Assembly: GCA_946537885.1 (NCBI GenBank)
Contig: CAMNGC010000004.1
Coordinates: forward strand, 62,001-126,000
Origin: an uncultured Clostridia bacterium
GTDB taxonomy: Bacteria; Bacillota; Clostridia; Saccharofermentanales; Saccharofermentanaceae
Length of the DNA stretch: 64,000 bases
Direction of reading: 5' to 3'
Each line of letters starts with the position of its first letter. The stretch's first letter is position 1. Under the pieces are notes generated by a model. That model was not told the DNA's origin. It saw nothing but the letters and a program-made list of their open reading frames with translations, and made no database searches. Shown here piece after piece: positions 1 through 64,000 of the stretch. A program made the position numbers and the translations under genes.

Positions 1-1
1 C

Positions 2-712
2 GCTATTTACAAGATGCTGGATAAGAGATTCATCAATTCGGATTATCTTGTATTGTCGGCCATCATGATCTATAAGAACACTACTCCCGGAGAGTATGAG
101 CACATGACTGCCCGCACGCGCCATATATATGAGCTCATCCGTAAGGATCACCCTATGATCACGGGACGTGAAGATATCGTAAACTGCACGCTGATGGCTC
201 TCTCCGGTATTGATCTCGAGGTCTTAAGGGAAAGATGCGAGGAATACTTCATCGCCTTGAAGAAGTACTATAGAAACAAGAACAAGATACAATATATCGC
301 CTGCATGATGAGCATTTTCGATGGGGATATAACAGAATCGGCAGCCGGAGCAAAAAACATACAGAATCATCTGAAGTCTCTTGGCATCACATATGATCCC
401 CCGGCTCTTCCCATTATAGGCGCGATCACGGTAATCGTAGATAAGAATGATCTGGATCTTGTCTGCCGTGAGATCCGCGATGTATCTGACAGACTTCACA
501 AGATACACGGCATGGGAGCTCTCGGCGCCGGCAAAAAGTTCCGCAATATGATCGCCGCTGCTATCGTCATGGATGCCTATGCTGCCTCGTCTTCCAAATT
601 GGTCGGAAGCAGTGTAAGCGCTGCCATCGTATCAGCTATCATCGCTGCCGAGACTGCTGCTATATGTGCTGTCGCCGCGGCAAGTGTGGCAGCATCATCA
701 GCTTCCAATTAA
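2..712 (+). CDS. DUF4003 family protein, 5' end outside the window
   Basis: The reading frame is open to the left edge, so the first codons are missing; the first ATG is at 14. The protein is helical, with the short two-helix units (residues 1-190) that I associate with the DUF4003 family, whose members are usually over 300 residues. The last 40 residues are almost only Ala, Ser, Ile and Val and may be a low-complexity tail or a hydrophobic segment. No catalytic motif is visible and the family has no known function. It converges on the DMT transporter gene with only 3 bases between the stop codons. The family call is from recognition of the pattern only. Confidence 0.65.
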   Translation, partial: AIYKMLDKRFINSDYLVLSAIMIYKNTTPGEYEHMTARTRHIYELIRKDHPMITGREDIVNCTLMALSGIDLEVLRERCEEYFIALKKYYRNKNKIQYIACMMSIFDGDITESAAGAKNIQNHLKSLGITYDPPALPIIGAITVIVDKNDLDLVCREIRDVSDRLHKIHGMGALGAGKKFRNMIAAAIVMDAYAASSSKLVGSSVSAAIVSAIIAAETAAICAVAAASVAASSASN

Positions 713-715
713 AGC

Positions 716-1606
716 TCAGCCCTGCTGCGCAGCATCCTCTTCATGCTCATGAGTCAGATTCCAATACCAGCGGAAGACTGCCATGCCGATAATGATCACA
801 TAGCCTACAATGCTTAGGTGCGCAGGCACCTCGCTTAGGAAGATAATGCCCAGAACAGCAGAGAATACCACCTGTGTATTATCAAAGACTCCGATCTTAC
901 GGGCGGGGGCGAACTTGTATGCGGAAGTTATCGAGAACTGCGCGATAGCGGCAAAGATGCCGGCTGCGATGAGACAGCCGAGCTGCCAGAACTTAAGAGG
1001 AGCAAAATCCGCGATCATAAACGGAAGTGACAGGAGACAGGAGAAGATCGAGAAACAAAGAACTATTACGGAAGTCCTTTCCTGTCTTCTTCCCAGCAGT
1101 CTTACAAAAGAATATGCGATTCCTGCACCGGCACCGCCCCATATACCGGCGATCGCGGGGATCATTGACACCCCTTCCGAAGGACGGGCTATGAGGATAA
1201 CACCCATAAAAGCGATAACCGTAGTCATAATATCGATCTTGGTGGGCTTCTCTTTAAGGATCGGGATCGACGCCAGTATGGCAAAAAAAGGCGACAGCTT
1301 ATTAAGCATATTCGCATCAGCTAAGGGCATATGATCAATAGCGTAGAAATTACAGAGCAGCCCGGTAGTTCCGAAGATGCACCTGAAGAATATATAGCGG
1401 GCATTACCCTTTTTGATCTTAAAACCTTCTTCGGATCTTAACAGAGTTACGCCGGCGATCACTGCGGCAAAGGCATTTCTGAAGAAAGCCTTCTCCATGG
1501 TCGGAACATCGCCGGACAGCCTTACAAAGAAAGTCATGAGCGCGAAGCCCATGGCCGCCATCAGTATACATATTATTCCTTTGGCATCATTACTCCTGAT
1601 CTTCAT
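716..1606 (-). CDS. DMT-superfamily (EamA) transporter
   Basis: An integral membrane protein of about 296 residues with ten predicted hydrophobic segments in two EamA halves, the usual length and layout of drug/metabolite transporters of the EamA type. The first half contains the family's RN-type motif region (FFRNAF) and a PLADANMLNKLSPFF segment like that of riboflavin- or amino-acid-type EamA exporters. Substrate cannot be told. The open frame extends 40 codons further upstream to 1726, but that extension is polar, basic and unlike the family; the ATG at 1606 (MKIRSND) directly before the first hydrophobic helix is a better start. No strong ribosome binding site is visible at either start. 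Confidence 0.8.
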   Translation of the reverse strand: MKIRSNDAKGIICILMAAMGFALMTFFVRLSGDVPTMEKAFFRNAFAAVIAGVTLLRSEEGFKIKKGNARYIFFRCIFGTTGLLCNFYAIDHMPLADANMLNKLSPFFAILASIPILKEKPTKIDIMTTVIAFMGVILIARPSEGVSMIPAIAGIWGGAGAGIAYSFVRLLGRRQERTSVIVLCFSIFSCLLSLPFMIADFAPLKFWQLGCLIAAGIFAAIAQFSITSAYKFAPARKIGVFDNTQVVFSAVLGIIFLSEVPAHLSIVGYVIIIGMAVFRWYWNLTHEHEEDAAQQG

Positions 1607-1714
1607 AGCGTCTACTGTAGAGTACCGAACGATTTTTTGCAATGAGCAGATATGCCAAAATGCACGGCCGTCAAGACGTGATCTGAGGTCATATTTCCTT
1701 TTCGAAAAAGCTAT

Positions 1715-1740
1715 GCCCGCTCTCAATCAAGAGAACGGGC
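1715..1740 (-). terminator. Rho-independent terminator of the FtsX-permease operon
   Basis: Ten-base arms (1715-1724 and 1731-1740) with one mismatch around a six-base loop, followed on the minus strand by a T-rich stretch (AGCTTTTTC). It lies 27 bases after the stop codon of the Bce-type permease gene. Confidence 0.7.
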
Positions 1741-1766
1741 AATTGCCTTTTCTATATCCTGATCCT

Positions 1767-3767
1767 TTATCCCAGAACGATCTTGTAGTAAATGCGGGAT
1801 GTCAGCTTGTATACGATGAAGTATACGATTATGAATACTATGAAAGTGACAAACAACACTTTAATGAAGACATCCGTAAACCACATTCCCTGCATTTTCA
1901 TGAAGAACATCAGGAAGGGCGTTGCCATGATGGTATGAAGAACCGCGAGGATTACCGGGGATACAAACACCACCAGGATCTGAGAGTTGATCGATGCCGC
2001 AATGCTCTTCTTCTCCATACCGATCTTGCGAAGGATCCTGAAGCGGTTACGGTCTTCGTAGCCTTCAACGACCTGGCGATAGTACATCAGGAGAACCGTT
2101 GCCGCGAGGAAAATGATACAGAGCATGATCCCCATAAAGAGCAGACCTCCGTACACCCCGTACACTTCTTCTGTAATATCTGCTTTGCTGTAGAAGATCA
2201 AGTGTGCATTCTCGATGATCCCATCCTCTGTTCTTAAAGGTTCAGCAAAGTCGTAATCCGGCCCCTTATCAGAGTCAAAGAACAACACAGCTACTGCAGA
2301 GCTTGGTGATTGACTGGCAACCTGCGGAAAATCCTTCACGATCAAGATCATTCTGGAAGCAATTGCTGTTGAAGAATCAGTAAAGAAATCATTCGGGTTG
2401 TCGATATCTATTTCCCTGAATCTTGTGATTCCCTTCAAGGCTATATTTCTGTACTTATCCGATAACATGTCGTATTTGATGTTTCCTTCAGAAAACCATA
2501 CCAGAGCTTCATCATCAGCCAGTTCAACATCCCTGCCGAGAAGATACTCGGCGTCCTCTTCGGATACGATGTTAAGAACAACAAGATCATTCAAATGATC
2601 CATAATTATCTCCATCTCGCCGCTGTCGGAATAATCAATACTCGTGTACTTACCGTCTTCATAATAGAGCGTATCTTCCAGGAAAGAGAATTTGATCACA
2701 TTTGATATCACACCGTCTTCCATCATATTGTCCGTGTATTCATCAAGCGCTTGGCGAATCTGTCTGATCCGATCAGATGTATTCTCATCAGGTCGCAGAT
2801 CAAGCTCATAATCACGCGGGTAATTTGATTCGATCATCTTGTCGATACCACCGTAGAAGCATGTTGTGGAGCTCATAACGACAAGAACCATTGTAGTAAG
2901 GATACAGATCGTACCGAGTCCTGCGCCTCCCCTGTGCATCCTGAAGTTCATGGAAGAGACGGTTACGAAATGCTTCTTATTATAGTAATACCTCTTGTTC
3001 TTCTTCATGAGCCTGCAAGCTGCGGTAAAGCCCGTGATAAACAGGATGTAAGTAGCTAAAATGACCAAGAGAACTGCAATGAAGAAATAAAGCATACTCC
3101 TTAAACCGCCGGTCTGTCTTGCCAGATAATAGGCAACGACCAGCATGATAACGGAAGACAATGCCATGATAAGGTTGCCGCGTGGGGGCTTATCACCCAT
3201 ATTCTCGTTTTTAACAAGTTGCGCAGCTCCCGTAAAAGTAATATGTCTCCAGGAGTTCAAGATGATCAGACCGAATACTGCCGCGAAAAGAATGATCGTC
3301 TCAACAACAGATTTCACGGGCACATTTAAGCCGTAGCTGATATCACTTTTGAGTATCTTACTGACACCTGCTTCGGCAAATTTTGTCAAACCGATACCTA
3401 TAATGATCCCGCTCACCATGGAGATGAGATATACGATAAGATTTTCGAGCAGGATCACAATACCTATATTCCGCTTATTCATGCCGAGGACATTATAAAG
3501 ACCGAATTCGGATGTCCTTCTCTTGCTGATAAAGCCGTTCGTGAAGAACAGGAACATGATCGAGAATAATCCGATTATGTATCTTGCAAAAAACATCAAC
3601 TCACAAAGAGTCCTTCCGCCTTTCATCGATCTGATGATATCATCCGTGCTCATCGAGCTTACCAGATAGAAAATAGCCACGATGCCGATACAGGTTCCTA
3701 TGTATGGATAATATATGCGGGCATTATTACGTATGCCGTTTACGGCCAGTCTCGGATAAAGTCTCAT
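1767..3767 (-). CDS. BceB-like FtsX-family ABC permease
   Basis: A 666-residue membrane protein with the build of BceB-type peptide-antibiotic transporters: one N-terminal helix, a group of helices to about residue 310, a polar outer domain of roughly 200 residues (about 320-525), and three C-terminal helices. In characterised BceAB systems this outer domain senses and handles lipid II-binding peptides such as bacitracin, and the permease also signals to the histidine kinase. The start overlaps the ATPase gene by 4 bases, so translation is coupled. It ends the operon, before the terminator at 1715-1740. The substrate cannot be read from sequence. Confidence 0.88.
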   Translation of the reverse strand: MRLYPRLAVNGIRNNARIYYPYIGTCIGIVAIFYLVSSMSTDDIIRSMKGGRTLCELMFFARYIIGLFSIMFLFFTNGFISKRRTSEFGLYNVLGMNKRNIGIVILLENLIVYLISMVSGIIIGIGLTKFAEAGVSKILKSDISYGLNVPVKSVVETIILFAAVFGLIILNSWRHITFTGAAQLVKNENMGDKPPRGNLIMALSSVIMLVVAYYLARQTGGLRSMLYFFIAVLLVILATYILFITGFTAACRLMKKNKRYYYNKKHFVTVSSMNFRMHRGGAGLGTICILTTMVLVVMSSTTCFYGGIDKMIESNYPRDYELDLRPDENTSDRIRQIRQALDEYTDNMMEDGVISNVIKFSFLEDTLYYEDGKYTSIDYSDSGEMEIIMDHLNDLVVLNIVSEEDAEYLLGRDVELADDEALVWFSEGNIKYDMLSDKYRNIALKGITRFREIDIDNPNDFFTDSSTAIASRMILIVKDFPQVASQSPSSAVAVLFFDSDKGPDYDFAEPLRTEDGIIENAHLIFYSKADITEEVYGVYGGLLFMGIMLCIIFLAATVLLMYYRQVVEGYEDRNRFRILRKIGMEKKSIAASINSQILVVFVSPVILAVLHTIMATPFLMFFMKMQGMWFTDVFIKVLFVTFIVFIIVYFIVYKLTSRIYYKIVLG

Positions 3768-4528
3768 TTGGCATCACCGCCTGTAGTGAGGACCGTAAGC
3801 GCTTCTGAGATCTGCTGATAGAACTCAGTATCACTTGCGCCTGCCTTAAAGAGCTGATGGAAGATCTTTCCGTCTTTGATAAAGAGCACCCGGCTTGCTC
3901 TGCTTGCCGCCTTAACCGAATGTGTAACCATAAGGATAGTCTGTCCACCTTTATTAACCTTCTCGAAAAGGTCCAGCAATTCGTCCGTAGACTTGGAGTC
4001 CAAAGCACCCGTCGGCTCGTCTGCCAGGATGATCTTGGGATCGGTTATGAGGGCTCTGGCTACCGCCGTCCTCTGCTTCTGCCCGCCCGACACTTCGTAG
4101 GGATACTTCTTCAGAAGACTGCTGATGCCGAGAGTCTCAACGATAGGCTCGATCTTCTTAGCGAGCTCCTTGTAGCTTACTCCCTTAAGAACCAGGGGCA
4201 GATATATGTTATCCTCGATGGAGAATGTATCCAGAAGATTAAACTCCTGGAAGACAAAGCCGAGATTGTCACGTCTGAATTCTGCCATCTTGGAATCCTT
4301 GATCTTACAGATATCCATTCCGTCAAGGATTATCTCGCCCGATGTAGGCTTATCAAGCGCTGCCGTCAGGTTAAGAAGTGTCGTCTTGCCGGAGCCGGAC
4401 TCACCCATGATAGCTACATACTCACCGTCTTCCACAGTGAACTCGACATCTCTTAATGCTTCGACCTTATTACCGCCGAAACGTGTCGTATAAACTTTTC
4501 TAAGGCCCTTTACTTCCAATAAACTCAT
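3764..4528 (-). CDS. BceA-like ABC transporter ATPase
   Basis: A 254-residue ATP-binding subunit of the MacB/BceA group. Visible motifs are Walker A GESGSGKTT (about residues 41-49), the Q-loop (VFQEFNLLD), signature VSGGQKQR and Walker B IILADEPTGALD, followed by the switch histidine in MVTHSVKAA. It pairs with the permease gene that overlaps its 3' end and is preceded by a good site (AAGGAGGAAA). It would power the BceB-like permease in antimicrobial-peptide resistance or sensing. A 104-base gap separates it from the kinase gene and may hold an inducible promoter. Confidence 0.92.
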   Translation of the reverse strand: MSLLEVKGLRKVYTTRFGGNKVEALRDVEFTVEDGEYVAIMGESGSGKTTLLNLTAALDKPTSGEIILDGMDICKIKDSKMAEFRRDNLGFVFQEFNLLDTFSIEDNIYLPLVLKGVSYKELAKKIEPIVETLGISSLLKKYPYEVSGGQKQRTAVARALITDPKIILADEPTGALDSKSTDELLDLFEKVNKGGQTILMVTHSVKAASRASRVLFIKDGKIFHQLFKAGASDTEFYQQISEALTVLTTGGDAK

Positions 4529-4560
4529 TTTACGTTTCCTCCTTGTTTATGATCAGACTT

Positions 4561-4620
4561 TACTCCATCTAAACAGGGAGTATCTTGCATATGTCTTACT
4601 CTTGAAGATCTCATCTTACA
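4561..4620 (-). promoter_or_regulatory. Candidate regulatory gap before the Bce-type ABC genes
   Basis: The gap between kinase and ATPase genes contains an inverted repeat TACTCC (4561-4566) and GGAGTA (4577-4582), and direct CTTxC-type hexamers at 4584, 4595 and 4615 (plus-strand numbering), two of them 11 bases apart. In known Bce systems the response regulator activates a promoter directly before bceAB, so this is where such a site is expected. No clear -35/-10 pair was identified. Confidence 0.35.
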
Positions 4621-4632
4621 AAAATGAAAGAT

Positions 4633-5613
4633 TCACTCATATACTCTGTCAGGACGGTTAAGAGACACCCTTACGGTGCTTCCCACCCCGAGCTTTGACT
4701 CGACGGTGATCTCTGAAGATAAGTTGTCGCATATCCTTTTACACAGATAAAGACCGATGCCGCTGGCTCTCTTGTCCATGCGTCCGTTACGGCCGGTAAA
4801 GCCCTTCTCGAAGATCCTCGGAATATCTTCCTCCATGATTCCTATGCCGCTATCCTCAACGGACAAGCGCCCCAAGTCATCCACATAGATCCTGATATAG
4901 CCTTTACCTGTATACTTAAGGCTGTTGGATAACAGTTGTTCGATCACAAAGGTCAGCCATTTCTCGTCGGTCAGTATCGTCATCGGCTCGATCTCATACC
5001 TGAGATTAATGTGCTTGTTGATGAACTCGGTCCTGAACTTACGGACTGCCTCTTTTACTATGTCATCCAATTCGACTTCGGCGAATCTGTAATCTGTCTC
5101 GGTAAATTCAAGGCGGCGGTATATAAGCACCATCTCGGCATACTGCTCTATTCTGAGAAGCTGACTTTTAAGCGCGGCCGCATCCTCGCTGTCCATCTTA
5201 TCAAGCTTGAGCTTCATGGCTGCGATCGGGGTCTTGATCTGATGAACCCACATTGTATAGTAATCGTCCGTGGCTTTCGTATGGTCGTTGAAATCAGTAA
5301 GCGTAGTCTGATAAACTCGATCCAGCCTTCCTATCAACTCTGTCAGATCCTGCTCTATGATCGTAGAAGCTTCCGGAAGCTCATCAGTCACATTTACAAA
5401 GTCAACTAATCCAGTAAGCTGTTTGTGCTTAGATAATGTTTTGCGATAAGAGACAATAAGAAGGCAGATACCGACGATCGCCGTGGTCACAAGCGGGTAG
5501 CCAAGAGCATTCATATCCAGATCGTTAAAGAAAAACCAGCCTCCGACAAAAAGCGAGAAAAGTATAAAAAGGCCTATGGCCGACGCCTTACGCTTTAAGA
5601 ACTCAACCAGCAT
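4633..5613 (-). CDS. BceS-like intramembrane-sensing histidine kinase
   Basis: A 326-residue kinase with two N-terminal membrane helices (about residues 13-30 and 36-53) joined by only a few residues, the hallmark of intramembrane-sensing kinases that take their signal from a partner transporter. The phosphoacceptor histidine is in MWVHQIKTPIAAM (near residue 120). The ATPase domain shows an N-box (LSNSLKYTG), G1 (VEDSGIGI) and G2 (ASGIGLYLCK). It overlaps the response regulator gene by one base and precedes the BceAB-like pair, so the four genes are likely one signalling and resistance unit. Confidence 0.92.
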   Translation of the reverse strand: MLVEFLKRKASAIGLFILFSLFVGGWFFFNDLDMNALGYPLVTTAIVGICLLIVSYRKTLSKHKQLTGLVDFVNVTDELPEASTIIEQDLTELIGRLDRVYQTTLTDFNDHTKATDDYYTMWVHQIKTPIAAMKLKLDKMDSEDAAALKSQLLRIEQYAEMVLIYRRLEFTETDYRFAEVELDDIVKEAVRKFRTEFINKHINLRYEIEPMTILTDEKWLTFVIEQLLSNSLKYTGKGYIRIYVDDLGRLSVEDSGIGIMEEDIPRIFEKGFTGRNGRMDKRASGIGLYLCKRICDNLSSEITVESKLGVGSTVRVSLNRPDRVYE

Positions 5614-6302
5614 CAGGCATCCTCCACGATATAGCCGCGACCGACTTTTGTAACTATAAAGTCGGTAAGACCGGCACTTTCCAGTTTCTTACGAAGACGG
5701 TTTACATTGACCGACAGGGTATTCTCGTCTACGAAGTCGTCGGTTGCCCACAGACTCTCCATAAGCTTGGAACGGCTCACGAGCTTGCCCTTGTTACTCA
5801 TCAGTTCATAGAGGATACGGTATTCGTTCTTACTCATCTCGATCCTCTCCCCCTGATACTCCAGGGTATTACTGCCGATATTTAAGACTGCTCCCCTGCA
5901 GCTTATAAGTTTAACATCGTTGCTGAAATCATAGCTGCGTCTGAGCATAGCCTGGATCTTGGCCATCAATACATTCATGTCAAAGGGCTTGGCTATAAAA
6001 TCGTCCGCGCCCATATTGATCGCCATGACCTGATTCATGTTATCCGATGCTGAAGAAAGAAATATAATGGGCAACTTGGATATTTCCCTGATCTTAGAGC
6101 ACCAGTGATAGCCGTTATAAAAAGGCAGAGAGATATCCATTATCACGAGATGAGGATCTACTATGGAGAATTCCTTCATCACATTATGGAAATCGCTCAC
6201 CACATGAACGGAATAATCCCATGCCTTTACAGCTTCAGCAACGGAACTCGCTATATCATTGTCGTCTTCTACAAGAAAGATCCTATACATATCATTCCCC
6301 AT
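5613..6302 (-). CDS. BceR-like OmpR-family response regulator
   Basis: A 229-residue regulator with a receiver domain (phosphoacceptor Asp in HLVIMDISLPF, acidic pair LVEDDND near the N-terminus, Lys in FIAKPFD) and a C-terminal winged-helix domain (about residues 130-226). Two ATGs are possible: 6302, which overlaps the end of the flavodiiron gene region, and 6290 (MYRIFLVEDD), which has GGGGA six bases upstream and matches the family's usual start. It should be phosphorylated by the adjacent kinase and activate the ABC genes downstream. Confidence 0.92.
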   Translation of the reverse strand: MGNDMYRIFLVEDDNDIASSVAEAVKAWDYSVHVVSDFHNVMKEFSIVDPHLVIMDISLPFYNGYHWCSKIREISKLPIIFLSSASDNMNQVMAINMGADDFIAKPFDMNVLMAKIQAMLRRSYDFSNDVKLISCRGAVLNIGSNTLEYQGERIEMSKNEYRILYELMSNKGKLVSRSKLMESLWATDDFVDENTLSVNVNRLRKKLESAGLTDFIVTKVGRGYIVEDA

Positions 6303-6303
6303 C

Positions 6304-7491
6304 TCACTTCAAGGCTTCCGCGAGCTTTTCCAACTCGCCCTCAGCTTGCACATTCGTCAGAGAAGACTTAATACTGAAGCTTTCCTCCAGGATAGTAAGA
6401 TCCTTACAGGAAGAGAGCTTCTCTTTGATCAGCTTGCCTGCCATAGGCGCCCATGTACCGTTATCTATGACAGCTACTTTTCGACTGCTGATATTATGAG
6501 AAACAAAGGAATTAAGCATATTGTCGATAGGGCCGAATATACCCGCGTCAACGGTGGGAGATACGATCACGAAGCTGCTGTACTCAAACACTGCCGCCAG
6601 AGCATACGAAGGATGCTTCATGGACATGTCCATTACCCGCAGGCAAACGCCTTTATCAGCCAATTTGTTCGCCAGTATATCCGCGCTGTTGGCGGAATTG
6701 CCGTAGATCGACCCGTACAGGATAACGACACCCTCCTTCTCCGGCTCGTAAGCTGCCCACTTACCGTAGACATCTACTATTTCCTTGATATGAGACTGCC
6801 AGATGACACCATGAAGCGGACAGATAGTCTCGATCTCAATAGCTGCCGCCTTCTTAAGCACGGCGCTGACCTGCGGACCGTACTTGCCTACGATATTTGC
6901 ATAGTATCTTCTGGCCTCGGAAAGATAATCAGCAAAGCAAAAATCATTCGCGCTATCAGTAATCCCTCCGTTAAAGGCGCCAAAGCTTCCGAAAGCATCG
7001 GCCGAGAACAAGATCTTATCCGTCTTATCGTAGGTCATGATGACCTCGGGCCAGTGAACCATGGGAGCGTTGATAAAAGTCAATTCGTGCTTTCCCGTGC
7101 AGACAGTATCACCCTCTTTGACAACCTGCATCTCTCTTTCTATGCCGTAAAACTGCCTGATCATATTGACTGCCTGCTTGCTGCAGATGATCTTCACATC
7201 CGGATATCTTAAGATAAGCTCTTTTAATGTCGCGGAATGGTCGGGCTCAACATGCTGCACGATGACATAATCGAGTTTATTTCCATTCAGGGCATACTCA
7301 AGATTCTCAAAGAAAAGGCCCGCTATTTCCTTATCCACCGTATCGAAAAGCACTTTCTTCTCATCAGTCAATAAATATGAGTTGTAGCTCATTCCGTCAG
7401 ATAAGGGATAAGCCCCCTCGAAAAGTGTTATTCGGCGGTCACTTCCGCCCAGCCAGACCAGATCTTCTCTTATGTTGATAGTATTGTGCAT
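6304..7491 (-). CDS. fprA: Class A flavodiiron protein (FprA-type oxygen/NO reductase)
   Basis: A 395-residue protein with an N-terminal metallo-beta-lactamase-like diiron domain and a C-terminal flavodoxin domain, the normal class A length. The iron-ligand motif HVEPDH, the MVHWPE histidine, the FSADAFG aspartate and the CPLHG histidine are all present; the flavodoxin part has the FMN loop YGSIYGNS. These enzymes reduce oxygen or nitric oxide to water or nitrous oxide in anaerobes. The ATG at 7491 has GGAGG five bases upstream; a TTG 27 bases earlier is less likely. It lies one base before the response regulator gene, so it leads the Bce-like operon, an unusual pairing. Confidence 0.9.
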   Translation of the reverse strand: MHNTINIREDLVWLGGSDRRITLFEGAYPLSDGMSYNSYLLTDEKKVLFDTVDKEIAGLFFENLEYALNGNKLDYVIVQHVEPDHSATLKELILRYPDVKIICSKQAVNMIRQFYGIEREMQVVKEGDTVCTGKHELTFINAPMVHWPEVIMTYDKTDKILFSADAFGSFGAFNGGITDSANDFCFADYLSEARRYYANIVGKYGPQVSAVLKKAAAIEIETICPLHGVIWQSHIKEIVDVYGKWAAYEPEKEGVVILYGSIYGNSANSADILANKLADKGVCLRVMDMSMKHPSYALAAVFEYSSFVIVSPTVDAGIFGPIDNMLNSFVSHNISSRKVAVIDNGTWAPMAGKLIKEKLSSCKDLTILEESFSIKSSLTNVQAEGELEKLAEALK

Positions 7492-7520
7492 ACTGTCCTC
7501 CAAAAAAAATTTTCGCAAAT

Positions 7521-7549
7521 ATTATAATTTATGACTCTTGACATCGCAA
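7521..7549 (-). promoter_or_regulatory. Sigma-A type promoter of the flavodiiron/Bce operon
   Basis: On the minus strand TTGCGA (7549-7544), a 17-base spacer and TATAAT (7526-7521), about 30 bases before the start codon at 7491. Confidence 0.65.
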
Positions 7550-7555
7550 AGACAC

Positions 7556-7585
7556 TTTATTTAGCTAAAGGAATAAGTTTATAAT
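7556..7585 (+). promoter_or_regulatory. Probable promoter of the amino acid ABC operon
   Basis: A consensus TATAAT at 7580-7585 with a weak -35 (TTTATT, 7556-7561) 18 bases upstream, 64 bases before the substrate-binding protein gene. The -10 is convincing, the -35 is not. Confidence 0.45.
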
Positions 7586-7649
7586 AGCATTTGTGGGACA
7601 GAGGGTGATCCCGCTACAGTAAAGACAATATAGCCCTAAGGAGTTTATT

Positions 7650-8417
7650 ATGAAGAAGATAATCGCCAGCGCACTTCTGGCAGTAATGGCAGTAGCCGCG
7701 TTCTCAGGCTGCTCCTCCAAGAAGGATCAGTTCGTAGTCGGCTTCGACAAGGAATTCCCTCCCATGGGATTCGTAGATTCCGACGGAAACTATGTAGGCT
7801 TCGACCTTGAGGTTGCAGAAGAAGTCGCAAACCGACTCGATATGGAATTTGTTGCTCAGCCCGTAGATTGGGATTCCAAGGACTTGGAGCTGTCTTCCGG
7901 TAATATCGACTGCATCTGGAACGGCTTTACCATGAACAACAGAGAAGATAAGTACGAGTGGACGGAAGCATATATGGACAACGCTCAGGTAGTTGTTGTA
8001 AAGAATGATTCTTCCATCAATACGCTGGCCGATCTGGAAGGCAAGATCGTCTGTGTTCAGAAGGAGTCATCCGGTCAGGCTGCAATAGAGGATAATGCAG
8101 AACTCCTCGCTTCTTTCGATGAGCTTATCACGACTGACACATACCTGAATGCTCTTATGCAGCTGGATGCCGGCGCAGTGGATGCCATCGTAATGGACGA
8201 GATCGTAGCTCGTTACCAGATCCAGCAGTCAGGCTACGACTTCAGGATCTTAGACGAGACTGTATCGAGCGAGGAATACGGCGTAGGCTTCCTGCTCGGT
8301 AATACTGAGCTTCGCGACGATGTTCAGGCAACCCTCGAAGAAATGGCTGCAGACGGAACTTTGGCCGAGATCTCCACAAAGTGGTTCGGCTCAGATATCA
8401 CAACTATTTCCAAGTAA
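7650..8417 (+). CDS. Polar amino acid ABC transporter, substrate-binding lipoprotein
   Basis: A 255-residue lipoprotein. The signal peptide ends in a lipobox (FSGC, Cys near residue 21), followed by a family 3 solute-binding fold: FVVGFDKEFPPMGF at the start, YVGFDLEVAEEV, and DAIVMDE in the second lobe. It captures polar amino acids or small derivatives (glutamine, cystine or similar) outside the membrane and hands them to the permease encoded next. A clear AAGGAG lies 7 bases before the ATG. A hairpin after the gene probably lets it be made in excess of the permease and ATPase. Confidence 0.9.
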   Translation: MKKIIASALLAVMAVAAFSGCSSKKDQFVVGFDKEFPPMGFVDSDGNYVGFDLEVAEEVANRLDMEFVAQPVDWDSKDLELSSGNIDCIWNGFTMNNREDKYEWTEAYMDNAQVVVVKNDSSINTLADLEGKIVCVQKESSGQAAIEDNAELLASFDELITTDTYLNALMQLDAGAVDAIVMDEIVARYQIQQSGYDFRILDETVSSEEYGVGFLLGNTELRDDVQATLEEMAADGTLAEISTKWFGSDITTISK

Positions 8418-8423
8418 TCAAGT

Positions 8424-8453
8424 GCCCTGCCGTGCCATAATGTGCGGCAGGGC
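8424..8453 (+). terminator. Hairpin after the binding-protein gene (attenuating terminator)
   Basis: Perfect nine-base arms (8424-8432 and 8445-8453) followed by TTTATTT. Its place between binding protein and permease is typical of partial terminators or RNA-stabilising hairpins in ABC operons. Confidence 0.65.
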
Positions 8454-8477
8454 TTTATTTATGATCGGCGGTTAATC

Positions 8478-9149
8478 ATGCACAACATTTCATCTACCCT
8501 GAGTCAACTTGGCGCGGGCCTTAAATTCACACTTATAATCTTCATTTTCACGCTCCTCTTCTCCATCCCCTTAGGACTTCTGGTAGCCAAAGGAAGGATG
8601 TCAAAAAACAAGATAATCAGCGGTATTATCCGTATCTACATATCTGTAATGAGAGGCACACCTCTGATGCTTCAGCTGATGGTGGTGTATTTCGCTCCTA
8701 ATTTTATCTTCGGGATCCAGCTCCGTGATCTGACAATAGGCGATGTCGACTATCGACTGACGGCAACGATCATAGGCTTCTCCATAAATTACGCGGCCTA
8801 TTTTGCCGAGATCTTCAGAGGCGGTATTCAATCGATCCCTCAGGGTCAATATCACGCAGCCCAGCTCTTGGGCTTCAGCGGGGCTCAGACCTTTTTCCGC
8901 ATCGTTCTGCCCCAGGTAGTTAAGAATGTTCTGCCTGCAGTTACCAACGAGATAATAACCCTTGTTAAAGACACATCTCTGGCTCAGGTTCTGGCTATTA
9001 CGGAGATGTTCACTGCCGCCAAAGGGCAGGCTGCTTCACAGGTCTCCATCATGCCCCTTGTAATGGCAGGCGTCTTCTATTACATCATGAACGGCATTAT
9101 CGAGATCGTAATGAACCGTGCTGAGAAAAAGCTCAGCTATTATAACTGA
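8478..9149 (+). CDS. Polar amino acid ABC transporter, permease
   Basis: About 223 residues with five hydrophobic helices and the GlnP/HisM-type layout; the EAA loop that contacts the ATPase is around GAQTFFRIVLPQVVKNVLPA. A GTG at 8442 would start inside the preceding hairpin, so the ATG at 8478 (MHNISSTLSQL), just before the first helix, is chosen. It forms a homodimeric channel with the binding protein and ATPase encoded on either side. Confidence 0.88.
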   Translation: MHNISSTLSQLGAGLKFTLIIFIFTLLFSIPLGLLVAKGRMSKNKIISGIIRIYISVMRGTPLMLQLMVVYFAPNFIFGIQLRDLTIGDVDYRLTATIIGFSINYAAYFAEIFRGGIQSIPQGQYHAAQLLGFSGAQTFFRIVLPQVVKNVLPAVTNEIITLVKDTSLAQVLAITEMFTAAKGQAASQVSIMPLVMAGVFYYIMNGIIEIVMNRAEKKLSYYN

Positions 9150-9170
9150 CAAGCCTTGGAGGACAATATA

Positions 9171-9926
9171 ATGAAGCTTCTCGAAATGAAAAACGTAAAG
9201 AAATCCTTCGAAGAACTCGAAGTCCTTAAAGGCATCTCCCTTGAGGTCAATCAGGGCGAGGTCGTCGCCATAATCGGACCTTCCGGCGGCGGTAAATCCA
9301 CACTTCTTCGCTGCGCCACGACCCTGGTTCCCATCAACAGCGGCCTTATCAAGATCGGCGGAGATACTTTGGTTGAGACTGACGACAATGGCGTAACACA
9401 CTATGCCGACAAGAAGTCCCTGGCCCACATCCGCAGCAAATTCGGACTGGTCTTCCAGAACTTCAACCTCTTCCCTCACTTCTCGGTACGCCGCAATATC
9501 ACGGAAGCGCTGATCCATGTTCACAAGAAGTCTCGCGAAGAAGCTAACCGTATCTGCGACGAATTGCTTGTCAAGATGGGGCTGGAAGACAAGGGCGACT
9601 CATATCCCTGCAATCTGTCGGGCGGTCAGCAGCAGCGAGTATCCATCGCCCGTGCGCTGGCAGCAAACCCCGAGATCTTATTTTTCGATGAGCCGACAAG
9701 CGCGTTGGATCCGGAGCTGACAAAGGGAGTCCTGCGCGTAATCCGCGGTCTTGCTGATGAAAAGATGACCATGGTTATCGTAACACACGAGATGAGCTTT
9801 GCCCGTGACGTGGCAGACCGCATAATCTTTATGGACGGCGGACTAATCGTCGAGGAAGGCCCGGCCGCCGAGCTGATCAACAACCCCAAGAACGAGAGGA
9901 CCAAGAGTTTTCTTGCCGGATATTGA
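9171..9926 (+). CDS. Polar amino acid ABC transporter, ATPase
   Basis: About 251 residues, GlnQ/ArtP type. Walker A GPSGGGKST, Q-loop VFQNFNLFPH, signature LSGGQQQR, Walker B ILFFDEPTSALD and the switch histidine VTHEMSFA are all intact. The ATG at 9171 has GGAGG eight bases upstream; the earlier TTG at 9156 overlaps that site. It closes a three-gene importer operon. Confidence 0.93.
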   Translation: MKLLEMKNVKKSFEELEVLKGISLEVNQGEVVAIIGPSGGGKSTLLRCATTLVPINSGLIKIGGDTLVETDDNGVTHYADKKSLAHIRSKFGLVFQNFNLFPHFSVRRNITEALIHVHKKSREEANRICDELLVKMGLEDKGDSYPCNLSGGQQQRVSIARALAANPEILFFDEPTSALDPELTKGVLRVIRGLADEKMTMVIVTHEMSFARDVADRIIFMDGGLIVEEGPAAELINNPKNERTKSFLAGY

Positions 9927-10139
9927 CGGGAAGTTGTGGATCATCGGTATAGTGATGGTCGAGGCAACTGCCTCTTTCGTAAAAACATAGAGTGCGATCC
10001 CGCTCAAACTCTTGTAAAAGCTCGTAAGCTGGGTTAATAGTAGAGTTAATCCGGGGCAAGGTTACCTCGCGTGTTAACCCAAGCCGGATTAATAGTAGAG
10101 TTAATCTAATAGCATATCCATAATTCCGGGTGAGTGCTT
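9927..10139. other. Intergenic region between convergent operons
   Basis: 213 bases between the stop of the amino acid ATPase gene and the stop of the last nucleoside-permease gene. It holds the duplicated 18-base motif at 10034-10106 listed separately. No gene and no clear terminator with a T-tract was seen. Confidence 0.6.
10031..10106. repeat. 18-bp direct repeat with nested inverted repeat
   Basis: TTAATAGTAGAGTTAATC occurs exactly at 10034-10051 and 10089-10106, 55 bases apart. GGGTTAA (10031-10037) is inverted as TTAACCC at 10074-10080, and GGATTAA (10086-10092) as TTAATCC at 10046-10052. It could fold into alternative hairpins at the 3' ends of the two convergent operons, or be a small mobile-repeat remnant. 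Confidence 0.6.
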
Positions 10140-11138
10140 TTACCTGTCCTCTCGATAATAGTTAATTCCCTTGGCCGCAGGCTCGCCACTGGAGCTGTTC
10201 TTGCGGACCGAGCTGAGGATCAAAACTATAAGGGTAATGATAAAAGGCAACGCAGAATAGAACTGAGACGGGATCTTTGTAAGCCAGCCCAGAGCGTGGG
10301 GGAACTGGTTAGCAAGCGGACCGTTATAGTAGATCAGCGTGTTGAAAAAGCCGAATACAAAGGTTCCGCCTATGGCTCTAAGAGTACTCCAATTCGCGAA
10401 AATAACCAGCGCGATAGCGATCCAGCCGTAGCCGTTGATCCAGCAGTTAGAACCTTCAAAGGAACCGCTCATGTTAAGGCCCATATAAAGGCCTCCGATG
10501 CCCATGATACCGGATCCGAGCATGATATGGATATATTTGTACAGATTAACATTTACGCCAAGAGAATCGGCGGCCGCAGGGTTCTCGCCGATAGCTCGAA
10601 GCTTTAATCCCATGGAAGTTTTTTCGATATAGATCCAGAGAACTATCGCCATAACAACGCCGGCATAGACAAGGATATTGTGTGTAAAGAAAGCCTTGCC
10701 GACAAATTTGATACTCGACAAACCCGGAATCTCAATATTCTTGAAGCCCTTGACCATCTTATCCGAGGAAGAAAGAACGGGCCACTTACCCATACCGCTT
10801 AAGCCTTTACCAATAAAGAAATACAGGGCAACGCCGAGGGTAGTAATAGTAAGACCGGTAACGTTCTGGTTTGCCTGCAAGGTTACCGTAAAGAAAGCGA
10901 AAAGAGCCCCCACCAGAGAAGCTGCCAAGAAGCTGACTAAGATGGCCACGAGGAAACTGTTGGAACGACATCCGGCGATGTAGCCGATGATAGCGCCGAC
11001 TGCCATGGTTCCCTCGACACCAAGGTTAAGGCTGCCTGACTTCTCGGTGATGATCTCACCGCATGTACCGTAAAGCAGCGGAATACTGTAGACAACAATA
11101 TTAAAGACAAATAAGGTGATGAGTTCGAGATCAGACAT
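10140..11138 (-). CDS. Nucleoside ABC transporter permease (YufQ/NupQ-like)
   Basis: A 332-residue multi-helix permease of the branched-chain/BPD-2 type, starting with a long helix pair and containing the family segment GEIITEKSGSLNLGVEGTM typical of BMP-linked nucleoside permeases. It is the second of two unlike permease subunits; its start overlaps the first permease gene by 8 bases. With the BMP lipoprotein, the double-domain ATPase and xpt upstream, purine nucleosides are the likely substrate. Confidence 0.9.
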   Translation of the reverse strand: MSDLELITLFVFNIVVYSIPLLYGTCGEIITEKSGSLNLGVEGTMAVGAIIGYIAGCRSNSFLVAILVSFLAASLVGALFAFFTVTLQANQNVTGLTITTLGVALYFFIGKGLSGMGKWPVLSSSDKMVKGFKNIEIPGLSSIKFVGKAFFTHNILVYAGVVMAIVLWIYIEKTSMGLKLRAIGENPAAADSLGVNVNLYKYIHIMLGSGIMGIGGLYMGLNMSGSFEGSNCWINGYGWIAIALVIFANWSTLRAIGGTFVFGFFNTLIYYNGPLANQFPHALGWLTKIPSQFYSALPFIITLIVLILSSVRKNSSSGEPAAKGINYYREDR

Positions 11139-12234
11139 TGTCGGCCTCCTTTCGACGGACGATCCTGAAGTTCAGCGCGAAGTCTGCAACCAGAACAGAG
11201 AACAGGATAACACCCTGAAGCAGGTCGGCGAAATTATGGTCTACCGAGCCATATGATACGGATGCCGCCTGACATCCGTACTGGAGCACAGAGATCAAAA
11301 GCGATACAACTGCAATACCGGGAGTGCTGAGCTTGGAGAGCCATGCGACGATTACGCCGGTCCAACCGACATTATTTGTGATGGATGTAGATATGGTGGC
11401 GGCCGTAGAGGCTGAGAAAGCACCGGCCATACCGACGAGAGCTGCAGACAGGAAGACTGTCCTCATTACGATCCTGCCGACATTCATACCGGCATAACGG
11501 GCAGTATCTGTACTGTCACCTACAACTGATATTTCATATCCCTGCTTGGTGCTCTTCAAGTAGAAATAAATGATCACACCGAGGGCCAAAGCAATGATAA
11601 CGGAATATAAAAGATTTACATTTCCGATCTTGATACCGGGCATCTTGGCAGGATCAGGGAACTTGGCGAACTTCGGACGCGCCGACTCCTTGTCCAAGAA
11701 GAAATTCCAACTCTTCTTGGTATCCGCAATATAAGTTATTACATATAACGCGATGTAGTTGATCATCAGCGTTACCAGTGTCTCGTTGGTGTTGAACTTG
11801 ACCTTCAAAAAAGCCACTGCAAGCCCGATGAGACCCGATGCAATAAAGGCAGCCAGACTCATAAGCAATATGACCAGCGGTCCCGGTAGCGAGCTGCACT
11901 TAAAGGCTATGACCGCTGCGATAATGGCACCGACGATAAATTCTCCCTCGCCTCCGACATTCCAGAATTTCATGCGATAGGACAAAGACAGAGCAAGCGA
12001 CACTATAAGAAGCGGTACAAAGATCTTAAGAAGTCCCTCGATTGCTTTCTCCGGATACTTATTTTCTATAAGGCCGATGGTCATCATCTGCCTATAGTAT
12101 TTGATCGGATCGATATCCAGCGTCGAGAGGAGTATCGCGCCGATCACCAGAGATACCAATATACCTATGACATAGAAGAGGATCCTCTGCCACAGCTTTA
12201 CATTTGTCCTTCTTACAAGATGAAAGCCTTTCAT
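11131..12234 (-). CDS. Nucleoside ABC transporter permease (YufP/NupP-like)
   Basis: A 367-residue permease with about ten helices and the family segments MKFWNVGGEGEFIVGAI and VVGDSTDTARYAGMNVGRI, typical of the first permease of BMP-type nucleoside importers. It overlaps the ATPase gene upstream by 4 bases and the second permease gene downstream by 8 bases, so the subunits are translationally coupled. Confidence 0.9.
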   Translation of the reverse strand: MKGFHLVRRTNVKLWQRILFYVIGILVSLVIGAILLSTLDIDPIKYYRQMMTIGLIENKYPEKAIEGLLKIFVPLLIVSLALSLSYRMKFWNVGGEGEFIVGAIIAAVIAFKCSSLPGPLVILLMSLAAFIASGLIGLAVAFLKVKFNTNETLVTLMINYIALYVITYIADTKKSWNFFLDKESARPKFAKFPDPAKMPGIKIGNVNLLYSVIIALALGVIIYFYLKSTKQGYEISVVGDSTDTARYAGMNVGRIVMRTVFLSAALVGMAGAFSASTAATISTSITNNVGWTGVIVAWLSKLSTPGIAVVSLLISVLQYGCQAASVSYGSVDHNFADLLQGVILFSVLVADFALNFRIVRRKEADNV

Positions 12235-13949
12235 GAATCAGCCCCCTCTTTCCTTTTGCTTCCCGTGGATCTGCCCCTGGCCACAGTCATCGCCTTCCGG
12301 CCACGCTCCCCGGAAGCATCATCTTCCTCGGCGTAAGCACGCTCGGCGGCATATTCCAGACCTTCCTCCCACTCTTCTGCAGTCAGAGCAGAATCACGTG
12401 CGATACCGGCAGTCTTGCCCTCCTTGGCATTTACGGTATTAAGAACACCGGTCATCATAAGACCGATCTCTTCCTTAGTGATCTTATCTGTTCCGACAAC
12501 GCCCATCAGACGACCGTGACAGATAACCATGATCTTGTCACAAAGAGCCATCATTACATCCAGATCCTCGCCGACGAACATGACGCCGACGCCCTTGAGT
12601 TTCTGCTGGTTGATGATGTCGTATATCGCATAGGACGAGTTTATGTCGAGACCTCTTACAGGATATGCCGTGATCAGCACATTAGGGGCGGACTGTATCT
12701 CACGACCTAAGAGAACCTTTTGAACATTACCTCCGGAGAGCTTACGCACTGCAATCTCGGTAGATGGTGTTACAATATCGAGTTCCTTTATGATAGCCTG
12801 AGCCTCCGCCCTGCCGGTCTTACGATCAACAAGAGGGCCTTTGCCCTTCCTGTACTTCTTCAGGATAACATTGTCTGTAATAGACAACGAAGGTGCCAGT
12901 CCCATGCCGAGACGGTCCTCGGGGATAAAGCTCATAGCGATACCATGCTCCGTGATCTTCTGCGGCGGCAATCCCGCGATGTTGACGCCGCCGTGGATTA
13001 TCATGCCGTCCTTGATCTTACGAAGACCTGCAATAGCCTCACAAAGCTCTTTCTGACCGCTTCCCGCGATACCGGCGACTCCCAATACTTCTCCGCCTCT
13101 GATGTAGAAACTGAGCTTATCAACGGCGAGATTCCCTTCATCTCCGTTGACTGACAGATTACGTATCTCCAGAAGCGGCTTGGTCTTCTCTATCCTCGGA
13201 TGATCAATGTTAAGATCTATTTTACGACCAACCATGAGCTCGGTCAGCTGCTTCTCATTGGTCTTAGCTGTCTCTACCGTATCGATATATTCGCCCTTCC
13301 GCAGAACAGCTACGCGATCCGAGATCTCCATAACCTCATTTAGCTTATGGGTGATTATTATGATCGAGTGCCCCTCTTCTTTCATCTTGCGAAGCACATC
13401 GAAAAGCTTCTTTATCTCCTGCACTGTAAGGACTGCCGTCGGCTCATCAAGGATTATCACCTTCGCCCCATAATAGAGCACCTTAAGGATCTCAAGCGTC
13501 TGTTTCTCACTTACAGCCATATTCGCCACTATCTTAGCGGCATCTATCTTAAAGCCGAATCTGTCGGCTATGTCTTCTATCTCTTTATATCTGTTCTTTC
13601 CCAGTAAAAAATGTCCCTTATTCTTAGCGCCGATCAATATGTTGTCTGCCGCGCTGAATCGTTCAACCAGCTTGAAATGCTGGTGTACCATACCGATTCC
13701 GAGTCTTACGGAATCCTCGGGCGATGAGATCGTCACCTGCTGCCCGTCTATAAAAACAGAACCGCTGTCGGGCGTATAAATGCCCGACAGCATGTTCATA
13801 AGTGTCGTTTTACCTGAACCGTTTTCCCCGAGGAGGGCAAGGATCTCGCCCTTCCTCAAGGTCAGGTTAATGTTCTTGTTGGCCTTAACCGAGCCAAAGC
13901 TCTTCGATATGTTCTTAAGTTCAATGGCAAGTTCGGTTTTGTCGGCCAT
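12231..13949 (-). CDS. Nucleoside ABC transporter ATPase (YufO/NupO-like, two domains)
   Basis: About 572 residues with two fused ATP-binding domains. The first has Walker A GENGSGKTT, Walker B VIILDEPTAVL and H-loop ITHKLNEV; the second has the loop AGSGQKEL, as is usual for the non-canonical half of sugar/nucleoside ATPases, and signature LSGGNVQK. The C-terminal 60 residues are a charged, Ala/Glu/Arg-rich extension beyond the usual length of about 510. The ATG at 13949 has AAAGGA eight bases upstream; a codon 21 bases earlier is weaker. Confidence 0.9.
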   Translation of the reverse strand: MADKTELAIELKNISKSFGSVKANKNINLTLRKGEILALLGENGSGKTTLMNMLSGIYTPDSGSVFIDGQQVTISSPEDSVRLGIGMVHQHFKLVERFSAADNILIGAKNKGHFLLGKNRYKEIEDIADRFGFKIDAAKIVANMAVSEKQTLEILKVLYYGAKVIILDEPTAVLTVQEIKKLFDVLRKMKEEGHSIIIITHKLNEVMEISDRVAVLRKGEYIDTVETAKTNEKQLTELMVGRKIDLNIDHPRIEKTKPLLEIRNLSVNGDEGNLAVDKLSFYIRGGEVLGVAGIAGSGQKELCEAIAGLRKIKDGMIIHGGVNIAGLPPQKITEHGIAMSFIPEDRLGMGLAPSLSITDNVILKKYRKGKGPLVDRKTGRAEAQAIIKELDIVTPSTEIAVRKLSGGNVQKVLLGREIQSAPNVLITAYPVRGLDINSSYAIYDIINQQKLKGVGVMFVGEDLDVMMALCDKIMVICHGRLMGVVGTDKITKEEIGLMMTGVLNTVNAKEGKTAGIARDSALTAEEWEEGLEYAAERAYAEEDDASGERGRKAMTVARGRSTGSKRKEGADS

Positions 13950-13973
13950 AATATAATCCTTTCGATGCAAAGA

Positions 13974-15191
13974 TTAAGACTCTGCAACAACTCCTGCTAC
14001 ATAGTAGTTCATAGAACCCTGAATAACACTGTCATCAATGGGCTGACCGCCTGCTGCGATGATCTCTGTTCCGTCATTGGTTACAAGCGCTGCTTCAACA
14101 TCAAGTACTTCACCGTCTTCAAAGAACTGGAGCTTAACGCCGGAGAATACATCCCACTGATCGTTTGCCATCATAGTTCTGGCAGTCTCAATAGCTTTAG
14201 CTGCAGCTTCCGGTACATTAGCAGTCAGAGGAGAAATATCTACCATACCTTCGGCAAGTCCGCCATAGTAATTGCCTACGATGGATACGAAGTCAGCTGC
14301 ATCATTGTTCATAGCTGTCTCTATTGCATACTGATAATAGACATTCCAGTTCCAAACAGGAGCTGTAAGATGAGCATCCGGAGCCTGTTCAGCCATATCA
14401 GAGTTATAACCGCAACCGAAAACGCCCTTCTCTGCTGCTACGATCTGAGGCTGAGCAGAGTCACAGTGCTGAGCGATAACGCCGCAACCGTAAGTGTCTA
14501 CAAGCACTTCAGCAGCCTGTCTCTCAAGAGCCTCGTCTCCCCATGTGGAGATCTGCTTTACATGAACGACCGCATCAGGGTTAACGGACTGAACACCAAG
14601 AGCGAAAGCATTGATGCCGGAACATGTCTCGGCATACTCAGTACCCCAAGCGGATACATAACCGATGTTATTATTGCCGATCTCAACTGACTTATAACCT
14701 GCGGCAATACCTGCGAGGTAACGAGCCTGATAGATGCGGCCGAAATAGTTATTAAAATTGCTGTCGTTGGAAAGATATCCGGTAGCGTGTGAGAATACGA
14801 TGTCAGGATACTCTGCAGCAGCATCGTTAAATGCATCAAGATAACCGAAGCTGATACCGAAAATAATGTCGCAGCCCTGACCTGCAAGCTGATCGATAGC
14901 TGACATTACCTGATCATAATCCTCAGGAATGTTATCGACGATCTTCAGCTGAGAATCAACATCAAGACCTAAGTCCTGCATGGCTGTAGTAATGCCCTTA
15001 TGGTGAGCATATGTATAGCCGGCTGTGTCATTCTGGCTGTTGATGTAGATGGCACCAACTGTGAAGTCGGAAGAAGCTCCGCCCTCTCCTGCGCTCTCTG
15101 TCTCATCGGAATCGGATGAGCATGCTCCAAAGCAGAAGCCAACTGCCATGATCATCACCAGCGATAAGAGCAATGAAACAAATCTCTTCAT
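13974..15191 (-). CDS. BMP-family nucleoside-binding lipoprotein
   Basis: About 405 residues. A signal peptide ends in a lipobox (GFCFGAC), then an acidic Ser/Glu linker and a BMP/PnrA-like fold: TVGAIYIN at the start, DIIFGISFGYLDAF, and GCGVIAQHCDSAQP. Such proteins bind purine nucleosides. GGAGG stands before the ATG at 15191; the codon at 15203 is upstream of that site. Together with xpt 49 bases upstream and the ABC genes 24 bases downstream it makes a nucleoside uptake and salvage operon. Confidence 0.92.
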   Translation of the reverse strand: MKRFVSLLLSLVMIMAVGFCFGACSSDSDETESAGEGGASSDFTVGAIYINSQNDTAGYTYAHHKGITTAMQDLGLDVDSQLKIVDNIPEDYDQVMSAIDQLAGQGCDIIFGISFGYLDAFNDAAAEYPDIVFSHATGYLSNDSNFNNYFGRIYQARYLAGIAAGYKSVEIGNNNIGYVSAWGTEYAETCSGINAFALGVQSVNPDAVVHVKQISTWGDEALERQAAEVLVDTYGCGVIAQHCDSAQPQIVAAEKGVFGCGYNSDMAEQAPDAHLTAPVWNWNVYYQYAIETAMNNDAADFVSIVGNYYGGLAEGMVDISPLTANVPEAAAKAIETARTMMANDQWDVFSGVKLQFFEDGEVLDVEAALVTNDGTEIIAAGGQPIDDSVIQGSMNYYVAGVVAES

Positions 15192-15240
15192 AATAGCCTC
15201 CAATAATAAATTTATATGTACAATTAATACATATCTCAGA

Positions 15241-15822
15241 TCAGTGACGGAATGTGATGGTGTCGTCAGTCATTGAGTCTATAACCGCAAGCGACTCGAC
15301 TCTGATCCCCCTGTTCCTGATCAGATCTCCACCATCCTGGAATCCCTTCTCAATAGCAATAGCAGCACCCGCGATCTTTGCCCCTGCCTGTTCGACCAGA
15401 TCGATCAGGCCAATAAGCGCATTGCCCTTTGCCAGAAAATCGTCCACGATAAGTATCGTATCTTCCGGCGATATATACTCGCGGCTGACCACAATGTCAT
15501 ATGTCGTCTTATGTGTAAACGAGAAAACGCTCGACCGCAAAAGATCAGGAGAAAGATTAAGTGACTGATGCTTCTTGGCGAAAACCATCGGCACATGCAT
15601 CTGCGCCGCCGCTGCGAAAGCAACTGCTATACCGGAGGCCTCTACCGTCAGGATCTTGGTAACTCCGCTGTCCTTATAAAGGCCCGCGATCTCCGCGCCC
15701 ATCTTCATCAGAAAGTCCACATCTATCTGCTGGTTAAGGAAACTTCCCACTTTAAGGATCTCTCCCGGGAATACCTGCCCCTCTTTGAGGATCTTTGCTT
15801 CCAACTCAAGAATAAGAATCAC
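15241..15822 (-). CDS. xpt: Xanthine phosphoribosyltransferase
   Basis: About 193 residues, aligning along its length with Bacillus Xpt: ILKVGSFLNQQID near the start, FAKKHQSLNL, and the PRPP-binding motif ILIVDDFLAKGNA (near residue 125). It converts xanthine and PRPP to XMP. The GTG at 15822 overlaps a perfect ribosome binding site (GAGGTGAT), so translation may instead begin at the in-frame ATT at 15813 or TTG at 15804, which fit the family length equally well or better. No purine riboswitch was recognised in the leader, which is only about 20 bases after the promoter. Confidence 0.92.
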   Translation of the reverse strand: MILILELEAKILKEGQVFPGEILKVGSFLNQQIDVDFLMKMGAEIAGLYKDSGVTKILTVEASGIAVAFAAAAQMHVPMVFAKKHQSLNLSPDLLRSSVFSFTHKTTYDIVVSREYISPEDTILIVDDFLAKGNALIGLIDLVEQAGAKIAGAAIAIEKGFQDGGDLIRNRGIRVESLAVIDSMTDDTITFRH

Positions 15823-15849
15823 CTCGTCTCTTTATAAAAACACCCTTCT

Positions 15850-15879
15850 ATAATAATCGTCAAAGCAAACCGATGTCAA
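15850..15879 (-). promoter_or_regulatory. Sigma-A promoter of the xpt-nucleoside transporter operon
   Basis: On the minus strand TTGACA (15879-15874), 18 bases, TATTAT (15855-15850). The match and the distance to xpt are good. Confidence 0.7.
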
Positions 15880-16002
15880 TCTTTATGAGCGAAAAATACT
15901 TGTGAAAATACTTGTGAACAAGCTCCATAATCCACCTACGCATCTGATCTTCCCTATTTCGAAACCAAAGCCATAATGGTATGAGTATTATGATGTACAC
16001 AA

Positions 16003-16551
16003 TTAGAAGAAGAGGTTGTAGAGGTATTTGGCTATATAATAACACATTAGAATAAAAACAAATGCAACTAATTCGATGGCACATCCTGATCCACTATCCG
16101 AACCGGTGTTCCCAAATTCCCTTTCAATATTCACAACTACATAAAAAAATTGTTTACCATTCACGAGCTTTAATACCTGACCGTTCGCAATGCCTGAGGG
16201 AAGCTCTATTATCCTTTCTACATCACTATTCGTTTTGCTGTCGTGAACAACAACACTTTTTTGCACACCGCCTTTTGCATCTTCAGGTGTAATATTAACT
16301 GAATACGGTTCATCTGCGTTTTTACCACTACCATCCTTTTTATCTCTGGCATATCTAAGAGGATAATTACTGTCACACACAAACAGATCTCTGCTTGTAG
16401 ATTGCTTTTTCTTTTTGGGGTTTAGTTCCGATAACCAACAAGAAAATGAATTCTCACTAATAAACCACTTGCTGTTAGGGGCAAATTTTCCACAATAACT
16501 GCAATATATCGACGTCTTTTCCACTTCTTGTTTACATGATGGACATAGCAT
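16003..16551 (-). CDS. Zinc-ribbon / DnaJ-CTD-like membrane protein, type B, second copy
   Basis: 182 residues. A Cys4 ribbon (C3, C6, C17, C20) is followed by a short W-containing segment, one module of about 90 residues that reads like a DnaJ C-terminal domain (EDAKGGVQKSV, then LPSGIANGQVLKL, then FYVVVNIE), and one hydrophobic helix at the end. No J domain (HPD) is present. The ribbon is nearly the same as in the gene at 17398-18423. The paralogues have two end helices and a basic tail; here the second helix and tail are found in another frame just downstream (to 15860), suggesting a one-base frameshift in a CTT repeat near 16010. Last gene of the twelve-gene operon; no terminator is visible before the xpt promoter. 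Confidence 0.75.
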   Translation of the reverse strand: MLCPSCKQEVEKTSIYCSYCGKFAPNSKWFISENSFSCWLSELNPKKKKQSTSRDLFVCDSNYPLRYARDKKDGSGKNADEPYSVNITPEDAKGGVQKSVVVHDSKTNSDVERIIELPSGIANGQVLKLVNGKQFFYVVVNIEREFGNTGSDSGSGCAIELVAFVFILMCYYIAKYLYNLFF

Positions 16552-16565
16552 AGTTCTCTTTCCTT

Positions 16566-17375
16566 TTATGACGGGGTTACGATCAATCCGTTACCACTAT
16601 TCAATTCGTTGTTAACGCTCTCAAAAGTGGCGCGGAAATCCGGGGTCTCATTCTTTTGAGAAGAATTATTGTTACGCTTAGAACCAAACCAAAATAGATT
16701 CAACAACAGGATAATATAGGCTATTATCTTTCCGACCTTTGCCAATCCTTCGCCTCTTGTCCCGTTTTTTACAGCTCGTTTTTTCCCGATTCCACAAAGG
16801 ATCAAGCCAATTAACGGGAGTATAAATGATAATATGAATCCGAGTATGCACACTATATCAATGCCTTTTTTACCAGGTTGAGATGTTTGAGTTACAGTAC
16901 TCTGTTTTATGCTTCCGGCATATGGTTTATTCTTATCTACTACATTTACTAGGATGTAAAATGCTGATGTTCCGGATTTCATAACTAATACTTGCTTATC
17001 TAATATGTTCGCCGGGAGATAAAAATACGCCAAGGTTTTATCATTTGTATCAGGTTCTTTTATATACATCGAGAGAACAGTCCCTTGTCCGGCCTCTACC
17101 ATGCTTATATCTATCGAAAAAGGATCATTAATTGATGATCCGCACCCATTCTTATTTGTATTAACACCGGAAGCATTGATGATATCGGTACATCTGTATT
17201 CTTTGACGTCCTCCCGGGGTGTAGAAGCAGCATATGATGCATTCAGCACTGCTGTTCTCCAGTTGTTGAAATCCTCGGCATTCAAAAAATACTCACTTCC
17301 AGGAAAGATCAATCCACAATTTGTACAATTGGAATAATAGCTCTGGACACTTGTTTTGCACACCGGACAATTCAA
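16566..17375 (-). CDS. Zinc-ribbon / DnaJ-CTD-like membrane protein, type A, second copy
   Basis: 269 residues. The Cys4 ribbon (CPVC and CTNC pairs) is followed by FPGSEYFLNAEDFNNW, one DnaJ-CTD-like module (VEAGQGTVLSM, LPANILDKQVLVM, FYILVNVV), and a two-helix hydrophobic region of DUF4190-like pattern, then a polar Asn/Ser-rich tail. The start is taken as TTG at 17375: it has a strong GGGGGAG five bases upstream and gives the same N-terminus as its paralogue at 18420-19430, whereas the GTG at 17405 lies upstream of that site. Likely membrane-anchored with the ribbon and module on one face; client or ligand unknown. Confidence 0.72.
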   Translation of the reverse strand: MNCPVCKTSVQSYYSNCTNCGLIFPGSEYFLNAEDFNNWRTAVLNASYAASTPREDVKEYRCTDIINASGVNTNKNGCGSSINDPFSIDISMVEAGQGTVLSMYIKEPDTNDKTLAYFYLPANILDKQVLVMKSGTSAFYILVNVVDKNKPYAGSIKQSTVTQTSQPGKKGIDIVCILGFILSFILPLIGLILCGIGKKRAVKNGTRGEGLAKVGKIIAYIILLLNLFWFGSKRNNNSSQKNETPDFRATFESVNNELNSGNGLIVTPS

Positions 17376-17397
17376 AATATCTCCCCCTTCTTGAGTC

Positions 17398-18423
17398 TTA
17401 ATCACGCTGATCTTTCTGTTTCTTCTTTCTGTGTCTTCTTATACCTGCTCCTAAAGCAATAATTACACCAACTACAATAATACGCGGACCCAGAAAAACA
17501 CCTGCAAGAATTAACAGCATAGGACTCAGAATCCCAAGCAGAATTACCAGGTCCGATTTCAAAAGAAGAAGTTCGTCGCGTTTATCTATATGCACGGAAA
17601 TGTATAGCTTGGTGTCATCTGCATACATTTCCAGCAATTGACCATTTACAAGATTCCCCGGTAGATGAAGATCTGCTGTTAGATATGATTTATTATTCTT
17701 ATCATATGTATTTATGGTTTTGTATGCACCTCGTTTAGCCTCTCTGCCACTTATTTTCAATTGATATGGTTCATCTTCTGAGAAACCATCTCCGTATTTT
17801 TTTGTCCCCAACACCCTAATAGGATATTCACCTAACACATTAAAAGTCTTTCGTATCGTTTCTACCGCACTTTTTTCGGAACCGATCGTTGAAAAGTCAG
17901 TCAGCGAAATCCTGAGAACATGAATTACAAGATACAACTCATCTTCTTCAAAAGTGTATCGCAGTATTCTTTTATCCGAAACCATCGGAGGTATAAACAG
18001 TTTACAAGAATAATACCCGTCTGAATTATTACCAACTGTTAGTATTTTAGAAACACCACAACGGGCTGCGGTTTCACTAATAGTAACCGGCAATAAAGAC
18101 TCTTCTGAAGAGCCATCTCCTATTACATCTAAAGAAGCCTTTTTCCACGGGTAACTATTGTCCAAAACATACTCCCGAATGTTATCTTCCGGGAAGTATC
18201 CGACACTCGATGAATCGGCTTCAATTACAGCAGCATTTTCATTATCTAAATCATATTCTTCACGAACCGTCCGGGGCATAATAATTCTACTATCAAAAGA
18301 AGAACCCCACGTACCAATAGAAAAATCGTTAAGGAACCAATCCGCGTTAGGAGCAAATTGTCCACAATAACTGCAGTATATTGATGTCTTATTCACTTCT
18401 TTTTTACATACAGGACAAATCAT
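17398..18423 (-). CDS. Zinc-ribbon / DnaJ-CTD-like membrane protein, type B, first copy
   Basis: 341 residues. Cys4 ribbon with the segment KTSIYCSYCG shared with the 16003-16551 protein, then two DnaJ-CTD-like modules: a first diverged one (about residues 90-180) and a second clear one (about 195-285: REAKRGAYKTI, LPGNLVNGQLLEM, LYISVHI), two hydrophobic helices and a Lys/Arg-rich end (RRHRKKKQKDQRD), which suggests a cytoplasmic tail. It overlaps the preceding gene by 4 bases (ATGA). DnaJ C-terminal domains bind unfolded clients; that this one does so is inference. Confidence 0.75.
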   Translation of the reverse strand: MICPVCKKEVNKTSIYCSYCGQFAPNADWFLNDFSIGTWGSSFDSRIIMPRTVREEYDLDNENAAVIEADSSSVGYFPEDNIREYVLDNSYPWKKASLDVIGDGSSEESLLPVTISETAARCGVSKILTVGNNSDGYYSCKLFIPPMVSDKRILRYTFEEDELYLVIHVLRISLTDFSTIGSEKSAVETIRKTFNVLGEYPIRVLGTKKYGDGFSEDEPYQLKISGREAKRGAYKTINTYDKNNKSYLTADLHLPGNLVNGQLLEMYADDTKLYISVHIDKRDELLLLKSDLVILLGILSPMLLILAGVFLGPRIIVVGVIIALGAGIRRHRKKKQKDQRD

Positions 18424-19430
18424 GATCTTTTAGCCTTTTTCCGAATTATCACGGCAAGAACAATTAGAATAATAATAATAAAAATCCAAAAGGCTTTTTT
18501 ACTAACCAGCACAAAAGACCAAGCTGTCGTAGCAATAGAAAATCCTAGGCATCCTAATAAGTATCCTAAAAACACTTTCTCTGGAATGTTTTCAATATAA
18601 ACAGCAACATAAAGTGTTTGTTTGCGATTGGAGCTTTCCATCTTAAGCAAACGACCATTTTGGACTCCAGCCGGAATCTCTAATTCGGCAGGTATTCTAT
18701 CACCTGTTGCAGAATCTATTATTGAAATAGTTTTTGTTGTTCCGTTTTTGGCTTCATTTACTGAAACTGTCACAGCATATGGATCATCCTTTGTTTTTCC
18801 GCTTCCCTTTATCCTTTTTGATGTATAAAGAATAGGATAGTTCTTTGCATATACAAAATAGTTAGCGTTTACCGATCCGGCATTATTATCTTGTTTTTTG
18901 GCGGATGATCTTTTTTTCGTTTTTTCCTTTTTATTAATTTTGTTTATTCCAATATTTTGTGTATTACTGTTAACTGCAGACTTTTGAAAATCCGTGATAT
19001 TGACAATCAGATAGAACACCGTTGTCCCTGATTTCATCGTCAATATCTGACCACTTAATATGTTGGGCGGAAGATGAAAGATCGCCATTGTCTTTCCTGT
19101 TTTATTAGGTTCGTAAATATATAGCGAGGTTACAGTTCCATTAGCAGCCTCCGACAAGCTTAGACTTATCGGATATGGTGCGTTAGCAGCGGAACCATCT
19201 CTTTTGGCACTCATTTTGATGCTTGAGGAATTGATTATTCTTATACATGTATAGTCGTCGGATTCATTATCTCGCTCAGAATACTCGATTGAAGCATTCT
19301 GAACACTTTTTCGCCAGCTGTTAAAATCATTACTATTAAAAAACCATTCACTGCCGGGGAAAGGCAAGCCACATGTATTGCAGATGTTGTTAAAAGATTC
19401 TACTGACGATTTACAGACCGGACACTTCAT
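18420..19430 (-). CDS. Zinc-ribbon / DnaJ-CTD-like membrane protein, type A, first copy
   Basis: 336 residues. Cys4 ribbon (CPVC, CNTC), FPGSEWFFNSNDFNSW, then two DnaJ-CTD-like modules (about residues 50-145 and 190-280; the second has NEAKNGTTKTI, IPAGVQNGRLLKM, LYVAVYIE) separated by a Lys/Ser-rich linker, then two hydrophobic helices and a basic end. GGGAG stands six bases before the ATG. This is the first of four tandem related genes and shares its ribbon type with the third (16566-17375). No J domain is present, so it would need another partner to act with the Hsp70 encoded upstream. Confidence 0.75.
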   Translation of the reverse strand: MKCPVCKSSVESFNNICNTCGLPFPGSEWFFNSNDFNSWRKSVQNASIEYSERDNESDDYTCIRIINSSSIKMSAKRDGSAANAPYPISLSLSEAANGTVTSLYIYEPNKTGKTMAIFHLPPNILSGQILTMKSGTTVFYLIVNITDFQKSAVNSNTQNIGINKINKKEKTKKRSSAKKQDNNAGSVNANYFVYAKNYPILYTSKRIKGSGKTKDDPYAVTVSVNEAKNGTTKTISIIDSATGDRIPAELEIPAGVQNGRLLKMESSNRKQTLYVAVYIENIPEKVFLGYLLGCLGFSIATTAWSFVLVSKKAFWIFIIIILIVLAVIIRKKAKRS

Positions 19431-19448
19431 AAGACACTCCCAAATGCG

Positions 19449-20447
19449 TTACTCCTCAACACCATAATTGGCGATCTTATTATCCACATATTCAGCACCG
19501 AAAAGATCATATGCCAATTGTCGTGGAGGCAATGATTCAATATCCGTTCTCTTATTAAGAACGTCATCTAAAGTCATATCTGTCTCTTTAGTATCCGTTT
19601 TTTCAGATGACTTGTCTTCTGTAGCATTAGCAACACTTTGAATCATTTTTTGCAGATAGAGATCTGACAAGCCGATCTCTTGAGCATCATGCTTTGGACC
19701 TTCAACATAGGCACCAATGATTCTCTCTATTTCTTCGCTGTTAAATCTGTTCTTCTCATTAGACACAGACTCAATTTCCATAAAGCTGATAATATCGTCT
19801 AAATCCTTGTAAGAACAAGAATCCGTTTTGCTAATAAGCTCCTCCGGATCAAGCAGCTTCTCAATATCTTTATTCCTTCTGATAATCATTCTTCTGCGTT
19901 GTTCTGAAGTAGGCTTAGAAAGAACAAATCTGTTTGTCATGCGTGCAAGCAATGACGATAATGATAACGGTTTATTGCTGATCGCTATAAATGCCATCTG
20001 AGATTCTACATGTTCCGAGGAATAACGATTGCACAAAAATGGAATGGTATTGAGAACCTTCTCACCACACTCACTACTATCAATATCATCTATTACCAAT
20101 AGATAATTACCGGAGTCATTCTCAAGCACAAGCTGATCAATATATGACTGAAAGATCCTGAACTCATCCGTGTCATCAGGTAGGAGCGATTGATCCAGGA
20201 TGGTAATACTGTAACCATACTCTTCAAAAGCGATCAAAAAAGATGCCAGTGCAGTATGTTTTCCCTGACCTTTCTCGCCTTCTAAGATAATCCCCTTTTT
20301 TTGTTCCCCTATATGAGGTACGACAGCCCACGCCTTTCCCTCCCAGTCATCAATATCCGATGATTGGTATTGCTTGTATTCATCCAGCAGGATGGCTGAA
20401 TACAATAGAACACTTTCTTTCCATTCGTCAAAGCTGCCCGGGATCAT
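19449..20447 (-). CDS. AAA-type ATPase, divergent
   Basis: 332 residues. A P-loop GEKGQGKHT (residues 57-65), a Walker B LLVIDDID (116-123, Asp-Asp in place of the usual Asp-Glu) and a sensor-1-like ISN after AFIA place it in the AAA+ class, of ORC/Cdc6- or DnaC-like look. A helical lid region follows (about 190-260) and the C-terminal 80 residues are charged and probably unstructured. It starts one base after the Vps4-like gene ends, so the two ATPases are probably made together and may form a mixed assembly. Exact family not recognised. Confidence 0.7.
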   Translation of the reverse strand: MIPGSFDEWKESVLLYSAILLDEYKQYQSSDIDDWEGKAWAVVPHIGEQKKGIILEGEKGQGKHTALASFLIAFEEYGYSITILDQSLLPDDTDEFRIFQSYIDQLVLENDSGNYLLVIDDIDSSECGEKVLNTIPFLCNRYSSEHVESQMAFIAISNKPLSLSSLLARMTNRFVLSKPTSEQRRRMIIRRNKDIEKLLDPEELISKTDSCSYKDLDDIISFMEIESVSNEKNRFNSEEIERIIGAYVEGPKHDAQEIGLSDLYLQKMIQSVANATEDKSSEKTDTKETDMTLDDVLNKRTDIESLPPRQLAYDLFGAEYVDNKIANYGVEE

Positions 20448-20448
20448 A

Positions 20449-21777
20449 TTAGTTATTTATTCCTTTTACTCTTTCCTCAAACGCTTCAATTTCCTCTGTA
20501 ATTCTTGTTTTATCCGACGGCGGCATCTCAGCCTGTATTTCAGAGAACAATTCTTTGGTAACCGTAAGATCGCCGTTGACAATTGCGTCCACTGCAACCT
20601 TACTTGTTGCATCTTCATCGACATTACCGTTGGCATCAATAACGGCATACTTATCGCGAGCATAGCTTTTGATCCTTATGGCTATGGTATCCGAAAGCCT
20701 TCCCAAATCTCTGAAGCTATAGTTCTCGGTCATGGAGGCCATTTCCTCCAACGAGAAATCAGAAGAAGGCTTAAGAACATTAAATGTACGCTTAAAGAAA
20801 TCCAATCTTGTTTCAAGATCCGGCAAGGGTATCTTTACAAGTTGAATTCTATCAAGCATCGCCTCATCAACCATAGAAGGATAGTTGGTTGCGCCAAGGA
20901 ATATAACTCTCTTACCTGATCCCTTAAGAAGATTATAGGCTTCCAGGAAAGCAACCGTAAGTCGCTTCTCATGCCCTTCAACATTATTAAGAGATCTATT
21001 AACACACACGTTTTCTATCTCATCGATAAAAATTATGCAAGGTTCATTGTCTATAGCTTCTTGAAATGCTATTTCGACGGTCTTCTCGGCGACACCGACA
21101 AGGCTGGCATGAATGTCACCACCGAGAAGTCTAATAAACTTAAACCCTTGTTGCATCATCTCGTGGGCAAATGCTTCTATGATAAATGTTTTACCTGTTC
21201 CGGGAACACCATAGAAAAAGAAGGATTGAAATGGAGGAATTCCAAGAATCTCATCAAGTCTGGACCAGCCGGATGAGGATACATGATTCTTAAGAATCTT
21301 TTTGATCTCATCCATTCCGGCTACGTCGTCAAAACCATGGTTAGGCATTGACTTATACCATCCTTCAATTGTCGCTGCAGTTACATCTTTGCAGGCATTC
21401 TTTGTGGTGAAACCGCTTGCAGTAGTATCTGCAGTATTTCGAGCATCAAGCTCCCGGCTATTCAGAACTCCCCGTTCTGCAATCGGTGCAGGTTCTTTTG
21501 CAGGCTTCAAGCTGCTTGCGATCTTTTCCATAGAAGCAATGCAATCATCACGTCTTGCTCGCCACTGACTATACACATTACGCTGAGTATTATTTATCGC
21601 CATTATCTCTCCGCAAATTTTAGCAGCAGCCTGATATGCTTCAGCCTCCTCGATGGAAGGCTTGTTCTCATTTTTGATCCTTATAGATTCAGCTTTGTTG
21701 ATGTATGAGTTATAGAGATTGGTCTTCTCATTCATTCTTCCGCTGTATGATGTGTTAGATAAATTGTAAGATGCCAT
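20449..21777 (-). CDS. Vps4-like AAA ATPase with MIT-like N-terminal helices
   Basis: 442 residues. Residues 20-87 form two or three helices with Ala/Tyr spacing like an MIT domain. The AAA domain starts at FDDVAGMDEIKK, with Walker A GVPGTGKT (190-197), Walker B IIFIDEIE (248-255), sensor-1 GATN (295-298) and IPLPDLETR. The end (DLTVTKELFSEI to EEIEAFEERV) resembles the C-terminal helix region of Vps4. Only one of the usual arginine-finger residues is seen (AMLDRIQ). Vps4 enzymes disassemble ESCRT-III polymers; FtsH-type membrane helices and protease are absent. The ATG at 21777 has AGGAG seven bases upstream; one at 21801 is less likely. Confidence 0.82.
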   Translation of the reverse strand: MASYNLSNTSYSGRMNEKTNLYNSYINKAESIRIKNENKPSIEEAEAYQAAAKICGEIMAINNTQRNVYSQWRARRDDCIASMEKIASSLKPAKEPAPIAERGVLNSRELDARNTADTTASGFTTKNACKDVTAATIEGWYKSMPNHGFDDVAGMDEIKKILKNHVSSSGWSRLDEILGIPPFQSFFFYGVPGTGKTFIIEAFAHEMMQQGFKFIRLLGGDIHASLVGVAEKTVEIAFQEAIDNEPCIIFIDEIENVCVNRSLNNVEGHEKRLTVAFLEAYNLLKGSGKRVIFLGATNYPSMVDEAMLDRIQLVKIPLPDLETRLDFFKRTFNVLKPSSDFSLEEMASMTENYSFRDLGRLSDTIAIRIKSYARDKYAVIDANGNVDEDATSKVAVDAIVNGDLTVTKELFSEIQAEMPPSDKTRITEEIEAFEERVKGINN

Positions 21778-21797
21778 GCTATTTCTCCTATTCTTGA

Positions 21798-22481
21798 TCA
21801 AAACGATAACGGACCTATATCATCGATATCATAATCATCTGACGAAGCCTGCTTTTCTTGCCCCAGCAAGGATGCCAAATATTCCGGACTCGTTTTATCA
21901 AACAGCTCATCAGTATCAGAACTCATAACACTATTGTTATTATCTACAGCCTTCAAGCACTTCTCTATATCACCACAGTTTTTCAGTTCTTCGAAAATGC
22001 TCTCCAGTATTTTGGTCTTTTCTTCTACTACATCATCAGATGTGACATCCTTGTATGACTTACGATGCTTTTTGGAAGGTAGCCCATATGTGGGAAGCCT
22101 TTTCTTCTTTCCATTCATTTGTGCTATTGCAGCCTCCAAAAGATCATAGCCGAATGCCAAACTCTCGTTAGAAGAAACCGTACTCAAGGAATAAATAGCA
22201 TCGCGGATCAACATATAAGCAATAGCTGCATCCCACATCAACTGCTCATGAATAGCTACATCCGTGCTGGGAATATAAGGCTGATGAAGATAATCTGATT
22301 GTTGGCGTATAGTTCGATTGCAATCCTTAAGACTGATCTCAAGCTGACCTCGACACTTCGCCATTGCGGCTTGCAGTTCTACTACTTTTTCTCGTCTTAT
22401 ATTAGCTTTCCTGAAATTACGATCTCGCTTATATTTATTGATAGTGTCTTTAACACTATTGATATTGTCTCGAATACTCAT
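21798..22481 (-). CDS. Helical protein with basic N-half and acidic C-tail
   Basis: 227 residues, not recognised. The first 75 residues are basic and form long helices; the middle is helical; the last 60 are acidic and end in DDYDIDDIGPLSF. A very similar ending (EEFDINDIYISLF) occurs on the 516-residue protein of the same operon. Basic helical hairpin, acidic tail and position directly before a Vps4-like ATPase gene recall ESCRT-III subunits, but no sequence similarity to a named family was recognised. AGGAGG stands before the ATG. Confidence 0.7.
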   Translation of the reverse strand: MSIRDNINSVKDTINKYKRDRNFRKANIRREKVVELQAAMAKCRGQLEISLKDCNRTIRQQSDYLHQPYIPSTDVAIHEQLMWDAAIAYMLIRDAIYSLSTVSSNESLAFGYDLLEAAIAQMNGKKKRLPTYGLPSKKHRKSYKDVTSDDVVEEKTKILESIFEELKNCGDIEKCLKAVDNNNSVMSSDTDELFDKTSPEYLASLLGQEKQASSDDYDIDDIGPLSF

Positions 22482-22495
22482 ATAGTCCTCCTAAA

Positions 22496-23734
22496 TCAGT
22501 TGTATAGAGAATTGGATTCGTCAGCTGTCTCATTCATCATTTCTTCGATCTCAGCAGCCTGCCTTGCCTCGATTTCAGCTTTTAATCTGGCCTGTTCTTC
22601 TTCTGAACGAATGCCAAGTTTACGATGCCAATCTGTCAGATCCTTTTTTGAATTCAGCTCATCCTCTTGTTGCTTCTTTAAGTCCTCCAACACTTTTCGA
22701 GCCTCTTCTGCTGCAACTTCACGCGCTCTGACAACACCTGGGGCACTATCCAATTGATGGATCCTGCCTTCAATATCATCAACAGCTCGTAGGGACTCAT
22801 CTATTTCAACGTCAACTCTGGCAAACTCAGTAAAGAGATCATCTATCTCTTCCTGATACTTGTTCATCTGATTCGGATCAACCACAATTGGTATATTCAA
22901 GACTTTAACACTAAGTGTCTCAAGTCGGGCGTTGGCTAGAGCCAGCCTTGTTTCACCCTGAGTTAAGGTTACCTTCCTGAATTCAAGGATCAAACCTTCT
23001 ACACGACTATCAACCATCCTACGATGCACGGTTCTCTCAACTTCTGTCCAAGAAGCCCTATCAGTATTATCATTCTCGGTTAGTTTATAAAAAGCTTCAG
23101 CATATGCGGCATTATTGTCTAAATCCTGCTTAAAATCTTCGATAAACTCAGAATATGACTTCTCATCATTTTCCAAAGCCTCCTTATTCCGTAAGCACTG
23201 ATCTCTGAGCTCATCGGTTTCTCTTGCCGTTCCGCAATAATTGATACAAGTATCCAAATACTTTGCATATGTCTTGACATATAACTGAGCATTTTCTTTC
23301 AGATCGATCGGGACATTAGATCTGATATCTTTTACTCCGGTATGGATAGCTTTTAAGGCACCCCGAGCGGTTGATATTTTGCCTGTTTTTACAGCATCTT
23401 TGAATATGTAAGCCAGCTCAAGTAATCTGGTGTCAAGTTCACGTATATCTATAAGCACTCCCTGTGGGTTTTTCTTTAGATAATGCACTATAGCCTTTGT
23501 AGCATATTCTATATCGCCGCATGAATGCTCAGGGTTGCTGGATTGGTTGAGTTCGTATTCAGGAAGCTTACTGTGAAGAAAATCAACACTTTCCAAAACA
23601 CTGATTATCTTATTCTCATTTTCTGCGATATCATTCGTTATTTCCATCGCAGCCTGCTCGGCGATCTCCTTCTTTTTTGCCTCTCGTTTTTCTTTCCACA
23701 ACTTAAATGGATTAGATGTCTTTGATGCTTGCAT
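22496..23734 (-). CDS. Long helical/coiled-coil protein, unknown function
   Basis: 412 residues, no family recognised. Nearly all helical: a Lys/Glu-rich N-terminus, a central helical bundle with a few cysteines, and a coiled-coil from about residue 300 onward that is rich in Glu, Ala, Arg and Gln. There is no membrane segment and no nucleotide-binding motif. A strong site (AAGGAGGGAG) stands eight bases before the ATG. Its place between the 516-residue protein and the helical partner of the Vps4-like ATPase suggests a structural or adaptor role. Confidence 0.7.
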   Translation of the reverse strand: MQASKTSNPFKLWKEKREAKKKEIAEQAAMEITNDIAENENKIISVLESVDFLHSKLPEYELNQSSNPEHSCGDIEYATKAIVHYLKKNPQGVLIDIRELDTRLLELAYIFKDAVKTGKISTARGALKAIHTGVKDIRSNVPIDLKENAQLYVKTYAKYLDTCINYCGTARETDELRDQCLRNKEALENDEKSYSEFIEDFKQDLDNNAAYAEAFYKLTENDNTDRASWTEVERTVHRRMVDSRVEGLILEFRKVTLTQGETRLALANARLETLSVKVLNIPIVVDPNQMNKYQEEIDDLFTEFARVDVEIDESLRAVDDIEGRIHQLDSAPGVVRAREVAAEEARKVLEDLKKQQEDELNSKKDLTDWHRKLGIRSEEEQARLKAEIEARQAAEIEEMMNETADESNSLYN

Positions 23735-23761
23735 TGATAAAACTCCCTCCTTAGTTATCTA

Positions 23762-25312
23762 TTAGAACAACGATATGTAAATATCGTTAATATCAAACTC
23801 TTCTTTGTTTTGTGCAGTAACGGCTTTCAGATTTGATCTTGTAGTACCATCGTCTGCGAATTGTTTATTAATGTGTTTTTTCTCATCAAATAAACTGTTG
23901 AAATATTCCAATCTCTCCTCTGGAACAACATCGTTCACTTCTCGTGACACCCGCAGTTTAAGCGCTATAGCACTTAGCTCATCCAGTTGATTGCCAAGCT
24001 TTTCCTTGCTTGTCGTAATACGTTTTTCAATCTTTTCTAACTCCTTCTTGGCAAGAACAGATTTCCGACTTTGCTCACTTTTAGCCTCGTGTTTGACTAT
24101 TTCTTGGTCACTGTAAATACTTCCGGATAGTCGTATACATTCCGTATAGTATTCAAGTAATGAATTGCAGATGTATTTTTTCTGAGGAACTGTCATATCT
24201 CTTTTGTCAGCGAAACTTAAAAATACATTCATGGCAATTATCGTCAGCCCAATAGAATCATAATCAAGAGACTTTGCCTCAATTATGTTAAGTATCCGAT
24301 GTAATCGCATCAAACAATATTTTATGTAGCATAAAGAATCGTTATCATCATCCCGAAGCTTTTGTATGAACTTATTGTATGTTCTAACCATCTCTTCGAT
24401 CGTATCATCGGTATAGGATATTACATGAGAGAGCATCTCTTGCGGGTACTCGATTGTAATGGACTCTTTAGATATCTGTTTGCTGTTTTCATACAGCTTT
24501 TCCCAGCCCCGTGGAGCGCTCAGATAATCATAATAGTCTTTCCTTTTTCGAATTTTATAATTGAAGCCAAAGTTGTAATCAACGGGGACAGTCTCGTCTG
24601 AAATGACACATAGATAATCGACCATTCTATCAACTTCATTTATCGATTCAAATACGCTTTGCTGCTCCATCGCGACGCTATAGATAATCTTCTGTATATC
24701 ACTACGAGTGATATGATCTAAGAAAATGCAGTTTTCCAATTGATAATCATAGCAATGGTCTCGATATGCATTACTTAAGATCCCGTCAAAAAAGTTTGTA
24801 TCGTTTATTACATTGTGTATGTATGGTCCTAAGCGATCGCTACTCAATAGTTTGGCACTATCCGGTGTAACAACGAGGAATAATCGGGACTTCCCTTCAC
24901 AATTGGAGAGATAATCATTCATCATTGAACACATTTCTTCCGCTTCCAACATACTGTAATAATCCGTAAGTCTCATAATCAGAGAAGATCTTTGATTCTC
25001 CAACAATGGTAATACGGTAGTCGAAAACTCCATCATATTTACATCATGGACGATTTCTTGACTTTCTTCAGTTGCAACTGATAGCTTTTTATTGATCAGG
25101 CCATTTCGAGTAAACCTTATGCTTTCCTTATCACCATAGTCGTTTATATGAAACCACATCTGAGAATAGCTTAGGAAATACACATTACCGCAATTATTAC
25201 GGTGAAGATGTAACCAAAGATAGGCGGCAGAATCCAAAGTGCATTGACTTCCACAATAATACACTTCATGTTGATTTATAAATACCAGCTGTAATCTTTC
25301 GGACCCAATCAT
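23762..25312 (-). CDS. Large unknown protein with shared C-terminal tail
   Basis: 516 residues, not recognised. The N-terminal 200 residues alternate hydrophobic strands and helices (LQLVFINQHEVYYCGS, YLWLHLHRN, LFLVVTPDSAKLL) like an NTPase or effector fold but without a P-loop; a helical region and a Lys/Glu coiled coil (about 415-450) follow. The protein ends EEFDINDIYISLF, closely matching the tail of the 227-residue protein. It could be an inactive AAA-like or adaptor subunit recruited by the same partner. It begins one base after the zinc-ribbon gene. Confidence 0.68.
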   Translation of the reverse strand: MIGSERLQLVFINQHEVYYCGSQCTLDSAAYLWLHLHRNNCGNVYFLSYSQMWFHINDYGDKESIRFTRNGLINKKLSVATEESQEIVHDVNMMEFSTTVLPLLENQRSSLIMRLTDYYSMLEAEEMCSMMNDYLSNCEGKSRLFLVVTPDSAKLLSSDRLGPYIHNVINDTNFFDGILSNAYRDHCYDYQLENCIFLDHITRSDIQKIIYSVAMEQQSVFESINEVDRMVDYLCVISDETVPVDYNFGFNYKIRKRKDYYDYLSAPRGWEKLYENSKQISKESITIEYPQEMLSHVISYTDDTIEEMVRTYNKFIQKLRDDDNDSLCYIKYCLMRLHRILNIIEAKSLDYDSIGLTIIAMNVFLSFADKRDMTVPQKKYICNSLLEYYTECIRLSGSIYSDQEIVKHEAKSEQSRKSVLAKKELEKIEKRITTSKEKLGNQLDELSAIALKLRVSREVNDVVPEERLEYFNSLFDEKKHINKQFADDGTTRSNLKAVTAQNKEEFDINDIYISLF

Positions 25313-25313
25313 T

Positions 25314-25808
25314 TTATAGCCTTATCAGATCTGACTCTCCTTTTATCGTTTGATTCATATTGCGTGCTAAGATCTTAAATGAATACTCGTCGGTTACTTG
25401 TATGCCTATATTTACAATATCCGGATTCGAGAAACCTCTGATGGCTACCGGAAGATTCGTCTTCTCATACAAGCGATCTAATTCTATTGACATCTCAATT
25501 TGATGATCGGAGTTCGGATAAGCAACTATTTGCTGGTCAAGCCATTTGGTACTGTTAATTAAGGTCTTGATTTGTCCAAAGCTTACCGTTTGAGAAGTCG
25601 CTTGAGGGGAACCCGAATTATCATTTATACGCCTCAGTAACACTAATCCGACTGTAAAAGATCCGAAGAAGTTTTGCCTGTGAGTATTGATCATGGGCAT
25701 GAGCTGCTTGATTCCCTCGTCATAATCGCCGTTGATCTGAACATTGGGAAATTTACAGAATGGACATTCAGCGCCGGTATATTCATTGTTGCACACCAAG
25801 CATCTCAT
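25314..25808 (-). CDS. Small zinc-ribbon protein
   Basis: 164 residues. Two Cys pairs near the N-terminus (CLVC and CPFC, residues 3-17) form a compact zinc ribbon; the rest is a mixed alpha/beta domain with a hydrophobic strand (FFGSFTVGLVLLRR) and no known motif. It overlaps the coiled-coil gene by 4 bases (ATGA), so it is translated in step with it. Its ribbon differs in spacing from those of the four DnaJ-like proteins. Function unknown; a bridging role in the operon's machine is only a guess. Confidence 0.65.
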   Translation of the reverse strand: MRCLVCNNEYTGAECPFCKFPNVQINGDYDEGIKQLMPMINTHRQNFFGSFTVGLVLLRRINDNSGSPQATSQTVSFGQIKTLINSTKWLDQQIVAYPNSDHQIEMSIELDRLYEKTNLPVAIRGFSNPDIVNIGIQVTDEYSFKILARNMNQTIKGESDLIRL

Positions 25809-26749
25809 TGTTTGTACACCTCCATTTTGGCTATAAGGCTTAGCTTATTCATCTCATTCCTCAGTCGATCCAATAAGACGCCGATTTCTTTTGTTTGCTT
25901 GATTATTCCTTCAACACTGCTAAGACCGGCTGAGTCTTTACCGGTAATCTCCGAGAATTGCACCATCACCTCATGAATGCTCTCACCTGTTTGGGCTATT
26001 AAGCCGCTTCGTTCTCGGAAACTTTGCAGGATCTTATCTCCCTCCGCAGAGCAAAGGGATGCATATTTATCAATGATTGATTTGCACTTCGCTTCTTCCG
26101 CATTTAATTCTGCTTTCTTCTCGATTTGCTTATCTGCTTCGCTTTTTAATACAATAAGAGCGTTCTCAAGAGCCAATACTTCAGCTTTTGCTTTATCCAA
26201 CTCTTCTTGCTCTTTATTTTTTTCTATTTTCAACGAATCATATCTGGCCTGCAGAACATCAATTTGATTTTTTCGATCAGCCAATACTGCCTCATGCTGT
26301 AATTCGGTAATATCATCTGTTAGCTTCTTTATTTCTTCCTCTAACTGCCCACTTTGATATAGAAGCTCCTTCTTTTGAGAATTATAGAAGTCCCTTTCAC
26401 CCTTAGCTTTTTCGACGCTCTCCTTCAGACGCTTAACCTCAGTCTGAATATTTGTCAGGGCATCCAGATCATTTTCGTAAGAATCGGCCTGCTGTTTTAA
26501 TTCATCGAGCTGTTTGCGCACTCTGTTAAGCTCATCCTGATTATTCTTGTAGATCTTATTTAGAGTTCTATAAGCAAGCGAAAGCTTAAGCGCCCAGTTC
26601 TCATCTCCCGTCTCGATCTCCGAAACATCTCTGCCGCTCTCATCCTTAATATCTCTGAAAACAGTCTCAATCATGCACAAGGCAAGGTATACCGAAGGCA
26701 TCTCATCCGAATTTATTTCCAACGAATTCCTTAGCCTATCGAATTTCAT
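25805..26749 (-). CDS. Coiled-coil protein next to the Hsp70 gene
   Basis: 314 residues. After a short globular start (about 1-65, with MPSVYLALCMIETVF) a continuous coiled coil runs from about residue 70 to 225, rich in Glu, Lys, Leu and Gln, followed by about 90 helical residues. The start lies within the end of the Hsp70 gene (14-base overlap). A long helix paired with an Hsp70 recalls GrpE nucleotide-exchange factors, but length and C-terminus do not fit GrpE, so a co-factor role is inference. Confidence 0.7.
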   Translation of the reverse strand: MKFDRLRNSLEINSDEMPSVYLALCMIETVFRDIKDESGRDVSEIETGDENWALKLSLAYRTLNKIYKNNQDELNRVRKQLDELKQQADSYENDLDALTNIQTEVKRLKESVEKAKGERDFYNSQKKELLYQSGQLEEEIKKLTDDITELQHEAVLADRKNQIDVLQARYDSLKIEKNKEQEELDKAKAEVLALENALIVLKSEADKQIEKKAELNAEEAKCKSIIDKYASLCSAEGDKILQSFRERSGLIAQTGESIHEVMVQFSEITGKDSAGLSSVEGIIKQTKEIGVLLDRLRNEMNKLSLIAKMEVYKQ

Positions 26750-28472
26750 TTACCTTTACCTCTTTAACGGCTGTAAGATCGAACATGTTACTGTAGCTAT
26801 CGAGCTTTATGGTTCTTCCCAAGGATGTATTCTCTTCGCCTCGTGGCAATATGTGGAAAGAAATGACTCCGCTATCATCCATCGAAAAACCGCAGTTCCA
26901 GAATTGTATTGCAGGAAGGTCCTTGAGCCTATCCAGCATTTCAGAATTCAGATTCATCAAACCACCGGAATTCAAGTCTCCGCTAAACTCAATTATGAAC
27001 TGCTTTATCCCTGCCAAATTGCTATATACAACTCTGTTAGAGGGTTCATCTGGCTTACTGTCGTCATGCAACATAAAATAGGGTTTTCCGGGAATGATGC
27101 TCTGATGATATTTGATCCCGTAAAACGGTCTGAATTTCTTGTTAGCATCCGAAGCATATAATCCGATGGAGTAACGTGATGTTTTCTGGAGTCTGACTTT
27201 ATCGGCAGCTAAGAGAGCTGCTCCCAACGAAATAGCCTGCTCCTTCTTATTGGTAGATATATTCTTTATCCTTGGATCATTCTTCAAGTTCGCATCCATA
27301 TTGTAGATCTCATAAAGTTGCGCCTTAACGAAGAAACAACCACTGAATCCGCCAACTAACGCTATCTTGAAATTATCCTTATTGCCTGATGAGGGTTTAC
27401 ACGGATCATCTTTAATTAAATCTCTGACTTTATCATTGATCTGATTTACCTGTTTTAGGAGAACCGGTTCAATAGTCTCCTTATAAACCCGATATAAATC
27501 CTGATATGTCACTGTAATTACACTATCGCAGTACTCAAACTCAGCAAAATCTTCAGGGGAACTATTCAAGACTTCTTCAAAATCACTATATGTTCCAAAC
27601 GTCCCAAAATAGCTTTCTATCTCCGACATCTTCTCGTGAGACTTAATAGAGCTTTCAAAATCTAAAACTGCAGAAATGAATTTAGGGTCAGTAAAGCTTA
27701 TATCATCATCGAACTCACCACTATTTCGTATAGCATGTAAAACAAGGTTTTGTATGTAGGCAACCCCGGCATCCCCTACGATCTTATTGCCATAGGAATC
27801 AACATGGTTTTCTCCTGCCCCGCATCCCTCACGATAGCAGATTTCCATATTTCCTTTTCCAGAAGAGACTATTTCCGTCAAAGTAATATCTAAGGTACCT
27901 CCGCCATAATCAATTAGCAAAAGATATCCATTAAATGATTTCTTGGTCTCGATCTCGTAATTATATGCAAAATAGGCGCTGGCAGCTTCCGGCTCCGTTA
28001 CAACTTGAATATGATCAATAGGAACATCAGTCTCCTGAAGTATTTCTCTTAAAATTGATCTTCCATCAAGAGTTTGTAATCCCGTACTCCAGATCTCAGG
28101 GACACATATGCAAAGGTTTTCTATCCTGCTCTCATTGTATACATTCAACGCTGCCTCAAGATGCTTCTCAAGGAAAATCTTAGTAATCTCACGCGGGGTG
28201 TACTTGTCATCATACCCTCTTGATCTAACGATAGCCTCGTCTTTCTCGTTAAGAAGCATCTTAAAATATTCAAACCTTCGGCCAAGCTTGGAACTGGTCT
28301 TATTCTTTGCCGTATTGCCTGTTAGCGGGGCGCCTTTTGATGTAATATATACTACAGAAGGAATACTGAAGGGATCACCTTCTCTAAAAGTAATGGGCTC
28401 CACCCGATCATTTGCATAATCATACCTTGCAAACCCTGAATACGTACTCCCTAAATCAATGCCAACCCTCAT
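26736..28472 (-). CDS. Divergent Hsp70 (DnaK-like) ATPase
   Basis: 578 residues. The actin-like ATPase fold is clear: phosphate-1 loop GIDLGSTYSG (residues 4-13), connect motif TEPEAAS (159-165), phosphate-2 LLLIDYGGGTLD (184-195) and adenosine loop ALVGGFSG (371-378). Residues after about 470 do not resemble the DnaK substrate-binding domain or lid, and there is no EEVD-like tail. It is therefore an Hsp70 relative with its own output domain, as in several accessory bacterial systems. It is the first gene of the twelve-gene operon; the ATG has only a weak ribosome binding site and follows a small hairpin in the leader. Confidence 0.88.
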   Translation of the reverse strand: MRVGIDLGSTYSGFARYDYANDRVEPITFREGDPFSIPSVVYITSKGAPLTGNTAKNKTSSKLGRRFEYFKMLLNEKDEAIVRSRGYDDKYTPREITKIFLEKHLEAALNVYNESRIENLCICVPEIWSTGLQTLDGRSILREILQETDVPIDHIQVVTEPEAASAYFAYNYEIETKKSFNGYLLLIDYGGGTLDITLTEIVSSGKGNMEICYREGCGAGENHVDSYGNKIVGDAGVAYIQNLVLHAIRNSGEFDDDISFTDPKFISAVLDFESSIKSHEKMSEIESYFGTFGTYSDFEEVLNSSPEDFAEFEYCDSVITVTYQDLYRVYKETIEPVLLKQVNQINDKVRDLIKDDPCKPSSGNKDNFKIALVGGFSGCFFVKAQLYEIYNMDANLKNDPRIKNISTNKKEQAISLGAALLAADKVRLQKTSRYSIGLYASDANKKFRPFYGIKYHQSIIPGKPYFMLHDDSKPDEPSNRVVYSNLAGIKQFIIEFSGDLNSGGLMNLNSEMLDRLKDLPAIQFWNCGFSMDDSGVISFHILPRGEENTSLGRTIKLDSYSNMFDLTAVKEVKVNEIR

Positions 28473-28485
28473 CTATGTTAACCGA

Positions 28486-28503
28486 CTTACTATAGCTAGT
28501 AAG
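28486..28503 (-). promoter_or_regulatory. Leader hairpin just before the Hsp70 gene
   Basis: Seven-base arms CTTACTA/TAGTAAG (28486-28492 and 28497-28503) with loop TAGC, ending 14 bases before the start codon. It could mask or expose the poor ribosome binding site. Confidence 0.45.
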
Positions 28504-28536
28504 CCTCCCTCCCGATTAGGCTATAAGACTAATTAA

Positions 28537-28624
28537 ATAGGGTTGTTGTGACAACCTTACTTCTGTATAATTATACCGAAATAGGGGTGTTGTGACAACC
28601 CTACTTCGGTATAATTATACCGAA
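28537..28624. repeat. Two tandem 44-bp repeats with nested palindromes (operator/promoter)
   Basis: Units 28537-28580 and 28581-28624 differ at few positions. Each holds an 11-base palindrome GTTGTGACAAC (28545-28555; 28589-28599) and a 20-base palindrome, perfect in the second unit (28605-28624) and with one mismatch in the first (28561-28580), whose centre is TATAATTATA. The palindromes overlap promoter hexamers on both strands, as expected for operator sites of a dimeric regulator. No regulator gene is next to it. Confidence 0.8.
28570..28598 (-). promoter_or_regulatory. Promoter of the Hsp70/AAA operon
   Basis: On the minus strand TTGTCA (28598-28593, within the second 11-base palindrome), a 17-base spacer and TATAAT (28575-28570, within the 20-base palindrome of the first unit). 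The predicted start lies about 90 bases before the Hsp70 ATG. Confidence 0.65.
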
Positions 28625-28633
28625 GCTAAACAT

Positions 28634-28948
28634 ATGTTCGCTTACAAAAAAGAGCGTTTTATACTCTCAGCTATTACGATTTTCATCCTTGCCGCATCCA
28701 TGGTTGGGCATGGAAGCTACAATTACCCACAGCTTGAATATGCTTGGGATGAAAATTTTATTCAGGCATATAAATTAGCCCAAAAAGAGTTCTGCGATGA
28801 TTCTTCCTTTAGCCAGATGGAAAGCTTGTATCAGGCAAAAATTAAAGAAATAGTAATATGGAGAAAAAAGTGTAGCTTATTTGGCTGCCTAGTATATTTA
28901 ATAATTATCATTTTACTTTATATTATTCAGTTATCCTACTCGTGCTAA
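28634..28948 (+). CDS. Small protein with two membrane segments
   Basis: 104 residues from the ATG at 28634. Hydrophobic segments lie at about residues 9-25 and 80-99 with a polar, partly helical stretch between. It is read away from the Hsp70 operon and starts directly after the palindromic repeats, so both directions could share one operator. There is no strong ribosome binding site and no recognised family; it may be real but unproven. An earlier in-frame start at 28592 would lie inside the repeats. Confidence 0.4.
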   Translation: MFAYKKERFILSAITIFILAASMVGHGSYNYPQLEYAWDENFIQAYKLAQKEFCDDSSFSQMESLYQAKIKEIVIWRKKCSLFGCLVYLIIIILLYIIQLSYSC

Positions 28949-29002
28949 TATTAATTAGCTGAAGCGAGAAATAACTATATAAACCAGCTACAGCTGTCTT
29001 TT

Positions 29003-29031
29003 TTGACTTCCAAGAATCAAATCATTATAAT
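29003..29031 (+). promoter_or_regulatory. Sigma-A promoter of the acidic lipoprotein gene
   Basis: TTGACT (29003-29008), 17 bases, TATAAT (29026-29031), 43 bases before the start codon. Confidence 0.75.
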
Positions 29032-29073
29032 CCTTATGGCTCTTTTCGAGCAAAAATGCTAAGGAGATTTACA

Positions 29074-29658
29074 ATGAAGAAATTTACAAAAGTTTTGACA
29101 ACTGCTGTTGCCGTAAGTATGATCGGTGCTTCTTTTGCCGCTTGTTCCGGTAAGAAGAGCGACAAGGTCGACGGCAAGTACAGCGCTGAGTACGATCTTA
29201 CAGACATGATGATGAGTGAGATTGGTATCGAGTTAGATACCGATGAAAAGCTTATTGTCGAGTATACTCTTGATCTCGACGACGGCAATTATGAGATCGC
29301 TTATTCCGGCGAAGACCTTACAGAGAAACTCACAGACTTCTTTACAAGCAGTGATGTTAAATCTGCAATGATCGATTATATGGGTCTCAGCTCATACTCT
29401 TCTGAAGAGCTTGATACACTTGCCCAGACGCAGGGCTACGACTCGTTCGATGCTTTCTATAACGAGAATCTGACATCAAGTTTCAGTGAGATCGGCGAAG
29501 ACGATATGAATAGCGAAGGCACATACGAGATCGATGGTGATATCATCTCATTCACACCTGATGACGATGACGATGATGATTTTGACGGCGAGATCGATGA
29601 CGGTAAGATCATTATCGAAGTAGAAGAGCTTGACGCTGACCTCGAGTTTGAGAAGTAA
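29074..29658 (+). CDS. Acidic secreted lipoprotein
   Basis: 194 residues. Basic start, hydrophobic segment and lipobox (SFAAC) direct it to the outer face of the membrane. The mature part is very acidic, with a run of seven Asp residues near the end and alternating strands (GTYEIDGDIISF, GKIIIEVEEL), a pattern seen in Clostridia lipoproteins with small beta-sheet domains of unknown function. AAGGAG stands seven bases before the ATG at 29074; it has its own promoter and terminator, so it is a single-gene unit. Confidence 0.8.
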   Translation: MKKFTKVLTTAVAVSMIGASFAACSGKKSDKVDGKYSAEYDLTDMMMSEIGIELDTDEKLIVEYTLDLDDGNYEIAYSGEDLTEKLTDFFTSSDVKSAMIDYMGLSSYSSEELDTLAQTQGYDSFDAFYNENLTSSFSEIGEDDMNSEGTYEIDGDIISFTPDDDDDDDFDGEIDDGKIIIEVEELDADLEFEK

Positions 29659-29684
29659 TATTTCTGAGATTTGATCAAATGATG

Positions 29685-29713
29685 ATCCCCCGGTGTTTGT
29701 GGCATCGGGGGAT
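29685..29713 (+). terminator. Rho-independent terminator of the acidic lipoprotein gene
   Basis: Eleven-base arms (29685-29695, 29703-29713) with one weak pair, followed by TGTTTTC. Confidence 0.8.
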
Positions 29714-29747
29714 TGTTTTCTGTATTGGAGAAAACGACCTAGCGGGA

Positions 29748-29771
29748 TTACTTCAGTATTCCGTACTCGGC
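29748..29771 (-). pseudogene. Short relic of a DUF4214 protein end
   Basis: On the minus strand these 24 bases read AEYGILK and a stop, the same ending as the secreted protein at 37858-39720, with 22 identical bases. A stop codon stands directly upstream in frame, so only the very end remains. It may mark an old duplication or deletion. Confidence 0.35.
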
Positions 29772-29866
29772 TCAAGAGGAGTAACCTTCAATCCTGCGAC
29801 TGCATCCTTCACGACAACCTGAAGCCAATACACCTCGCCCGCCGCTCGCCCCTACATAACAAAAGA

Positions 29867-29889
29867 GCCGCTCCGATCATCGGAGCGGC
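29867..29889 (-). terminator. Terminator of the rplI-ftsH operon
   Basis: Perfect ten-base GC-rich arms with a three-base loop (29867-29876, 29880-29889), followed on the minus strand by TCTTTTGTT, 24 bases after the ftsH stop. Confidence 0.85.
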
Positions 29890-29912
29890 CCTGCAGATTC
29901 ACCTAAGATTGT

Positions 29913-31985
29913 TTATTCTTCCGGCTTCTCATCGGAAGAAGCAGATCCGGCCTTCTCGTCTACGCCGAAGATCTTAGCCTTTGCTTCAGCCTCCTCAGCT
30001 GCGGCCTTCTTGGCCTCCTCGGCTTTCCGAGCCTCTTCAGCCTTGCGCTCTTCCTCAGCCTTCTTCTCGGCTGCGAGCTTTTCTTCGCGCTCCTTGTCGC
30101 GGGCGTGGATTGCCGTCAAGTCGCCGTCAGAGACGTAGATCTCCTCAAACTCGGGGCCATCGACTTTGAGTTTCTCGATGAGGCGAGCAGCCAGACCTTC
30201 CATTACATTACGCTTTTCGATAAGGATGCGCTTGGCCTCCTCGTAGCATTCATCTATGATACGCTTGATCTCAGCATCGATCTCGGCTGCCGTAGCATCA
30301 GAGTAGCTCTGAACATGACCAAAGGATGCACCGACGAAGATCTCGTCATTGTCATCACCGAAGACCATATTCTTGAACTTGGGAGACAGACCGTAGCGCT
30401 TGATCATGTTAGTGGCGATACGGTTGCAGTGCTGCAAGTCAGATGCGGCACCTGTGCTGATCTCGCCAAGGAAGACTTCCTCGGCAGCACGACCGCCAAG
30501 GCTCGTCTTAATGGTATCCAAAAGCATTTTCTCGGTATAGAAATCAGTGTCTTCGATAGGCTTATATGCCGTAAATCCACCGGCTCTTCCAACAGGGATG
30601 ATGGTTACACGATCGACCTTCTCAAAGTCTGATGTGGCACGAAGTACAACAGCGTGACCGGCCTCATGATAAGCGGTCAGTTTCTTGACCTTATCCGTGA
30701 GTTTCTTGGAATTCTTCTCGGGGCCCATCATAACGCGGAACATGGCATCTTGGATCTCAAGAGGCGTGATCTCTTTCTTATTGCGGCGGGCAGCCATGAG
30801 AGCTGCCTCGTTCAGAAGATTCTGCAGGTCAGCGCCCGTGAAGCCGACTGTGGAAAGAGCGATCTCGCGAAGATCGACATCCTTAGAAAGAGGCTTGCCC
30901 TTGGCGTGAATACCCAAGATGGCTTCACGCTCATCTACATCAGGCGGATTGACCATGATCCTTCTGTCAAATCTTCCCGGACGGAGCAGAGCCGGATCAA
31001 GAACGTCCTCACGGTTTGTGGCCGCGATTACGATTACATTTGTGTTTACATCAAAGCCGTCCATCTCGACCAGGATCTGGTTTAAGGTCTGCTCACGCTC
31101 GTCCTGACCACCGCCTAGGCCCGCGCCTCTCTTACGTCCGACGGCATCGATCTCATCGATAAAGATTACGGCAGGTGCATTTTTCTTTGCTTCAGCGAAA
31201 AGGCTCCTTACACGGGAGGCACCGACACCAACCAGCATCTCTACGAAGTCTGAACCTGAGATATAGAAGAAAGGAACACCAGCCTCTCCCGCAACGGCTC
31301 TCGCAAGCAAGGTCTTACCTGTACCGGGCAGACCATAGAGCAATACTCCCTTGGGGATCTTGGCGCCCAGCTGCTGATATTTCTTCGGATTCTTAAGGAA
31401 GTCAACTATCTCGGACAGCTCCTCCTTCTCCTCGAGAGACCCTGCTACATCTGAGAACTTAACCTTGATCTCGTTAGGACGTGACATTTTCGCACGGTTG
31501 TTACCGAAGCTGAAAACACTGTTGCCTTCCCTTGTCTGCCTTGTCATGCTGACAAAAATGATTATTACGAGGATGATCGTTCCTACCATCAGCACAATGT
31601 TGATCACAATAGACCAGTCAAAGGGTTCGGAATAGTCATAGGATTCGATCTTGCCTTCCTTGACAGCCTCATCAAGTCTGTCGAGGAGCTCATCTACATA
31701 CTCGGAAGGGATCTTCTGCGTAGTGGACTTCTCATTGCCTGCCGCATCCGTGTAATTGATCTCGACGGAAGTGCCGTCAATATCTACAGTGGAAACTTCA
31801 TAAGCATCGCTGTCAATGTAGCGTGTAATATCGGAGAGCGTCGACTTATCAGACTGACCGAAGCCCTTCCCGAAGATCGCCGATGCCAGCAGTACGAGAA
31901 CTACCAGCATGATGATGTAGAAAAGGATTCCGCTGCCGCCGGTCTTGCGCTTGCCGTTATTGCCGCTTGTATTAGGATTTGCCAT
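29913..31985 (-). CDS. ftsH: ATP-dependent zinc metalloprotease FtsH
   Basis: 690 residues. Two N-terminal membrane helices (about 18-38 and 128-148) flank an outer domain; the AAA domain follows with Walker A GLPGTGKT and Walker B VIFIDEID, the second region of homology ([13 protein letters not shown]), and the protease motif HEAGH. It degrades membrane and regulatory proteins as a hexamer. The C-terminal 50 residues are a Lys/Glu/Ala-rich low-complexity helix, longer than in many homologues. It ends the rplI-dnaB-tilS-hpt-ftsH operon. Confidence 0.98.
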
Positions 31986-32003
31986 TAATTACCTCCGCAT
32001 ATT

Positions 32004-32534
32004 TCAGGTATCAGTAAAGGACACGACGCAAACTTCTTTAAGCTCGCGATAGAGTCCGTTATAGTCCAGTCCGTATCCCACGATGAACTTGTCTGGGATT
32101 ACGATCCCGTCATACTCCGGAACAAGAGTCTTAACTCTCCGATCCGGCTTATCGAAAGCAGTGCAGATCTTGATGGAAGCAGGATTTCTTCCCATGAGCA
32201 TCTCACGCAACATGGACAGCGTTCTGCCTGTATCTACGATATCCTCCACCAACAATACATGTTTGCCCTCGATATCGGTGCTGATGTCCTTCTTGATGAT
32301 CAGATTGCCAGTAGAATTCTCGCCGACATAGCTTGACACCTGCATAAAATCCACTGTTACGGGAACAGTAAGCTCACGAACCAGATCAGCCGTAAAGACA
32401 AAAGCGCCTGTCAATACACCTATGACTACAAGTTCCTGTCCTTTGTAGTCTCTGTTGATATCAGAAGCTACACGCTTGACCATGTCCTTGATCTCGCTCT
32501 CGGGGATCAGAACCTCGGATACATCAATTCCCAC
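32004..32534 (-). CDS. hpt: Hypoxanthine (guanine) phosphoribosyltransferase
   Basis: 176 residues, the normal length. The PRPP-binding motif VLLVEDIVDTGRTL and the N-terminal VIGVLTGAFVFTADLVREL are clear; the C-terminal DKFIVGYGLDYNGLYREL is typical of Hpt. It salvages hypoxanthine and guanine to IMP and GMP. Placed between tilS and ftsH as in many Bacillota; its start directly abuts the tilS stop. Confidence 0.97.
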   Translation of the reverse strand: MGIDVSEVLIPESEIKDMVKRVASDINRDYKGQELVVIGVLTGAFVFTADLVRELTVPVTVDFMQVSSYVGENSTGNLIIKKDISTDIEGKHVLLVEDIVDTGRTLSMLREMLMGRNPASIKICTAFDKPDRRVKTLVPEYDGIVIPDKFIVGYGLDYNGLYRELKEVCVVSFTDT

Positions 32535-34055
32535 TTAACACTCCGTTCCATCACGATAGTCCATCGTGACCTGTATAAAGCGCTCCGCCTTCCCTGGATG
32601 TCCGGGATCCGCGGCCCACGCCTTCTGTGATAATGTCCCCGTGAACCCTTCGGCATGACCTATGCCCGGGATCCAAAGAACTTCTCCTCCACTAACTGCC
32701 ACAACTACACGCGTTCTGGCACTTCTGGGGACTTTATAGTCCGCCAGCAGATCGTGAAGTTTCTTCGATGAATTGCCGCCGGCACGCTTAAATACCGCCT
32801 CCGGCAAACCGTTTGTCAACAGGATCTCCCTGTCATCCCCCGCGTACATCGGCAAAACCCACGACAAATCATTATACTCTAATGCCCCAATATTCTCAAC
32901 GACCAGAGACTTAATGTGAAGCTCTGTTTTAGGTAAATTTGCGTTTTTTATGTCTTTAAGAGGGATGCTTAAGTCATCATAACTTACTGCCAGCCCCATT
33001 AAACGAGCGACACCGCACATGGCCCGCGTTCTGTCTGTCGCTTTACAGAAGGTCAAATAGCCCGTAGCGGTAACCGCGCAACGTCCTCTTCCCAGATCCA
33101 AAGAGCGCTCAGTAGCGCCGCTTCTCCCGATCAAGTCAAATACCGTCTCCATATGAAGACTCTCAAAGTCCACCAGATCTCCGAAAGTCTTTTCCCACAT
33201 CCGCCTCATAATGCGTCCGCCAACCGCTCTATGGCAGGATCTCAGATCTTCACAGCGAACATAGACAAAGTCCGAAACAGTATTTTCGATTACAATATGC
33301 TCATATATTTCATCTGTCATCTGCTTCAGGAAATCCAGATCAGTTGCCAGAAGCGAATATGTGTCGGACAGAGCCTTCATGGCCGGCTTGATCGAGACCC
33401 TGTCGATAGCCGGCAGCAGCTCATTACGCCAGATATTACGGGTACAGTCACTCATCAGATTAGTTGCATCTGTCGCATATTCAATGCCGCGACTGTCAAG
33501 AAAGTCGATTATCTCTTCTTTGGATAAGACCAGAAGTGGTCTTATTATCCTTCCGTTTACTGCAGCAGGTGACACCAGTCCCTCAAGGCCTGATCCCCTG
33601 AAGAGGTTCATCATCATGGTCTCTGCAAGATCCCCCTTGTGATGCGCCACTGCGATTCTTGAACGATCAGCAAAATCATCGCCCAGAAGCTGTCGGGAAT
33701 AATCATCAAAAGCCTTATATCTCAGGATGCGTCCGCTCTCTTCCTCTGACCTTCCCGTCTCGGCAGAATAGCCTTTAACATCCACTGACACGATCTTACA
33801 GGGCACACCGAGCCGCTCGCAGCATTTTCGCGCCAGCGCCTCGTCATCCTTTGCTTCTTTCCGCAGATTATGATTTACATGGATCGCATATATCTTCGGG
33901 AAAGCTTTTGTCTTATCGGCAAGCTCCGTCAATATGGTAAGAAGCGCTACGGAATCCGGTCCGCCGGACAATCCGACGATGATATTCTCCGTATCGAAAA
34001 GCCCTTTTTCCCGTCCGAATTCAGCTACTGCGCTAAGGATATCCCGCCCCATCAC
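32535..34055 (-). CDS. tilS: tRNA(Ile) lysidine synthetase
   Basis: 506 residues. The PP-loop motif GLSGGPDSVALL stands near residue 28, followed by the LRKEAKDDEAL and AVAHHKGDLAETMMMNLFRGSGLEGL segments of TilS, and a C-terminal TilS substrate domain (LHDLLADYKVPRSAR). It modifies C34 of the minor tRNA-Ile to lysidine, which is essential for AUA decoding. It abuts dnaB upstream and hpt downstream with no gap. Confidence 0.96.
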   Translation of the reverse strand: MMGRDILSAVAEFGREKGLFDTENIIVGLSGGPDSVALLTILTELADKTKAFPKIYAIHVNHNLRKEAKDDEALARKCCERLGVPCKIVSVDVKGYSAETGRSEEESGRILRYKAFDDYSRQLLGDDFADRSRIAVAHHKGDLAETMMMNLFRGSGLEGLVSPAAVNGRIIRPLLVLSKEEIIDFLDSRGIEYATDATNLMSDCTRNIWRNELLPAIDRVSIKPAMKALSDTYSLLATDLDFLKQMTDEIYEHIVIENTVSDFVYVRCEDLRSCHRAVGGRIMRRMWEKTFGDLVDFESLHMETVFDLIGRSGATERSLDLGRGRCAVTATGYLTFCKATDRTRAMCGVARLMGLAVSYDDLSIPLKDIKNANLPKTELHIKSLVVENIGALEYNDLSWVLPMYAGDDREILLTNGLPEAVFKRAGGNSSKKLHDLLADYKVPRSARTRVVVAVSGGEVLWIPGIGHAEGFTGTLSQKAWAADPGHPGKAERFIQVTMDYRDGTEC

Positions 34056-35711
34056 TTAGAATCCTTCCGGGAAATCGCTGGAACTCCCCTCGAAAAAGTC
34101 ATCATTGTCAGGATTGGCGAACTCTGAGTCCTCATCCGGCGCCTGCGGCATAGGCATATCGTCATCATAGGACGACACTGCATTCGGGTCCATATCAAAA
34201 GGCGGCGGCTCAGGCTCACCCTCGAATTTATAGTCAGACGCGGACGCATCAGATGATACAGTCCTTGTATATGCCGAAGAAGATGACTGAGCGCCCGTAG
34301 TCGTGGGATCCACCGGATCATATTTACGGTCCTCTTCGAAGAACATCGTCTTAGCCGCCCACCATTTAACATGTACGGTACCTGTCTCACCATGCCTGTT
34401 CTTAGCCACGATGAGCCTTGCATCCTGAACGGGAGTCTCTTCACCCTTCTTGTAATAATCTCTGTCAATAAAGAGCACGGTATCTGCATCCTGCTCGATG
34501 GCACCGGAATCTCTAAGGTCAGACAGCAACGGAGTTCCTGAGCCGTCAGCCCTATCCGAGCTTCGTTTCTCGGAAGCTCTAGACAACTGGGCCAACGCGA
34601 TGATGGGAACCTGAAGATCCTTAGCCATGATCTTTAGTGACCTTGAGATATTTGCGACCTCTTCCTGCCTACTGGCATTCTTACTGAGACCTGATCCGGA
34701 CATAAGCTGCAGGTAGTCGACAATAATCAATCCCAACTGCCCTCTGGACTTCAATTCCTTACATTTACTAAGCATCTTAACGGGGTTGACAGCCGAATTA
34801 TCGTCAATATAGATAGGAAGTTCCGCCAACGTACGATAAGCTCTGGTCAGCTCCTCTTCCTTCTCTTTGCTGATCTTTGCTCTGGCGAGTTCTTTCGATG
34901 TAACATCCGCTCTGGAAGCCAGGATCCTGTTACCGATCTCAGCCTTAGACATCTCAAGAGAGAAGATGTCCACATTATGTCTCTTGTGAACAGCGACATT
35001 TGTCGCGATATTTATTACCAGGGATGTTTTACCCATACCCGGACGAGCTGCGATGATATTAAGCGAACCGGGCTTTAAGCCGCCGAGCATAGCATCAAGG
35101 CCTCTAAACCCCGTAAGGACCGTACTCTCCCTCTCTTTACCGTTAATGATGGCGTGGATCTCGTTAAGGTTACGCTTAAGGATAGCCTGCAAAGCCTCGA
35201 ATCCGATGCCTTCAGGAGCCTCTCTCATGGCTGTTAACCTGCCGACACACAGATCGATGATATCGTTTGTTGAACTCTCACCCGAAGCGCCACTCTTCTT
35301 AAACTCATCAAAAGCAGCCATGAGCATTCTCATGGAGCATTTCTCTTTGACGATCTTGATATAGCTTTCCAGATTACTGGTTACTGCAGGAGCATCTGCC
35401 ACCGAAAAAATATACTGAGTGCCACCGGCTCTGGTCATGTTGCCTTTATGCTCCAGCACATCCACGATATTAAATCTGTCTATTGTGCCATTATCTATAT
35501 AGAGAGTTGCGATTGCTTCAAAAATAAGCCTGTTCCGCTCATCAGAAAAGGATTCCTTCGTTATACCACGATTGATCGTAGTATCCAAAGCTTCCTTCTT
35601 CCTCATGCAGACAGATAACAATGCCTTCTCTGTCTCCACATCTTGTGTGGAACTTACGGCACTTGCAGAGACGGCAGGATCAGCCAGATTATCGTACAAC
35701 TCTCTGTCCAT
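34056..35711 (-). CDS. dnaB: Replicative DNA helicase DnaB
   Basis: 551 residues. An N-terminal DnaB domain (ALLSVCMRKKEALD to about residue 120), a linker, then the RecA-like helicase core with Walker A ARPGMGKTSL, Walker B LIIVDYLQLM and the DRADGSGTPLLSDLRDSGAIEQDAD loop. The last 80 residues form an acidic Pro/Asp-rich tail (several DDD and PPP runs, ending in DFPEGF) that most DnaB proteins lack. It lies 3 bases after rplI, as is common in Bacillota. Confidence 0.97.
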   Translation of the reverse strand: MDRELYDNLADPAVSASAVSSTQDVETEKALLSVCMRKKEALDTTINRGITKESFSDERNRLIFEAIATLYIDNGTIDRFNIVDVLEHKGNMTRAGGTQYIFSVADAPAVTSNLESYIKIVKEKCSMRMLMAAFDEFKKSGASGESSTNDIIDLCVGRLTAMREAPEGIGFEALQAILKRNLNEIHAIINGKERESTVLTGFRGLDAMLGGLKPGSLNIIAARPGMGKTSLVINIATNVAVHKRHNVDIFSLEMSKAEIGNRILASRADVTSKELARAKISKEKEEELTRAYRTLAELPIYIDDNSAVNPVKMLSKCKELKSRGQLGLIIVDYLQLMSGSGLSKNASRQEEVANISRSLKIMAKDLQVPIIALAQLSRASEKRSSDRADGSGTPLLSDLRDSGAIEQDADTVLFIDRDYYKKGEETPVQDARLIVAKNRHGETGTVHVKWWAAKTMFFEEDRKYDPVDPTTTGAQSSSSAYTRTVSSDASASDYKFEGEPEPPPFDMDPNAVSSYDDDMPMPQAPDEDSEFANPDNDDFFEGSSSDFPEGF

Positions 35712-35714
35712 CTC

Positions 35715-36158
35715 TTATTGAGCCTCTACTTCAATATTGATCTCGCAGGATACCTTGGGATGCAACTTGATCCTGACACCATATGTTCCGACATTCTTAA
35801 TAGCATCCTTGATGACTACCTGCTTCTTCTCGATATCAAAGCCGTTAGCCTTAAGGACCTCAGAGATATCAGCATTAGTTACGGCTCCATAGAGCTTGCC
35901 GCCTTCGCCGCCCTTTGCCTTTACAACAAAACTCTTGCCTCCGAGCTTGCCTGCTGTCTCATTGGCCGCCTCGAGAGCTCTCTTGGCAAGTTCTGCCTCA
36001 GCTCCCTTCTTCATCTTTACATCATTAAGGTTAGCTGCGGATGATTCTCTTGCCAACTTCTTCTTGAGCAGGAAATTCCTGCCGTAACCGTCATTGACCT
36101 CAACGACATCATTGGCCTTGCCTAACCCTTTAACATCCTGAAGAAGAATAACTTTCAT
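35715..36158 (-). CDS. rplI: 50S ribosomal protein L9
   Basis: 147 residues, the usual length: MKVILLQDVKGLGKAND at the start, the NDGYGRNFLLKKKLA motif of the N-domain, a long connecting helix and the KLYGAVTNADISEVLKANG C-domain. It binds 23S rRNA near the L1 stalk. First gene of the rplI-dnaB-tilS-hpt-ftsH operon; GGAGG lies ten bases before the ATG. Confidence 0.98.
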   Translation of the reverse strand: MKVILLQDVKGLGKANDVVEVNDGYGRNFLLKKKLARESSAANLNDVKMKKGAEAELAKRALEAANETAGKLGGKSFVVKAKGGEGGKLYGAVTNADISEVLKANGFDIEKKQVVIKDAIKNVGTYGVRIKLHPKVSCEINIEVEAQ

Positions 36159-36213
36159 ATGATCATTGCCTCCGTGTGCAGTAGTTTATCATTTACCGAC
36201 AGATATAAAAATC

Positions 36214-36237
36214 GGGCACTCCCCAAAGGGAATGCCC
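36214..36237 (-). terminator. Terminator of the rpsF-ssb-rpsR operon
   Basis: Ten-base arms with one mismatch and a four-base loop (36214-36223, 36228-36237), followed on the minus strand by GATTTTTAT. Confidence 0.8.
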
Positions 36238-36289
36238 AATAATTATATACTACGCTTCGCTATATTTCCACGAGCTTGATCTCTTAAGA

Positions 36290-36559
36290 TCAGTCAGCTA
36301 CATAAGGAAGAAGAGCGATCTGACGAGCGCGCTTGATAGCTGTTGTCAACTCACGCTGGTGCTTAGCGCATGTGCCTGTCATTCTCTTGGGCAGGATCTT
36401 GCCACGCTCAGAAATGAACTTGGAAAGACGAGTTGTATCCATAAAGTCGATCTCCTGGACCTTCTCTGTGCAGAAAGCACAAGCCTTCCTGCGGGAACGT
36501 CTGGATCTCATATTACCGGAAAACTCACGTCCGGCCTTAGGTGCTCTATTCTCAGCCAT
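36290..36559 (-). CDS. rpsR: 30S ribosomal protein S18
   Basis: 89 residues. After a basic start, [19 protein letters not shown] and [35 protein letters not shown] are the conserved S18 core. Cysteines at CAFC and TCAKH point to the zinc-binding form. S18 pairs with S6 in the 30S platform; the gene follows ssb by 23 bases as in most Bacillota. Confidence 0.98.
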
Positions 36560-36582
36560 TACCTTAATCTCCTTTGTCTAAA

Positions 36583-37083
36583 TTAGAACTCGAAAGGAAG
36601 CTCTACGCTTCCGTCTGATCCGAAGACATCATCATCCATATCGGGTGCAATAGCTGTCTTGGGTGCTGTAGGTGCACTTGCAGCAACGGATCCCTGTGCG
36701 GGCGCGGGAGCTACGGGAGCTGCTCCTGTAGTGGAGCCTGCGACCTGTGCGCCGCCCTGCTTAGCGTTTGCCGACTCAACAAACTCGGCATCCTCTACCA
36801 GGACCTCTGTTACATAACGACGCTGTCCGGACTGATCTTCATAGCTTCTTGACTGAATGCTTCCGACGATTCCGATCTTGGAACCCTTGTGGAAGTAGGA
36901 ATTAATGAAGGTCGCCGTCTGACGCCATGCTACGCAATTGATGAAATCCGCCTGTCTCTGTCCGCTCTGATCCTTAAATCTGCGATCTACAGCGATCGTA
37001 AAGTTGCAAAACGGGACATTCTGTGAAGTGTTCTTCACTTCCGGATCTTTTGTCAATCTTCCTACCAAAATTACCTTGTTCAT
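36583..37083 (-). CDS. ssb: Single-stranded DNA-binding protein
   Basis: 166 residues. The OB-fold core starts MNKVILVGRLTKDPEV and contains FINCVAWRQTATF; a Gly/Ala/Pro-rich linker leads to the acidic tip (MDDDVFGSDGSVELPFEF), close to the usual DDxxPF end that recruits repair and replication proteins but ending LPFEF. Lies between rpsF and rpsR. Confidence 0.97.
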   Translation of the reverse strand: MNKVILVGRLTKDPEVKNTSQNVPFCNFTIAVDRRFKDQSGQRQADFINCVAWRQTATFINSYFHKGSKIGIVGSIQSRSYEDQSGQRRYVTEVLVEDAEFVESANAKQGGAQVAGSTTGAAPVAPAPAQGSVAASAPTAPKTAIAPDMDDDVFGSDGSVELPFEF

Positions 37084-37104
37084 GTTCTCCTCCGTTCGGT
37101 ACGA

Positions 37105-37392
37105 TTACTCGTCCACGCGAACTGTCAGGTAACGCAGAACACCATCGGTAATCTTCAGTACTCTCTCAATTTCCTTAGGGAAATCGCTCTCGGCAGTATA
37201 GTTAATCTTAACGTAGATAGCTTCCTTCTGATCATTGATCTCGTAAGCAAGCTTCTTCATACCCAGATTATCCAATACATCGATTGTAGCTCCGGACTCA
37301 ACCTTAGCCTTAATCTGCTCGATGAGAGCGTTAGCATTCTCCTCGCCTTCTGCGGCACTGAGAACAACTACCAGCTGATACTTGTTAGCCAT
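37105..37392 (-). CDS. rpsF: 30S ribosomal protein S6
   Basis: 95 residues from the ATG at 37392, which has GGAGGTGA four bases upstream; a GTG at 37401 overlaps that site and is rejected. MANKYQLVVVLSA, KLAYEINDQKEAIYVKINY and the final LRYLTVRVDE are typical of S6. It starts the rpsF-ssb-rpsR operon and binds S18. Confidence 0.97.
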   Translation of the reverse strand: MANKYQLVVVLSAAEGEENANALIEQIKAKVESGATIDVLDNLGMKKLAYEINDQKEAIYVKINYTAESDFPKEIERVLKITDGVLRYLTVRVDE

Positions 37393-37419
37393 TGTATTCA
37401 CCTCCTCTTGGTCTTTACG

Positions 37420-37462
37420 GCCCGATAATCTCTATCGGGCAAGGATAGCTGTCTTTGACAGC
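37420..37462 (-). promoter_or_regulatory. rpsF leader hairpins (possible S6:S18 autoregulatory element)
   Basis: The leader holds a hairpin GCTGTC-TTT-GACAGC (37448-37462) and a second, perfect eight-base stem (37420-37427 with 37433-37440) followed by CCGTAAAG. In many bacteria an S6:S18-binding leader with a stem and a CCG bulge precedes rpsF; this fits in position and roughly in content, but I did not confirm the full consensus. Confidence 0.45.
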
Positions 37463-37469
37463 AAAGGAG

Positions 37470-37499
37470 AGGATACCACAGCAAGAGCCCATAAGTCAA
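37470..37499 (-). promoter_or_regulatory. Promoter of the rpsF operon
   Basis: On the minus strand TTGACT (37499-37494), 18 bases, TATCCT (37475-37470), about 80 bases before rpsF. Confidence 0.6.
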
Positions 37500-37803
37500 G
37501 AGTCCAAGGGGCTCAGCTACTTCAATTAACCTATTGTTCCACTAAATACTTCAAGTTCGCGTCATCACTAAAATCTTACGAAATAATTCTACACCCGTCA
37601 TAAGCATTTATCAAGAACATTTGTTTTTGTATACCAAGATCTTTTCGCTACAAATACTTCGATCGTTAGCTATATGAATCCTCAATATCACAGATTATGC
37701 TCAATTATATCGTTTCCGTGGTACTTTTTGCTGTTTCAGCTTGACCGTCAACACATTGAAGTTAAGTGCAAAAGATTCACGTAATATAGTATTGTATGAC
37801 TCA
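37500..37803. other. AT-rich intergenic region, nothing recognised
   Basis: About 300 bases upstream of the rpsF promoter and downstream of the LRR/DUF4214 gene. No open frame, RNA gene or repeat that I can support was found here. Confidence 0.5.
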
Positions 37804-37839
37804 AAAGACCCGGGGTACTTCTCTTTCCCCCGGGTCTTT
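37804..37839 (-). terminator. Terminator of the LRR/DUF4214 gene
   Basis: Perfect twelve-base GC-rich arms (37804-37815, 37828-37839), followed on the minus strand by TTTTGAG, 19 bases after the stop codon. Confidence 0.8.
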
Positions 37840-37857
37840 ATGTTCATTTGTTTTTGT

Positions 37858-39720
37858 TCACTTCAGTATTCCGTACTCGGCACAGATCCCTGCCCACTCG
37901 GCAGATCCCGCGAAGCCCCGGAAGACTTCTTCCCTCGATGCGCCGGATGCCAACAGGTTCATCCAGTTGTCGAAGCCACCCTGATCATACTCACGCCCCA
38001 TGAAGGTGCGATAGAGTCTCTTAACATACTCGGCATCCGAGTGTCCTGCATTCAGGAACTCGGAAGAGAAGAAGAATCCGTGAGCTGCATCTGAACCTGA
38101 GATCTTCATATTGGCCAACTGCGTTGCCCAGTCGTTTAATCCGTTAGGATCCGCATCACGTCCGAGACATGTTGTGTAAAGCCTTGTTGCAAAATTGATA
38201 ATGTCATCAGAAGGTGCGATCGTGATATTCGGCTGAGCCGTCGTTCCGGATGCTATTCCGTAAGTCAAACAAAGATTAGCCCACTCGATGGAATTGATGA
38301 AGCCATCAATGACCTGCTTCTTACTCCATCCCTGATTCATAAGATTCAGCCAGTTAGTCTTACCGCCTTCGTCTGCAGTGCGGTTGAAGAACGTGGCATA
38401 GAGGATATCCAGGAATTCGGAATTGCTCATATTCTTACCAAGAAACTCGTCAGAATACAGGAATCCTCTGGCGAGGTCAGCTCCGGTATATCCTTCGGAA
38501 CGGACACGATTTACCCAGTCGGCCTTACCATTAGGATCAGATGCACGTCCGAGTGCCACACTGTAAAGTCTCTCAACAAATCCGGCAACACCGGGCTCAT
38601 CGGATGTTGCAGGTATCGGAGCCGGAGCAGATGAGGATGTAATAACATTAGCATCCAGCGAGAGATACATGTAACCCTTTATATCGCTCTTATACTCCTC
38701 ACCTTGCCAATTAACGTATGCATGATGATCAGCATAGGGGTAATCCGTTATATCATTTTGATATGCAGCCTTAAGGATACTGTTATCACTGATATATATC
38801 GTCGGACTGCCTACATTAAAGAGATAGAGGAAGGTAACACCGGCAAGATTGCTGAGTGTGCTTATCGAGGTCGATCCGTCTCCGCTATAGTAGACATACT
38901 TAAGACCTGATGTTCTTGCCAGAAGCGAATTAAGATCAGCTGCCTTGCAGTACTGTACCTGAACGCCGTCATTCCAGACAGAACTGAAGAAGTCGTAATA
39001 ATAATCATTGCCTGTTTCCAGTTTGTTGATCCCGTAGTAGGAATAATACGCACCGATGCCGGTACTGCGTGTGAACTCATCGTAATCACCATCGAGATCT
39101 GCTCTGAGTGCCCTGTGGTTCGAGTAGGATCCGCCGGCATACTCACCTGACAGAGCCGGGTTGTTCCGCAGATCCAGTTTTGTGATGTATGTCTCCTGAC
39201 ATTCAAGTGCTCTGAGATTGATATTCGTAGAAACATCAAGAGATTTAAGATCTGTCTTATAGGCTACAAGGACTTCAAGATCCTTCAGTCCCTTTATATT
39301 GATCGACTCGATCGGAGTCTCATTGCATCTGATCTCTACCAGTTTCTTATTCTTGGTCAGATCGAGGGATGTGCTTCCATAAGAACTGTTCATGATCAGG
39401 ATCTCGAGATCTGCAAAATACTCTATTCCGGTGAGATCAAGAACATCCACCTGTTTGGTGGTAAAATGTGCATAATTGTACTTAAAAGCCCAGAGATCGA
39501 TCTCTGTAACAGCATCGATCTCCGCCTGCGACAGAGAACCGTCTTCATTGCTGTCGATATACGTCTCTACATACTGTCTAAAACGAATATCCGGGAAATT
39601 CTTCTCGTTTATCGCGACGCTGTTACCCGCCGCATCGGCAGGCTTTGCTGCGATCAAAGACGATACCGACACAGCGATAGCACATGTCAGCAGGAGTGAC
39701 ACGATCTTCTTACATCTCAT
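37858..39720 (-). CDS. Secreted protein with EF-hand/dockerin-like loop, LRRs and DUF4214 repeats
   Basis: 620 residues. A signal peptide (about 1-30, AKPADAA), then a calcium-loop-like DSNEDGSLSQAE, a leucine-rich-repeat region (about 85-310; segments like LDLTGIEYFADLEILIM, SLDVSTNINLRALECQ) and four DUF4214 units in the C-terminal half, each of the form F-x-x-R-L-Y-x-x-x-L-G-R-x-x-D-x-x-G. DUF4214 is found in surface proteins of many anaerobes and is thought to serve in attachment or assembly. Expected outside the cell. TATAAT stands at 39766-39761 upstream, and a strong poly-G ribosome site precedes the ATG. Confidence 0.85.
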   Translation of the reverse strand: MRCKKIVSLLLTCAIAVSVSSLIAAKPADAAGNSVAINEKNFPDIRFRQYVETYIDSNEDGSLSQAEIDAVTEIDLWAFKYNYAHFTTKQVDVLDLTGIEYFADLEILIMNSSYGSTSLDLTKNKKLVEIRCNETPIESINIKGLKDLEVLVAYKTDLKSLDVSTNINLRALECQETYITKLDLRNNPALSGEYAGGSYSNHRALRADLDGDYDEFTRSTGIGAYYSYYGINKLETGNDYYYDFFSSVWNDGVQVQYCKAADLNSLLARTSGLKYVYYSGDGSTSISTLSNLAGVTFLYLFNVGSPTIYISDNSILKAAYQNDITDYPYADHHAYVNWQGEEYKSDIKGYMYLSLDANVITSSSAPAPIPATSDEPGVAGFVERLYSVALGRASDPNGKADWVNRVRSEGYTGADLARGFLYSDEFLGKNMSNSEFLDILYATFFNRTADEGGKTNWLNLMNQGWSKKQVIDGFINSIEWANLCLTYGIASGTTAQPNITIAPSDDIINFATRLYTTCLGRDADPNGLNDWATQLANMKISGSDAAHGFFFSSEFLNAGHSDAEYVKRLYRTFMGREYDQGGFDNWMNLLASGASREEVFRGFAGSAEWAGICAEYGILK

Positions 39721-39799
39721 ATAGATATCCCCCCCATTAGCGAAAATGTTTTCGAGGATAATTATACGCCTTTTGACAGAAATTTACACTATCCGCCGC

Positions 39800-41578
39800 T
39801 TATACTTTCTCGGCTCCCAGATCCTTCACGATATAGGGCAACAGTATCTCAAGCCAGGCTTTAAGAGCCTTGGCTGTGTGGCAATATGTCTCGTAGTTCT
39901 CGCCCTTGGGATCGGGGATCGAGACAGACAGCACCTTGCCGGAATCGTTCTTAAATACCAGCCCCTTTGAGGCTGCATATGTAGATATGGAGAACACACG
40001 ATCTGCAATATCCGGGAAGGCCTTAACGATCTCATATGCCTGCTCGTCATGCATGGCAATTATCAGGTCATTATTGTTATATACGGAAGGCGTCGCTCTG
40101 ACTGCCAGGTGGTGAGCCGCATTAATGTCACAGCACTCTTTCAGGGCCTTAACCATCTGTTTGTCCGGTCCTTCACCGTCAATGGCATAAAGCCCTGCCG
40201 ATTCACAGTAGAGCTCCGCTCCGATAGAAGTATCGCCTTCAGCGCAGAAGGGCGCGTTCTTACGAAGAAGAGATGTCATGATCGCCTCACATGCGCAGGA
40301 CAGAGCCCTATTCTCCTCACTTACGAAAAGAACTGAAGCCGTGAACACATTTTCGAAAGCATCATAAGACAGTTCGCCTTCACGAGAGATATGACTGTCA
40401 GATTTCTGCGGCATATCAGGACTGATCTCTCCCTTTTTGCCTGCCGCCTTAGACAAGCGATTCATATAAGCTTTACCGATACCGTTATCGGAGAAGCCTG
40501 CCGCCAGGATATAATCAACAGCTTGAAGATCAAGATGTCTCAGCCCGGCGAAAAGCCCATGAGACGCCGCTTCCACATCTCCTGCCTTGCCATAGCAATA
40601 GAAATGCACATGTGATGCCGTCAGCTTATCATCAAGCTTGGCTATCATAGTCTTCACTTCAGATCCGGCATAGATCCCTACACGGGCAAGAGGGTTAGAT
40701 GCAAGGATATCGTGAACATCCTTGATATAAGGCGCAGCCGTATCAAAAAGCGCCTGTTTCTCCTCTTCGGGCAAGCTCTTAAACTCGGTCTCTTCATCGA
40801 TCTCGGTTATACGGGAAGCGCTCTCGGGGGTCATCATTATCCTAACCTCCGCTCCCGGAGCATAATGACGGTATTTCATTCCCGGAGCCGGCGGAACATC
40901 CCCTGCCTTAAGGCTTCCGGCATAGGCTGTATCAGCTGACAACAAAGCATCTATATCTTCTTTAGTTACGGCGCCCGGGCGCAGGATAACAGGCTCACTG
41001 CCGGTGGCATCAACTACTGTGGATTCCAGACCGTAATTACTGTCGCCGCCGTCTACCACAGCATAGATATAACCGTTCATATCATTCATTACATGAGAAG
41101 CCATAGTCGGCGAAGGGCTGCCGGAGAGGTTGGCCGACGGTGCCGCCACAGGGCAGGCACACGCTTCGAGGAATGTGTGAGCCGTGGGGTCAGACGGCAT
41201 CCTGACACCTACAGTATCAAGACCTGCCGTAACTTTATCGGGAATGCAGTCCTTCTTCTTCATGATAACAGTTATGGGACCGGGCATAAAAGCATCCATC
41301 AGTCTTTGAGCGAGAGGTGTAACCTCCGAAGCTATCTCTTCGATCTGAGTTTTGTCGTAAATATGCACGATCAAGGGATTATCACCGGGACGGCCTTTAG
41401 CCTCATAGATCTTCTCCACCGCATCAGCGTTAAGCGCGTTCGCTCCCAGTCCGTACACAGTCTCCGTCGGGAATGCCACGACCTCGCCTTCTCTCAGATG
41501 CTTCGCGGCATCCGCGATACCATCCTTATCGCAGCGATCTATCAGAAGTGTCTTGTCATATTTACGTTCTCTGTTCAT
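39800..41578 (-). CDS. ywlC: L-threonylcarbamoyladenylate synthase (Sua5) fused to an inactive LMW-phosphatase-like domain
   Basis: 592 residues. Residues 13-205 are the YrdC domain (VVAFPTETVYGLGANAL, KGRPGDNPL, PSANLSGSPSPT) and about 230-375 the Sua5 domain (GMKYRHYAP to GIGKAYMNRLSKAAG); together they make threonylcarbamoyl-AMP for t6A tRNA modification. From about 415 to 590 lies a low-molecular-weight tyrosine phosphatase fold: SVLFVSEENRALS takes the place of the catalytic loop C-x5-R-S, so the nucleophilic Cys and Arg are lost, while a DP motif (IPDPKG) remains. Sua5 and phosphatase genes are often adjacent in Bacillota; here they appear fused with decay of activity. AGGAGG precedes the ATG. 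Confidence 0.9.
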   Translation of the reverse strand: MNRERKYDKTLLIDRCDKDGIADAAKHLREGEVVAFPTETVYGLGANALNADAVEKIYEAKGRPGDNPLIVHIYDKTQIEEIASEVTPLAQRLMDAFMPGPITVIMKKKDCIPDKVTAGLDTVGVRMPSDPTAHTFLEACACPVAAPSANLSGSPSPTMASHVMNDMNGYIYAVVDGGDSNYGLESTVVDATGSEPVILRPGAVTKEDIDALLSADTAYAGSLKAGDVPPAPGMKYRHYAPGAEVRIMMTPESASRITEIDEETEFKSLPEEEKQALFDTAAPYIKDVHDILASNPLARVGIYAGSEVKTMIAKLDDKLTASHVHFYCYGKAGDVEAASHGLFAGLRHLDLQAVDYILAAGFSDNGIGKAYMNRLSKAAGKKGEISPDMPQKSDSHISREGELSYDAFENVFTASVLFVSEENRALSCACEAIMTSLLRKNAPFCAEGDTSIGAELYCESAGLYAIDGEGPDKQMVKALKECCDINAAHHLAVRATPSVYNNNDLIIAMHDEQAYEIVKAFPDIADRVFSISTYAASKGLVFKNDSGKVLSVSIPDPKGENYETYCHTAKALKAWLEILLPYIVKDLGAEKV

Positions 41579-41581
41579 TTA

Positions 41582-42655
41582 TTATTCCTCCTGCGCCTGC
41601 TTTTCCGCCGCTTCCGCGACAGTCAACGCATCTATTATCTCGTCCAAGTCGCCTGCCAGTATCTCCTCCAGGCGGTAAAGAGTCAGGCCGATCCTATGAT
41701 CCGTAACCCTTCCCTGATGATAGTTATATGTCCTAATCCTCTCGGATCGATCACCCGTTCCTACCTGGCTCCTTCTGGTCGCATCCTCCTCAGCCTTTTC
41801 GCGAGATCTGGTCATCTCCACCAGCCGGCTCTTAAGAACTTCCATGGCGCGATCCTTGTTCTTGTACTGGGATCTCTCGTCCTGGCACTGCACAACAAGG
41901 CCCGTGGGGATGTGTGTGATCCTTATAGCCGAATCTGTTCTGTTGATATGCTGACCGCCGGCTCCTGAAGCGCGGTAAGTATCGATCCTGAGATCCTTTG
42001 GATCGATGGTAACTTCCTCCGGATCCGCCTGGGGGATAACTGCTACGGTAACTGTGGAAGTGTGAACACGGCCGCCCGACTCCGTCACGGGCACTCTCTG
42101 AACACGGTGAACACCGCTTTCGAACTTAAATCTGCTATATGCTCTGTGACCTTCCACGGTAAACATCAGCTCCTTATAGCCCCCGAGTTCCGTATCATTA
42201 TAATCGAAAACATCCACCGTAAAGCCCTTGAGTGCCGCGTATCCGCGATACATCTTAAGCAGTGTCGCCGCGAACAGAGCCGCCTCTTCTCCGCCTGCTC
42301 CCGCACGGATCTCCACGATGACCGACTTGTCATCCCGTGGATCACGCTCAGCCAATATCTCCATCAGCTCGATCTCGATATTAGCCTTGTGATGCTGGGC
42401 CTCCGAGAGTTGCTCCCTCGCCAGCTCATGCATCTCGGCATCATCAGAATCCAATATCTCCAAAGCCTCTTTCTCTTCTTCGCAGGCTGCCTTATATCGA
42501 TTGATGACCTCGACCTTGGAAGACAATTCTCCCAACTCCCTGCTCATCTTGGAATAGCGCGCGACATCCGATGCCACGGCAGGATCAGCCATGGATGCAG
42601 TCAACTCGTCAAATCTGTCCAGCAGGATCTTTATCTTCTGTTCATTTACGGCCAT
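41582..42655 (-). CDS. prfA: Peptide chain release factor 1
   Basis: 357 residues, the standard length. The GGQ motif is in SGAGGQHINRTDSAIRI; the codon-recognition motif of RF1 (PxT class) is probably PVTESGG. It releases peptides at UAA and UAG. Overlaps the unknown membrane-protein gene upstream by one base; GGAGGTGG stands before its ATG. Linked to the Sua5 gene as in many Bacillota. Confidence 0.98.
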   Translation of the reverse strand: MAVNEQKIKILLDRFDELTASMADPAVASDVARYSKMSRELGELSSKVEVINRYKAACEEEKEALEILDSDDAEMHELAREQLSEAQHHKANIEIELMEILAERDPRDDKSVIVEIRAGAGGEEAALFAATLLKMYRGYAALKGFTVDVFDYNDTELGGYKELMFTVEGHRAYSRFKFESGVHRVQRVPVTESGGRVHTSTVTVAVIPQADPEEVTIDPKDLRIDTYRASGAGGQHINRTDSAIRITHIPTGLVVQCQDERSQYKNKDRAMEVLKSRLVEMTRSREKAEEDATRRSQVGTGDRSERIRTYNYHQGRVTDHRIGLTLYRLEEILAGDLDEIIDALTVAEAAEKQAQEE

Positions 42656-43311
42656 CAGGCCACCTCCGTATCGAAAAGCTCATAGCTGAACTTCAATATC
42701 TCTGATGCCATATAGTTTTCAGGCAATTTTCCGTCGTCTTCTCTTAAGTTCAAGGGAGAACTGCTGACGCCTCTTTGGTAAGTATAAAGAAGAGTGTCGT
42801 TCGCTTCATAGCGCCCGGGGGCAAGAAGCATCGTCTCCCTGAATGGTGAGATGCTGTCGCCGAAGAGGAGAACGGGAACCCGGTTATCAACAGCACAGCT
42901 TCTTATCACCTCGTATTGCTCATCAGTCAGATCAGCTCCGTCAGCGACCACGATGAGCATGTACTGTGCATAGTCTCTTGGCTCGATCTCTTCGATCACG
43001 GCACCGTCCTCGTTATAACGGGTAAAGTGCAGGTCGCTCCAGGGGATCGGCATAGTGTCAGCGGAGACAGAAGAGGGCGATACGACGGAAAGCTTCTCGC
43101 CGAGGCGTTCAAGGCCTTCCGGAGCCTGACCTATCCAGTAGATGTGCATATCATAATCTTCCGCTTTGGAGATCAGATTGTCGAATCCTTCGCTGTTTCT
43201 TCGAGATATGCTCTCGCCCGCCATCCTGTCCGTAAAAAGCCAAAGGAAGCCCACGAACATAAGTATAAAAACGATCAGCACCAGAAAAAGACCGGACTTG
43301 TTACGTTCCAT
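42655..43311 (-). CDS. Membrane-anchored protein of unknown function
   Basis: 218 residues. One N-terminal helix (about 6-26) anchors a soluble domain with alternating strands and helices (DMHIYWIGQAPEGL, YMLIVVADGADLTDEQYEVI, VPVLLFGDSISPF), a Rossmann-like pattern. The family is not recognised. The ATG at 43311 has GGGAGG six bases upstream, better than the TTG at 43314. It sits between an SseB-like gene and prfA in one operon. Confidence 0.7.
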   Translation of the reverse strand: MERNKSGLFLVLIVFILMFVGFLWLFTDRMAGESISRRNSEGFDNLISKAEDYDMHIYWIGQAPEGLERLGEKLSVVSPSSVSADTMPIPWSDLHFTRYNEDGAVIEEIEPRDYAQYMLIVVADGADLTDEQYEVIRSCAVDNRVPVLLFGDSISPFRETMLLAPGRYEANDTLLYTYQRGVSSSPLNLREDDGKLPENYMASEILKFSYELFDTEVA

Positions 43312-43323
43312 CAAATTCCTCCC

Positions 43324-44082
43324 TTATACCCGTTCCCAGAAAGTCTTGAGGTCTTTGACATTGTCTTTTACCAGGTCATCATTGATATCAACGCACATAA
43401 CTCCGAGCCCGTCGGCGTAACTTCTCATAAATCTGCCAAAAGTCTCGTATAGATATTTACGCTCTTCACCTTCACTGTCGGATTCGATTATCAGGAGCCA
43501 GTTAAGGTCGCCGCTTCCCATCATCTCTGCCAGCTTGACACAAACTCGCTTAATACGACCATCCTGCCTTGAGAACTCAGTCATCATCTCGGAGAATTTT
43601 GGAGGGAACTTATCCGAATCACCTATTCTCATGCCCTTTGAACCCACCTCTTCGGATCCATCATTCTCTCCCTTCATCTGCTTATAGATCATACTGAGCA
43701 TTTCCTTACCGAAAAGCACTTCCCCACCACCCGGGTTCAATATGAAGCCGTCCAGCTGCATCTTGGGCGTCATGACCGTCTCCATAAGGTCAGCAAACGA
43801 AGCTTTTATAGCCTTAAAATAATCGCCCCGCTCGACTTGGGCAGTCTCGAATCTGATGCTGTCGGTATAAGCAACCAGAAATTTCCTGTCTTTCTTGTCT
43901 TTTACGGCATGGAAACCGTATCTGCCGTTAGTGACGCTTACAGGCACAACAAAATCAGCCTCAGCTGATGCCTTGAGAAGAGCGATCATGTTCTCGCTCG
44001 ACTGCTTCTCACGCACGCGTTTCATCAATTTGACAATCTCCGGATTTGAGATCGGAGAATCAAGAAAAGCCACATCATCCAT
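43324..44082 (-). CDS. SseB-like protein
   Basis: 252 residues. Residues 20-135 match the SseB N-terminal domain (FVVPVSVTNGRYGFHAVKDKKDRKFLVAYTD, and MQLDGFILNPGGGEVLFGKEML); the C-terminal part (about 160-252, VCVKLAEMMGSGDLNWLLIIESD) resembles the SseB C-terminal domain. These cytoplasmic proteins are common in Clostridia and have no firmly assigned role. AGGTGA stands before the ATG. Located in the malQ-to-Sua5 operon. Confidence 0.8.
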   Translation of the reverse strand: MDDVAFLDSPISNPEIVKLMKRVREKQSSENMIALLKASAEADFVVPVSVTNGRYGFHAVKDKKDRKFLVAYTDSIRFETAQVERGDYFKAIKASFADLMETVMTPKMQLDGFILNPGGGEVLFGKEMLSMIYKQMKGENDGSEEVGSKGMRIGDSDKFPPKFSEMMTEFSRQDGRIKRVCVKLAEMMGSGDLNWLLIIESDSEGEERKYLYETFGRFMRSYADGLGVMCVDINDDLVKDNVKDLKTFWERV

Positions 44083-44092
44083 TAAACTTCAC

Positions 44093-45040
44093 CTACCCGA
44101 AGAAATATAGGCACACTTCCGTCATAGCCGGGAGTGTAACCAAAGCTATTATAAGCGTGAGCATAACGATCCTTGCGCAGAATCTCGGAGAGCAGTTATA
44201 TCTCTCTGCATAGATAACATTCATGGTACCCGCAGGCAGAGCGGTCATTATGACGATCGTGGTGGCCGCAGAAGAGGGGATATCGATGATCTTCCCCGCC
44301 AGAAGTACGATAGCCAAAGTAATAAAAGGCAGTATGACCATCCTGACACTTGCTGCCAGATAGGCAGTCAGATCATTAAACAGATTACGCAGATTGATCG
44401 CTGCAAGTGTTGAGCCCAGGATCATCATGGACATTGGTACCATCATGCCGCCAACCAGATTGATCGTTTCAAGTGCGAAGGGGGGGAAACGGAAGGGCGA
44501 TACGAAGAGCGCCACTGCCGCCACGGATGCTAAAGACACGGGGTTTAGCATGATGTCCTTGAACTGCTCCACCTTGCTCTTACGGCTATGCTTACCTGAC
44601 AGGAGATTAGCAGCATAGGTATAGAAGAAGACATTAAATGCCAGATTGTAGACTGCAGCCAGGAGAAGTCCTCTCTCAGGGAGCATCGCCTTCATTAAGG
44701 GAAATCCCAGAAATCCGGTATTGGCAAAAACAGATGTAGTCAGGAAGACTTTCTTGTCATCGTCAGGCAGAGGCGAATGCAAGGTGATCTGCCTTATTAT
44801 CAGGAGCGATAAAAGATAATATACCGCAGCAAAAGCGGCCACCATGCCGATCGATAACCTGAATTCCTCTGTCAAAGGATACTGACTCGACGCGATTATG
44901 GTAAATGGCAGGATCGCCTTAAGCAGCATCTCGGATAATTTCATCGTTGTCCTCTCATCGAGGATCCTGGATCTTCTCAAGATAACTCCCATGAAGAGAG
45001 TTACGATCATCTGGATAAACACCTTAAATATAGCTGTCAT
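44093..45040 (-). CDS. AEC-family (auxin efflux carrier type) transporter
   Basis: 315 residues with ten hydrophobic helices in two groups of five, the AEC layout. Segments such as VFANTGFLGFPLMKAMLPERGL and MTALPAGTMNVIYAERY are typical. Bacterial members carry organic acids or related anions; substrate unknown here. It overlaps glpK by 4 bases, so it is co-translated with it. Confidence 0.88.
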   Translation of the reverse strand: MTAIFKVFIQMIVTLFMGVILRRSRILDERTTMKLSEMLLKAILPFTIIASSQYPLTEEFRLSIGMVAAFAAVYYLLSLLIIRQITLHSPLPDDDKKVFLTTSVFANTGFLGFPLMKAMLPERGLLLAAVYNLAFNVFFYTYAANLLSGKHSRKSKVEQFKDIMLNPVSLASVAAVALFVSPFRFPPFALETINLVGGMMVPMSMMILGSTLAAINLRNLFNDLTAYLAASVRMVILPFITLAIVLLAGKIIDIPSSAATTIVIMTALPAGTMNVIYAERYNCSPRFCARIVMLTLIIALVTLPAMTEVCLYFFG

Positions 45041-46581
45041 CTGCCGGCGCCTCCATTCCTCAAAGCCGCATTAACAGCCTGTTTATACGCTTCCAGCTGA
45101 GGTCTGACCTCCGAATCGGACTTGATGGGATTATATGTTATCTTCGCCGAATAAAGCCCTTTTATCTCATCCTGATCCTTGTAATATCCGCTCGCTAAAC
45201 CGGCCAGCATTCCGACACCCAGGGCGGTCATCTCATCGGATCTTGCTCTGGTGATCTTGACTCCCAGAAGGTCTGCTTGAAGCTGCATCAGGAATTCACT
45301 TCCGCAGACACCGCCGTCCACCTTCATATGAGTTGATGTTATGCCTGTATCATTCATCATGAGCTCCACCAATTCCGTGACCTGATAGGCAATAGACTCG
45401 ACTGCAGCTCTTACAATGTGCGCTCGTCCCGAGCCCCGGGTAAGGCCTGTAATAACACCCCTCGCCTCAGGATCCCAGTAGGGTGCTCCCAGCCCGGTAA
45501 ATGCAGGCACCAGATATACTCCTCCATTATCTTCTATAGAACGGCAGATAGGATCGCAATCAGACGGCTTCCCGATCATACAAAGCTCGTCTTTAAGCCA
45601 GCTTATTACGGAACCGCCCTGAAAGACACTGCCCTCGAGAGCATATATTGTCTTGCCGCCGATCGACCATGCCGCAGAACAAAGAAGACCCTTATCGGAA
45701 ATAACCGGCTTATCACCTACATTCATGAGCGTAAAACAGCCTGTTCCGTAGGTGGTCTTGGTATCTCCCGCTTCAAAGCAGTTCTGGCCGAATAACGCAG
45801 CCGCCTGATCACCTGCTATGCCGCAGATCTTAATGCCATTCAGTCTCTTAAGCGCCCTGATCTCTTCTTCCCTTAATCCCAGAGCAGAAAGCTCGTCTTC
45901 CCTCAGGTCGACTGCTCCGTAATCTGCGCAGGAGGGCTTCGGCTCGGCAAGTGCCGAGCGAGGTATATCCCACAGCGCCAGAAGCTCATCATCATAATCA
46001 AGCTCATTGATATCAAAAAGCATCGTCCTCGAACAATTAGAATAATCACTGGCAAAGACCTCGCCGTGAGTAATCCTGTATACAAGAAATGCATCTATAG
46101 TAGCGAAAAGCAGTTCGCCCGATTTGACTGCCTTCTGAGCGCCCGGAATATTTTCGATGATCCAGCGCATCTTGGTGGCGGAGAAATAAGGATCCAGCTT
46201 AAGCCCGGTCTTACTCGTGATATATGCTTCCTTTGCCTTATATTCTTCGCGTCTGCAAATGTCGGATGTTCTTCTGCACTGCCAAACGATAGCCTTGCAG
46301 ACAGGTTTGCCGCCGTCCTTTTCCATGGCAACCGTAGTCTCACGCTGATTAGTGATCGCCAGGGAATCGATCTCGACATCGGGGAATCTGATAAGGAGAT
46401 CGGCGGCAGCTCTAAGTACGGAGATATAGATCTCTTCGGCATCATGCTCGACATAGCCGGGCTGCGGATAGTGCTGCTCGATAGGCACCGGAACCGATGC
46501 CGTCAATTCTCCCTTCTGATTAAGCAGGAAGGCCTTGGTGGAGGTCGTGCCCTGATCAACTGTCAAAATATATCTTTCCAT
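45037..46581 (-). CDS. glpK: Glycerol kinase
   Basis: 514 residues, FGGY family. Visible motifs are the N-terminal VDQGTTSTKAF, the substrate loop ITNQRETTV, GDQAAALFGQ, TYGTGCF and KVDGGVCGSEFLMQLQADLLG. It phosphorylates glycerol to glycerol 3-phosphate. No glycerol facilitator gene is adjacent; instead it is preceded by malQ and followed by an AEC transporter gene, so glycerol may come from membrane-lipid turnover or free diffusion. Its ribosome site is weak. Confidence 0.95.
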   Translation of the reverse strand: MERYILTVDQGTTSTKAFLLNQKGELTASVPVPIEQHYPQPGYVEHDAEEIYISVLRAAADLLIRFPDVEIDSLAITNQRETTVAMEKDGGKPVCKAIVWQCRRTSDICRREEYKAKEAYITSKTGLKLDPYFSATKMRWIIENIPGAQKAVKSGELLFATIDAFLVYRITHGEVFASDYSNCSRTMLFDINELDYDDELLALWDIPRSALAEPKPSCADYGAVDLREDELSALGLREEEIRALKRLNGIKICGIAGDQAAALFGQNCFEAGDTKTTYGTGCFTLMNVGDKPVISDKGLLCSAAWSIGGKTIYALEGSVFQGGSVISWLKDELCMIGKPSDCDPICRSIEDNGGVYLVPAFTGLGAPYWDPEARGVITGLTRGSGRAHIVRAAVESIAYQVTELVELMMNDTGITSTHMKVDGGVCGSEFLMQLQADLLGVKITRARSDEMTALGVGMLAGLASGYYKDQDEIKGLYSAKITYNPIKSDSEVRPQLEAYKQAVNAALRNGGAGR

Positions 46582-46602
46582 TATTCGTGTCGCTCTTATA
46601 GA

Positions 46603-48123
46603 TTACCTTCTGTAAAGTCGGTTAAGCTCCTTATACCAATCGTTATCAATGCTGTCCAAATCCTCCTTGGAGAACCTGACGACCCAGTTGCCGGATGGAG
46701 TACCGGGGATGTTGATCCTCGTATCACCGCCATAGCCCAACATATCCTGAATAGGTATGATAACGCAATCTGCATGGCTCATCCACAGCGTTCTGATTAT
46801 GGCACGAAGTGAGGCGCTGTGAGATCCGCCGTCGCCCCAATTATCACCCTTAAAGCCGCAATAGGCCAGACACTCCTTGCGCTCATGTTCAGCCGCCTCC
46901 CATAGCCAGCCCAACATGGTATTGTTGTCGTGTGTACCCGTATAAGCAACGCAGTTAGCCGGATAGTTATGGGGCAGGTATGAACTGTCATCACCGGGAT
47001 TAAATGCGAACTGCATAACCTTCATTCCGGGCATGCCGCACTCCTTCATGAATTCCACCAGATCAGGAGTCATCTCCCCCAAGTCCTCGGCTATCAAGCC
47101 GGATCTGTCACCGAATTTCTTATCCATCGCTTCGAAAAAAGCCATACCCGGGCCTTTGACCCACTTGCCTTCCTTGGCGGTCTTGGCATCGGAGGGAACT
47201 TCCCAGTAAGAACTGAAAGCTCTGAAATGATCGATGCGGACAATGTCGTAGAGTTTGTAATTCTCCTCGATCCTTCTCATCCACCATTCAAAACCGGATT
47301 TCTTGTGCTTTTCCCAATCATAGATAGGATTGCCCCAGAGCTGCCCGTCTTCGGAGAAATAGTCCGGGGGAACGCCTGCCACACAGGAGAAGATCCGGTC
47401 GGGATCCTCTTTGAGCTGCTTAGGCGAAGACATCTTGAACATCTCCTTGTCAGCCCATACATCGGCTGAATCTCCGGAAACATAGATCGGCATATCTCCT
47501 ATGATCTGAATACCGTTATCATTGATCTGCTTCTTGATCTCCTGCCACTGGCTGCTGAAGATATACTGAACGAAAGCGTGATAATTATAGTTCTCCGTGC
47601 CTCTAACCGCTTCCAGCGCCTTAGCTTCATAGTTCTTAAGCGCTTCATCTTCCCACTGCCACCAGGCTTTCTGATCATTATCGTCCTTTATCGCCTGATA
47701 GAGGGCAACATCGTCCGCCCACTTATTGGCAGCTACGAATTCAGCTGTCTTCTGCATGATATCATCCCCCGCTCTCGAGAAGGCAAGTCTTAACATCTTC
47801 ACTCTCTCGACGCGAAGGAAATCATAATCGATCCTCCACTTATTGGCATTAAACTCGTTGGCAACAACCTCTTCTGCAGTCAGAAGTCCTGCCTTCATGA
47901 GTCTTCTCGGATCGATAAATAGCCAGTTGCCTGCAAAAGCCGAGAAGCTCTGATACGGCGAATCCCCCATTCCCGGGTAGGAAAAAGGCAATACCTGCCA
48001 ATATTTCATTCCCTGTTTCTGGAGTTGCCGGCTGAAGGCAACCGCCTCTTCCCCAAAAACTCCAATGCCGAAAGGTCCCGGCAACGATGCAATGTGCATC
48101 AATACTCCACCGCCGCGTCTCAT
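46603..48123 (-). CDS. malQ: 4-alpha-glucanotransferase (amylomaltase)
   Basis: 506 residues, GH77 length. Catalytic elements are seen: nucleophile Asp in VRIDHFRAF, acid/base Glu in LIAEDLGEM, and the stabilising Asp in YTGTHDNNTMLGW; GDMPIYVSGDSADVWA is also typical. It disproportionates maltodextrins in the cytoplasm during starch or glycogen use. AGGAGG stands eight bases before the ATG. First gene of a seven-gene operon that runs to the Sua5 fusion and is divergent from prfC. Confidence 0.96.
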   Translation of the reverse strand: MRRGGGVLMHIASLPGPFGIGVFGEEAVAFSRQLQKQGMKYWQVLPFSYPGMGDSPYQSFSAFAGNWLFIDPRRLMKAGLLTAEEVVANEFNANKWRIDYDFLRVERVKMLRLAFSRAGDDIMQKTAEFVAANKWADDVALYQAIKDDNDQKAWWQWEDEALKNYEAKALEAVRGTENYNYHAFVQYIFSSQWQEIKKQINDNGIQIIGDMPIYVSGDSADVWADKEMFKMSSPKQLKEDPDRIFSCVAGVPPDYFSEDGQLWGNPIYDWEKHKKSGFEWWMRRIEENYKLYDIVRIDHFRAFSSYWEVPSDAKTAKEGKWVKGPGMAFFEAMDKKFGDRSGLIAEDLGEMTPDLVEFMKECGMPGMKVMQFAFNPGDDSSYLPHNYPANCVAYTGTHDNNTMLGWLWEAAEHERKECLAYCGFKGDNWGDGGSHSASLRAIIRTLWMSHADCVIIPIQDMLGYGGDTRINIPGTPSGNWVVRFSKEDLDSIDNDWYKELNRLYRR

Positions 48124-48188
48124 AGCTTACGCCTCCTGTTATCAGTTATGCCGTAGCCTGTAGCGCCCCCTCAGGCGTTTTGCTATCT

Positions 48189-48216
48189 TTGCGAGTCGGC
48201 AACAAACTGATATAAT
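48189..48216 (+). promoter_or_regulatory. Promoter of prfC
   Basis: TTGCGA (48189-48194), 16 bases, TATAAT (48211-48216), 56 bases before the start codon. Confidence 0.65.
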
Positions 48217-48271
48217 GTTTTAGTTTTAAGGACACAAGTCCTCGCTTATTATACTATATGAAGGTGCAATA

Positions 48272-49909
48272 ATGAATTATTCTACTGAGGAAGAAATCAA
48301 AAGAAGACGTACTTTTGCCATAATCTCGCACCCCGACGCGGGTAAGACAACAATGACGGAGAAGCTTCTTCTCTACGGTGGAGCCATCCACATGGCCGGC
48401 TCCGTAAAGGCCCGTAAAGCAGCCCGTCACGCCACATCCGACTGGATGGAGATCGAGAAACAGAGAGGTATCTCCGTTACATCCTCGGTAATGCAGTTCA
48501 ACTATGACGGCTATTGCATCAATATTCTTGATACTCCCGGTCACCAGGACTTCTCGGAGGATACCTACCGTACCCTCTGTGCAGCCGATGCCGCAGTCAT
48601 GCTCTTAGACGGTGCCAAGGGTGTCGAGGCACAGACCATCAAGCTTTTCCATGTATGCCGTAAAAGAGGCATCCCGATATTCACCTTTATCAACAAGATG
48701 GACCGTGCGGCAAAGAATCCTTTCGATCTTATCGACGAGCTCGAAAAGGTTCTGGGCATCCGCTCCACTCCCGTCAACTGGCCGATCGGCACGGACGGCG
48801 ACTTCGAAGGAGTTTACGAGAGAGCCACCGGCGAAGTACTTCTTTTCGATTCGTCGAATCAGGATCACGGCGCCAGCATGGTCAAAGCATCAACATCCGG
48901 TATCGATGACCCGGAACTTAAGAATCATATGAGCGCAGGCCACTATGAGACTCTCCGTAACGACATCGAGCTATTGGATATGGCAGGTGACGAGTATGAT
49001 ATCGAGAAGGTATTGGCAGGCCAGCTGACACCGGTCTTCTTCGGTTCCGCCATCACCAACTTCGGCGTAGAGCCTTTCCTCAAGCACTTCCTCGAGGCGG
49101 CTCCCATGCCTCAGCCTCATCACGCCTCTGACGAGATCGGAATCGTCGAGCCGACGGATGAGATGTTTTCCGGCTTCATATTTAAGATCCAGGCTAACAT
49201 GGATCCCAACCACCGCGACAGAATGGCCTTCCTGCGTATCTGCTCAGGTAAGTACGAGAAGAACATGAGCGTTAATCATATGCGACTGGGCAAGAAGATC
49301 ACCCTTTCCCAGCCGCAGCAGTTCATGGCACAGGACCGTAACATCGTTGAGGATGCATACGCCGGCGACATCATCGGAGTTTTCGACCCCGGTCACTTCA
49401 GGATCGGCGACACCCTGATCTCATCTTCAAGGAAATTCGAATTCGACCCGATCCCGGTCTTCCCTCCCGAGAATTTTGCAAAGGTACAGCCCAAAGACTC
49501 CATGAAGCGCAAGCAGTTCCTGAAGGGCATCGAACAGCTCTCACAGGAAGGTGCCGTTCAGCTCTACAAGCAGCCTGACATCGGTACGGAGACCTATATC
49601 ATGGGCGTTGTAGGAATCCTGCAGTTCGACGTACTGGAATACCGTCTCAAGAGCGAGTACGGCGTTGATATCATCAGGACTCCCCTTAACTACCGTCTGG
49701 CCCGCTGGGTCAAGAGCGACGTCGGCGGAGGCTTCGGCGCACAGGGCGGGCCTGACTATCATGATCTGACACTGACATCCACATCCATGCTGGTACTCGA
49801 CCGCGATGACGAGCCGGTCGTGCTCTTCGAATCCGAATGGGCAGTAGACTGGGCAGTCGATCACAATAAGAGCCTTAAGCTCAGGTTCGAGGATATCCAT
49901 ACTAAGTAA
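48272..49909 (+). CDS. prfC: Peptide chain release factor 3
   Basis: 545 residues. A translational GTPase: G1 ISHPDAGKTTMTEKLL, switch region KQRGISVTSSVMQF, G3 DTPGHQDFSEDTYRTL and G4 NKMDR, then the RF3-specific C-terminal domains (FKIQANMDPNHRDRMAFLRICSG). It removes RF1 and RF2 from ribosomes after termination. AAGGTG lies six bases before the ATG; a terminator follows. Confidence 0.97.
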   Translation: MNYSTEEEIKRRRTFAIISHPDAGKTTMTEKLLLYGGAIHMAGSVKARKAARHATSDWMEIEKQRGISVTSSVMQFNYDGYCINILDTPGHQDFSEDTYRTLCAADAAVMLLDGAKGVEAQTIKLFHVCRKRGIPIFTFINKMDRAAKNPFDLIDELEKVLGIRSTPVNWPIGTDGDFEGVYERATGEVLLFDSSNQDHGASMVKASTSGIDDPELKNHMSAGHYETLRNDIELLDMAGDEYDIEKVLAGQLTPVFFGSAITNFGVEPFLKHFLEAAPMPQPHHASDEIGIVEPTDEMFSGFIFKIQANMDPNHRDRMAFLRICSGKYEKNMSVNHMRLGKKITLSQPQQFMAQDRNIVEDAYAGDIIGVFDPGHFRIGDTLISSSRKFEFDPIPVFPPENFAKVQPKDSMKRKQFLKGIEQLSQEGAVQLYKQPDIGTETYIMGVVGILQFDVLEYRLKSEYGVDIIRTPLNYRLARWVKSDVGGGFGAQGGPDYHDLTLTSTSMLVLDRDDEPVVLFESEWAVDWAVDHNKSLKLRFEDIHTK

Positions 49910-49971
49910 GAGCGGAGCATCACAGGAGCGTCAAAGCCTGATAGGCAAGTAATCTAAATAACTCAATATAG

Positions 49972-50010
49972 CAACTGAGAATGAGACATCTTATCCTCAG
50001 TTGGTACTTT
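49972..50010 (+). terminator. Terminator of prfC
   Basis: Perfect eight-base arms CAACTGAG/CTCAGTTG (49972-49979, 49996-50003) followed by GTACTTTTTTC. Confidence 0.8.
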
Positions 50011-50092
50011 TTTCTTCACGTTTTATGTGGGATTTATATATTGGCTCTAACCGATTCCGATCGAAAAATCTGTTGATAATCGGGGACAGGCG

Positions 50093-50361
50093 CGTCAACA
50101 GAAATGGTCTTCTGACTTCCAATCTGTTGACGGTCAGAGTGGCGCGTCAACAGAAATGACCTTCAGACAGCAAATCTGTTGACGGTCAGGGCGGGTGCGT
50201 CAACAGAAATGACCTCCAGACGGCAAATCTGTTGACGGTCAGGGCGACCGCGTCAACAGAAATGGCCTCCAGACAGCAAATCTGTTGACGGCGGGGGTGG
50301 CTGCGTCAACAGAAATGGCCTCCAGACAGCAAATCTGTTGACGGCGGGGGTGGCTGCGTCA
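50093..50361. repeat. Tandem array of five 53-bp hairpin repeats
   Basis: Full copies begin at 50093 (52 bp), 50145, 50198, 50251 and 50304 (53 bp each), a truncated sixth at 50357. Copies 4 and 5 are identical. Each unit has perfect ten-base inverted arms CGTCAACAGA and TCTGTTGACG around about 20 bases, then a G-rich 13-base spacer. A degenerate right half lies just before at about 50069-50092. The array stands between the convergent ends of prfC and the DUF4214/transglutaminase gene. Confidence 0.9.
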
Positions 50362-50377
50362 TAGGATCAGCTTATTC

Positions 50378-52348
50378 TCAATACCAGGTGCTGCAGTCGT
50401 AAGGATCGAATGTCTTCAGATCAACCCCGAAATCTCCCAGAACCATATCGTAAACTGTGTCATAGCCACGGAGGAATCCGACCTTGGTGTAAATGGAATT
50501 GAGCGAAGCTTCCGATGGGATCCAAGGAGTCGAGAAATCCGTCTCGCCTTTATCCAGCCCCATCTGTCCCTGCACCTCTACGAAGACATAATGTGACGGA
50601 TCGATCAATACCATGCAGATACGATGCCCCGCACTGTTCTCGTTGCGATTTGCGTATGATACGGAATAGTAATTACTGTAATCATTATATAAGCTCCCGT
50701 TCTCGTAATAAGAACATGCCATCGTCCAAGAGGTGTAACCACGCAGTCTCATAACGGCGGCGACGGAGTGACAGCCCCAGCAAGTGTAATCTCTGTATGA
50801 ATGGTTGCGCACCCAATATTCGGCGGCGCTCAACACCTCAAGATCGGTCATATCCGGCTTATATTTTAAGATATCAGACAAGATTCCCTTGGCATTCTCA
50901 GAATAGATCAGAGGGCCTGTCTGCTCGTTATTAAATTCAATGGTCTTTATCTTACTGCCCTTATAGTAGAGGTCGAATTTCTGAAGACCGGGCTCGCTGA
51001 ATTCGATGTGAACAGTGATGTATTTGTCAAAACCCTTTTCGAGCATATACTGATATCTCTCATCGGAATAATATGCCATCGAGAAAGGCTCTTCCCCTTC
51101 ATAATACTGTGTGTAAGCGATCACTTTGGCGGAAGAGGCATTCGGAATATACTGGGTGGATACGCCGCCTATATCGCGGAAGCCCTCATCCCCCTTATGC
51201 TTGATGTAGAAGTTCGAAGCATTCACCTTTCCGGAAACATATATTATCAGGTCAAGGCCCATATAATACTCGTTTGAGTCTACTGTCCCGTAGCTACAAG
51301 ACTCAAGATCCGTATAGGTACATCCGCTATAACTTTCGTAAGTGGACGCCTCCATAAAGGAGATGCCGTCACAAGTCGCGATCTTCTTGTAAGAATGAGT
51401 GACCTCTCTTGTAAAAGGAACAACTGTCGGTCCCACAACGACCTCATTATTATCTTCCTGAACAGTCGAATCACCGGGTACATCCATGTTGACAGAATTA
51501 CGCGCATAACGCTCACCGCTGACATTGCCACCTGCTTCGATCCCGTAGCTGCTGCAAAGCCCTATCCACTCCTGAGATCCTGCGAAACCATTAAAGATCT
51601 CGAGGTCATCGCTGCCGCCGCTGATCAAAGCAAGCCAACTGTCAAGTCCGCTCTGATCCGGCTCCCTGCCCAGAAAACCCATATACAGATCCGTCACAAA
51701 ATCCCGATCTGTCTTGTTCTTATTCTTATACTCACTCGAAAAGATAAATCCGTAGGCAGCCTCCGCACCGCTTATATCTCTGTTTGCCAGCCTTGTCGAC
51801 CAATCGGCCATTCCTGATTGATCACAATTCCTCCCAAGGATTATCCTATAAAGCCTCTCAACAAACAGATTGATCTTGGCAATCTTCTGATAATCCTTGC
51901 CGGCTATATGGAAACCCGCAATTATCCCATAACTGCTACACAACTCAAAGAATTCCACGGAATTAGCAAATCCGCAAAAAAGCTCCTCTCTGCTCATACC
52001 GGAGTTCATTTTGGAGAGCCAATCTGCCTTCCCCGCAGGATCAGATGCCCTACCGAAGAAACAGTTGTACATCAGCTCAACATAATCATCATTACTTATG
52101 GTCTTATTCTGAAACTCGGGTGAAAAGATAAACCCGTAGGCGCATCCTACGCCTGTGTTTGTCCCGTTTTCGAGCTGCTCGGTCCAATCACGGAATCCTG
52201 CCGGATCCGGCTGCCTGTCTAAGCAAATATCATAGAGTCTTGTAACAAAGTCGCCGACATCCTGTTTGTCGCTCGCGGCCGACGCCGGCATTACAAACAC
52301 AGAGAATACGATTATTATCGAAAGCAATAATGAGACGATCTTCTTCAT
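50378..52348 (-). CDS. Secreted protein with DUF4214 repeats and transglutaminase-like domain
   Basis: 656 residues. A signal peptide (MPASAA) is followed by four DUF4214 units (about 30-275), a beta-rich middle and a C-terminal domain (about 520-625) with a Cys in TCWGCHSVAAVMRLRGYT and a His in AGHRICMVLIDPSHYVFVEVQG, the arrangement of transglutaminase-like or papain-like cysteine enzymes. It is exported and may act on cell-surface protein or peptidoglycan; activity is inference. GGGGGAT stands before the ATG, and a TATAAT lies about 25 bases further upstream. Same repeat family as the protein at 37858-39720. Confidence 0.82.
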   Translation of the reverse strand: MKKIVSLLLSIIIVFSVFVMPASAASDKQDVGDFVTRLYDICLDRQPDPAGFRDWTEQLENGTNTGVGCAYGFIFSPEFQNKTISNDDYVELMYNCFFGRASDPAGKADWLSKMNSGMSREELFCGFANSVEFFELCSSYGIIAGFHIAGKDYQKIAKINLFVERLYRIILGRNCDQSGMADWSTRLANRDISGAEAAYGFIFSSEYKNKNKTDRDFVTDLYMGFLGREPDQSGLDSWLALISGGSDDLEIFNGFAGSQEWIGLCSSYGIEAGGNVSGERYARNSVNMDVPGDSTVQEDNNEVVVGPTVVPFTREVTHSYKKIATCDGISFMEASTYESYSGCTYTDLESCSYGTVDSNEYYMGLDLIIYVSGKVNASNFYIKHKGDEGFRDIGGVSTQYIPNASSAKVIAYTQYYEGEEPFSMAYYSDERYQYMLEKGFDKYITVHIEFSEPGLQKFDLYYKGSKIKTIEFNNEQTGPLIYSENAKGILSDILKYKPDMTDLEVLSAAEYWVRNHSYRDYTCWGCHSVAAVMRLRGYTSWTMACSYYENGSLYNDYSNYYSVSYANRNENSAGHRICMVLIDPSHYVFVEVQGQMGLDKGETDFSTPWIPSEASLNSIYTKVGFLRGYDTVYDMVLGDFGVDLKTFDPYDCSTWY

Positions 52349-52426
52349 GACTTAAATCCCCCTTACTCGGATTATAGCATGTTACACTATTCTCTGCTTA
52401 AAAGCTCCCAGTTCCACAAAGCGCCT

Positions 52427-52954
52427 TCACCTGCCGTTCCACAAAGTCCGCACGATGTAGCGGGATAGGAGACCGAGCAGGTACATGGCAATAACAACTA
52501 TGACGACATCGAGCGCGATCTCAAGAGCATTGTGATCAGAGGATTCGTTATACACGACGACGCTGAAATTGCCGGAGGATGTGACGGATCCGAGGTTCGT
52601 CTCCACATAGTTCAGGCTCGAGAGCGGGACATTCGATGCATAGCTTCGGCTAAGCGGATCGAAACTGTCAAGGATGATGGTACAGGTCGATGCGGAGGAG
52701 TTCGGGACACTGATGATGTAGACAGATGTTCCGGGAGTTGCCTTGGGTGTCCAGCCGTTGTTCTCGATAAAATCGATACCGTCCGCGGAGGCGATCGATG
52801 CCGGGATCTTCGCTTCATATTCGAAAAAGCAGCCGGGCTCGTGGCTGTGAGCGCACGAACGCATACCGATGCAGACAAAGAGCACGACGATCAGCATCAT
52901 GTGTATGCAGGCTCTGACCCCCTCAGGTGAATAACCTCTGAATCTGTTTCTCAT
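52427..52954 (-). CDS. Membrane protein with outer domain, unknown
   Basis: 175 residues with a helix near each end (about 17-33 and 145-165) and a polar, beta-rich segment between, rich in Ser, Asn and Thr, likely outside the cell. The start has AGGAG before the ATG and overlaps the end of the papain-like gene by almost nothing (1-base gap), so it may be its membrane partner. No family recognised. Confidence 0.65.
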   Translation of the reverse strand: MRNRFRGYSPEGVRACIHMMLIVVLFVCIGMRSCAHSHEPGCFFEYEAKIPASIASADGIDFIENNGWTPKATPGTSVYIISVPNSSASTCTIILDSFDPLSRSYASNVPLSSLNYVETNLGSVTSSGNFSVVVYNESSDHNALEIALDVVIVVIAMYLLGLLSRYIVRTLWNGR

Positions 52955-52955
52955 A

Positions 52956-54317
52956 TCACTCCTCGAAAAGCACTTTTATACATGCATTATTAGCCACAAA
53001 ATCCGTCCCCAACAGTTCGCTCGTCGTCTCTTCCGTCAGGTCGTACCACTCGCCGTCCAAAAGGACGTATGACTGACCGGGCTCGGAGATGACCAATATA
53101 TAGGCGTAGTTCTCCAGATCATGAGTCTCGCCGTCGACAGGAGCTGGCGCGTCGTAGGTTATCGATACGGTAAACTCTCCATCGACTGTGACCGGCTCGT
53201 CAAGAACGATCGTGTCATAGCCTTTATAGATGAAGCTCGCATCCTGCGAATAGAGAAGCTCGCCGAAACGTCCGTCGTAGATATCAAGATGAAGGTTCTC
53301 GCCTTCTTCCAGGAGGAAGGTGCCGACTGCGCCGATCGTTCCGGAGTAGTAAAAGACATTGGCGGTCGTGGTCGCATTGCCCGTGGCTATCGACTCGGTC
53401 CAGCCGCTGTCGTAGGACTCGACATGTGTATAATACGGACTGACACGAAGCGAATACATCTCTGCCTTCCAGATCTCATAGGATACCCACATGAAGCCGT
53501 TGTTGCCCCAGGACGTCGAAAAAGAATTCTGCGCATACCAGGCTCCGTTCTCCTCTGCCGGGAAGTTGTAGTAATCAGCCGGGAAATCGTCATCCCAACC
53601 GACAAGAGCGATCATGTGCTCCTCTTTCTCAGAATCGGTATTAAGTGACATATAGCCGCCGTGCGGATATGTTCTGAATGAGTCGTCGGCGATCCCGATA
53701 ACGAGCGCGCCGTTCTGCCTCATAACCTCCTGAGCTTCCTCGACTGGATGCTCTGTCAGATCCCAATAAGATGTGAGGACGATACCGTCGATCAGGCCAT
53801 TAGCCGCGACATTCGCCGGTAGCATTCCCCATGTGCCCATGTCGAACACGGGCACGGTCGTATAGTGCATTCCTTCGCGTGTAGGATCCTCGTCGCCTTG
53901 TGTGCCGTACGACTCCCAGACCAGAGTATCAGCGTCGACCGTTATCTCTTCGCCGGTGAGTCTTAAGCAGCTAGACTCCATGGCAGTCGCCGCCGCATTC
54001 GCGAAGCAGGCTCCCGTGCCCTGACTTCTGACAGGTGTCGCGCAACCGTCGGCGATCAGCGAGAAGCTGCTGTCGTCCGAAGCGAAAGCCCTGTAACTGT
54101 TCTCGGGCGCAGCCGTGGTCTCTGTAGTGCCGGTGTCAGAAGCAGCGTCGCTTACGTCGGATCCGTCACTGCTGTCCGAGCCGTCGCTTCCTTCGGTCTC
54201 CTGCGCCTCTGAGTCCGTCTGCGGAGCGTCGGTGGAAGTTGTTCTCGATGATGAACACGCCGACATCAGAAATGCCGACGCGGTCAAAAGCGCAATTGCC
54301 GATATACGTTTATTCAT
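52956..54317 (-). CDS. Papain-like (C1) cysteine protease lipoprotein
   Basis: 453 residues. Signal peptide with lipobox (LMSAC), an acidic Ser/Asp/Thr linker (about 25-75), then a C1-type catalytic domain: Gln and Cys in VRSQGTGACFANAAATAMES, His in EEHMIALVGWDDDF, and Asn in AQNSFSTSWGNNGF. After it comes a beta-rich domain (about 310-453). All three catalytic positions and the oxyanion Gln are kept, so it is probably an active surface protease. It is the middle of a three-gene operon with a small lipoprotein and a membrane protein. Confidence 0.88.
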   Translation of the reverse strand: MNKRISAIALLTASAFLMSACSSSRTTSTDAPQTDSEAQETEGSDGSDSSDGSDVSDAASDTGTTETTAAPENSYRAFASDDSSFSLIADGCATPVRSQGTGACFANAAATAMESSCLRLTGEEITVDADTLVWESYGTQGDEDPTREGMHYTTVPVFDMGTWGMLPANVAANGLIDGIVLTSYWDLTEHPVEEAQEVMRQNGALVIGIADDSFRTYPHGGYMSLNTDSEKEEHMIALVGWDDDFPADYYNFPAEENGAWYAQNSFSTSWGNNGFMWVSYEIWKAEMYSLRVSPYYTHVESYDSGWTESIATGNATTTANVFYYSGTIGAVGTFLLEEGENLHLDIYDGRFGELLYSQDASFIYKGYDTIVLDEPVTVDGEFTVSITYDAPAPVDGETHDLENYAYILVISEPGQSYVLLDGEWYDLTEETTSELLGTDFVANNACIKVLFEE

Positions 54318-54324
54318 AGACCTG

Positions 54325-54915
54325 TCAGCAGCCGAGAGTCATATCCCAGACCGAGATAGTCGTGATCGTCACGTTGTCGTCGCTGTTAAACATAAGCATA
54401 GCGTTGCCGACCGAGTACTGGAGATAGCCTTCGCCCTGATCCCAAGGCTCGCCGAATCTGTCAATGATGGACTGGATCGGGGCCCCATAATCGAAAGAAT
54501 TCTGGAACTTACCGTTACCGATACCCGTGTTCATCGTATTGACGCTAATGGTGCTGACCAGTCCGTCATAGTTCTCGGTGATCTCGAATCCGTCATAAGT
54601 GTGGATGATGCAAAGATACTCGCAATCGCCGGTACAAGGCTCCACCCTCTCCTCGGGCTTGATCTCGTCGCCGAGCTGATCCTTTACTTCCGCAAAGGGC
54701 ATTCCGATATACACATCCACACCATTCAGTGTGCAATAAAGATCCTCATAAGCGAGGCTGCCGCCTGCACTCTCTGTGTCAGCAACTTCTTCGGTCTCTT
54801 GGGCCGGCGCCTCTGTCTTCTCTGTATCGTCATCTGAATCCTTGGAACATGCTGCGATCCCCATACCAAGGGCTACTGTCGCAAGTATAACTGCCAATAA
54901 TCTGCGATATTTCAT
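54325..54915 (-). CDS. Small lipoprotein
   Basis: 196 residues. A signal peptide with lipobox (GIAAC), an acidic Glu/Asp/Thr linker, and a compact C-terminal domain (about 60-196; VDVYIGMPFAEVKDQLGDEI, DGFEITENYDGLVSTISV) that looks like the beta-lactamase-inhibitor or SmpA/OmlA-like fold, though I cannot fix the family. GGAGGGA stands before the ATG. First gene of the operon with the papain-like lipoprotein 7 bases downstream. Confidence 0.75.
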   Translation of the reverse strand: MKYRRLLAVILATVALGMGIAACSKDSDDDTEKTEAPAQETEEVADTESAGGSLAYEDLYCTLNGVDVYIGMPFAEVKDQLGDEIKPEERVEPCTGDCEYLCIIHTYDGFEITENYDGLVSTISVNTMNTGIGNGKFQNSFDYGAPIQSIIDRFGEPWDQGEGYLQYSVGNAMLMFNSDDNVTITTISVWDMTLGC

Positions 54916-54955
54916 TCTGATCCCTCCATGTGCCGATTGGCACTTTATTCAACAA

Positions 54956-54984
54956 ATTATAACAATTCTTTGATATTCTGTCGA
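54956..54984 (-). promoter_or_regulatory. Promoter of the papain-lipoprotein operon
   Basis: On the minus strand TCGACA (54984-54979), 17 bases, TATAAT (54961-54956). A short hairpin GTGCC-GATT-GGCAC (54930-54943) lies between it and the ribosome site. Confidence 0.65.
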
Positions 54985-55013
54985 TATCTGGGGGGACTGC
55001 GAGGACAATGCAA

Positions 55014-55052
55014 AAAGCGGCACCGGCCTTGATGATGGCCCGGTGTCGCTTT
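55014..55052 (-). terminator. Terminator of the sodium:alanine symporter gene
   Basis: Thirteen-base arms (55014-55026, 55040-55052) with one wobble pair, followed on the minus strand by CTTTTTG. It lies beyond the two 77-bp repeats. Confidence 0.75.
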
Positions 55053-55059
55053 CTTTTCT

Positions 55060-55136
55060 CAGAGCTAGTATCTTCCGCGGAATTAGTTCCGCAGGAGCCG
55101 CTCCGCGGCGACGAGGACTGTTCGTACATTCCGCGG
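55060..55136. repeat. 77-bp repeat, copy 1 (truncated palindrome)
   Basis: 75 of 77 bases match the copy at 55214-55290 (differences near position 7 and near the right end). The left arm GTATCTTCCGCGGAAT (55068-55083) is complete but only nine bases of its inverted partner remain. Confidence 0.85.
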
Positions 55137-55213
55137 CTTGCCGCCCGCACCGCCTCTCGGCGTGCTTCTTTAAGCAGCTTCTCTTATCGCACCATCTCTC
55201 GGCTACATCTTCA

Positions 55214-55297
55214 CAGAGCGAGTATCTTCCGCGGAATTAGTTCCGCAGGAGCCGCTCCGCGGCGACGAGGACTGTTCGTATATTCCGCGGAAGATAC
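55214..55297. repeat. 77-bp repeat, copy 2 with complete 16-bp terminal inverted repeats
   Basis: The element is bounded by perfect inverted arms GTATCTTCCGCGGAAT (55222-55237) and its reverse complement (55282-55297), with a GC-rich inner hairpin region. It ends 7 bases from the stop codon of the symporter gene. Size and ends recall a small palindromic mobile repeat (MITE- or REP-like). Confidence 0.8.
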
Positions 55298-55304
55298 GAG
55301 CGAA

Positions 55305-56876
55305 CTACTCCTCTCCCGTCTCCTCGATAACCTTGGCATTCTCCTCCTGGATCTCGGGGAAATGCGAGAGCATGGGCTCGATCTTCTTGCCGTGGATCCT
55401 TCTCTGAACATAGTTGTCAGTAAGTTTAATAACCAGCGGACTCAAAGCCAGAACACCGATAAGGTTGGGGATCATCATCATTCCGTTAAAGGTATCGGAG
55501 ATATCCCAAGCGATGGACGATGTCATAAGGGCACCGGACATGATCATGAGAACAAAAATGACTTTGTATATCTTGGTGACTATCGGCGCCTTTGAGCCTG
55601 ACAGATACTCGACTGCTTTGGTTCCATAATGAGACCAGCCCAGGATCGTCGTGAACGCGAATACAAATATCGCAATTGCAATGAAGCCGCTTCCGACATT
55701 GATATTACCCACCTTGAAGACAGTATTGAATGCCTCGGATACAAGGGTAGCGTCGTCGACTGCATCATGAGCGCCTGTCTCAAGGTTGATAACGCCTGAA
55801 GTCAGTATAACCATGGCGGTCATTGTGCAGACAACGATGGTGTCGGCAAAGACCTCGAAGATACCCCAAAGTCCCTGCTTTACGGGCTCTCTTACATTGG
55901 AGTTGGAATGAACCATAACGGATGAACCCAGACCGGCCTCGTTGGAGAAGATGCCTCTTTTACAACCGAGAGTTACGATCTCCTTTACGGCTACACCGCC
56001 GGCACCGCCCCATGCAGCCTGTTTGCTGAAAGCCATAGTGAAAATCGACTTAAAAGCAGTGCCGATATGAGTAAAATTACCGAAGATGATGACCAATGAG
56101 CCAGCGACAAAAGCAACGACCATAAAGGGAACGATCTTTTCGGCAACCACAGCAATTCTCTGAAGGCCTCCGATAACTACGATCCCGACCATGACCAGAA
56201 CGACTGCGCCGACGATCACCATGTAGAGGTTAACATCGGAGTAGAGTTCCTGATCACTTAAAGCGTCGATCTTAAATGCGCTGGTGAAATTGAGGACGAT
56301 CTTGTTGACCTGGCCCATGTTACCGATACCGAAGGATGCCAATGTAGCGCAGATGGCGAAGATAACAGCCAGGACCTTACCGACATGCTTCATGTGCGGA
56401 TAGCCGCCGAGTCCGTCCTGCAGGTAGTACATTGCGCCGCCGGACCACTCGCCTTCGCTGTTTTTACGACGGAAGTATATGCCCAGGATATTTTCGGAAT
56501 AATTCGTCATCATACCGAAAAAAGCTGCTATCCACATCCAGAAGACCGCACCCGGGCCTCCGCTTACGATAGCAGCTGATACGCCGGCAATGTTACCGAC
56601 ACCGACTGTTGCAGCCAGCGCCGTGCACAATGCCTGAAACTGTGAGATCGAAGCCTTCTCACCGGTGTGACCGATAACTTTCTTATCGAAAAGGCTTCCT
56701 ATAGTCTTCTTGAACCAGTGACCGATATGCGTCACCTGGAAAAATCTTGTAATGACTGTCAACAATATTCCCGTAGCCAGAAGCAGCCAGATACCGATCT
56801 TGACCCAGACGATATCGTTGACTTTGGCGTTGAAGTCAGCAAGACTTCCCAGGAAACTCAAAGAACTGTATAGCAT
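55305..56876 (-). CDS. Sodium:alanine symporter family (AGCS) transporter
   Basis: 523 residues with about eleven helices. Family segments are plain: ALCTALAATVGVGNIAGVSAAIVSGGPGAVFWMW near the N-terminus and GIFSNEAGLGSSVMVHSNS in the middle. It takes up alanine or glycine with sodium. A strong site (AAAGGAGGGG) stands before the ATG. Single gene with a terminator at 55014-55052. Confidence 0.95.
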   Translation of the reverse strand: MLYSSLSFLGSLADFNAKVNDIVWVKIGIWLLLATGILLTVITRFFQVTHIGHWFKKTIGSLFDKKVIGHTGEKASISQFQALCTALAATVGVGNIAGVSAAIVSGGPGAVFWMWIAAFFGMMTNYSENILGIYFRRKNSEGEWSGGAMYYLQDGLGGYPHMKHVGKVLAVIFAICATLASFGIGNMGQVNKIVLNFTSAFKIDALSDQELYSDVNLYMVIVGAVVLVMVGIVVIGGLQRIAVVAEKIVPFMVVAFVAGSLVIIFGNFTHIGTAFKSIFTMAFSKQAAWGGAGGVAVKEIVTLGCKRGIFSNEAGLGSSVMVHSNSNVREPVKQGLWGIFEVFADTIVVCTMTAMVILTSGVINLETGAHDAVDDATLVSEAFNTVFKVGNINVGSGFIAIAIFVFAFTTILGWSHYGTKAVEYLSGSKAPIVTKIYKVIFVLMIMSGALMTSSIAWDISDTFNGMMMIPNLIGVLALSPLVIKLTDNYVQRRIHGKKIEPMLSHFPEIQEENAKVIEETGEE

Positions 56877-56943
56877 AGTCCCCCTCCTTTAAACATAACG
56901 TGTCCATAATACACTAAAGGAAGGGGATTTTTCACTACAAAAA

Positions 56944-57354
56944 TCAAACTATCTTCTTGAAATAGAAGAAATGCATCTCCTTGTCATACTTCATGAGAGT
57001 ATCCACAAAAGTCTGAGGAGCAATTCCCTTAGCCTGAATATCGGCGTTAGACATGGTAACATCCTTTGTATAGTAGTCCTCATGCTCAGGGGCATAGAAC
57101 ATCAAACTAACCTTGGACTTGCTCTCATTCTTGGGTGTAACTCCGATTACCAGGCCTTTTGACATATACATATCCTTACCCTCAGCGGGAGTGAAGGACA
57201 CATTCCTTAAAGAATTTGTGATCTCCTGCGGATAGCTGTTAAGCACCTCATCAGTCTTGATCTTGTCTTTCTTGTTTACCTTAACCATTACGACAGTGAT
57301 AACTCCGCAGATAACTGCGCCTGCAATCAGACCTTCAATAGCTCCGGGATACAT
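56944..57354 (-). CDS. Small membrane-anchored protein, unknown
   Basis: 136 residues. One N-terminal helix (about 7-25, GLIAGAVICGVITVVMV) anchors a soluble domain of strands and helices (VSLMFYAPEHEDYYTKDV, FVDTLMKYDKEMHFFYF). AGGAGG stands before the ATG, 3 bases after the stop of the 323-residue gene; the two are probably one operon and work together. No family recognised. Confidence 0.7.
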   Translation of the reverse strand: MYPGAIEGLIAGAVICGVITVVMVKVNKKDKIKTDEVLNSYPQEITNSLRNVSFTPAEGKDMYMSKGLVIGVTPKNESKSKVSLMFYAPEHEDYYTKDVTMSNADIQAKGIAPQTFVDTLMKYDKEMHFFYFKKIV

Positions 57355-57357
57355 TTA

Positions 57358-58320
57358 TTATTCCTCCTGTTTACTTGTTATATTCTTCTCCAGCACGGCA
57401 AAGCCGCCTCTGAATCTTGCATCTGATCTTTTTACGTTGTCAGGGGTCAAAATATAGATAAGATCCCCGTATGTAACATTGTTATCCATCGCGATAACAC
57501 CATAACCTACAATGTGATGATGATAGACCGGCATGTCATTTTCCCACAGATAGTATCCGATGGTCGCAGTGCCGGCATTGATAGGTCTCTCGAATCCTAC
57601 CATCATCGCAGGCTGCATATAGTGAAATCTCCTGTAAAGCTGCTTAAATCTGCGATTAAGGAAAATAATGGAACTGACACTTCCCGCGATCATGACTATC
57701 GGTCCGCTTATGACCGTGATCTTAAAGATCAGATCCGGCTCATCACGCGACGCTCCCACAAAGATTACGATAAGTCCCACCAGGATTATCCACAAAAGAC
57801 AAAGAGCCACATAACCGACGGCCTTTGAAGCCTTGAACTTACAATATTTATCGAAAGCCGCTTTGACCGCCTCGCTCTCAGAGGGACTTATCTTACGAGG
57901 ATTCTCACGGGGGATCATAAGCATCAAAGGTGTCGGAAGCTTAATGGATTTACCGAGATCGATCGTGAACTCCCCGCCTGCATAAGAGGCTCCGTAGATC
58001 ACATAGGACTGACCGTCTGCCGGCAGCAGGATGTGAGCTTTTCCGATATAGACAGCGATCATGCGAGTTCCGTTTCCTACGACCCCATGATAATTCTCAT
58101 ATTCATAATCGAAAATATAGGGATTCCCGGCCATATCATTTAAATCATCTTCCGCATAAGTGAACGTCTTGCCGGTGGGCATCTCATTCACCTGAAATAC
58201 CGTGGCGCCGTTAATGTAGACATTATTATACGAGATTATCGAGAGCGGTCCTTTCATCCCAAGGCGCGTCATCTCCTCGACAATGATCTTAAACTCTTCC
58301 TCTGTAGGCCGTCGTATCAT
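57358..58320 (-). CDS. Membrane protein with two central helices, unknown
   Basis: About 320 residues. A polar N-terminal region (about 1-160), two helices (about 168-190 and 202-222) and a C-terminal region of about 100 residues. The parts on either side have alternating strands (SYVIYGASYAGGEFTIDLG; GDLIYILTP). The ATG at 58320 is chosen; a GTG at 58329 also lies near the G-rich ribosome site. First gene of a pair with the 136-residue protein. No family recognised. Confidence 0.7.
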   Translation of the reverse strand: MIRRPTEEEFKIIVEEMTRLGMKGPLSIISYNNVYINGATVFQVNEMPTGKTFTYAEDDLNDMAGNPYIFDYEYENYHGVVGNGTRMIAVYIGKAHILLPADGQSYVIYGASYAGGEFTIDLGKSIKLPTPLMLMIPRENPRKISPSESEAVKAAFDKYCKFKASKAVGYVALCLLWIILVGLIVIFVGASRDEPDLIFKITVISGPIVMIAGSVSSIIFLNRRFKQLYRRFHYMQPAMMVGFERPINAGTATIGYYLWENDMPVYHHHIVGYGVIAMDNNVTYGDLIYILTPDNVKRSDARFRGGFAVLEKNITSKQEE

Positions 58321-58408
58321 CTTCCCCACCCCCTGATTTACGACAGATATAATAACACAATCGATTAATCCATATCAGAGATTTTGTGTGAAAATAGTGT
58401 GAACAGCA

Positions 58409-58436
58409 AAGGAGCCGCCTTACAAGACGACTCCTT
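58409..58436 (-). terminator. Hairpin after the second FtsX-permease gene
   Basis: Nine-base arms AAGGAGCCG (58409-58417) and CGACTCCTT (58428-58436) with one mismatch; the minus-strand T-tract after it is poor. Probable but weak terminator. Confidence 0.5.
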
Positions 58437-58461
58437 GATCTATACCTATTCCTTTTAACTA

Positions 58462-60807
58462 TTATTCCTCAGTCAAAAGATTGACCGGACGAAGCTTCTT
58501 AAGCGGCAGAGAACAGATGAGGGATGTTACCACTGCCACCAGTGCAATTCCTATCATGACCAGAAGCATGAAGAGGATATTCGGATTGATCTCAAGCTTA
58601 TAGATGCCGAAGATGCTGAAGACTGCTGTCAAAAGGCCTTTGGCTGTCGGAAAGGAAACCAGTGTTCCGATCAGGAGACCTGCAATGACCATGGGAAGAT
58701 TACTCATCATATTCTGAAGGATCAGCTGTCCCGCAGTAAAACCGAGAGCATTGTTGACGCCGTAATTAACGCGCTGCTTGATCATCTTGGATCTTATGAG
58801 CAATACCTCGACAAAAGCCACGATCAGGATCGTTACAACAACTGCCAGAAGGCTGATGGCAACGCATGCGCCTGAGACACTGCCGACTATGGATTCTATA
58901 AGATCCTGAGAGTTCATTATTGCAGAACCCGGAGCTACTGCCCTGATATCCTCAATTCCCTGTTCAAGCGTCACACCGTCCTTGAGATAGATATCTGTCC
59001 CGAAGGTATCTGATTTACCGAATATGCGCTCACCACCTTCGAAAGTGGTTGTGGCATAAAGGCCCATATTGGCGATCTTCTGGTCGATGCCAACTACGAT
59101 ATAGTCGACGGTCTTTTCGTTAGACTCTATGTAGATGATATCTCCGATCTCGGCATCAAGCTCATTGGAAACAAGCGTAGTTATTACGATCTCTTTCTCG
59201 GTCTCGGGCATGCGACCTTTGATAAAGACATCATGTTCCAATTTATCCGGAGAACTGATGCATCTGCAATTAACACTACAAATCTCATCTCCGCACTCAA
59301 GGATCAATTCAAGAGAGAAACTGTTGTTAATGTAATCAACGGAATCAAGCGCCTCGATCTTGGATGCGGTCTCAGGGTTACATTTGTCCATATAGAGATC
59401 GCCTAAGTCCTGACCTGCCAGTGAGAGAATAACATCATCGTCGCGGAAATTATCATACATTACAAGTGCCGTGTTCACTGATATTGTTAAGATCATGATC
59501 ATCAGGAACATGCTGATGCTGCGTCTCTTCTCGACAAAGATCTCCTTGAGGGCCAGTGACAGAGTCAGAGGTGTTTTTGCTTTATCAAGTTGCACATGGT
59601 TCTTCTTGAAGTTATGGCTGTGAACTCCGCCTCTTAAAGCATCAAGCACCGTAAACTTCTTATATGCGCGGCTGCAATGAAGACAGGATAAGCCTACCAT
59701 CAGAACGGTGACAAGAACAGCTGTTGCAGCAGACAAGGGATTAAAGATAACAGTCCAGGGCAGAGCCATAAGAGAGATTATGATCCCGCCGACGAAATTC
59801 ATAAGGATGATCCCGACGATAGTACCCATAAGAGAGGCTACAAAAGTCAGTCCTGCATTCTCAACAACGATCGCCTTGATAAGCTGCGCCTTGGTGTAGC
59901 CGGAGGACTCCAGGATACCGGTGTTCTTCATATCTTTTTCGATGAAGTTCTTGATGTTGTAGTTAGTAACGATCATGGCAATGATTATGATCAGGACTGC
60001 GAATACGAGTATCACGACCATAAAGATATCAGTCCCGATAACGCTGGCCGTACGCATGAGCTCGCGGTCCCAGTCATACATATCCAGATTCTTAAATTCA
60101 CCTGAGGATGAGCGGTCGACGATGCTCTTGGTGATGGTTTTGGCGACATCTGAAGGGCTGGAGCCGGGAGTTACCATGCACTTATATTCCACATATTCAA
60201 GAAGACAGTTATCGATATTACCGACAAGTCGCTCATATTCACTGCCGGTCACGATCATCGGCTTGAAATTAACATTCATCTCGGAACAAAAGACCGGGTC
60301 GGCATAATAGTCTACTACCGTGTAGCTATAAGAATTCTTGCCCATGGTCAGAGTAAACTCGTCTCCGATGTCGTACATCTCGGAATAGGCATAAGGAATG
60401 ATTATTTCCGTATCACTCATAGAAGCGACATCAGTATTTAAGGTGCAATATTTTCTATCAACCTCAAAGGACTTAAGCTCGATCGAGATATTCTCGGTCT
60501 TCTTATGATCGCGATTGTAGAAATCCGCATAGCCCATCGCGATCATATCTTCTTCGATCTCGGCGATCTCATCATTGGAGCTGATGATATCATAAACAGC
60601 TTTACTGTTCTCCTGATCGATATAGTACCAGATGTCACATCCGTTATAATCCTCGAAAGCTTCATCCCAGACTTGACCGCCTCCCAGAAGGATGGTCATG
60701 GAAAGATAGATCATGACCGATGCAATGAAGATCATTATGAACTGTGTAAGAAGCTCACCCTTCTTCTTCTTGAAATTGCGACTGATAATAAATAACAAAG
60801 CCTGCAT
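58462..60807 (-). CDS. FtsX-family ABC permease with two FtsX domains
   Basis: About 781 residues from the ATG at 60807 (MQALLFIISRNF), which follows the ATPase stop by one base; the longer frame to 60891 would overlap the ATPase gene. It shows one N-terminal helix, a large outer domain (about 40-235), three helices, a fourth with a second outer domain (about 440-620), and three C-terminal helices, the layout of MacB/LolE-like permeases with two FtsX cores. Substrate unknown; such pairs export peptides, lipids or antibiotics or act as mechanotransmitters. Confidence 0.85.
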   Translation of the reverse strand: MQALLFIISRNFKKKKGELLTQFIMIFIASVMIYLSMTILLGGGQVWDEAFEDYNGCDIWYYIDQENSKAVYDIISSNDEIAEIEEDMIAMGYADFYNRDHKKTENISIELKSFEVDRKYCTLNTDVASMSDTEIIIPYAYSEMYDIGDEFTLTMGKNSYSYTVVDYYADPVFCSEMNVNFKPMIVTGSEYERLVGNIDNCLLEYVEYKCMVTPGSSPSDVAKTITKSIVDRSSSGEFKNLDMYDWDRELMRTASVIGTDIFMVVILVFAVLIIIIAMIVTNYNIKNFIEKDMKNTGILESSGYTKAQLIKAIVVENAGLTFVASLMGTIVGIILMNFVGGIIISLMALPWTVIFNPLSAATAVLVTVLMVGLSCLHCSRAYKKFTVLDALRGGVHSHNFKKNHVQLDKAKTPLTLSLALKEIFVEKRRSISMFLMIMILTISVNTALVMYDNFRDDDVILSLAGQDLGDLYMDKCNPETASKIEALDSVDYINNSFSLELILECGDEICSVNCRCISSPDKLEHDVFIKGRMPETEKEIVITTLVSNELDAEIGDIIYIESNEKTVDYIVVGIDQKIANMGLYATTTFEGGERIFGKSDTFGTDIYLKDGVTLEQGIEDIRAVAPGSAIMNSQDLIESIVGSVSGACVAISLLAVVVTILIVAFVEVLLIRSKMIKQRVNYGVNNALGFTAGQLILQNMMSNLPMVIAGLLIGTLVSFPTAKGLLTAVFSIFGIYKLEINPNILFMLLVMIGIALVAVVTSLICSLPLKKLRPVNLLTEE

Positions 60808-60808
60808 A

Positions 60809-61639
60809 TTACCACCCCATTTCCTGCAGGAAAGCCTTAAGCCTCGCGTAGCGGGCCTTGCCTTCCTCAGTATCGACTGCCTTGGGATCATATTTACCGA
60901 TATCTATCTCTGAAGTCACGATTCCGTCTGCCAGATAAAGAACTCTGTTGCCTCTGCTGGCAGCTCTGGATGAGTGGGTAACCATTACGATGCTCTGGCC
61001 TGCTTCATTGAGGTCCGTCAATATATCAAGGACATTCGCGGAATTCTGAGAATTAAGAGCTCCAGTAGGCTCATCAGCGAAAAGGATCGTCGGTTCATTA
61101 ATAACGCTTCTCACAACTGCGACTCTCTGCTGCTGACCTCCCGACAACTGTGAAGGGAACTTACGCCAGTCGTTCTCGCCGATGCCGACTTTTGTCAGCA
61201 ATCCCTTAGCCTTCTCTGCCAAAGCCTTCTTGTTCTTATTCTTGAGCAGACCGCAGACCATAACATTATCCAGCGCGCTCATTGTGTCGTTCAGATAATT
61301 CTGCTGGAATACGAATCCGCAGTTATCTCTTCTGAAGATCGCCAACTTGTCGTTACTCATTCTTGATATATCCTGATCCTCGAAAAGAACCTGTCCCAGT
61401 GTCGGCTTATCCATACCCGACAAAGAGTACAGAAGTGTACTCTTACCGGAACCGGAGTTTCCCATGATGACAGTAAAATCTCCCTGCCTGATCTTAAGGT
61501 TGAGGTTCTTGATTACATGCTGCTGCACGCTCTCGTTGGAATAGGACTTGCAGAGGTCCCTTGCTTCGATAACCGTGGCACCCGCCATCGGCTTTTCCTT
61601 TACGTCACTCTTGCGATTGATATTAAGTGTCATTTTCAT
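60809..61639 (-). CDS. MacB-type ABC ATPase
   Basis: 276 residues. Walker A GNSGSGKST, Q-loop VFQQNYLND, signature LSGGQQQR, Walker B ILFADEPTGALN and switch His VTHSSRAA are intact. The N-terminal 20 residues are a polar extension. Two ATGs (61639, 61633) are close together; the choice does not matter. It pairs with the permease one base downstream. Unlike the pair at 1767-4528 there is no kinase or regulator gene beside it, but operator-like repeats precede it. Confidence 0.9.
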   Translation of the reverse strand: MKMTLNINRKSDVKEKPMAGATVIEARDLCKSYSNESVQQHVIKNLNLKIRQGDFTVIMGNSGSGKSTLLYSLSGMDKPTLGQVLFEDQDISRMSNDKLAIFRRDNCGFVFQQNYLNDTMSALDNVMVCGLLKNKNKKALAEKAKGLLTKVGIGENDWRKFPSQLSGGQQQRVAVVRSVINEPTILFADEPTGALNSQNSANVLDILTDLNEAGQSIVMVTHSSRAASRGNRVLYLADGIVTSEIDIGKYDPKAVDTEEGKARYARLKAFLQEMGW

Positions 61640-61694
61640 CTACCCGCCTTTTTCGGTTTTATGGTCTCAGTTTATCCCTTCCTCTTCCGGAAAT

Positions 61695-61734
61695 CTTAAC
61701 CTGATGCTTACCAATTCCTTAACTGTTTCTTAAC
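61695..61734 (-). promoter_or_regulatory. Four phased direct repeats before the second ABC operon
   Basis: On the plus strand CTTAAC (61695), CTTACC (61707), CTTAAC (61718) and CTTAAC (61729), spaced 12, 11 and 11 bases; read on the minus strand as GTTAAG boxes. Such 11-base phasing is typical of binding sites of OmpR-family response regulators. The operon start is 56 bases downstream of the nearest box. Confidence 0.6.
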
Positions 61735-61814
61735 AGCAAAGCGCGGAGATCATTCTGTGTGAGCTAAGCAGAACTCCGAGACACTTACAGTTTCTTATTA
61801 GGCACTATCCGTAT

Positions 61815-62615
61815 TCACGCCTTTCTGATCTTCTCGAACCTCTCGATCACAGCCTTAACATCTGAGCTAAGGTAGGTTTCCGCCTGCGTCCGAAGCGTAG
61901 CCGGCACGCCGTAGAAAGCCTCGGCAATTGAGCCCGCAATGGCCGCGAGAGTGTCCGCATCTCCTCCGATATACATAACATTACGGATACAACTCTCAAA
62001 CGAATCCGCCTCCAAGAAACACTGATAGGCCTCAGGCATGGTGTGCATACAGTCCTCAACATGATGGTAATTAGGCCTTATCTCGTCAAGACTGCGAGAC
62101 AGGTCGTAGGAAAACTCCTCTTCGATGTAGTGGCGGATCTCATCTTTGCCCGCCCCCTTGCGCGCCAAATATATGGCTGCCGCAGTCGCTTCCGCGCCTT
62201 TGATCCCCTCGGGATGATTGTGGGTAACTTCAGATGTCCAGCGGGCTACTTCGCGGGTGCGCTCCATAGAATCGTAAAGCCATCCGACGGAGGCGACTCT
62301 CATGCCCGAACCGTTGCCGTAACTGTTGTAAGGCTCTGGATCTTCCGTTAAGACCCAGCTGATGAAGCGGGCACCGTATCCGGCGTCAGGATATCTCTTG
62401 CCCCAGGCTTTCATTGATCTGATGAGGGCCCGCTTGATCTCATCTTCTCCCGCATCAATCCCGGCATCCATTAACGCCTCTGCCACTGCGACGGTCATGA
62501 CCGTATCGTCAGTGAACTCGTCTTCCGGCGTAAAGAACTCGAAGTCCCGGCTCTTATCTCCCCTGTCAAACTCGAATCTGCTGCCTGCTATATCACCTAT
62601 TATCGCGCCGATCAT
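61815..62615 (-). CDS. ADP-ribosylglycohydrolase family protein
   Basis: About 266 residues. Metal-binding motifs of the ARH/DraG family are visible: GAIIGDIAGSRFE, EFTDDTVMTVAVAEAL, and GGDADTLAAIAGSIAEAFYG. It removes ADP-ribose from proteins or small molecules. The ATG at 62615 has GAGGT seven bases upstream; the GTG at 62624 overlaps that site. Single gene, divergent from the DUF6273 lipoprotein gene. Confidence 0.9.
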   Translation of the reverse strand: MIGAIIGDIAGSRFEFDRGDKSRDFEFFTPEDEFTDDTVMTVAVAEALMDAGIDAGEDEIKRALIRSMKAWGKRYPDAGYGARFISWVLTEDPEPYNSYGNGSGMRVASVGWLYDSMERTREVARWTSEVTHNHPEGIKGAEATAAAIYLARKGAGKDEIRHYIEEEFSYDLSRSLDEIRPNYHHVEDCMHTMPEAYQCFLEADSFESCIRNVMYIGGDADTLAAIAGSIAEAFYGVPATLRTQAETYLSSDVKAVIERFEKIRKA

Positions 62616-62726
62616 CCTGCCCACCTCTTTTCTTTTTATAATACTACACCGAGCAAAGATTTAAGACTTCTTTAATGATTTACCCAAAGGCGGGATATAT
62701 AATACTTAAGATTTTTCGAGAATCTT

Positions 62727-62766
62727 TCGAATAAACCATCAACTTGATGTGTCTATATGTCAGATG
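62727..62766 (+). promoter_or_regulatory. Promoter block of the DUF6273 lipoprotein gene
   Basis: TCGAATA (62727-62733), 15 bases, GTGTCTATAT (62749-62758), then CAGATG at 62761. The same elements at the same distances occur before the ECF sigma gene at 63733-63772. Confidence 0.6.
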
Positions 62767-62789
62767 TCATTTAATAAGGAGGACTTAAA

Positions 62790-63662
62790 ATGAAGAAGAC
62801 AACACGTATTTTGGCAGCATCCATGGCACTCGCCATGCTCCCTGCTCTGGCAGCTTGCGGCTCAAAGGATTCTGATGGGACCGAGGAAACGGAGGTTCAG
62901 GAGATCAGCGGAAATGTTGATGCGGATGATACCGAGGATACCGAATCCCCTGAGGCAAGTCTTATGCTCCCCGCAGTTAATGTCGGCGACACAATTGTTT
63001 TCGGCTCTTATGAACAGGACAATGACAGTTCTAATGGTGCTGAGGATCTCGAGTGGATCGTGCTGGCAGACGAGAACGGCAAAGCGCTGCTGCTGTCCAA
63101 GTATATTATCGACTGTCAGGTTTTCGATGCGGATGACGGGTCATCTACTTGGGAAGATTCCGATATGCGCGCCTGGCTGAACGAAGACTTCTACGAGAGC
63201 GCTTTCGATGAAGAAGATATGCCGTCTATCTGCCAGACGGAGCTTACAACGAAGGTCCCCGGTGTCAGCGATTATGTAACGACAACAGATAAGGTCTTCT
63301 TGCTTTCCGGCGAAGATCTGGGAACATATTTTGAATTCGATTATTGGGATGAGACCTACCATCTGGGCGAATGCGCACCCGCTCTGATAACTTCAGCAAC
63401 GGAATACGCTCTGGCCAACGGATGCTATAATACAGTCCTTAACGGCAGGTCCGCGGCAGAAACCGTTGCTGCCCATCCTGAGCTCGACGGACAGATGTCC
63501 GAGATGTGGTGGGTCAGAGAGACCGGCTCGATCGTCGGTCTGACCGGTGACACCATCGGCAATGTCAACTGGCAGCCCGGTGAATCCTTGATCCCCCTCT
63601 CACGCCGCGCCAATGTGGCCATGGGCGTAAGACCTGCTATCTGGGTCGCAGTAGAAGACTAA
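62790..63662 (+). CDS. DUF6273 lipoprotein
   Basis: 290 residues. Signal peptide with lipobox (LAAC), an acidic linker (about 22-60) and a DUF6273 domain: VGDTIVFGSYEQD, EWIVLADENGKALLLSKYIID, DMRAWLNEDFYESAF and the end RRANVAMGVRPAIWV. The domain is frequent in Clostridia surface proteins; its function is not known. GGAGG stands before the ATG. It shares a promoter block with the downstream ECF sigma gene, so it may belong to that regulon. Confidence 0.85.
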   Translation: MKKTTRILAASMALAMLPALAACGSKDSDGTEETEVQEISGNVDADDTEDTESPEASLMLPAVNVGDTIVFGSYEQDNDSSNGAEDLEWIVLADENGKALLLSKYIIDCQVFDADDGSSTWEDSDMRAWLNEDFYESAFDEEDMPSICQTELTTKVPGVSDYVTTTDKVFLLSGEDLGTYFEFDYWDETYHLGECAPALITSATEYALANGCYNTVLNGRSAAETVAAHPELDGQMSEMWWVRETGSIVGLTGDTIGNVNWQPGESLIPLSRRANVAMGVRPAIWVAVED

Positions 63663-63670
63663 ATCTTTCC

Positions 63671-63706
63671 ACCCCGAACTTTACGCCCCTTGCGGAAGTT
63701 CGGGGT
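63671..63706 (+). terminator. Terminator of the DUF6273 lipoprotein gene
   Basis: Perfect eleven-base arms ACCCCGAACTT/AAGTTCGGGGT (63671-63681, 63696-63706) followed by ATTTTTAT. Confidence 0.9.
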
Positions 63707-63732
63707 ATTTTTATGTCGAAAATGTTATTATA

Positions 63733-63772
63733 TCGAATATCGACCTTCCCGAATGTGTCTATATAACAGATG
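63733..63772 (+). promoter_or_regulatory. Promoter block of the ECF sigma gene
   Basis: TCGAATA (63733-63739), 15 bases, GTGTCTATAT (63755-63764), CAGATG (63767-63772), identical in layout to the block at 62727-62766. Confidence 0.6.
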
Positions 63773-63792
63773 CGGAAACAAGGAGGCAGTCA

Positions 63793-64000
63793 ATGACAGA
63801 ACAGGAATTCGAGAAACTCTATCAGGATGCCTATAAGGCGGTATACTGGACGGCCTTCTCCCTTCTCAAGAACGAGGATGAGGCTGAGGATGTCGTACAG
63901 GATACTTTCGTTACGGCATATAACTCCTACGACAGTCTGAGGGAGAAGGACAAGGCTGTAGCCTGGGTCAAGAAGATCGCGGCTAACAAGTGTCTCAACA
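63793..64000 (+). CDS. ECF sigma factor, 3' end outside the window
   Basis: The first 69 codons of an RNA polymerase sigma factor. Region 2 is clear: ALYQ-like start (FEKLYQDAYKAVYWTAF), LLKNEDEAEDVVQDTFVTAY (core-binding and -10 helix) and the following KAVAWVKKIAANKCLN. AAGGAGG lies seven bases before the ATG at 63793. The frame runs off the right edge, so region 4 and any anti-sigma gene are not visible. Confidence 0.92.
   Translation, partial: MTEQEFEKLYQDAYKAVYWTAFSLLKNEDEAEDVVQDTFVTAYNSYDSLREKDKAVAWVKKIAANKCLN

Follow-up and report, generated by a model that had tools for sequence, protein, structure and literature searches.

In phased operator arrays, such as the PurR boxes and GlnR/TnrA sites of Bacillus, inverted half-sites, some of them separated by long gaps, are occupied cooperatively along one face of the helix, and these arrays lie at the promoters of a regulon. 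REPIN and REP/BIME elements are dispersed, extragenic and species-specific, and have a variable interior flanked by invariant inverted ends a fixed distance apart; they can form tandem clusters, and BIMEs are protein-binding sites (PMC3116915, PMC3733652), and RAYTs are thought to mobilise REPINs (PMC3116915). According to the sections of its description drawn on here, BOX of Streptococcus pneumoniae is modular and intergenic, consists of terminal inverted repeats enclosing internal modules that vary in number, is enriched between convergent genes and is nearly restricted to its species (PMC3049150). The array described below shares features with each of these systems, and we found no account of its class in the open-access literature.

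The window (the whole stretch of 64,000 nucleotides analysed here) carries a tandem repeat at 50092-50361, for which Tandem Repeats Finder gave a period of 53, 5.1 copies and 89% matches. The repeat consists of five 52/53-bp units, each of the form CGTCAACAGA-N20-TCTGTTGACG, with successive starts 52, 53, 53 and 53 bp apart (Table 1). The repeat finder and the unit coordinates bear out the original prediction of a five-copy array of 53-bp hairpins with 20-base loops and two identical adjacent copies; the ten-base arms that it called perfect are so at 10 of 10 bases in 5 of 5 units. It was also correct in placing the array after the prfC terminator and close to the stop of the DUF4214 protein, the gap between array and stop being 17 bases. 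prfC (+ strand) ends at 49909 and the DUF4214-protein ORF (- strand) at 50378, and both genes converge on the array. Half units like the one at the array start were seen at the start or end of other arrays too. With at most one mismatch, the arm occurs 12 times in the window, ten of them inside the array, compared with a mean of 3.3 and a maximum of 10 in shuffled sequence (n = 100), and a detector for at least two tandem hairpins with common arms returned no arrays in ten window shuffles. Elsewhere in the window, at 28535-28624, a 44-bp repeat occurs twice, the copies being 93% alike with two palindromes each (AAATAGGGGTGTTGTGACAACCCTACTTCGGTATAATTATACCG).

Table 1. Features of the array and its upstream flank, in window positions
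Feature	Position	Strand	Remarks
prfC terminator, stem-loop and T6	49969..50013	+	arms 49972-49979 and 49996-50003, then six T
Probable left end of an ISL3-type non-autonomous element, TTCTTCACGTTTTATGTGGGA	50012..50032	+	two mismatches to TTCTTCACGGA-N5-TGGGA
Decayed half unit (3' arm and spacer), AAATCTGTTGATAATCGGGG, family D3	50066..50085	+	array start, upstream of unit 1
Dyad unit 1, CGTCAACAGA-N20-TCTGTTGACG	50093..50132	+	loop most divergent from the family
Dyad unit 2	50145..50184	+	10-base arms perfect, loop of 20 bases
Dyad unit 3	50198..50237	+	
Dyad unit 4	50251..50290	+	53-bp repeat 50251-50303 identical to 50304-50356
Dyad unit 5	50304..50343	+	
Final G-rich spacer and truncated start of the next 5' arm (GCGTCA)	50344..50361	+	

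The arms of the prfC terminator (CAACTGAG/CTCAGTTG) are similar to hairpin family D (ACCAACTGA) of other elements in the genome. None of the 29 relatives examined carries an array of the window's family 3' of prfC; in one of them (G088) unrelated TTCTCTA palindromes, spaced 63 bp apart, lie there.

We searched the genome from which the window comes (G000; 2.07 Mb in 36 contigs, 88% complete) for GTCAACAGA-N10..30-TCTGTTGAC. The search returned 50 units with exact arms, spread over 12 intergenic loci and hereafter called family A, and the reversed control pattern gave no matches. The gap was 20 bases in all but one of the 50 units; each locus held one to eight units, in mixed orientation to the genes. 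According to the original prediction, a genome search for the arms that found no other copies could leave the array as a local slippage product; since the genome carries 50 units in 12 loci, the array is not such a product. No family A units were present in 58 other species of the genus, and an exact-arm scan of GTDB contigs and IMG/VR gave only isolated matches with unrelated loops, at or near the level of chance. Among these, isolated GTCAACAGA-N20-TCTGTTGAC palindromes with inverted ATCTGCGA/TCGCAGAT flanks occur at three loci in two species of Lolliginicoccus (L031, L026, L029) and are probably a separate small repeat family. The window array belongs to a dispersed family of long-gap palindromes that is restricted to this species.

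We ran a detector for sets of at least two tandem hairpins with common 8-base arms. It returned 12 arrays from 440 kb of a sister species (G005) and more from three others (G044, G053 and G017), counts that are samples, as are all those other than for families A and T (below). Shuffled sequence (1.6 Mb) gave none. Nor were there any in two genomes from a different family of the order (400 kb) or in seven further species of the genus (400 kb); this patchy distribution argues against a general essential role. The arms vary by locus across the detected arrays. Family T of G005 (TGTATCGAAA-N19-TTTCGATACA) comprises 52 exact-arm units in about 16 loci, mostly as arrays of four units spaced 53/51/53, and its gap length was nearly constant in a search that permitted gaps of 10-30 bases. 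Several G005 arrays sit after terminators. One G005 array is absent from the orthologous places in G007 and G046, and a single dyad is common to G005 and G020 at an orthologous place. A search of the flanks of this dyad for a DNA-binding gene that might encode a reader protein gave no regulator; the ORFs there resemble a methyltransferase and a small membrane protein. Several families of the window's genome and of G044 have an AATG motif following the 5' arm, which was rejected as a general feature because it fails in G005.

Arms, loops and spacers differ in how well they are kept. Family A arms showed three changes in 880 positions (44 units), all one-sided and none compensatory, a conservation that is partly inflated by exact-arm searching, from which the remaining units of each array are free. 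The loop was 13% off consensus and spacer identity was 0.65-0.69, with lengths nearly fixed (loop of 20 nt in 44 of 45 units; spacing of 52-53 in 32 of 33). Similarly, the arms of family T carried 13 one-sided and no compensatory changes (55 units). With its units oriented, family T loops were about 0.49-0.57 identical, the outer spacers 0.35-0.44 and the central spacer 75%, and the lengths stayed constant at 19, 14, 12 and 14 despite this divergence. The lack of compensatory change in the arms suggests that pairing alone is not what is selected, since pairing would permit compensation; a dispersed family could retain its arms simply for mobility. At one G005 locus (L278), the one-sided arm change GAGACA recurs in several units of a single array, which indicates that array units copy each other.

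The distance from dyad to dyad clusters at 50-54, 61-64 and 71-74 bp (near 52, 62 and 73; 26 values from about 25 families, one of them, 68, ambiguous). In a post hoc test on this hand-curated set, the Rayleigh statistic at 10.5 bp was R = 0.75 with a phase of -0.6 bp (P = 4e-7, n = 26). Spacings among the copies of one array are alike by descent, and the strictest set, with one value per genome and cluster, gave R = 0.85 (P = 1.7e-5, n = 15). Periods above 56 alone gave P = 6e-4, and against a null smoothed by 3-8 bp the observed value was not reached in 50,000 draws. The phase is slightly below zero at 10.5 bp, and 10.4 bp per turn fits equally. An automatic grouping (P = 0.013, 13 groups) merged unrelated families and was replaced by dyad measurement per family. 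In family B, spacings of 53 and 64 alternate within one array. Units in the 61-64 class range in length from about 26 to 51 bp, and it is therefore the total spacing, not the unit, that is set. Because neighbouring palindromes are almost always whole helix turns apart, an array of DNA-binding sites is favoured over an RNA hairpin.

Flank comparison showed that several arrays sit within elements of some hundreds of bases with the ends GTTCTTCACGGAAAGCTTGGGA. About 20 elements with such ends occur in the window's genome, and their interior is a mosaic of further palindrome families (B, ACCACAGA; C, GTAATGCTA; D, as above; E, TCCGGGAA). These ISL3-type ends are contained in or adjoin 6 of the 12 family A loci, the window copy included; since the other six have none, the ISL3 frame is one carrier and not the array itself. 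Both ends are present at L016, L021 (the right one degenerate) and L023, and a single end at the window, L019 and L024; no right end was found beside the DUF4214 stop. When up to three mismatches are allowed, random stretches of this genome contain the pattern TTCTTCACGGA-N5-TGGGA roughly once every 33 kb. Of 85 genomes of the genus, 20 contain the end pattern and none contains the reversed control. In sister species G098 and G036 the identical end bounds a gene for an ISL3-family transposase (PF01610), and the G098 copy has an 8-bp duplication, TTAAAATT, on either flank; a search for an ISL3 transposase in the window's genome (88% complete) gave no match. Among the framed elements, one showed an 8-bp match (TTATTTTT) and a few showed A or T runs at the target site, and most showed no duplication. 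In having ends like GTTCTTCACGGA-N5-TGGGA, the same as those of the autonomous ISL3 copies in the sister species, six of the A loci and about 20 further elements resemble ISL3-family MITEs; they differ in that arrays also occur unframed and that only a probable left end is present at the window copy.

Several side observations were also made. The family TATAGGGAACAGTTCCGGGAAA..TTTCCCGGAAGACTTCCC (period 54) lies in an ISL3-type frame at L049 (G000:C3:169630-170450) and has none nearby at L169 (13722-13819, C8). At L060 (G000:C25:95-900), internal end sequences and several palindrome families, among them ATGTATGCAT units, make up a mosaic element, which looks as if elements had been inserted into or had recombined with each other. 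At L145 (G044:C15, about 860-2600), an ISL3 copy lies amid an array of GTAAACCC..GGGTTTAC palindromes. L018 (13936-13987) matches the streptococcal sRNA SpF59 (RF02440) at 67 bits in a genome of non-streptococcal appearance.

Placement relative to genes was classified for 45 arrays by ORFs (L020 by hand), giving 14 at convergent, 28 at tandem and 3 at divergent sites, where these classes account for about 17, 59 and 24% of intergenic bases. Arrays were thus depleted at divergent sites (P = 0.002) and enriched at convergent ones (P = 0.013), a placement that fits tolerated insertion and function away from promoters equally.

Compared with REPINs, the half-sites are 10 bp long, against REPs of 16-25 bp with hairpins of their own, and the gap is about 20 bases, against the 4-5 base loops of the CGTC class; dyads are phased by whole turns, and compensatory changes, common in REPINs, are absent. 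There is no GTAG or unpaired CGTC tag, CGTC lying in the paired arm, and searches for a RAYT (Y1 transposase, PF01797) gave no matches in G000 (88% complete) or G005, with control genomes positive, so that strict membership of REP/BIME is not upheld. G044 and G053 each have one RAYT/Y1, in neither case tied to arrays in this analysis. For the framed copies, BOX is the closest structural parallel, as far as the sections of its description used here go; here the modules belong to several palindrome families unrelated to one another, half of the loci have no outer frame, the likeness considered is one of structure, and those sections do not describe helical phasing (PMC3049150).

Our leading interpretation, held at somewhat less than even confidence, is that these are helically phased arrays of putative sequence-specific protein-binding dyads that spread non-autonomously like REPIN or BOX. 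The 40-bp unit would then represent two inverted 10-bp half-sites with a 20-bp gap, and because successive dyad centres lie whole helical turns apart (in the window 52-53 bp, five turns), all sites would be on one side of the DNA. A putative sequence-specific DNA-binding protein would bind the half-sites cooperatively along this face, as in the phased operator arrays of Bacillus, in contrast to which the arrays here avoid divergent promoter regions and vary in sequence between species. The putative reader protein might be the mobilising enzyme or an architectural or insulating factor. Copies would spread non-autonomously, some within ISL3-type frames, and identical neighbouring units and alternating unit types suggest that arrays may grow and shrink by unequal recombination. 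With several families (A to E) in one genome, several proteins or one fast-changing protein would be required. Among the roles first proposed for the array, a protein-binding array or a dispersed REP/BIME-like family thus fits best (50 units in 12 loci, intergenic, few at divergent promoters).

The rival that survives best, which we regard as doubtful but substantial, is a selfish REPIN- or BOX-like miniature element that keeps its half-sites for a transposase acting in trans, with arrays and spacing as by-products of insertion and duplication and with no host function. The arrays are species-restricted and patchy, as the empty orthologous places in G007 and G046 illustrate; half of the A loci have ISL3-type ends, and G098 holds an ISL3 IS with a matching end and target duplication. 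Enrichment between convergent genes is taken as parasitic in BOX in the sections used here (PMC3049150), and REPINs likewise keep invariant ends at a fixed distance around a variable interior (PMC3116915). Against this, neither a Y1/RAYT nor an ISL3 transposase was found in the window's genome, which is 88% complete, 6 of 12 A loci lack an ISL3-type end, and clear target duplications are mostly absent. Moreover, diverged G005 copies keep arms and geometry although their outer spacers are near-random, and mobility alone does not explain helical quantisation.

That the arrays act in RNA, as transcribed hairpins that shield the 3' ends of mRNAs, halt exonucleases or act as bidirectional terminators, is improbable, and the 3'-end shield and hairpin roadblock of the original prediction are not sustained. 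The arrays do lie at gene 3' ends, as between the convergent prfC and DUF4214 genes, and folding exceeded that of shuffles on both strands (z = -4.9 and -6.8), which any palindromic repeat would give. However, a U-tract is absent, the spacers are G-rich and a terminator scan found no site in the array, which lies past the prfC terminator just as several G005 arrays follow terminators of their own. Single arm changes occur with no compensatory ones, orientation to genes is mixed, loop and spacer lengths are fixed with the spacing of a DNA helix, and Rfam gave no family at the arrays, only sub-threshold matches. Cruciform extrusion is also thought unlikely, given the 20-base loop. A neutral origin by slippage within a local palindrome, with template switching between arms to homogenise the product, is very improbable: it would suit the identity of units 4 and 5 and the shared GAGACA change at L278, but the arms are common to twelve dispersed loci, it is implausible that exchange between loci would be confined to the 10-bp arms and leave the adjacent 14-bp spacers to diverge, and neither fixed lengths nor helical spacing would be expected.

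Beyond the favoured reading of phased protein-binding dyads, it is possible, and we put it forward tentatively, that the arrays form a genus-wide class of cis-elements whose geometry (paired half-sites; 5, 6 or 7 turns) is kept while the sequence varies by species and even by locus. The usual reading of interspersed palindromic repeats is that they are RNA hairpins or selfish REP/BOX debris. Arrays that vary in sequence between species and not in helical spacing would indicate that DNA geometry is what is kept. If the genus-wide class is real, it would be a DNA-protein array under structural constraint whose specificity changes rapidly, and the array geometry would offer a simple handle for finding the putative reader protein.
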